Shown: positions 1 to 24,448, counted from the first letter of the stretch. The stretch is DNA of 24,448 nucleotides from Nitrospinota bacterium (GCA_016212295.1 JACRGO010000180.1:1-24448); one strand, 5' to 3'. Translations and numbers: made by a program. The notes: generated from the sequence alone by a model not told the origin.

Positions 1-138
1 CAAGAAGACAGGGCGTTCATCCAAGAGATTTCTTGCAAATTCTCCTAAGCGAGGATACGGCCAAGGCCCAAGCCGCACTATACCAAAACTCAAGCTGAAG
101 CCGTGATGCGCTCTAAAAAATTTGGGCTAAACTGTTAC
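1..138 (+). mobile_element. Right end of an IS66-like insertion sequence (partial)
   Basis: The window opens with the last codons of a transposase-like frame (3-98), followed by about 40 non-coding bases ending in TTAC at 135-138. Read from the other strand the terminus begins GTAACAGTTTAGCCC, and IS66-family ends characteristically start with GTAA. The junction coincides exactly with the point where the RND adaptor gene loses homology to its family: its last sense codon and stop are made by the element. The left end and the 8-bp target duplication expected of IS66 lie outside the window, so the element is inferred from one terminus only. Confidence 0.5.
3..98 (+). CDS. C-terminal end of a transposase, IS66-like (partial)
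   Basis: An open frame enters from the left edge and ends at TGA 96-98 after 31 residues, beginning RRQGVHPRDFLQILL and ending QAALYQNSS. The 'RxxGxxPxxFLxxLL' pattern resembles the extreme C terminus of IS66-family transposases, which end with a short helix after the DDE domain. No catalytic residues are visible because the gene starts outside the window. The call rests on this short tail plus the GTAA-type terminus just downstream; another transposase family is possible. Confidence 0.45.
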   Translation, partial: RRQGVHPRDFLQILLSEDTAKAQAALYQNSS

Positions 139-1127
139 AGATTTTTTGCCACAACAAAAACATATTGCCCTTTTTGTCCTGTCTGCAACGCCTGAGAGGG
201 GACAACCACCACATAGGACTGCACCTCAAGCGTCAAGGCCGCATTTACAAACTGGCCGGGCAGCAGCCGTTTTTCCTTGTTCTCAAAGGTCCCCTTCAGC
301 TTGATGGTCCCGGTGGCCATGTCCACCATGTTATCCACGAAGGTGAGTTCCCCCTCCTCGGGGTCCGTTCCGTCCGAGGAAACAAAGGCGTTAATCTTGA
401 GTTTTCCGGCGGCCATGTATTTCCTTATGTCAGCCAGGTTTTGCTCAGGCGCGGAGAAGGAGACGTATATAGGCTGAATCTGGTTTATTACCACCATGGG
501 ATCATCGGCGTTCGCCTTGATGAGGTTGCCCTGGTCCAGGAGAAGGTTGCCGGCGCGGCCGGTGATGGGCGAATAAATGTAGCAGTACTTCAATTGCAGG
601 CGGGCATTTTCCACCTTGGCCTTGCTCGCGGCCACTGTGGCCTCAAGGGCCTCCGCCGCTGTGCGGACTTGTTCATATTGCTGCTGGGGGACGTATCCGT
701 CCTTTACGAGTTCTGAAAACCTGCGCAGCTCGGCGCGGGCGTTTTCCAACTGCGCGATGTCCCTCGCGACCATTGCCTCGTCCTGTTTGAGGGAGGATTC
801 ATAAGGACGAGGGTCAATGGTGAAAAGGAGGTCCCCTCTTTTTACGTCCTGTCCCTCGGCGAAATGGACGCGGAACAGTTCTCCACCCACCTGCGATTTG
901 ATCCCAACGGTCGCGTATGCCTCGACATTTCCGATGGCCTTGAGTTGCAGGGGAACATTTTTCTTGGCCGCCATGGCGGCCGCTACAGGGACCGGCGGTT
1001 TTTTCGCGGGAGGCGCTTCATTGATTTTATCGGAACATGACGGCAAACATACCGCGGACATGGCAAGAGCAATAACTGTAAAAAAAACTTTTGATACTCC
1101 CCGCGTCCTGCTTCTTATATTCAACAT
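135..1127 (-). CDS. RND efflux periplasmic adaptor (MdtA/AcrA-like), C-terminally truncated
   Basis: Membrane-fusion adaptor that would link an inner-membrane RND pump to an outer-membrane channel. A basic N terminus and hydrophobic helix lead to LPSC with Cys31 as likely lipidation site. Then come the first half of the lipoyl/barrel-sandwich domain (about 60-105), an alpha-helical hairpin (about 105-175), the second lipoyl half ('YIYSPITGRAGN') and the beta-barrel, with the family signature 'LLPGQFVNAALTL' near 290. The protein stops at 330 residues right after 'GQYVFVVA', where relatives (about 370-400 aa) continue into the membrane-proximal domain. The last codons and the TAA are supplied by the end of an insertion sequence. 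ATG at 1127 is preceded by AAAGGA. The partner pump gene is not in the window, and an adaptor lacking this domain may not work. Confidence 0.88.
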   Translation of the reverse strand: MLNIRSRTRGVSKVFFTVIALAMSAVCLPSCSDKINEAPPAKKPPVPVAAAMAAKKNVPLQLKAIGNVEAYATVGIKSQVGGELFRVHFAEGQDVKRGDLLFTIDPRPYESSLKQDEAMVARDIAQLENARAELRRFSELVKDGYVPQQQYEQVRTAAEALEATVAASKAKVENARLQLKYCYIYSPITGRAGNLLLDQGNLIKANADDPMVVINQIQPIYVSFSAPEQNLADIRKYMAAGKLKINAFVSSDGTDPEEGELTFVDNMVDMATGTIKLKGTFENKEKRLLPGQFVNAALTLEVQSYVVVVPSQALQTGQKGQYVFVVAKNL

Positions 1128-1254
1128 TTCCTTTGCTTTTATTTATAGTTTTCTTAACATGCCGTTGCGAAATTTAAGCCCTAACCAAAAATATTTGGAA
1201 TTTTTTTATGAGGAAGGCAGGAAGGCAGGAAAAACTTTCTAAATGAAAAATTAA

Positions 1255-1599
1255 TCACGGGCAAACGAGGTTCAACCTCTTCAGCGCGGCGGATTCCTTT
1301 TGGTCCACCCATCCCTGGTAACGTTTGTCCCCCTTGGAGAAAATAACCAACATCCATGGGGGTTGATCCTTGCCTTTTACTATCCAAAGGACCTTCTCGC
1401 CATCCAGTTCCATTTCCTTGGTGCCAGTGTCTTTAATAAGAAGGAACTTTATTTTTTGTCCTGTTTCCAATAAAAGGGCAGAATTTGAAACCCCGATCTT
1501 ATCCAGGGCGATTTCGCAGGAATATCCAGGGTTCGCAATAAAAAAGAAAAGCAGCGCGGCCAGCAAAGCAAAAAATTTAGTTCTCTTTCCTTGTGTCAT
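1255..1599 (-). CDS. Hypothetical exported protein with Sec signal peptide
   Basis: A 114-residue protein not recognised as a known family. The N terminus has basic residues followed by a hydrophobic stretch (about 9-22, ALLAALLFFFIA) and a probable cleavage after 'GYS', so the mature protein would start at Cys28 or close by. The mature part alternates beta-like segments ('KIKFLLIKD', 'EKVLWIVKG', 'WMLVIFSKGD') and ends 'LVCP'. Cys28 and Cys113 could form a disulfide closing the ends in the periplasm, which is inference. It lies between the truncated RND adaptor and the PIN gene on the same strand, 71 bp downstream of the PIN stop. Confidence 0.6.
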   Translation of the reverse strand: MTQGKRTKFFALLAALLFFFIANPGYSCEIALDKIGVSNSALLLETGQKIKFLLIKDTGTKEMELDGEKVLWIVKGKDQPPWMLVIFSKGDKRYQGWVDQKESAALKRLNLVCP

Positions 1600-1670
1600 T
1601 TTTTGTCTCCGTTTGTTTTTGGTAAAGAGGATTTAAGGGGCAGCTTGAAAATGAAGCTGAACTGCTCAAC

Positions 1671-2069
1671 TCAAGAGATGTTCTTATTGGTCACTGGCAG
1701 GGAATCCATTTCCGGGTCCTTATGATAAAGGACGGCGTTGGCGCATAAGGCGGAGGCCGCTATCCAGGAGTCGCATGCGGAAAGCTTGCCGGGCTTGGCC
1801 TTTAATTCCGCCGCCTTGAGGAGGATTTCCTCGGAACAGGCGATTTCCTTGGCGTTAAAGTCATTTAAAAAGTCCAGAAGCTCCCGTCCCCAGGGTTTAT
1901 TTTCCCTTTGTGAGAGGTAGAGGAGTTCGTACCTGCTCATGAAGGAATAAAAGATTTCAACTGCCCGGCTTTCCGCCAGTTCCAGCAGGGAGTAGACTTG
2001 CTCATACCCCTTTTCTTCCTTCAGGAAAGCGCGTAAGGCAGAGGTGTCAAGGCAATACCGTTCACTCAT
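1671..2069 (-). CDS. PIN-domain ribonuclease (VapC-like) without a visible antitoxin
   Basis: A 132-residue PIN domain, typical VapC length. The acidic metal site is visible: Asp8 in 'YCLDTSALRAFL', Glu48 in 'SRYELLYL', Asp100 in 'ACDSWIAASAL' and Asp118 in 'HKDPEM'. PIN proteins of this type cut RNA, often tRNA or rRNA, with Mg2+ or Mn2+. Instead of following a small VapB-like antitoxin gene, it overlaps the end of the TPR gene: the preceding TGA lies inside ATGAGTGA at its start. The purine-rich end of the TPR gene (AGGGAAAGGG) acts as its ribosome binding site, so translation is probably coupled. This suggests control by the HD/NTPase and TPR proteins rather than by a canonical antitoxin, which is inference. 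Confidence 0.85.
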   Translation of the reverse strand: MSERYCLDTSALRAFLKEEKGYEQVYSLLELAESRAVEIFYSFMSRYELLYLSQRENKPWGRELLDFLNDFNAKEIACSEEILLKAAELKAKPGKLSACDSWIAASALCANAVLYHKDPEMDSLPVTNKNIS

Positions 2070-3432
2070 CCCTTTCCCTCTCTCTTTCCCGCTCCTTCAC
2101 CAAATTATCCAGGGCGTTGCTTCCCTTCAGGATTCCGCACATTACTTGCAGCCTTTGCCTGGGAGTCAGATTTTTATCCATCGGCCCGCCATGTTCAAGG
2201 AACCTGGCCCGGACGGCTTCCACTTTTTTTTGTTCCTCGCGGGCTTCCTGGATGAATCTTTTTATTCCTGCTTTATATTTTTCGTTCTTTTCGATTTTTA
2301 ACGATTTTTCGTAATACCCAATGGCCTCTTCGAACCTGCCCAATGCCGTGTGGATATGGCCCAGTTCATTATAGCACATGGTTTTTGATATTAAATCCTT
2401 ATGAGGCAATTGCTCAATGATTCTCAGACATTCCTCGATCTTTTCTTCCGCCTTGTGGTAAAGCTTTCTTTCCCTATAGAAGGCCGCCCAAGAGGTCAAG
2501 GCTTTTTTGCGGTGATCCGGGTTGGGATTCAGGTCAAAACTTTCCTGGTAAGCCCTTTCCGTTTCTTCCCATCTATCCGGATATTCCGCAAGAAGGTCTC
2601 CCAAGGCTCTAAGAACCTGGGCCTGATGCCCTTTATCGCCAATCTCTTTTCCAATTTCAATTGCTTTTAAATAGTACCTTTCAACTGTTTCTATTTCTTT
2701 ATGGTTTTTGGACAAAATCATGCCCGTTAAATGACTGGCGATGGCCACTCTTCGGTTTATCAGGCCAGAATCAGCTACAGGCCGCAGAAAGAAAAAGGCT
2801 TCCCTCTTCTTGTCCTGATGGTAGAGCCGCATTCCTTCATAATAGTAATAATTTTCCTTGTGATAGTCGTAAACAGCGTCCCATTTTTCGCACAACCTGA
2901 AAATGGAATAACTGGCTTGGTTCTTTGCTTCCTGACTTGGGAGATTGCCCTCAAGCCGGTCGAATTCCTCAAAACCTTTTTCACGGTCCACATTGGCCGT
3001 GTGGAATGCCTTGAGGAATTGAAAAGAAGGATTTTCCTCCCCTGTTATGGGGTCCTTTGATTCATTGCCGTAATACTTACTCAACGCCATGTCAATTTCT
3101 CTCAGAGTCCCGTTATGAGAATTTTTAATTTTCTCGAGAAAGAATTCCCGTGCGCCATCTGAAAATTCCCAGTCGCCTGTGCAGCGTTTGGATACAAAGG
3201 GAAGTGAGGTTACTTTTTCAAAGGCCCTTCCTGAATTTCCGTTCAAGCCCACAGGACCGGTGAGAATGGTCAGGGCCAAGGAGGCGTTGAATCGTAACGG
3301 CACCGCGCAGGCCATGACTCCCAGGCGGACCTTTTCCTCCATATCCCGCAATGCCTCTCCATAAATAAGCTCGTCCATGTCCTGGTCGAAGGCGCCGCTT
3401 TCCAATTGTTCCAGAATTTTCCTTGAGCTCAT
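2062..3432 (-). CDS. Winged-helix-like/TPR repeat protein, middle gene of HD-TPR-PIN operon
   Basis: A 456-residue protein. Residues about 30-125 ('VRLGVMACAVPLRFNASLAL' onward, then 'WEFSDGAREFFLEKI') resemble the winged-helix segment that follows the NTPase in STAND-type proteins. Residues about 220-375 form tetratricopeptide repeats, for example 'ALGDLLAEYPDRWEETERAY', 'AAFYRERKLYHKAEEKIEEC' and 'ELGHIHTALGRFEEAIGYYE'. The C terminus is a charged stretch ending in alternating Glu-Arg. The start overlaps the upstream HD gene by ATGA and the end overlaps the PIN gene, so the three are translationally coupled. Together, genes one and two look like a STAND-like sensor (NTPase, winged helix, TPR) split in two. 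The partner bound by the TPRs is unknown. Confidence 0.75.
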   Translation of the reverse strand: MSSRKILEQLESGAFDQDMDELIYGEALRDMEEKVRLGVMACAVPLRFNASLALTILTGPVGLNGNSGRAFEKVTSLPFVSKRCTGDWEFSDGAREFFLEKIKNSHNGTLREIDMALSKYYGNESKDPITGEENPSFQFLKAFHTANVDREKGFEEFDRLEGNLPSQEAKNQASYSIFRLCEKWDAVYDYHKENYYYYEGMRLYHQDKKREAFFFLRPVADSGLINRRVAIASHLTGMILSKNHKEIETVERYYLKAIEIGKEIGDKGHQAQVLRALGDLLAEYPDRWEETERAYQESFDLNPNPDHRKKALTSWAAFYRERKLYHKAEEKIEECLRIIEQLPHKDLISKTMCYNELGHIHTALGRFEEAIGYYEKSLKIEKNEKYKAGIKRFIQEAREEQKKVEAVRARFLEHGGPMDKNLTPRQRLQVMCGILKGSNALDNLVKERERERERDE

Positions 3433-4970
3433 TGTTTTAACAACTCCACTATTTCGTAAACCTTTTCCGGCTTGCCGGACGTACTATTGTATAATTTTGC
3501 CGCCAGATTTTCCAGGTTATGGCCGGTGGGGATTTTGGGGGACTCCAGGACCTCCCTGATTATTTCCTTTGTAAAATGCTTCATTCCTATAAATTGAACA
3601 TGGTTGAACATTTTCCGCAAGCCCGATTCTTCCGCCGCGGAGGACAAGAGGACCACCACCGCTTTTGTACTTTGAAGGGCCGTGGATTCAGACAACTCTT
3701 TCAAAAGATCGCCTTGGAGTTTCTGGTGCAAAATGTCTACATTCTCCACCACAATAACGGTCTTGGTTGAAGAGCCGGAATTCTTCAGAAATGAATCTGT
3801 TATTTTCAGCAAGAACTCCTGGGTGAAAGTGAAGGCTGATTCCGGCGTGAGAGATATGCTATGAAAGAAAATTTTGGGATGGGCGCGGGCCGCCTTTTCG
3901 AACCAACCGAAAAAAAGGTCCCTGTCATAAAGATCCACATTATAGTAATAAAATATCCCTCCCGGCGCGTCTGGCTCCAAAAGTTTTTGAAGCTGCGCCT
4001 TTTCCGCCTTCCGGTCGTACAAGTCCATCTCCGCGGTTTCACGTTCCAGGAGAGATATTTCATCCGGCGAAAACTCCTTCGGGTATTGAGCATCCGGCAG
4101 TACTGGGAAGTCAGTATCTCGCCTGATTTCCGGAGAAATAAAATAGCCCATTCTCCTTTGAAATATTTGCATGGTCAGGCTGAATTGTCCGGCCAGCTTA
4201 TCAAAGACCCATTTTGTTAACCTTTTCCTGAAACCTTCTTCTTCATTCTCCAGGAACTGGAAACAAACCGATATGATTATTTGGCGGGCATTTGAATCGA
4301 AATTATAATCCACATCGTAAATTCTTTGGTGTTTCTTTTGGTGCAGATTGGACATTGGACTGTAGTTCTTATTTGGGGCCATGTTCCCCCGTTCTTTCAG
4401 GTCCAGTTCGTCCGCCGCCATGAGGAGGGCCGTGAGAAAGGCCCCGTCCACCTTCCGGCTGAATACGGAATGCGGGTGTTCCTGAAACCGGTCAACCACC
4501 TCCTGGAAATGCTTCCCTGAATGCCCTTTGCACACCAGGGCCACACAGTTCAGAAGGTTGTAGTCCTGAATTTCCCCGTGCCCGTCCCGAAACCCGCATT
4601 CCAGCTTCTTGAGGAATATGCTTTCATCCACCATTCCGTCCTTGAGAATAATCCTATAGGAATACTCAGCGTGGGTCTCCCGGAGGATATCAGCCTTCCC
4701 TTCAGCGTCCTTCATGTTCTGCATGCCGATGTCGTGCAGCCATGCCGAGGCAAGAAGGACCAGTATTTCAGAGTCGTTGAGATTGAATTTTTCCCAATGC
4801 CCAAGGATATCATTAAGAATAGCTATTATTTTTCCTGAATGCCTTGGACCGTGTTCCGTGAAATCATGCAGGAGGGGTTCCTTCCATATATGTTCGGCTT
4901 TTCCCCTTATGCGTGAATAAATCTCAAACAGGGGCTGGTTTTCTTTAAGTTTTGCTTCCAGATCGATCAT
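3429..4970 (-). CDS. HD-domain protein fused to a degenerate P-loop NTPase-like domain
   Basis: About 513 residues. The N-terminal half is an HD phosphohydrolase-like domain related to the HD-CE type: His40/His44 in 'FTEHGPRHSGKI', the His79-Asp80 doublet in 'AWLHDIGM' and a later Asp in 'LLMAADELDL'. Such domains cleave phosphoesters, often nucleotides. Near residue 340, 'FYYYNVDLYDRDLFFGW' occupies the place of a Walker A loop but has no GK[ST]. Near 405, 'TVIVVENVDIL' looks like a Walker B strand. The NTPase therefore seems catalytically dead or highly diverged. ATG at 4970 is preferred; an in-frame TTG at 4997 is the alternative, and neither has a clear ribosome binding site. The stop overlaps the next start (ATGA). 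It is the first gene of the coupled HD-TPR-PIN operon. Confidence 0.72.
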   Translation of the reverse strand: MIDLEAKLKENQPLFEIYSRIRGKAEHIWKEPLLHDFTEHGPRHSGKIIAILNDILGHWEKFNLNDSEILVLLASAWLHDIGMQNMKDAEGKADILRETHAEYSYRIILKDGMVDESIFLKKLECGFRDGHGEIQDYNLLNCVALVCKGHSGKHFQEVVDRFQEHPHSVFSRKVDGAFLTALLMAADELDLKERGNMAPNKNYSPMSNLHQKKHQRIYDVDYNFDSNARQIIISVCFQFLENEEEGFRKRLTKWVFDKLAGQFSLTMQIFQRRMGYFISPEIRRDTDFPVLPDAQYPKEFSPDEISLLERETAEMDLYDRKAEKAQLQKLLEPDAPGGIFYYYNVDLYDRDLFFGWFEKAARAHPKIFFHSISLTPESAFTFTQEFLLKITDSFLKNSGSSTKTVIVVENVDILHQKLQGDLLKELSESTALQSTKAVVVLLSSAAEESGLRKMFNHVQFIGMKHFTKEIIREVLESPKIPTGHNLENLAAKLYNSTSGKPEKVYEIVELLKQ

Positions 4971-5049
4971 GGGGAAAAGTTTAACTGAATGGCGCAAGGA
5001 AAGTAAAGCATGGAAAGACCACGCTTGAAGGCGGAACTATTGCGCTCTT

Positions 5050-5718
5050 CTACCCCCCAATCATCCCCATGACTTCCTTCACCAGCTTCTCGATCCCGTC
5101 GGCCGCCTCGGAGATATTCTTGGCCAGCATGTAGGCCGGGGTGGTGACGATCCTGTTTTCCCGGTCCACAACGAATTCCCTTACCTGGCAATCAACATGC
5201 CTTGCGCCCATTGAATTTATGGCCTTGGCGGTGTCCGGGTCGTAACCGATGGTGACCTGTGGTTTCACAGGCCCTCCCTTGCAGATGGCGGCCAGCAAGG
5301 CGGGGGAAATGCATATCGCGCCCACCGGTTTTTTCGCGGCCAGGGTTTCGGACACAAGCCGCTTAACTCCAGGGTCTATTTCGCAATCGCCCCCCTTCAC
5401 CGCGAAGTCGCACAGATTTTTCGCTGCCCCGAAGCCGCCGGGCAGGATCAAGGCGTCTATGTCCTTTGCAGATACTTCTTTAATATTTTTGATGTTCCCC
5501 CTTGCGATCCTGGCGGACTCCACCAGCACGTTTCTCTTTTCTCCCTGCGCGATCTGTCCGGTAAGGTGGTTTATGACGTGCATCTGGTCCCTGTCCGGCG
5601 CCATGCAGAGGGCCTCTCCGCCATGTTTGCTTATTGCCCACAGGGTGATGACCGATTCATGTATCTCCGCGCCGTCGTACACGCCGCAGCCTGAAAGCAC
5701 TACTCCTATTTTTTTCAT
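5050..5718 (-). CDS. elbB: ElbB-like DJ-1/PfpI-superfamily glyoxalase
   Basis: A 222-residue protein matching the ElbB family (isoprenoid biosynthesis glyoxalase ElbB, formerly sigma cross-reacting protein 27A) in length and motifs: 'GVVLSGCGVYDGAEIHESV' at the N terminus with Glu21, 'LILPGGFGAAKNLCDFA' at about 90-106, and the nucleophile elbow 'GAICISPAL' with Cys136. ElbB has weak cofactor-independent glyoxalase III activity and a proposed link to isoprenoid metabolism; its in vivo role is unsettled. ATG at 5718 has a strong AGGAGGAG five bases upstream. The gene lies upstream of the HD-TPR-PIN operon on the same strand with a gap of about 80 bp; a functional link is not evident. Confidence 0.92.
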   Translation of the reverse strand: MKKIGVVLSGCGVYDGAEIHESVITLWAISKHGGEALCMAPDRDQMHVINHLTGQIAQGEKRNVLVESARIARGNIKNIKEVSAKDIDALILPGGFGAAKNLCDFAVKGGDCEIDPGVKRLVSETLAAKKPVGAICISPALLAAICKGGPVKPQVTIGYDPDTAKAINSMGARHVDCQVREFVVDRENRIVTTPAYMLAKNISEAADGIEKLVKEVMGMIGG

Positions 5719-5748
5719 AAGACTCCTCCTTAATAAATTCGCGAAACT

Positions 5749-5851
5749 ATTAACGGTCTCAAAATAGTATTGATATAACCCACCCCGGCGCTCCGCGCCA
5801 CCCCTCCAAGGAGGGGAATTTTTATGTGTATTCTATTTTGAGACGGTTAAT
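5749..5851. repeat. Palindromic repeat element with 22-bp terminal inverted repeats
   Basis: Inverted repeats at 5749-5770 and 5830-5851 match at 20 of 22 positions (core CTATTTTGAGAC). The interior holds two further hairpins: GGCGC-TCC-GCGCC (5787-5799) and CCCCTCC-AA-GGAGGGG (5801-5816), the latter followed by AATTTTTA. The nested fold between rlmI and elbB looks like a REP/MITE-type mobile palindrome. The inner hairpin plus T-run could end transcription on the plus strand, but no plus-strand gene precedes it. Confidence 0.65.
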
Positions 5852-5857
5852 ATGTTC

Positions 5858-7045
5858 TTACAACGCCTTGCAAATAAGGCCCTTTAAATATTGTCCCTCC
5901 GGAAATTGAAGGCCGATGGGGTGGTCGGCTGACTGGCCCAGATAGCGGATTATTCGGGCGTCGCGTCCGGCGTCCAGCGCGGCGTCAGCCACGACCTTCT
6001 GAAACAAGGCAGGTCCCACATGGCCGGAGCAGGAAAAAGTGAAGAGGACGCCGCCTGGTTTCAGCAGCTTAAAGGCAAGGAGATTAATGTCCTTGTATCC
6101 CCTGCACGCGCCGTCCACCTGGCTCCCGGATTCCGCGAACTTGGGTGGATCGAGTATTATCAGACCGAAGGAGCGGCCGGAATCGCGGAATTTTCGAAGG
6201 ATATTAAACGCGTCTCCGTCCAGGTTTTCGCACATGCCTGGCTCCATGCGGTTCAACTCCATATTCCTCAGCGCCAGTTCAAGCGCCTCGGATGAGGCGT
6301 CAATGTTCGTAAGGCTTCCGGCCCCGCCCTTTAAGGCCATGAGTCCGAACCCGCCGCTATACGAGAAGCAGTTAAGGACATCAGCCCCTTCGGAAAACTC
6401 CGGGACCATGGCCCGGTTTTCCCGCTGGTCCAGATAAAATCCTGTCTTATGCCCGCGCCGGACATCCACCAGGAGCCCAATAGGGCCTTCATTGATTTCC
6501 ACAAGATCCGGCGGCTCTTGTCCGGCGATAAGTCCAACTGCCTGCGCCAGCCCTTCCTTCTCGCGCGAGGATGAGTCGGAACGCTCGTAAATTCCGGTTG
6601 ACGGCGCAAGCCCTTCCAGGCTCTTAACTATTTCCTTTTTCCAATATTCAGTTCCGGCGGACAGGAACTGGCAGACCAGGAAATCCGCGTACCGGTCCAC
6701 TATCAATCCAGGCAGGCCGTCTGATTCCGCGTTCACGAGCCGAAGCGCGGCGGTCGGCTTCTTGAAATCCATGTAGTCCCTGGCCTTGATGGACCTTTCT
6801 ATCCTATTGCTAAAGAAAGAGGGTCCGGCTTCCTCATCCTTGTTGAAGGTCCAGACCCGGACCCGGATTTGGGAGACAGGGGAATACGCGCCGGAAGCCA
6901 GCCATTTGCCGTCAGGTCCAAGGACGTCAACGGTCTCCCCGCTGCCGGGATTTCCCTTGACGTCCTTGACCGCGCCGGAAAAAATCCATGGATGGCGTCT
7001 GCGAATAGACCCATCCCGGTTGGGTTTTATAATAACGGAAGACAT
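5858..7045 (-). CDS. rlmI: RlmI-like 23S rRNA (cytosine-C5) methyltransferase
   Basis: About 395 residues, the usual length for the RlmI/YccW family, which methylates 23S rRNA C1962 (E. coli numbering) using S-adenosylmethionine. The N-terminal PUA-type RNA-binding segment has 'RRHPWIFSGAV' and 'GKWLASGAYSP'. The catalytic part has 'GHKTGFYLDQRENR', SAM motif I 'VLNCFSYSGGFGL', motif IV 'LIILDPPKF' and the catalytic Cys in 'FTFSCSG'. ATG at 7045 is chosen over an in-frame TTG nine bases upstream because family proteins start just before 'IIKPNRDGS'; neither has a clear Shine-Dalgarno. Paralogues of this family exist, so the exact rRNA target is inferred. It sits where the next V/A-ATPase subunit genes would be expected. 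Confidence 0.87.
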   Translation of the reverse strand: MSSVIIKPNRDGSIRRRHPWIFSGAVKDVKGNPGSGETVDVLGPDGKWLASGAYSPVSQIRVRVWTFNKDEEAGPSFFSNRIERSIKARDYMDFKKPTAALRLVNAESDGLPGLIVDRYADFLVCQFLSAGTEYWKKEIVKSLEGLAPSTGIYERSDSSSREKEGLAQAVGLIAGQEPPDLVEINEGPIGLLVDVRRGHKTGFYLDQRENRAMVPEFSEGADVLNCFSYSGGFGLMALKGGAGSLTNIDASSEALELALRNMELNRMEPGMCENLDGDAFNILRKFRDSGRSFGLIILDPPKFAESGSQVDGACRGYKDINLLAFKLLKPGGVLFTFSCSGHVGPALFQKVVADAALDAGRDARIIRYLGQSADHPIGLQFPEGQYLKGLICKAL

Positions 7046-7071
7046 GAAACGCAATAGAGAAGTAGTTTACA

Positions 7072-7140
7072 GGGGACAGTTGTCAGGGGGCAGTTATCTG
7101 AAAGTATATGATCCTGCACCCTGCTACCTGACAACTGCCC
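7072..7140. repeat. Inverted short-repeat array (CAGTTGTCAGG type)
   Basis: GGACAGTTGTCAGG at 7074-7087 is repeated in inverse orientation as CCTGACAACTGCCC at 7127-7140 (13 of 14 positions match), with a degenerate direct copy of the CAGTT unit just inside. The structure sits in the gap between atpE and rlmI, exactly where the V/A-ATPase gene block ends. Confidence 0.6.
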
Positions 7141-7150
7141 ACTTGAATAA

Positions 7151-7720
7151 TCACAAAAAATCTTTTAGCTTGAAAACAAACCCTGGGCCGGCCTCTCTCC
7201 ACTTTTTCTCCAGTCGGAGTGAAAAAATACATGAGATCCTTGTCTTTCCCGCACAGGAAGAGGCGATGAAACCATCCCGCACCTCTTTATCCTGGACCAC
7301 CGAAGGGGCGTTCAATCCCCTAAGTATCGCGGCGGTCAGAGGGTCGGCCCGGACCTCCTCAACTGCCCCAAGCTCCTCTTTCACCTTTCCGTATTCCCTT
7401 TCAATGAATGCTGCGTAGGCGGTGGACTTCATGAAATCCTGAAACAAGGAGGCGCATTCCGTAAAGACCTCTGACAGCGTCTTATTCTGCGCGAGGGTGG
7501 CCCTTTTGCGCTCGAGCATTTTTTCCCCTGCCAGCCGAAGGGATTCCCGCCGTAACGCGCATTCCTTCTCCTCCTTGCTGATCCGGGCCTCAAGGGCTTC
7601 CAATTGTTCCCGGGCCGAGGACAGAACGCCACGCGCCTCCACTTCGGCCTCTTCCAGGATGGTTTTCTCCCTTAGTTCCGCCTCTTTTTTCAGGGCGGAG
7701 AGGAGTTTTTCAACGCTCAT
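7151..7720 (-). CDS. atpE: V/A-type ATPase subunit E (peripheral stalk)
   Basis: A 189-residue protein. The N-terminal half (about 5-85) is a charged, Ala/Glu-rich helix ('LLSALKKEAELREKTILEEA') as in the E subunit coiled coil that pairs with H/G in the peripheral stalk. The C-terminal half has the globular segment typical of the family (from about 90, including 'SLFQDFMKSTAYAAFIERE' and a late 'DGFIASS'). The ATG overlaps the stop of the K gene by ATGA, indicating coupled translation. Order H-I-K-E matches archaeal A-type ATPase operons, but the next gene is rlmI-like rather than C-F-A-B-D. Confidence 0.83.
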   Translation of the reverse strand: MSVEKLLSALKKEAELREKTILEEAEVEARGVLSSAREQLEALEARISKEEKECALRRESLRLAGEKMLERKRATLAQNKTLSEVFTECASLFQDFMKSTAYAAFIEREYGKVKEELGAVEEVRADPLTAAILRGLNAPSVVQDKEVRDGFIASSCAGKTRISCIFSLRLEKKWREAGPGFVFKLKDFL

Positions 7721-7926
7721 TTAATTATCAAGTAGGCGATGACAAAGCCCAGGATCACTATGGTTTCAGGGATGGCCACGAGAACAATCATCGGGCCCAG
7801 CAGTTCCTTTTTTTCCACTATGGCCCCCACTGCCGCGGAACCGATCTTCCCCTGCGCCCAGGCCGTGGCAAAGGCCGTTAGTCCTATGGCCAAAGCGGCC
7901 GCCAGTGTTTTTAAGTCCATTTCCAT
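7717..7926 (-). CDS. atpK: V/A-type ATPase subunit K (membrane rotor ring)
   Basis: A 69-residue proteolipid with two transmembrane helices (about 7-35 and 44-68) joined by a short polar loop. The ion-binding carboxylate is Glu54 in 'AIPETIVILGF' of helix 2; helix 1 carries 'AWAQGKIGSA' with Gln25. It is a single-hairpin (8 kDa) form rather than the doubled form of some V-ATPases. The ring carries H+ or Na+ past subunit I; the coupling ion cannot be decided by eye. ATG at 7926 has a strong GGAGGAG. A transposase gene separates it from subunit I, so K may depend on its own promoter or on read-through. Confidence 0.92.
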   Translation of the reverse strand: MEMDLKTLAAALAIGLTAFATAWAQGKIGSAAVGAIVEKKELLGPMIVLVAIPETIVILGFVIAYLIIK

Positions 7927-7952
7927 GTTGTCTCCTCCATAAAATAATTTTT

Positions 7953-7958
7953 ATTATA
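7953..7958 (-). promoter_or_regulatory. Candidate -10 box upstream of atpK
   Basis: TATAAT reads on the minus strand at 7958-7953, about 27 bases upstream of the atpK ATG and downstream of the inserted transposase gene. A second TATAAT lies at 7981-7976 with TTGAAA between, so the -35 assignment is unclear. A local promoter here would restore transcription of K and E after the insertion; this is inference. Confidence 0.28.
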
Positions 7959-8019
7959 CGCCAACTTGTTTTTCAATTATACTTCCAAAAACTTCATGGT
8001 GGAGCGCTCGTTGCTGAAT

Positions 8020-8628
8020 TTAAATATTTTGGCCATGGGCATTTACAAACAAATCATCCTTGTCCCAATTCAGTGGATTATTAACAATGTATTCCCGGAT
8101 GCGATTCAAATCATTTTCATTTCGTATGATGCGTTCGTAATAATTGCGTTGCCAAACGGATTTTTCAAATGGCGGAAATTTTCCGGATTTTACATTGCGG
8201 ATGTATTCATTGGTTGTTAATGATTTAAATGCGCCGACGATATCACCAATCGTAGGGGCGGGTCTTGTGCCCGCCCTTACGGTTGTGCCCGCCCTTGTAT
8301 AATTTTGGTCATACATGGGATTTTTTGAATCCACGGAATTTTGGGCATCCACAAGGGATGCCCCTACGATTATGATCCCATGAAAATGATTTGGCATTAC
8401 CGCATATTTATCGATTTCAATATTTACGAATTTGTTTTTCAATTCATTCCACAAATGATCAACCATTTTCCCGGCGTCATTTAAACACATTGCCCCATCC
8501 ACAATTTTTCCAAACAGAGATTCCCGGTTTTGCGCGCAAATGGTGATGAAATACGCCCCCGGCAGGGAATAATCCGCCCCTTTTAACCGGATGGAACGGC
8601 GGTGATGTTTTGCGGTATCGAATTTCAT
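8020..8628 (-). CDS. REP-associated tyrosine transposase (RAYT, Y1/HUH family)
   Basis: A 202-residue IS200-like Y1 transposase of the RAYT type. The N-terminal signature 'HHRRSIRLKGADYSLPGAYF' precedes 'VTIC'-like 'ITICAQNRE'. The HUH metal motif is 'AVMPNHFHGIIIVG'. The catalytic Tyr lies in 'VWQRNYYERII', and 'IREYIVNNPLNW' forms the C-terminal helix. Such proteins act on single-stranded palindromic REP sequences. It begins four bases after the stop of the subunit I gene and interrupts the I-K gene order. Between the HUH motif and 'TIGDIVGAFKSL' an insertion encoded by REP-like DNA adds residues including 'TRAGTTVRAGTRPAP'. All catalytic residues seen are intact. A decayed copy lies at 15607-15743. 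Confidence 0.92.
   Translation of the reverse strand: MKFDTAKHHRRSIRLKGADYSLPGAYFITICAQNRESLFGKIVDGAMCLNDAGKMVDHLWNELKNKFVNIEIDKYAVMPNHFHGIIIVGASLVDAQNSVDSKNPMYDQNYTRAGTTVRAGTRPAPTIGDIVGAFKSLTTNEYIRNVKSGKFPPFEKSVWQRNYYERIIRNENDLNRIREYIVNNPLNWDKDDLFVNAHGQNI
8248..8371. repeat. REP-like palindromes inside the RAYT gene
   Basis: AATCGTAGGGGC (8248-8259) and GCCCCTACGATT (8360-8371) form a perfect 12-bp inverted repeat. Just inside the left arm are two copies of a GGGC/GCCC-rich unit (GGGCGGGTCTTGTGCCCGCCC, then GTGCCCGCCC), and near the right arm GGGCATCCACAAGGGATGCCC. These are typical REP-like hairpins, here lying in frame within the transposase coding sequence. Confidence 0.7.
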
Positions 8629-8632
8629 TCCT

Positions 8633-10516
8633 TTATTTTAAAGGCGAAAAAGGTATTCCCCTGGGGGAATAAAACTGGGAAAAGAATTCCACGTAATGGA
8701 GCCTTATGGCCTGGATGGCCGGGCTGAGCACCCCGATGGCGAAATTAAGGGCGTGCATCAGGACCAGCGCCGGTATTGCAAATCCTATCCAAAGCCCTGA
8801 TCCAAGAAGATCATCCGCCAAGTCCGCCATGATGATTGAGGCGAGTCCCAGCGCCATTAAACGGGAGTATGAAAGTATGTTTGAAAAGAGTTTAGGCGCC
8901 TCTGTCACCACTTCCATGAATTTGCCCGCGAAGAGTTTCACGATGAAGGCCGCAACCGGGACGGCCACGCTCCATCCCGCCCCCGCTCCGGACCACGAGC
9001 CAAGGACTATCCATGGAAGGGACGCGAGAAGAACCACATCGCAGAGTTTTTCCACCGCCTTTCCAGCGAAGCCGAGCCTCCAACCGTTCCAGGCCCCCAA
9101 TCCTGAGCCAAGCATGACGTGTCCCCACCCGACCAGGATAACAATATAGAGCATGTGGACCGTTTCCTCCTTCCTGTCCCACAAGGGAGGCGGAAGGCCC
9201 AATTGACCCCACAGCTTTCCGAAAAATTCGCCGTAGACGACGCCGAATATGCCGCTCATAACCGCGCATGGCATGATGATGGCGGCGGCGTCCTGGAGAA
9301 CAGAGTCATGGGGTCTTGAGCGCTTCAGCAGGTATCCTATGCCCGCGAGGAGCGCGGCGTATCCTAGGTCCCCAAGAATTAGACCGAAGAAGAGCGGGAC
9401 AGTAAAGGCCATGACCGGAGTGGGGTCAATGGTGCCGTATTGGGGAAGTGAATAGACGCGCAGGAGCCTCTCGAACGGCCTGGCCCACGGGACGTTCCTA
9501 AGCTCCACCGGCGTATCCTCATATTCCTCCCTGGAAGGAGGAAGGATGTACATCAGCACGGCCCCGCTGAATTCCTCTTCCAGGAACTTTTGGAGTCCAG
9601 CGCATTCCTTTTCAGGGACCCAGCCCGTGATCCAAAAGGCGCTGCTGGAATGAGCGAGGAAGTGCCGGGTCCGGAGTGGCGCAATCGCCAGGCCCAGACC
9701 CTCAAACGCCGTTAAAAGCAGATCACGCCGTTCTTTGGACAAGCTGGTTAGCCTCTCGCATTCCTTTTCCAACTCCGCGTGAAATTCGTTTTCGCTCTCG
9801 AAGAGGCATTTCAGGGTGGAGGCAAAGGTATCGCGGCTGTACTGCTTGGGCAAATGCACCGGGCGCGCCTTTTTCCCTACTGCCTGGCGCATTATCTTCT
9901 CGCGCATGGAGGCGGGATAGACCACCAGGGCCGCGCCTCCCGCCTCCCCTTGGGAACTCCGGAAAATGGAAAAGGCCCCTCCTGTGATCTGTTCCAAGTC
10001 TTCTTCAAGGTCCTGGTACGCGTTCTCGAACTCCTTTGGAAAGGCCACTCCTATGAGCTCAACGTTGGCGGATGAGACAACCATTTCTATGAGCGGCAGG
10101 AACTCCTCGTACATCTTGCGGTATTGGAGGATCTCGTCAATTTGCTTCTGCAGGCGGTCGATATGCCTGGAGACATCCATGATCTCGCCCGCGCTGGAAT
10201 ATAGGACCTGGAAGGCCTCGTCCGAAAGCCAGTCATTGCCGGGGACAGGCCACGGACATGATTCAGGCGGGCCGCCATCTGTCCTTGGCAGCGCCGCCAG
10301 CGCTGCCTGAATATCAGCCAGCAGTGATTCAGAGCGCCGGAATTTTTCCGCGGCTTCCTCGGAAAAAACCCCGATGTCCATGCCGGTATCCTTAAGGGCC
10401 GGGTCCGTGGAGGGAGAGGTCACGTGAAAACAGCCAAAGCGGTATAGGCCCTTTATCAACTTGCCTGCCGCTCCCTTGGAACCGGCTATCCTGAAGCGTT
10501 TCATGGGGATGAGCAT
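8633..10516 (-). CDS. atpI: V/A-type ATPase subunit I (membrane stator, subunit a)
   Basis: About 627 residues, the normal length for subunit I. The soluble N-terminal half has coiled coils ('SRHIDRLQKQIDEILQYRKM') and docks the peripheral stalks. The C-terminal half has about seven or eight membrane helices starting at 'VPLFFGLILGDLGYAALLAG', with the conserved channel Arg in 'NILSYSRLMALGLA' and the family ending 'LHYVEFFSQFY'. It provides the ion half-channels against the K ring. ATG at 10516 ('MLIPMKRF') fits the family N terminus 'M-x-x-P-M-K-K' better than the in-frame TTG at 10534; ATG at 10504 is a third option. It is followed at once by the inserted RAYT gene. Confidence 0.9.
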   Translation of the reverse strand: MLIPMKRFRIAGSKGAAGKLIKGLYRFGCFHVTSPSTDPALKDTGMDIGVFSEEAAEKFRRSESLLADIQAALAALPRTDGGPPESCPWPVPGNDWLSDEAFQVLYSSAGEIMDVSRHIDRLQKQIDEILQYRKMYEEFLPLIEMVVSSANVELIGVAFPKEFENAYQDLEEDLEQITGGAFSIFRSSQGEAGGAALVVYPASMREKIMRQAVGKKARPVHLPKQYSRDTFASTLKCLFESENEFHAELEKECERLTSLSKERRDLLLTAFEGLGLAIAPLRTRHFLAHSSSAFWITGWVPEKECAGLQKFLEEEFSGAVLMYILPPSREEYEDTPVELRNVPWARPFERLLRVYSLPQYGTIDPTPVMAFTVPLFFGLILGDLGYAALLAGIGYLLKRSRPHDSVLQDAAAIIMPCAVMSGIFGVVYGEFFGKLWGQLGLPPPLWDRKEETVHMLYIVILVGWGHVMLGSGLGAWNGWRLGFAGKAVEKLCDVVLLASLPWIVLGSWSGAGAGWSVAVPVAAFIVKLFAGKFMEVVTEAPKLFSNILSYSRLMALGLASIIMADLADDLLGSGLWIGFAIPALVLMHALNFAIGVLSPAIQAIRLHYVEFFSQFYSPRGIPFSPLK

Positions 10517-10552
10517 TGCTTCACTGCCTTTCAAGAACCAAAAAAAGAAATA

Positions 10553-10656
10553 GAACGCGGATGACGCTGATGAAACGGATCTACGCGAATTTTAAAAATA
10601 ATTTTTTAATCCGTGCAAATCCGCTTCATCCGTGTCATCAGTGTCATCAGTGTTCC
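10553..10656. repeat. Inverted short-repeat array (GCGGATGA / TCATCCG type)
   Basis: The left arm (10553-10588) carries GCGGATGACGCTGATGAAACGG. The right arm (10608-10656) carries the reverse-complement modules ATCCGTGC, TTCATCCGTGTCATCAGTG and a second GTCATCAGTG, in matching order. The arms could pair around an AT-rich centre. This fills most of the gap between the subunit H/G gene and subunit I. Confidence 0.6.
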
Positions 10657-10680
10657 ATTCAGATTTTAAATATCCTGAAT

Positions 10681-10983
10681 TTATTTTATCAAAAGCTCAA
10701 AAAATTCCTTGGCGATTTCACGGACCGCGGCCTGGGAAGAGGCCGGAAGCGGCAGTTCCACGCCGTTCCCCCCTTCCGGGAAAAACGCCTCGTTCCGGCA
10801 CGCTGACTGGCGGACCTCCGCAAGCCTTGCCTCTTTTTCCCGGATAAGGGCATTGGCCTTATTCATGGCTTCCGCTATGATATCCCTTGCCTTCCTTTTG
10901 GCCAAGTCGAGGCGCTCTTGAATTTCTTCCTCGATTTTCCTTATTTCCAGCAGGGCCTGTTTTTCCTCGTCGATTTTTTCCAT
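10681..10983 (-). CDS. V/A-type ATPase subunit H/G-like (peripheral stalk)
   Basis: A 100-residue, largely helical protein. Residues 3-62 are a continuous charged coiled coil ('EEEIQERLDLAKRKARDII', 'AEAMNKANALIREKEARL') with the Ala spacing typical of G/H stalk subunits that pair with E. A short C-terminal helix 'AVREIAKEFFELLI' closes it. The insertion 'NEAFFPEGGNGVELP' between the helices is unusual for a pure coiled coil. It is the first gene of the H-I-K-E block, 38 bp downstream of the PilZ gene on the same strand, so it could be co-transcribed with cyaA and PilZ. Family assignment leans partly on context. Confidence 0.72.
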   Translation of the reverse strand: MEKIDEEKQALLEIRKIEEEIQERLDLAKRKARDIIAEAMNKANALIREKEARLAEVRQSACRNEAFFPEGGNGVELPLPASSQAAVREIAKEFFELLIK

Positions 10984-11021
10984 GGATTCTTACACGTTCA
11001 TTTTAAGAGGCAGAATTGGTT

Positions 11022-11942
11022 TTATAAATCCAAGGACTCGTCCAATTCAATATTCTTGAATTCAAGGAAATCCTTCATCTCTTCTTGCTCCTTCTCCGAG
11101 ACTTCCCTGCCTTCAAGCCTTGCCCGTATCTTTGTCTTGTGAAGCGCTATGCGGGTGATACGCTCAATATTATAAACATTTTCATCAAGATTTTCCTTGG
11201 CTTTTTTCTCGTTTTGAATAAAGCGGGAAATTCCCTCCACCAGACTTTTTGAAACGCCCTCAAACCGGATTCCGCATTTATAGGGAAATTCCTGGTCCTT
11301 GAGGTCGGTCAACTGCATGACAACCGCCTTGGTGTCCATGGGGCTTACATCCGGGAACTCAATTTCAACCTTTATACTTGTCTCCGGCTCAAGCTTGTTG
11401 TTGGCGGTCAAAAAGGACAACCCGTCCACGGAAATATCCGACGCCACGGCGACCTCCGTGCCAAGGATTTTCGTTGTAACGGGAAATTCCAGCTTCACGA
11501 AAACCGGCGGATCATCCGGGGTCAGGAAAAATCGTTCAGCGGTCCGGAATTGATGGCGAAGCACCTCCGCTGGATAAGCAATTGTCACGGTTGAAAATCT
11601 CTCCTCCCCCATTGCCAGGAATCTTGATTGAAAAGTATAGGGATCGCCCCCAAGGTGGAAACTGATTTCAAGGAATTCGGAAGTTTCCAAGGCGCGCCTG
11701 CCGTGCTCTTCCGGCATTACAGTATCTATTACCAGGGCAGGCAGGCCTTCAAAATTATCCTTCCTGATGATTCTATCGGAATAAAATTTCTGCACCCGGA
11801 TATCGATGGCGATTTCCAGGGAGCTTCCTTCCCTTATAGCTTCCTGCATGATCGAAGCGATCTTTTCGGAGGTCTTGAATTTCAAGGGAGGAATGGCGTT
11901 CTTTGATTTCGCTATTTTCCTGGCCGTTTCGATGATTCCCAT
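11022..11942 (-). CDS. PilZ-domain c-di-GMP-binding protein (YcgR-like)
   Basis: A 306-residue cytoplasmic protein. Residues about 35-125 form a beta-rich YcgR-N-like domain. The PilZ domain follows (about 126-235) with both c-di-GMP signatures intact: RxxxR at Arg129/Arg133 in 'LRHQFRTAER' and D/NxSxxG at Asp169-Gly174 in 'ASDISVDGLSF'. A charged helical tail (about 235-306) follows. YcgR-type proteins act on flagellar motors or other surface machinery when c-di-GMP rises; no flagellar gene is nearby, so the target is unknown. Its ATG overlaps the cyclase stop as TAATG, strongly suggesting coupled translation and a joint role in c-di-GMP and cAMP signalling. Confidence 0.87.
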   Translation of the reverse strand: MGIIETARKIAKSKNAIPPLKFKTSEKIASIMQEAIREGSSLEIAIDIRVQKFYSDRIIRKDNFEGLPALVIDTVMPEEHGRRALETSEFLEISFHLGGDPYTFQSRFLAMGEERFSTVTIAYPAEVLRHQFRTAERFFLTPDDPPVFVKLEFPVTTKILGTEVAVASDISVDGLSFLTANNKLEPETSIKVEIEFPDVSPMDTKAVVMQLTDLKDQEFPYKCGIRFEGVSKSLVEGISRFIQNEKKAKENLDENVYNIERITRIALHKTKIRARLEGREVSEKEQEEMKDFLEFKNIELDESLDL

Positions 11943-13996
11943 TACTTATTCAACTCCGGTATGGTCCCCACGCTTTCCTCAATGGTTTGGCGCACTGTCT
12001 TAAGCAGGGAGTAGTACTGGTGGCCCTTAGGGGCGAAGATCCTCGCATGCTCCGGCAGTTCAGCCTTGTCGCTGAGTCCCAATTCCCCGATGCAGCGGCA
12101 TAAAGCGTTCATTCCCGCTTCTGGATTGGAATGGTTTTCGTAAAACATCTCCCCCCAAGAGGTCAGGTAAAACAACGCCACGGATTCGACGTCCCATTTG
12201 CCTCTGTCGCTGAAAAAGTTTATAACCGCGAAAATGTATTTTTTCCTGGCCTCTGACACAAGGTCCTCGTTCTTCAGAGTGGCTATTTTAAAGCCCGGGA
12301 AAAATTCGTGTATTTCCCTGATCAGCCTCTGGATGTCCGCAAGGACCACATTGGTGGGGTTAGGCGTGAGGTAGAGTCTTGTTTTCAGGTCGCAGATTTT
12401 ATTGAAAACCATCCATACAATAATGAAAACGAGATCATAATTCACCACCAACAGCTTGTTTCCAACATCCTTTTTTTCGATGTCGATTCGCGCTAGCTGG
12501 TCCCGGTAAAGGTTCCAAACGGTTTTACGCGCCTTGTCCAGTGAGGCATGAAACGTCAGGTCGTCCTGAAGAAGCCCATCTTCAAACGCCTTGCGAAGAT
12601 TAACCAGCTTATTCGGCTTATTTGAATAAAAGGCAAAGAGTTTTCGTCCGAGAATGGTCAGATCGGTCTGCGTTATTATATGCCCGCCGAACGATTCCTC
12701 CTTCAGCCGGTCGGCCAGGCTCTGATAAGTTTTAATCATGTAGCCATGCACATCGGCCCCAAGACGCAAGACCTTTTTCACGTCCCATTCCTTGTAGGAA
12801 TTGAGGTCGCTTAATTTCTCCTGGTCCCAGCCCCAGTTTTTAACGTAATCAAGCACGGCCTTCTCCTTGAAGCCCATTTCCTCCTTATCGGGCATATCAA
12901 GACTCGCCTTCACGCCGGTTTTTACATAAAAGCATTTGCACAAGAGGTCGAGCACTTTTTTGTTCCCCACGCCCTGGTAATATTTAAGAATGTGGCCAAA
13001 CATCATCATGTAGGGATCAAGGGAAAGATTTTTCCCGCCGGACCCAAGTATCCCTTTTTTCATTTCCGTGCATAGCAGGGCCGGTTTGCCCTTGGCGCGA
13101 ATGTATCCCTCCAGCATTCCCATCTTCAGGACGGATTTGAAGGGAGAATCCATTGCCTTGTTCATTTGCCAGAGGGCGGCGCCGAAGAATTCCTCATAGG
13201 AGATTTCATAAAGGTTTCCAAGGTTGACGAAATTATCCTCGCCCAGGCCCTCACTGGCCGGGACTAAATTTTTTAATTCCTCGTACTCTTTATCGTCGAT
13301 CCCCGGCGGCATGATCCACCAAACCGGTATCTTACCCATTACAAGGATCATTGTCCTGTAGAACTCCTCCTTAAGGAGCTTGGCCTGGGACGAGCCCGCG
13401 CTCTCCTTGCCGGCCTCTCCGAAAATATTGTCCCTGACCTTTTTAATATCAGTTGGAAAAAAATGCGTTTCCACCTCATGCTCTTTCTCCGCCCATTCCT
13501 CTATCAGGGCCAATTTTTTTTCAAACCGGTCCATCCAGCAGGGTTTGAAATGCTCCTCGTGGACGCAGACCCAGAAGTCGAAATCAGAGCTTTTTGTCTG
13601 GGCGATGCTTCCAATACTCCCCATAAGAAGGAGCGAGCGGATGAAGTTATGCCTGGGCGTGAAGGCTTGCGGGTTGTCAATGACTTTTTTGGCATTGGGG
13701 AAGAGGACAATGAGGGCATTGTACGCCTCCGGGGCCAATTCAAACAGCTTTATGCCGGACGGGGTGGCGGGATTATCCACGTAACCTGGAAAATCCGGGT
13801 GGTTGACATGAAGCAGAAAGGGCAGGACGCGAAAGACCAGGGCGGTCCTCCTGGGCATGAATTCAAAGGCCCTTTGCAGCCGGTATTGATTATACTTAAG
13901 GAATATTTCCTTGTTCCTTGCAAGGGTCTCAAGGGCGTCCTCCTTAAGCTGGGCCGAAGTGAATAGCGCTTTTTTCAATAACTGAAATTTTGCCAT
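11942..13996 (-). CDS. cyaA: Class I adenylate cyclase (CyaA-like), short form
   Basis: About 684 residues converting ATP to cAMP. The nucleotidyltransferase motif is clear: 'LMGSIGSIAQTKSSDFDFWV' with Gly126-Ser127 and the metal-binding Asp138/Asp140, as in enterobacterial CyaA. Further on, 'EFFGAALWQMNKAMDSPFKS' and 'VLKMGMLEGYI' match the class I signature. E. coli CyaA is 848 residues; the shorter length suggests the C-terminal glucose/EIIA-regulated domain is reduced or absent, so control is probably different. ATG at 13996 is chosen: an in-frame TTG at 14068 would add 24 residues encoded by a duplicated repeat and GC-rich insert. It ends in TAATG with the PilZ gene. No CRP-like receptor is in the window. 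Confidence 0.9.
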   Translation of the reverse strand: MAKFQLLKKALFTSAQLKEDALETLARNKEIFLKYNQYRLQRAFEFMPRRTALVFRVLPFLLHVNHPDFPGYVDNPATPSGIKLFELAPEAYNALIVLFPNAKKVIDNPQAFTPRHNFIRSLLLMGSIGSIAQTKSSDFDFWVCVHEEHFKPCWMDRFEKKLALIEEWAEKEHEVETHFFPTDIKKVRDNIFGEAGKESAGSSQAKLLKEEFYRTMILVMGKIPVWWIMPPGIDDKEYEELKNLVPASEGLGEDNFVNLGNLYEISYEEFFGAALWQMNKAMDSPFKSVLKMGMLEGYIRAKGKPALLCTEMKKGILGSGGKNLSLDPYMMMFGHILKYYQGVGNKKVLDLLCKCFYVKTGVKASLDMPDKEEMGFKEKAVLDYVKNWGWDQEKLSDLNSYKEWDVKKVLRLGADVHGYMIKTYQSLADRLKEESFGGHIITQTDLTILGRKLFAFYSNKPNKLVNLRKAFEDGLLQDDLTFHASLDKARKTVWNLYRDQLARIDIEKKDVGNKLLVVNYDLVFIIVWMVFNKICDLKTRLYLTPNPTNVVLADIQRLIREIHEFFPGFKIATLKNEDLVSEARKKYIFAVINFFSDRGKWDVESVALFYLTSWGEMFYENHSNPEAGMNALCRCIGELGLSDKAELPEHARIFAPKGHQYYSLLKTVRQTIEESVGTIPELNK

Positions 13997-14090
13997 GCCG
14001 CGTTCCAGGAAACGGTTGAAAAACTTGCGCCTGTCCGCGTGCGACGCACAGGCAGACGGAAAGCGCAAATTTTTGAACGTAATAATATAA
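13994..14090. repeat. Direct repeat copy 1, covering the cyaA start
   Basis: Bases 13994-14029 and 14058-14090 match the second copy at 14193-14261 in the same orientation (shared blocks include TCCAGGAAACG, TTGAAAAA and ACGTAATAATATAA). Copy 1 is interrupted at about 14030-14057 by a GC-rich insert containing the palindrome GTGCGACGCAC. Its left end is the cyaA start codon. Confidence 0.7.
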
Positions 14091-14192
14091 TGGCCTTTAT
14101 TTTACCAGAAAAATCATCAAATTGTCCCAACCATTGCGTCTGAATTTATTTTAAGGATATTTCTGTGATAGATTGTATGTTTTGATTGCGGA

Positions 14193-14261
14193 CATGCGCG
14201 CTCCAGGAAACGATTGAAAAATTTGCGAGGAAAACACAAATTTCTGGACGTAATAATATAA
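14193..14261. repeat. Direct repeat copy 2, upstream of the GAF kinase gene
   Basis: This is the uninterrupted copy of the repeat at 13994-14090, ending four bases before the kinase ATG at 14266. Between the copies lie about 100 bp of AT-rich sequence in which I see no gene. The layout looks like a duplicated divergent regulatory region serving cyaA (minus) and the GAF kinase (plus). Confidence 0.7.
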
Positions 14262-14265
14262 ACCC

Positions 14266-15603
14266 ATGAACGAAAAATCACCGCTTGAGGAAACGGACCT
14301 CTCCTATATCATCGATTCCTGCCTGATGCTGGCGCTGGAATACGATATCCCAAAGCTCCTGGAAAAAATCCTCCATATTGCCCGCAAAATGACATGCAGC
14401 GACGCAGGCTCCATATACGTTGTGGAAAGGAGCCATGAAGAGGAAAAGGGGGAGAAGAGACAGCTTAGATTCAAGGCCGCGCAAAACGACACTGTGCATG
14501 CAGATTGGCAGGAATTTGTCTTCGATATAGACAAACGGACCATAGCCGGATACGTGGCTTCCACAGGGGAAATCGTCACCATAGATGACGTTTATAGCAT
14601 CCCAAAGGACTTTCCCTTCTCCTTCGGCAAGGGGGTGGACGAGAAGACCGGTTATCGAACTTCGTCCATGCTGGCCTTTCCCATGAAGAATTTCAGACAG
14701 GAAGTCATCGGGGTGGTCCAACTCATCAACAGAAAAGAGCGCTTTGACAAAAAACTTGAAAAAGAAAAAATAACAGGCAATGTCCTTCCCTATGACCAGA
14801 ATTACAGGAGGCTTGCGTCTTTCATGGTCGCCCAAGCCGGGTCGGCGTTGGAAAACGCCAGCCTGGTGGACTCAATAAAGGAGTCATATAGGGCCCAGGA
14901 GCGGCTGCAAAAGGAAAAGATAGTGGCCTTTTACGACATCGCCGCTGGTTTATCGGATACATTGATCAACAAGCTTTCCGGGATACTCATGAGCCTGCAA
15001 TATTTGCAGGAAGGGCTTCGCGGCCTTGGAAAGGAGGGCGAGGAATTCACGTCCATGAACCATGACGCGATACTTGAAGCGCAATGGGTGATAAAGATGG
15101 TCAAACGGTTCCAGGAAACCACGGACCTGGCCCTTATGTCCACCACTGATGACCTCGACCTCCACTCCGTGCTCAAGGAGATTGAACTGGAGTACAAAGG
15201 CAAAAAGCCAGCCTTTCAATTGTTCGATGGAACGCCGATAGTGAGCTGCAATCCCCAGATAGGAGAATGTTTCAAGGGGATCATTGAAAACGCATTGGAA
15301 TCCAGAATGGACGGCCAGGCCGACGTGTCCGTGCGCACTAGGCCGGGTCCTTCCAGCAAAACCGTTTTAATTGAAATCACCGACAACGGAAAGGGAATGA
15401 GCCAGGACCAGGCCCAAAGGGCCTTTACCCCTTTCTACACCAGCAAGGGGACCACAAGGTCCGGGCTGGGCTTATGGTATTGTTACCAGTTGGTTAACGG
15501 ATCAGGCGGAAACATCTCCATCAAAAGCCGTCCCGGGGCCGGGACAACGGTAACTATCTCCCTGCCTGCTTCCAAGACGAAGGAGGCGGGACCTGGCGGT
15601 TAG
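14266..15603 (+). CDS. GAF-domain histidine-kinase-like protein with phospho-acceptor His replaced by Asp
   Basis: A 445-residue cytoplasmic protein. Residues about 15-205 form a GAF sensor domain ('CSDAGSIYVVE', 'GYVASTGEIVTIDDVY', 'SMLAFPMKN', 'VIGVVQLINR'). Residues about 215-290 are a dimerisation helical hairpin where the H box reads 'AAGLSDTLINKLSGILM'; the usual 'AAGIAHEINNPL' His is Asp231. The ATP-binding domain looks intact: N box 'GIIENALES', G1 'ITDNGKGM', F box 'FTPFYTSKG' and G2 'SGLGLWYCYQLV'. It may bind ATP without autophosphorylating, or act as a phosphatase, a pseudokinase or a dimer partner of another kinase. It is divergent from cyaA and shares a duplicated upstream region. 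No Shine-Dalgarno is seen before the ATG. Confidence 0.88.
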   Translation: MNEKSPLEETDLSYIIDSCLMLALEYDIPKLLEKILHIARKMTCSDAGSIYVVERSHEEEKGEKRQLRFKAAQNDTVHADWQEFVFDIDKRTIAGYVASTGEIVTIDDVYSIPKDFPFSFGKGVDEKTGYRTSSMLAFPMKNFRQEVIGVVQLINRKERFDKKLEKEKITGNVLPYDQNYRRLASFMVAQAGSALENASLVDSIKESYRAQERLQKEKIVAFYDIAAGLSDTLINKLSGILMSLQYLQEGLRGLGKEGEEFTSMNHDAILEAQWVIKMVKRFQETTDLALMSTTDDLDLHSVLKEIELEYKGKKPAFQLFDGTPIVSCNPQIGECFKGIIENALESRMDGQADVSVRTRPGPSSKTVLIEITDNGKGMSQDQAQRAFTPFYTSKGTTRSGLGLWYCYQLVNGSGGNISIKSRPGAGTTVTISLPASKTKEAGPGG

Positions 15604-15606
15604 GTT

Positions 15607-15743
15607 ATGAAATACGATCCCGGAAGACATCATCGCCGTTCCATACGGTTAAAAGGGGCGGATTATTCCATCGCATTCGCGAATATATTTTGAATAATCC
15701 GTTAAATTGGAAAAATGATGATTTATTCATAAATTGCCCGTAA
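15607..15743 (+). pseudogene. Internally deleted RAYT transposase remnant
   Basis: ATG at 15607 opens a frame reading 'HHRRSIRLKGADYS', identical over these residues to the N terminus of the intact RAYT gene at 8020-8628. After a junction near 15670 the next frame reads 'HRIREYILNNPLNW' and 'NDDLFIN' to a TAA at 15741-15743, matching that gene's C terminus. About 480 bp of the middle, including the HUH motif and catalytic Tyr, is missing, and the two ends are out of frame. It lies three bases after the GAF kinase stop and abuts the end of the sulfatase-like gene. Confidence 0.88.
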
Positions 15744-15745
15744 TT

Positions 15746-17293
15746 TTATTTGCCTTCCCCATTTTTTCCCGCCTCCCTGGCCCGTTCGGAATAGGCCCGG
15801 CCCAGCAACTCGTAGGCCCGCGACATCACCTTCCTCCAATCCTTTCCAAGCTCAGGATCGCTCGTGAAGGAAGGATTTTCCCGCTCATAAACGCTGTCCA
15901 GGCGGACCACGTCCTCCAGTTCCTCCACCGCCTCCTTGTAATTTTTCACGCCTATTCGCGCTTCGGCCTCCATGAAATGGGCCTCGCTCGCTTGCCCGGC
16001 AAGCGTTGCCGCCAGGGCCATATTGGCCCTTTGGTGGGACGAAAGAAGCGCCTGGTATTTCGCGGCAATCTCCTTTTCCCTGTCATATAGATTATTCTTT
16101 TCACCAGGATCGCTTTTGAGGTCATACAGCGAGCGCTCGATTCCAGACGCCTTTCTCTCCTCAATGAGTTTCCACTCCCGCGAACGGACGGCATGGATTC
16201 TGTCCAATACCCTTTCCCCTGGACACTGCCAGCCGCAATAGCTTGTTTCCACGAATGCCAGGGAAAAATCCTCCTTGTCCCTGTTTTCTCCCTTCATCAA
16301 AGGGAGAAGTGATTTTCCCTGGGCCGTGAATTCGGGCCTCATGCCAAGAAGGTCGAATAAGGTAGGCATGATATTGACGTGCTGGACTATTCCAGGAATG
16401 GGACGGCCAAATGACATGCCGGGAATTCTGATCAAAAGGGGGACGCGGAGGACCTCATCAAAGGCGGTTGCCGACTCCGAGGTGGAGGCATGGCCGACAA
16501 AGCCATGCTCCAGCAGCTCTTCCCCATGATCGGCTGTCAGGACGATGATAGTCTTTTCCACCAAGCCCGTGTCCCTTAGAAAAAGGAAAAGTTTTTCCAA
16601 CCTGGCGTCCTGATACAACACTGCTCCATCATAGGAATCCCGTATGAAATCCGCGTCTTTCCCGTCGAACTCCACTGACCCCTTGGGGATTTTTTCCAAG
16701 GTCCGTATAAGTTCCGCCTTTTGCGGGGAGATGGAATAAGGGCCTTTCAGGAACACGTCCTTGAAGGCGTCAGGCGGGGAGTAAGGCAAATGCGGCTCCC
16801 TGAAGTGCTGCCACGCGAAAAATTTTTCTCCCTTGTGTTTTTCCAGTATTTCAATGAGATTTCCCTTTTTGGTTTCCTCGTCCCATCCCTGATTGGAATA
16901 GTTATCAAAGGTCATATAGCCAAGCGTGTAATATCCGCTCTCTCTGAGTTGCTTGAGGGGCGTATAAAAATATTTGTCGAGCAGCTTGCCGCGAACGTCC
17001 ATTGCGTGGACCGCCGGGTAAAGTCCAGTGAGCATGGAAAGGATTGAGGGACTTGTCCATGGGGCCTGGGCAACGGCCTCCTGAAACACAGCCGCCCCCT
17101 GGAAGAACCGGTCGATGTTGGGGGTAGTGTTCCGGCGGTACCCGTAAAGGCCCATGTGGTCCGGCCTTAGGCAGTCAACGGTAATGAGCAGAACGTTATA
17201 ACCCTTGAGCGCCGGCGGACTTTGCCCCAGGGACCGGCCCGGAGAAAAAATCAGGCCGAGAAACAATATTACCAATAAATGTCTATAGGTCAT
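15746..17293 (-). CDS. Sulfatase-superfamily hydrolase or transferase with predicted Thr nucleophile, exported
   Basis: A 515-residue alkaline-phosphatase-fold enzyme. An N-terminal hydrophobic signal segment (6-17) predicts export. Metal ligands are visible: Asp40 in 'LLITVDCLRPDHMGLYGY' and Asp-His in 'VLTADHGEELLEHG'. Where sulfatases have C/S-x-P-S-R for formylglycine, this protein has 'PWTSPSILSMLTG': Thr80 at the nucleophile position and Ile84 instead of Arg. This fits the non-sulfatase branch using Thr, as in phosphoethanolamine or phosphoglycerol transferases, so a phosphodiester substrate is as likely as a sulfate ester. The C-terminal 100 residues contain a TPR-like helical pair ('AEARIGVKNYKEAVEELEDV'). 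ATG at 17293; monocistronic, with repeat arrays on its upstream side. Confidence 0.85.
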   Translation of the reverse strand: MTYRHLLVILFLGLIFSPGRSLGQSPPALKGYNVLLITVDCLRPDHMGLYGYRRNTTPNIDRFFQGAAVFQEAVAQAPWTSPSILSMLTGLYPAVHAMDVRGKLLDKYFYTPLKQLRESGYYTLGYMTFDNYSNQGWDEETKKGNLIEILEKHKGEKFFAWQHFREPHLPYSPPDAFKDVFLKGPYSISPQKAELIRTLEKIPKGSVEFDGKDADFIRDSYDGAVLYQDARLEKLFLFLRDTGLVEKTIIVLTADHGEELLEHGFVGHASTSESATAFDEVLRVPLLIRIPGMSFGRPIPGIVQHVNIMPTLFDLLGMRPEFTAQGKSLLPLMKGENRDKEDFSLAFVETSYCGWQCPGERVLDRIHAVRSREWKLIEERKASGIERSLYDLKSDPGEKNNLYDREKEIAAKYQALLSSHQRANMALAATLAGQASEAHFMEAEARIGVKNYKEAVEELEDVVRLDSVYERENPSFTSDPELGKDWRKVMSRAYELLGRAYSERAREAGKNGEGK

Positions 17294-17307
17294 TGGTTTA
17301 TTAGTAA

Positions 17308-17389
17308 CCGTTCACGGTTTCAGGTTCAGGGTTCCGGATTGCCGTGATTCACGCCCTTTTTCAACCTTGAACCCTGAACCCGTGAACGG
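17308..17389. repeat. Inverted heptad array (GTTCAGG / CCTGAAC type)
   Basis: CCGTTCACGG followed by TTTCAGG and TTCAGGGTTC (17308-17334) pairs with GAACCCTGAACCCGTGAACGG (17369-17389). The arms match except that the left arm has one extra 7-base unit, a sign of change by whole heptads. It sits between the oppositely transcribed sulfatase-like gene and prmA, 5' to both. Confidence 0.68.
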
Positions 17390-17422
17390 CTATGTTTATT
17401 AAAGGCGTCTACCACTTAAAAA

Positions 17423-17452
17423 TGGAACTCCATATACCATTAAGTTTATAAT
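17423..17452 (+). promoter_or_regulatory. Candidate promoter of prmA
   Basis: A perfect TATAAT at 17447-17452 lies ten bases upstream of the prmA ATG, with a poor -35 (TGGAAC, 17423-17428) 18 bases further upstream. Transcription would begin very near or at the start codon, giving a leaderless or almost leaderless mRNA, which agrees with the absence of a Shine-Dalgarno. Confidence 0.35.
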
Positions 17453-17461
17453 TATAGCCTA

Positions 17462-18343
17462 ATGGCTATGGAAGCAAAAACATGGTTTGAAATTGAATGC
17501 ATTGTTCCCCCGGCGTCCGAGGAGGCTCTATCCGGAATTCTCATGGACCTTGGCGCAACCGGCACGTGGTCGGAAATAAACAAGGCAAGTGGCTCCATCA
17601 TAATGCGCGCCTATTTTGAAACCGGCCTGGCCCCTGAAAACCTTCTTTCCATGCTGGATGCGGCCCTCAAAAAATCGCCTTCCCTCTTCTCTAAATCCAA
17701 GGTTTTCCTGAAACGGATATGGGAAGAGGACTGGCTGGCGGAATGGAAAAAACACCACGGACCGCTCAGGATCGGGAAATCCCTGCATATACTCCCGGAA
17801 TGGCGGGAAGAGGTCCCGGCCATAGGCACTGTCATTCGAATCGATCCGGGGATGGCCTTCGGGACCGGGAGCCATGCCACGACAAAGCTCTGCCTTGCCG
17901 CCTTGGAGGAAATCATTTCAGAATATGAAGACCCTTCCCGCCTTTCCCTGTTGGATATGGGGTGCGGCTCCGGCATCATCGCCATAGCCGGACTCAAGCT
18001 GGGCATCGGGGAAGCCGTGGGAGTGGACAATGATCCGGTTGCCTTGGAAAACGCCGTAAGAAACGCGGGGTTAAATTGCGTCCGGCCCGATTTCCTCTCC
18101 ACCATTCCAGCAGGGAGAAAATTCGACATAATAATTTCAAACATCATCGCTGAAACCCATATTCAATTAAAAGAAAAAATCATGGCTTCCATGCGGGAAA
18201 ACGGCAGGCTGGTCCTGTCCGGGATACTCCGCGAAAAAGCGGAAATGGTTTACAGGTCCTACGGGGAATCCGGGCTGGCCCTGAAACGGGAAGCAAATGA
18301 AGGGGAATGGAGCTGCCTTTGGTTTAGCGGTAGTAGCGGCTGA
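17462..18343 (+). CDS. prmA: Ribosomal protein L11 methyltransferase PrmA
   Basis: A 293-residue protein, normal length for PrmA, which trimethylates lysine and N-terminal amino groups of ribosomal protein L11. The N-terminal substrate-recognition domain (about 1-100) includes 'WEEDWLAEWKKHHGPLRIG'. The Rossmann methyltransferase follows with the family signature 'IDPGMAFGTGSHATTKLCL', SAM motif I 'LLDMGCGSGIIAIAG', the acidic ribose-binding 'GVDNDPVAL' and 'DIIISNIIAETH' in the active-site position. Initiation could be at ATG 17462 or the second in-frame ATG at 17468. Mono-genic on the plus strand, flanked on both sides by short-repeat arrays. Confidence 0.95.
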   Translation: MAMEAKTWFEIECIVPPASEEALSGILMDLGATGTWSEINKASGSIIMRAYFETGLAPENLLSMLDAALKKSPSLFSKSKVFLKRIWEEDWLAEWKKHHGPLRIGKSLHILPEWREEVPAIGTVIRIDPGMAFGTGSHATTKLCLAALEEIISEYEDPSRLSLLDMGCGSGIIAIAGLKLGIGEAVGVDNDPVALENAVRNAGLNCVRPDFLSTIPAGRKFDIIISNIIAETHIQLKEKIMASMRENGRLVLSGILREKAEMVYRSYGESGLALKREANEGEWSCLWFSGSSG

Positions 18344-18352
18344 GGTTAATTT

Positions 18353-18495
18353 TAGATTTGAGATTTGAAATTTGAAATTTGAAATTTGGGATTTGGGATT
18401 TTAACATGGATAGACAGAATGTTTTGTCTTTATATTTTTCCAATTTCCAATTTCCAATCTGAAATTTGAAATTTGAAATCTGAAATCTGAAATTC
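18353..18495. repeat. Heptad repeat array (GAAATTT / GATTTGG type) in two arms
   Basis: Left arm (18353-18402): consecutive 7-base units of the form GATTTGA/AATTTGA/GATTTGG. A spacer of about 35 bases follows, then a right arm (18438-18495) of TTCCAAT, TGAAATT and TGAAATC units. Much of the right arm is the reverse complement of the left in heptad register. It fills the convergent gap between prmA and the hybrid kinase and could act as a bidirectional hairpin terminator. Confidence 0.7.
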
Positions 18496-18505
18496 CTTTT
18501 GTCGG

Positions 18506-19990
18506 CTATCCTATATATCTCCTGACTCTCGGCATGAAATCCTCCATGGCAATGGGTTTATTGACAAAATCATTTGCCCCTGCCTGGAACACCCTTTCCC
18601 TGGTTTTTTCTTCCATGTCGGTGGTGAGAACAATTACCGGTATGTCCTTCAAGGACAAGGTGTTGCGGATCTTTTCCACCAGGCAAAATCCGTCCATTCC
18701 CGGCATATTGATATCCGTAATGACGAGATGAATCAGAGAGACGGCCAGTTTTTCCAGGGCGTCCTTGCCGTTTTCCGCCTCAAGGATTTCCGGATCGGCC
18801 TTTTTTAAAAATTTCCGCACCATCAAACGAATTCCCTCGTCATCGTCCACTATCAAAACAACCGGGCGGACAAAGGGGAGCCTGGCGTAAAACACGCTCC
18901 CCTTGCCCGGTTCCGATTCAAGTTCCAAGGTCCCTCCAAGGGCCTCCATTATGTCGCGGCTTAATGGAAGGCCAAGCCCTGTCCCCTTTTCCCCTGCCGT
19001 GCCGGTGGTAGTGGTCACTTCCTCATAACGGAAAATGGCGGCATGGCGGGATTCGGCAATGCCTATGCCGGTGTCCTTCACGGCTATGGTGGATTTTTCT
19101 CCTGGAGGAATGTACAAAGTGATATTATCGCCTTCCCTGCAGAATTTTACCGCGTTGTTTATTAAATTCCATATTACCCGGTCGAGGAGGTCCGGGTCGG
19201 CGTAAAGCCTTGTGCCTGGAGGAATTTCCGAGGCCAGAACGATCTTTTTTCTCTCCGCCAGGGGCTTAAGCTCCATTAACGCGGACAAGACATGAAAATG
19301 GCCGTCGATAAAACCCGGATGCGGCCTGATTTTCCCTGTTTTGAACCGGCTCACGTCCAAAAGCCCCTGAACCAGGTCCACAAGCGCTTTTCCCTGGTTC
19401 ACGGCGCGTTCAAACATAATTCTATGTTTTTCATGGAGAGGCGGGTCCGTTTCCTCCATGATAAGCTTCATAAAACCAAGGATCGCGGAAAACGGAGAAC
19501 GAAGGTCATGGGCCACAAGGGAAACGAATTTGTCCTTGAGTTGATTCGCCTCTTCCGCTTCTTTCCTCGCCTTGTCAGCCTTCTCTTTAGCGCTGAGCAG
19601 TTCCCTTTCCGTTTTTTTTTTATAAAGGCCCAATTCTATGGCGGTGTGAAGCTCCTTTTCCTGAAACGGTTTGACCAGATAGCCGAAGGGTTTAGCTGCT
19701 TTTGCCCTCTCCAGCAGCCCGTCATCCATGAAGGCGCTTAAAAATATCACCGGGACGTCAAACCGGGTTTGAATTCTGGACCCCGCCTCTATGCCGTCCA
19801 TGCCGCCCTGCAAAAAAATATCCATCAGGGCCAAATCCGGCTCCTGCTCCTCGGCCTTTATTAAAGCCTCTTCCCCTGAATCCGCGATGGCGCAAACCGT
19901 GTATCCAAAATTTTCAAGGGTCTTTTGAAGTTGAAGGGCAATGACGCTTTCATCTTCCACTATGAGAATTTTTACCTTGTCATTTGTCAT
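18506..19990 (-). CDS. Hybrid sensor kinase Rec-HisKA-HATPase-Rec (copy 1)
   Basis: A 494-residue soluble protein. Receiver 1 (about 6-122): acidic pair Glu12/Asp13, phospho-acceptor Asp57 in 'LALMDIFL', Lys in 'GYLVKPF'. A coiled-coil linker (about 123-150) precedes HisKA with His161 in 'VSLVAHDLRSPFSAIL'. HATPase_c has 'NLINNAVKF', 'VKDTGIGI' and 'GTGLGLPLSRDI'. Receiver 2 (about 370-490) has Asp426 in 'LVITDINMPGMDG'. There is no membrane segment and no DNA-binding output, so it is a phosphorelay hub taking input through a receiver. It is paralogous to the gene at 20091-21554. The first codons (MTND) are read from the adjacent heptad array, so the true start may be the downstream region before 'KILIVEDE'. 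Confidence 0.92.
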   Translation of the reverse strand: MTNDKVKILIVEDESVIALQLQKTLENFGYTVCAIADSGEEALIKAEEQEPDLALMDIFLQGGMDGIEAGSRIQTRFDVPVIFLSAFMDDGLLERAKAAKPFGYLVKPFQEKELHTAIELGLYKKKTERELLSAKEKADKARKEAEEANQLKDKFVSLVAHDLRSPFSAILGFMKLIMEETDPPLHEKHRIMFERAVNQGKALVDLVQGLLDVSRFKTGKIRPHPGFIDGHFHVLSALMELKPLAERKKIVLASEIPPGTRLYADPDLLDRVIWNLINNAVKFCREGDNITLYIPPGEKSTIAVKDTGIGIAESRHAAIFRYEEVTTTTGTAGEKGTGLGLPLSRDIMEALGGTLELESEPGKGSVFYARLPFVRPVVLIVDDDEGIRLMVRKFLKKADPEILEAENGKDALEKLAVSLIHLVITDINMPGMDGFCLVEKIRNTLSLKDIPVIVLTTDMEEKTRERVFQAGANDFVNKPIAMEDFMPRVRRYIG

Positions 19991-20094
19991 TTGTCATTAG
20001 GTCATTGGTCTGGAGAAAAGAGTCATTAAGTCATTGGTCATTAGGGTGTCTTCCTGCTTATCAATGACCAATGACTCAATGACCAATGACTCAA
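19981..20094. repeat. Inverted heptad array A (TCATTGG / CCAATGA), short spacer
   Basis: The left arm (19981-20045) carries units such as TCATTTG, TCATTAG and TCATTGG; the right arm (20061-20094) carries CAATGACCAATGACT twice. GAGTCATT-AGTCATTGGTCATT in the left arm matches the reverse complement of the right arm with about two mismatches over 26 bases. The spacer is only about 15 bases, so a stable hairpin is expected. It separates the two paralogous hybrid kinases. Confidence 0.8.
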
Positions 20095-21554
20095 TTCCCG
20101 AATGTTCCAATATATCTCCCGATGCGCGGGACCAGGTCTTCCCTGGTAATGGGTTTGTTGACAAAATCGTCCGCCCCAAGCCGGAATATCCTTTCCCTTG
20201 TTCTTTCACCCCTGTCAGCGGTCAGGACTATGACCGGGATATCCTGTATACATGGGTTGTTTTTTATATTCTCCAACAATTCAAATCCATCCAACTCAGG
20301 CATTTTGATATCGGCAAGGACAAGGTGGACTTTGTTCCCGGCCAGTTCGTTAAGCGCTTCTCTCCCATTTCCGGCCTCCAGGATATACACGTCCATCTCT
20401 CCAAGCAATTTTTTCAGCAATAGACGGGTCCCGGCGTCATCGTCCGCGATCAAGATAACTGGCCGGACTAACGGGAGCCGGGCGTAAAACACGCTCCCCT
20501 TGCCGGGCGTGGATTCAAATTCCAAGGCCCCCCCGTGGGCAAGCATGATGTCGCGGCTCAGCGGGAGTCCGAAACCTGTGCCCCTTTCTCCTGCCGTGCC
20601 AGTGGTGGAGGTATGTTCCTCGTATTTGAACAATGCGGCATGACGGTCTTTTTCAATCCCTGCGCCGGTGTCCTTCACGGCTACGGTGGAGGGGGCTCCA
20701 TGCGGAACAAACAGGGTTACCCTGTCTCCCTTCTTGCAGAATTTAACGGCGTTGAAAACAAGATTTTTTATCACCTGGCAAAAAAGATCATAATCAGCGT
20801 GAATTCTTGTCCGCGCCGGAATTTCACAAACCAGTTCAATCCCCTTTTTTTCCGCTTCATATCTTAAGGTTTCCAGTATCTGAGTTATTAAAAAATGGGC
20901 GTCATGAAATTTCAGCCTGGGCCTGATCTTGCCCGATTTGATCCTGCTGACATCCAGCAATTCCTGGATCATTTCAACAAGATGTTCTCCCTGAAAAACA
21001 ACCCGCTCAATTATCTCCCGGTGGTCCTCGCAAAGTGCATGATCTTTGTCATCCCTCAGCAATTTCAAGTAGCCTAAAATGTTGCCTAAAGGGGAACGGA
21101 GGTCATGGGCCACCAGGGAAACGAATTTATCCTTTAGTTCAGTCGCCTCTTCCGCTTCCTTTTTGGCCCGCCGCAGTTCCTTTTCCATTTCATGCTTGTG
21201 CAAGGCCATTTCAATGGTGGAATGCAGGGTCCTTTCATCGAACGGTTTGACTATATATCCGAAAGGCCCGGCGGCCTTAGCGCGCTCAAGCATTTTTTCA
21301 TCGTCATAGGCAGTGAGAAAAACCACCGGGACGTCGAACCTTGCGCGCATTTCCTCCGCCATTTCTATCCCGTCCATTTTTCCCTTCAACATGATATCCA
21401 TGAGCGCCAGATCAGGGACTTGCTCCTTCACCTTTTGAAGGGCCCCTTCACCGCTGTCCGCCACGGCTGAAACGGAATATCCGAGTCTTTCAATGGATTT
21501 GCTCAGGCCCAGGGCGGTGACGCTTTCATCTTCCACGATCAGAATTTTGGTCAT
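20091..21554 (-). CDS. Hybrid sensor kinase Rec-HisKA-HATPase-Rec (copy 2)
   Basis: A 487-residue soluble protein with the same domain order as its neighbour. Receiver 1 has Asp53 in 'LALMDIML' and Lys in 'GYIVKPF'. A charged coiled coil leads to HisKA with His150 in 'VSLVAHDLRSPLGNIL'. HATPase_c has 'NLVFNAVKFCKKGD', 'VKDTGAGI' and 'GTGFGLPLSRDI'. Receiver 2 has Asp415 in 'HLVLADIKMPELDG'. Long identical stretches with copy 1 (for example 'KDKFVSLVAHDLRSP') show an old tandem duplication that has since diverged. ATG at 21554 begins inside TCATTGG-type repeats (array B). No DNA-binding domain is present; input and output partners are not in the window, unless the receivers accept phosphate from the HisKA_2 kinase upstream. 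Confidence 0.92.
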   Translation of the reverse strand: MTKILIVEDESVTALGLSKSIERLGYSVSAVADSGEGALQKVKEQVPDLALMDIMLKGKMDGIEMAEEMRARFDVPVVFLTAYDDEKMLERAKAAGPFGYIVKPFDERTLHSTIEMALHKHEMEKELRRAKKEAEEATELKDKFVSLVAHDLRSPLGNILGYLKLLRDDKDHALCEDHREIIERVVFQGEHLVEMIQELLDVSRIKSGKIRPRLKFHDAHFLITQILETLRYEAEKKGIELVCEIPARTRIHADYDLFCQVIKNLVFNAVKFCKKGDRVTLFVPHGAPSTVAVKDTGAGIEKDRHAALFKYEEHTSTTGTAGERGTGFGLPLSRDIMLAHGGALEFESTPGKGSVFYARLPLVRPVILIADDDAGTRLLLKKLLGEMDVYILEAGNGREALNELAGNKVHLVLADIKMPELDGFELLENIKNNPCIQDIPVIVLTADRGERTRERIFRLGADDFVNKPITREDLVPRIGRYIGTFGN

Positions 21555-21606
21555 TGGTCAGGAAAAAAGAGTCAGTGGTCATTGTGTCAGTGGTCATTAG
21601 TCATTG
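21542..21606. repeat. Heptad array B, left arm (TCATTGG type)
   Basis: Units of TCATTGG, TCAGTGG and TCATTAG, partly broken by AGGAAAAAAGAG. It overlaps the last codons of the S23 gene (residues PMTNDH) and the start region of hybrid kinase copy 2. It is the inverse of the arm at 21977-22052 on the other side of the S23 gene. Confidence 0.78.
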
Positions 21607-21967
21607 GGACGTTTTTTTGTGGGCCGATTGAACGGATATAGTTGTTCAGCTTCTTATGCAAAATCTCCAGAGACTCATTAAGAGAGTCATATTCCTCTTG
21701 GGAAATCATGTTCCTGTTCTTTGATTTTTCAAGCCAGGTTTTTGTTTCCATCAAAGAGCCTCTTGCATAATAACAAAAGTGTTTATTTTCTTGGTAATGA
21801 AATCTTCCATACCCTTCGGAAATATTTGCCGCGATGGAATCAGCTGACCGGACCAATTGATCTCCCACGGTTTTTTTAAAAAAGTAATCCCATTGGGCTG
21901 CTATTTCCCATATTTTTTCTCCGATTGACATGGCAAGATTGTATACTTCCAATCCCTCCAGCTTCAT
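21587..21967 (-). CDS. Four-helix-bundle protein (S23 / 23S rRNA intervening-sequence family)
   Basis: About 126 residues. It has the S23/IVP signature: N-terminal 'LEVYNLAMSIGEKIWEIAA', then 'VGDQLVRSADSIAANISEGY' and 'FCYYARGSLMETKTWLEKS', followed by a final helix 'LEILHKKLNNYIRSI'. Family members include proteins encoded in 23S rRNA intervening sequences and the Avd accessory protein of diversity-generating retroelements; they form pentameric helical bundles and bind nucleic acid in the Avd case. Here it is neither in an rRNA gene nor beside a reverse transcriptase. ATG at 21967 with GGAGAGAAGG just upstream is chosen over the in-frame TTG at 21988. The last residues (PMTNDH) are encoded by the flanking heptad array, so the gene is embedded within it. 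Confidence 0.88.
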   Translation of the reverse strand: MKLEGLEVYNLAMSIGEKIWEIAAQWDYFFKKTVGDQLVRSADSIAANISEGYGRFHYQENKHFCYYARGSLMETKTWLEKSKNRNMISQEEYDSLNESLEILHKKLNNYIRSIGPQKNVPMTNDH

Positions 21968-21976
21968 CCCTTCTCT

Positions 21977-22052
21977 CCCACTGACCAATGACTATTGACC
22001 CAATGACCAATGACCAATGACCTAATGACCCAATGACCCAATGACCAATGAC
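21977..22052. repeat. Heptad array B, right arm (CCAATGA type)
   Basis: About ten consecutive 7-base units, mostly TGACCAA, TGACCCA and TGACCTA. They are in inverse orientation to the arm at 21542-21606, so the S23 gene is bracketed by inverted arrays. The array ends a few bases before the stop codon of the GAF/HisKA_2 kinase gene. Confidence 0.82.
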
Positions 22053-22055
22053 TCT

Positions 22056-23516
22056 TTATTCTTGACTCTTCACCCCGAATCTTATCCTCCACTCCGTCCC
22101 GCCTTCCCTGTTCAAGTCAATATTGGCGTGGATCTGTCCCGCCAGGGAGTTCACAAGATTAAGGCCCAATGATTTGGAGGTCCTCCAATCCAGGCCGTCA
22201 GGTATGCCCACGCCGTTGTCGCGAACGATCAGTTCAATTGTCAATTTTTCTATCTTCTTCATTTCTATCACAAGCTCTCCTTTCCTGTCGCCGGGAAAGG
22301 CGTGCTTCATGGCATTGGTGATCAGTTCATTGACTATCAAGCCGCACGGAATGGCGGTATCAATTGGCATGGCGACGCCTTCCGCGTTCACGGCCAGGCT
22401 GATCCTTGCCGCGTTGGCTTTAAAGGAGTGAAAAATATCGACGGCAAGACTCTTAATGTAATCGCCGAAATCAATATGGGCCAGGTCTTCGGTGCGGTAC
22501 AACCTTTCGTGGACCTTGGTCATGGATTTTATGCGGTTTTCGCAGTCCTTGAAAATCGCCTTCAATGCCGGGTCTTCTATACTATAGGACTGAAGTTTTA
22601 AAAGGCTTGAAATTATCTGCATGTTGTTCTTGACACGGTGGTGGACCTCCCGGATGAGCGCCTCTTTTTCCTGGAGGGACTTGTCCAGTTCCTTCCTCTG
22701 CCTGTCCAGATCGGACATGATGTTCAGGCTGGCGTTTTGAGTGGCCTCAAGGTCCTTATTGGTTTTTTTAAGCTTTGCATATGATTGCCACCGTTCCTCC
22801 TCGTTCTCCAGCGCCTTGGCAAGCATTCCCATGATCATGCCCTCGTTTGCGCCAAGCTGGGCGTCTTCCTGAAAGACCGCGCAAAGAGAGCCGACCGTTT
22901 GTTCTCCGCAATTTACGGCATGGCCTATGTAGGTCTTCAACCCGTAAGCCGCCACATTGGGATCGGTCTTGTAATAGCCGGTCTCCGGGAGGTTTCTGAT
23001 GATATAAGCGCCATTTCCTTTGCCTTTCCTTATAAGATCATGGCAGATATGCCCCTCCGGCTTGTCCACTGGATTGAATCCCCCCGGCGTCCGCCACTGT
23101 CCGATGGAACATAAGAGACCGCCTTCCAGCCTGTTATAAAGGGCGCAGACCGCGCCGAGGGTTTTTCCACAAGCCTGTGTAATCAACTGAACATTCCTGC
23201 CATAATCGGGTCCGAGATGGACAAAGGTTTCATTCAGGCTTGAAAGGATGTTTTGCTGTTCCGTCAGGGAATCGTTAGCCCGCTCGGCCTCTCTTCTGAA
23301 CTCCTCGGCGTCCTCCATCATATTGAGGGCAGCGGCTTGGGCCGTATGCAGCCTCTTAATGGCATCCTTTGACTCTTCCGCCTTTTCCGCAAGCGCGTCC
23401 AGCCCGGCGATAGCCGCGTCCAGATCATCCTGGGCTTCAATTCCGGCTTTCAAATCGCCGGGAGCCAGTTTCCTGATTTGGCTTAATATTTGTTTGATGC
23501 GAGGGTCGCTGTTCAT
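22056..23516 (-). CDS. GAF-domain sensor histidine kinase, HisKA_2 type
   Basis: A 486-residue soluble kinase. The N terminus (about 20-95) is an Ala/Glu-rich coiled coil. A GAF domain follows (about 100-235; 'LITQACGKTLGAVCALYNRL', 'YGLKTYIGHAVNCGEQTVGS') with several Cys residues that could bind a cofactor or sense redox, which is speculative. A second coiled coil leads to the HisKA_2 phospho-acceptor box 'EVHHRVKNNMQIISSLLKLQ' (His292/His293) and a HATPase_c with 'LIVNELITNAMKHAFPG' and 'VRDNGVGIPDG'. HisKA_2 kinases usually feed stand-alone receivers or phosphorelays; the two Rec-HK-Rec hybrids downstream on the same strand are obvious candidates. The start ATG has only weak ribosome binding sequence; the stop abuts array B. 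Confidence 0.92.
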   Translation of the reverse strand: MNSDPRIKQILSQIRKLAPGDLKAGIEAQDDLDAAIAGLDALAEKAEESKDAIKRLHTAQAAALNMMEDAEEFRREAERANDSLTEQQNILSSLNETFVHLGPDYGRNVQLITQACGKTLGAVCALYNRLEGGLLCSIGQWRTPGGFNPVDKPEGHICHDLIRKGKGNGAYIIRNLPETGYYKTDPNVAAYGLKTYIGHAVNCGEQTVGSLCAVFQEDAQLGANEGMIMGMLAKALENEEERWQSYAKLKKTNKDLEATQNASLNIMSDLDRQRKELDKSLQEKEALIREVHHRVKNNMQIISSLLKLQSYSIEDPALKAIFKDCENRIKSMTKVHERLYRTEDLAHIDFGDYIKSLAVDIFHSFKANAARISLAVNAEGVAMPIDTAIPCGLIVNELITNAMKHAFPGDRKGELVIEMKKIEKLTIELIVRDNGVGIPDGLDWRTSKSLGLNLVNSLAGQIHANIDLNREGGTEWRIRFGVKSQE

Positions 23517-23528
23517 ATAAAATTCACT

Positions 23529-23770
23529 TAGTCATTAGTCATTGAGTCATTTGGCTTCGCCGTCATTGGTCATTGGTCATTGGTCATTGGTCATTGAGTC
23601 ATTGAGTCATTGTCAATTGACGATTGATTTTATGCAGGTTGATTTTACTCCCAATTTTAAATTGTAAATTTTCCCCTGCCCCTCGCCTAATGACCTAATG
23701 ACCTATTGACCCAATGACCTATTGACCTATTGACCCAATGACCTATTGACCATTGACCATTGACTCAATG
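23529..23770. repeat. Inverted heptad array C (TCATTGG / CCAATGA) with gene-free spacer
   Basis: The left arm (23529-23612) holds about ten units, including five successive TCATTGG; the right arm (23687-23770) holds about eleven CCAATGA/CCTATTGA units in inverse orientation. The 74-bp spacer (23613-23686) is AT-rich and shows no gene. It is the same repeat family as arrays A and B, but nothing is carried between the arms. The array fills the gap between the HisKA_2 kinase and the UroD-family gene and may also terminate transcription. Confidence 0.85.
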
Positions 23771-23771
23771 T

Positions 23772-24448
23772 CTAATATGTCCCGAATTCCTTCACCGCGT
23801 CGGCGATGCCGCGAAGGGCGTCCTCCGGGACCGCCCAGGAGATTTCGCCATGCTGGTCGCTGAGAATATACCCGCCTCCCTCCTTGGCCGTCTTGATGCA
23901 TTTTGCCGCTTCTTTTTTTGCGTCATCATAACTCCAATTGATCATGGAAATATTATTCAGGTTGCCCATGATGTTGATTTTATCGCCAAAATTGCTCTTT
24001 ACATATTCCAGATCATCATCCGTGTTCAAGACGCAGCCTGCAAAACCCATTTCAGACAATTTATCCACGATGGGGCCAACTCGTCCCCCGGCGCCGCAAA
24101 AAACCGCAGGCCCTTTGAATTTCGAGATCAACTCCTTATCGGAATCAAAAATGTGTTTTAAAAATTCTTGCCGTGTGACCATTGTAGTCGTGGCGAAAGG
24201 CTCAAAAAAGCCCAGGGCGTCGGCGCCTGCGTCAAAAAGCATATTGGCCCATGCCAGGCAAAAGGAAGAGGTCCTGGAAACCAGCGCATGGATGGCTTCC
24301 GTGTCATTCGTGACAATCAGCTCCAGCCATTTGTTCAATCCCATCAGCATGACAGGCAAGGAATATGGGCCTATGACAGCGGATATAACGGGCGTTTTTT
24401 TCCTGAACTCCCTGGATAAAAGCTCCACCGCTTTAACGGCCTCCAAAA
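23772..24448 (-). CDS. Uroporphyrinogen decarboxylase / MtaA-family protein (N terminus outside window)
   Basis: The C-terminal 225 or so residues of a URO-D superfamily TIM barrel, closest by eye to the corrinoid methyltransferase branch (MtaA/MtbA/CmuA-like). Visible are 'WANMLFDAGADALGFFEPFA', 'MGFAGCVLNTDDDLEYVK', 'INIMGNLNNISMINWS' and 'GGYILSDQHGEISWAVPEDA'. Methyltransferase members bind Zn through H-x-C and a later Cys. Here the first motif reads V-F-C ('PAVFCGAGG') and the usual later Gly-Cys reads Gln-His, so Zn binding would need different ligands. It may be a corrinoid or heme-related enzyme of unknown substrate. The gene enters from the right edge and ends at TAG 23772-23774, next to heptad array C. 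Confidence 0.82.
   Translation of the reverse strand, partial: LEAVKAVELLSREFRKKTPVISAVIGPYSLPVMLMGLNKWLELIVTNDTEAIHALVSRTSSFCLAWANMLFDAGADALGFFEPFATTTMVTRQEFLKHIFDSDKELISKFKGPAVFCGAGGRVGPIVDKLSEMGFAGCVLNTDDDLEYVKSNFGDKINIMGNLNNISMINWSYDDAKKEAAKCIKTAKEGGGYILSDQHGEISWAVPEDALRGIADAVKEFGTY

Follow-up and report, generated by a model that had tools for sequence, protein, structure and literature searches.

The DNA analyzed here (the window) is a 24,448-nucleotide stretch from a Nitrospinota bacterium (GCA_016212295.1, JACRGO010000180.1:1-24448). ORF calls show that three overlapping genes at positions 1671-4970 are real; they lie on the minus strand, as do all features described below. Gene 1 (3429..4970; 513 amino acids) encodes an HD-CE domain followed by a P-loop-less C-terminal region with a putative AAA+/STAND-like fold, gene 2 (2062..3432; 456 amino acids) encodes a TPR protein with a predicted C-terminal VapB-type tail, and gene 3 (1671..2069; 132 amino acids) encodes a VapC-like PIN nuclease. 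Genes 1 and 2 overlap by ATGA (3429..3432). Genes 2 and 3 overlap by the 8 bases ATGAGTGA (2062..2069), which contain the start of the PIN gene and the stop of the TPR gene. Both overlaps had been reported in a first-pass annotation of this DNA and are seen again here, and the second resembles the VapB/VapC overlaps in the relatives of gene 3. A promoter and terminator scan gave nothing exceeding shuffles.

The HD-CE domain of gene 1 (Pfam: PF24391) spans amino acids 35-231 by Pfam (4278..4868) and scores 82.4 bits (E-value 5.5e-23; gathering cut-off 27). Residues H44, H79, D80, H100, H150, and D187 are invariant in ten homologues (alignment A5), and the predicted binuclear-type HD metal ligands of gene 1 are intact. 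The domain is predicted to fold much like its PPX/GppA counterpart (Z 13.7), with less likeness to the PDE family. The HD phosphohydrolase-like domain claimed for gene 1 is thus borne out by the Pfam match, the retained ligands, and the predicted fold. The HD-CE domain is likely to be an enzyme.

The remainder of gene 1 had been described as an NTPase-like region that lacks Walker A and keeps a Walker B-like strand, and our analysis agrees. This region (amino acids 302-513; 3432..4067), the remaining 210 residues of the protein, alternates between strands and helices, and its AlphaFold2 (AF2) model has a pLDDT of about 35-65. A P-loop scan finds no [AG]xxxxGK[ST] in the C-terminal half of gene 1 and no GxxxxGK[ST] in gene 2, while the strand TVIVVEN at amino acids 403-409 of gene 1 is Walker B-like. 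The AF2 model of amino acids 317-461 matches the D1 domain of Cdc48, an AAA+ protein (Z 9.6, 3.5 Å, 124 residues); it also matches the AAA+ proteins ORC/Cdc6 and p97. Amino acids 396-512 match the NCBIfam family of the DNA polymerase III delta' subunit (4.9e-5). With moderate confidence, we assign to this region a predicted AAA+/STAND-like fold. A profile comparison that set intact HD-CE-NB-ARC proteins against the gene 1 C-terminus and the gene 2 N-terminus is not significant, so we do not claim descent from that group.

Gene 2 was originally read as a winged helix followed by TPRs. The TPR part stands: a solenoid at about amino acids 244-400 (2233..2703) matches TPR_12 (2.7e-16) and is modeled with confidence by AF2 (pLDDT 75-92). 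Such superstructure-forming repeats are what STAND NTPases carry at the C-terminus. The winged helix is unconfirmed, as amino acids 1-132 have pLDDT below 50 in the AF2 model and no Pfam match. The Pfam scan of gene 2 returns TPR only, with no AbrB, RHH, HTH, or other DNA-binding domain.

Gene 3 matches the PIN family (PF01850, 6.3e-13), and an alignment with VapC homologues (alignment A4) shows that the catalytic acidic residues D8, E48, D100, and D118 are all kept, as had been noticed for this PIN nuclease at the outset. In Nitrospinota, the PIN proteins most closely related to it are VapC toxins, encoded immediately downstream of a short VapB. Among close VapC relatives, the upstream partner, where found, is nearly always a short VapB of the AbrB type or otherwise of DNA-binding type with the same tail motif, encoded by a gene that abuts or overlaps the toxin gene. 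In the window, the TPR gene holds that place, and it is the only case, among the VapC relatives scanned, of a long TPR protein as the tail-bearing partner. A further search, made in another class, yielded only two genomes with VapC relatives.

The end of gene 2 (VMCGILKGSNALDNLVKERERERERDE from amino acid 430) resembles the VapB tails of the closest Nitrospinota relatives of the PIN protein, e.g., CGILPSKPSLSERLLKERRGEF and FRGKGKGSYTTKNLIRDRAEERK. From other genomes with VapC loci like gene 3, we collected VapB tails and built an HMM from 35 genuine ones, excluding the window sequence. The HMM scores 23.7 bits against the whole of gene 2 (E-value 1.6e-6 in 1,061 proteins), the next non-VapB protein scoring 8.6. 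The isolated C-terminal 37-mer of gene 2 scores 28.6 bits, which falls inside the range of 12-47 bits obtained by genuine tails when each is left out in turn. None of 20,000 shuffles of this 37-mer exceeds 15.5 bits. We also scored the C-terminal 37-mers of every six-frame ORF in the collected loci, 10,855 distinct sequences in total. Apart from gene 2, those with at least 18 bits all belong to VapBs encoded next to a VapC, and the highest-scoring unrelated sequence has 12.9. The last 11 residues of gene 2 form the run KERERERERDE, which supplies part of the score; the suspicion that the match is a compositional artefact of this R/E-rich C-terminus, gene 3 then being an unrelated solitary PIN, is nevertheless scarcely credible, because 37-mers in which the run is left in place and the 26 residues before it are shuffled score 3.2 bits on average and 14.2 at most, so that the match is not due to the run alone, and because neither the full shuffles nor the unrelated real C-termini come near the observed score.

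Gly, Leu, and Arg are also retained at the conserved positions of the gene 2 tail, with R448 as the conserved Arg. We conclude on these sequence grounds that the C-terminal 26 residues of gene 2 (amino acids 431-456; 2065..2142) are a VapB-type toxin-binding tail. The initial view that the PIN gene has no VapB-like partner must therefore be abandoned: the partner is the C-terminal tail of the preceding gene. Since gene 2 ends in a VapB toxin-binding peptide, it is probably the TPR protein itself that acts as antitoxin to gene 3, which is the simplest reading. In the VapBC complex of Shigella, and likewise in FitAB, the antitoxin tail places an arginine in the active site of the PIN domain, in the position of a metal ion (PMC3384007); by analogy, the equivalent metal-displacing arginine in gene 2 is probably R448.

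Are similar genes found together elsewhere? Three other genomes (Candidatus Electronema, Agromyces, and another genome of the Agromyces family) have a P-loop-less HD-CE gene (514-533 amino acids) with a TPR-type gene immediately after it. None of these three split pairs has an adjoining PIN gene or a VapB-like tail. Beyond the HD-CE domain, the pairs have diverged strongly in sequence. Gene 2 of the window matches its Electronema counterpart weakly (8.7e-5), and the two Agromyces-family pairs resemble each other. In a leave-one-out profile search with the gene 1 C-termini, Agromyces (1.2e-7) and its relative (2.2e-4) are significant, while the window (0.67) and Electronema (30) are not; across the split pairs, such searches are not significant with the window or Electronema as target. 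For this reason, the window is grouped with the others by architecture, HD-CE similarity, and the Electronema gene 2 match, and not by the C-terminal halves. The four split pairs appear to represent one architecture, likely by common descent.

The HD-CE/TPR split pair is rare. Three of 100 relatives have a match to gene 1, and one further pair came to light when sets of 257 and 378 genomes surrounding the other carriers were searched. The complete three-gene set was found in no second genome of the searched sets and is known from one metagenome-assembled genome (MAG) only. The three-gene synteny that had been predicted therefore holds for genes 1 and 2, as an organization seen in three other genomes, and fails for gene 3. 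Neither gene 1 nor gene 3 has a relative in plasmid and phage records, which contain a single, TPR-only match to gene 2. Viral contigs contain no relative of gene 1 or the PIN gene; the gene 1 profile picks out one distant HD protein among phage genes.

The surroundings of the operon are ordinary housekeeping ones, with no defence island. A domain scan of the window shows elbB-like, rRNA methyltransferase-like, transporter, and signalling genes as neighbours, and neither gene 1 nor gene 3 is covered by a PADLOC model. Both observations would suit a housekeeping or stress regulator, e.g., of nucleotide or RNA turnover, with no part in conflict. We regard this as distinctly improbable, as several features fit a mobile conflict module better: the distribution is sporadic, the operon is absent from the genus-mate genome that we searched, and a GmrSD_N-type gene neighbours the Agromyces pair. 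The GC content of genes 1 and 2 (0.46-0.47; 0.51 for gene 3) is also below that of the nearby hlyD, elbB-like, and methyltransferase genes (0.54-0.57). The elbB neighbourhood of the genus-mate is not syntenic with that of the window, and hence there is no clean insertion site for the operon.

Taking these results together, we consider it fairly probable that a sensor formed by genes 1 and 2 captured a vapBC toxin, with gene 2 serving as its antitoxin. Genes 1 and 2 would form a two-subunit sensor of the conflict type, in which a protein with HD-CE and P-loop-less AAA+/STAND-like parts acts with a translationally coupled TPR protein. In this lineage, the pair would have captured a vapBC module and kept the VapC (PIN) toxin but, of the antitoxin, only the toxin-binding tail, with which the TPR protein would now end. 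At rest, we infer, the tail would lie across the PIN active site, where an arginine (probably R448) would displace the catalytic metal in the way known from VapBC complexes. When a trigger, which might be a phage product, a nucleic acid, or a stress signal, meets the TPR/pseudo-NTPase pair, the tail would be pulled off or degraded, and the freed PIN nuclease would cut RNA and halt translation. The HD-CE domain might add a second, metal-dependent phosphohydrolase activity, either as a co-effector or in processing a nucleotide signal, and the operon as a whole may have an antiphage function.

A more specific form of this idea is that the HD-CE/pseudo-STAND and TPR sensor has replaced the DNA-binding half of VapB, so that ligand sensing, and not antitoxin turnover, gates the release of VapC. 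We put it forward tentatively, as a close call that leans slightly towards its being wrong. The conflict or regulatory module with a PIN effector that had been proposed for this operon is still the best reading and its domain calls hold, with three amendments: the PIN protein has a VapB-like partner, HD-CE is itself a likely enzyme and may be a second effector, and the synteny extends to genes 1 and 2 but not to gene 3. Our literature search, which covered little of the subscription literature, found no paper on HD-CE and none on a TPR/STAND protein with a VapB tail, which is weak evidence of novelty.

The tail could also be a chance remnant of a recombination event that fused the 3' end of a vapB gene onto a TPR gene. 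It would then neutralize VapC while the TPR/HD-CE pair senses nothing on behalf of VapC, and the operon would in effect contain an orphan VapBC with an odd antitoxin. The fusion is seen in one genome only, and gene 1+2-like pairs elsewhere work without a PIN gene. In addition, the GC3 of the PIN gene (0.64) is like that of host genes, while those of genes 1 and 2 are 0.56 and 0.52, so the parts may differ in origin. On the other hand, every reading frame, both overlaps, and the catalytic residues are preserved, continued use is suggested by the Gly, Leu, and Arg that the tail conserves, and a 456-amino-acid antitoxin with an idle sensor part would be an unusual burden. We judge a chance remnant to be unlikely, with some real chance of being right.

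A different division of labor would make HD-CE the true effector of genes 1 and 2 and the PIN nuclease a guard, active only once an invader destroys gene 2. HD-CE domains also occur in single chains with an intact P-loop, NB-ARC, and TPR, such as a 1109-amino-acid protein, and the same combination is found as a split pair. The window's own genome encodes a second HD-CE protein, of 1669 amino acids and with the architecture HD-CE-AAA16-WD40, as well as a CARF(Cas_APE2256)-HD-CE protein adjoining a type III CRISPR locus. The HD-CE-STAND-TPR/WD40 proteins share with genes 1 and 2 the order of parts, i.e., an N-terminal HD-CE, then a region of nucleotide-binding type, and the repeat sensor last; they differ in that gene 1 lacks the P-loop and the sensor lies in a separate, coupled gene, gene 2. 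Unlike the window, none of the intact HD-CE-STAND proteins examined has a VapB tail or a PIN gene. The N-terminal effector position in the intact proteins, both HD-CE-NB-ARC-TPR and HD-CE-STAND-WD40, and the place behind CARF beside a type III CRISPR locus suggest that HD-CE is possibly a second effector alongside PIN, and the pair is complete without a PIN gene in three other genomes. However, no substrate of HD-CE is known, and signal processing is equally possible. That HD-CE is the true effector and PIN a guard we hold to be doubtful, though with a sizeable chance of being correct.

What triggers chromosomal VapC toxins has long been asked, and the usual answer is protease-driven turnover of the antitoxin. 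If the capture of a vapBC toxin by the sensor pair is true, a VapB tail grafted on a TPR sensor would allow VapC release to be linked to a defined sensor, with the tail-less sensor pairs of the other genomes as natural controls. The operon also ties HD-CE, an uncharacterized domain of conflict systems, to a set of three small genes that can be tested as a module.

The proposed arrangement can be compared with several known systems. In PARIS, a sensor sequesters an RNA-cleaving toxin and frees it upon sensing a phage protein (PMC11455837). This mechanism is like the sensor-held toxin proposed for the window, but there is no homology: PARIS (AriA-AriB) combines an ABC ATPase with a Toprim nuclease, domains that our Pfam and PADLOC scans did not find, while the window combines a TPR/pseudo-NTPase pair with PIN. 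It has been suggested that inactive STAND modules serve conflict systems as receptors for nucleic acids (PMC8195603). The iSTAND/iSTAND2 ternary systems (Kaur 2020, PMC7159879; 2021, PMC8195603) share with the window a catalytically inactive STAND-like module proposed as a receptor for invaders, and nuclease effectors including PIN are known there; HD-CE and a VapB tail are not among the features described in the portions consulted. Nor does the window have the MoxR AAA+ or vWA partner of these systems among its scanned neighbouring genes. The TPR-GreA/B-C-PIN conflict systems (PMC8195603) likewise combine TPR with PIN and have a variable effector, but in one polypeptide with a GreA/B-C domain, whereas the window has a separate PIN gene and a VapB tail. 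VapBC with an AbrB-type VapB shares with the window a PIN toxin with four acidic residues and an upstream overlapping or abutting gene that ends in a VapB toxin-binding tail. The window differs in that its antitoxin candidate is a 456-amino-acid TPR protein with no DNA-binding domain detected and is co-encoded with an HD-CE/pseudo-NTPase gene.

Beyond the HD-CE operon, the window carries a PilZ-domain gene overlapped by a class I adenylate cyclase gene (11022-14068), and a solitary gene for a protein of the 23S rRNA-intervening-sequence (IVP) family (21587-21988) with histidine kinase genes on either side.

The pair formed by a P-loop-less HD-CE gene and its coupled TPR gene is present in the Agromyces family. 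In the Agromyces locus itself (L061), a GmrSD_N (DUF262) gene (4946-6031) lies immediately upstream of the pair. At the locus from another genome of this family (L194, 2260-7864), pieces of an apparent helicase gene, with partly repeated sequence, flank the pair, which is encoded on the opposite strand; this arrangement suggests that the pair arrived by insertion.

HD-CE also occurs in other gene contexts. In two unrelated genomes, an HD-CE gene adjoins a gene for a P-loop ATPase (L013, 3-2262; L015, 1-2181; motifs GPAGLGKST and GPPGIGKTS), and these neighbors might constitute a two-gene HD-CE/ATPase system. An ANME-1 locus (L062, 3248-6037) encodes a single protein in which a putative GHKL (HSP90-type) ATPase region follows HD-CE. 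The window's own genome encodes a 1669 amino acid protein (L044, contig C29, 5733-10742) that combines HD-CE, an AAA_16/STAND part with an intact P-loop, and WD40 repeats. On contig C195 of the same genome (L046, 11731-13218), a CARF (Cas_APE2256) domain precedes a partial HD-CE match, and type III CRISPR RAMP genes adjoin this gene; here HD-CE may be an effector under cyclic-oligonucleotide control.
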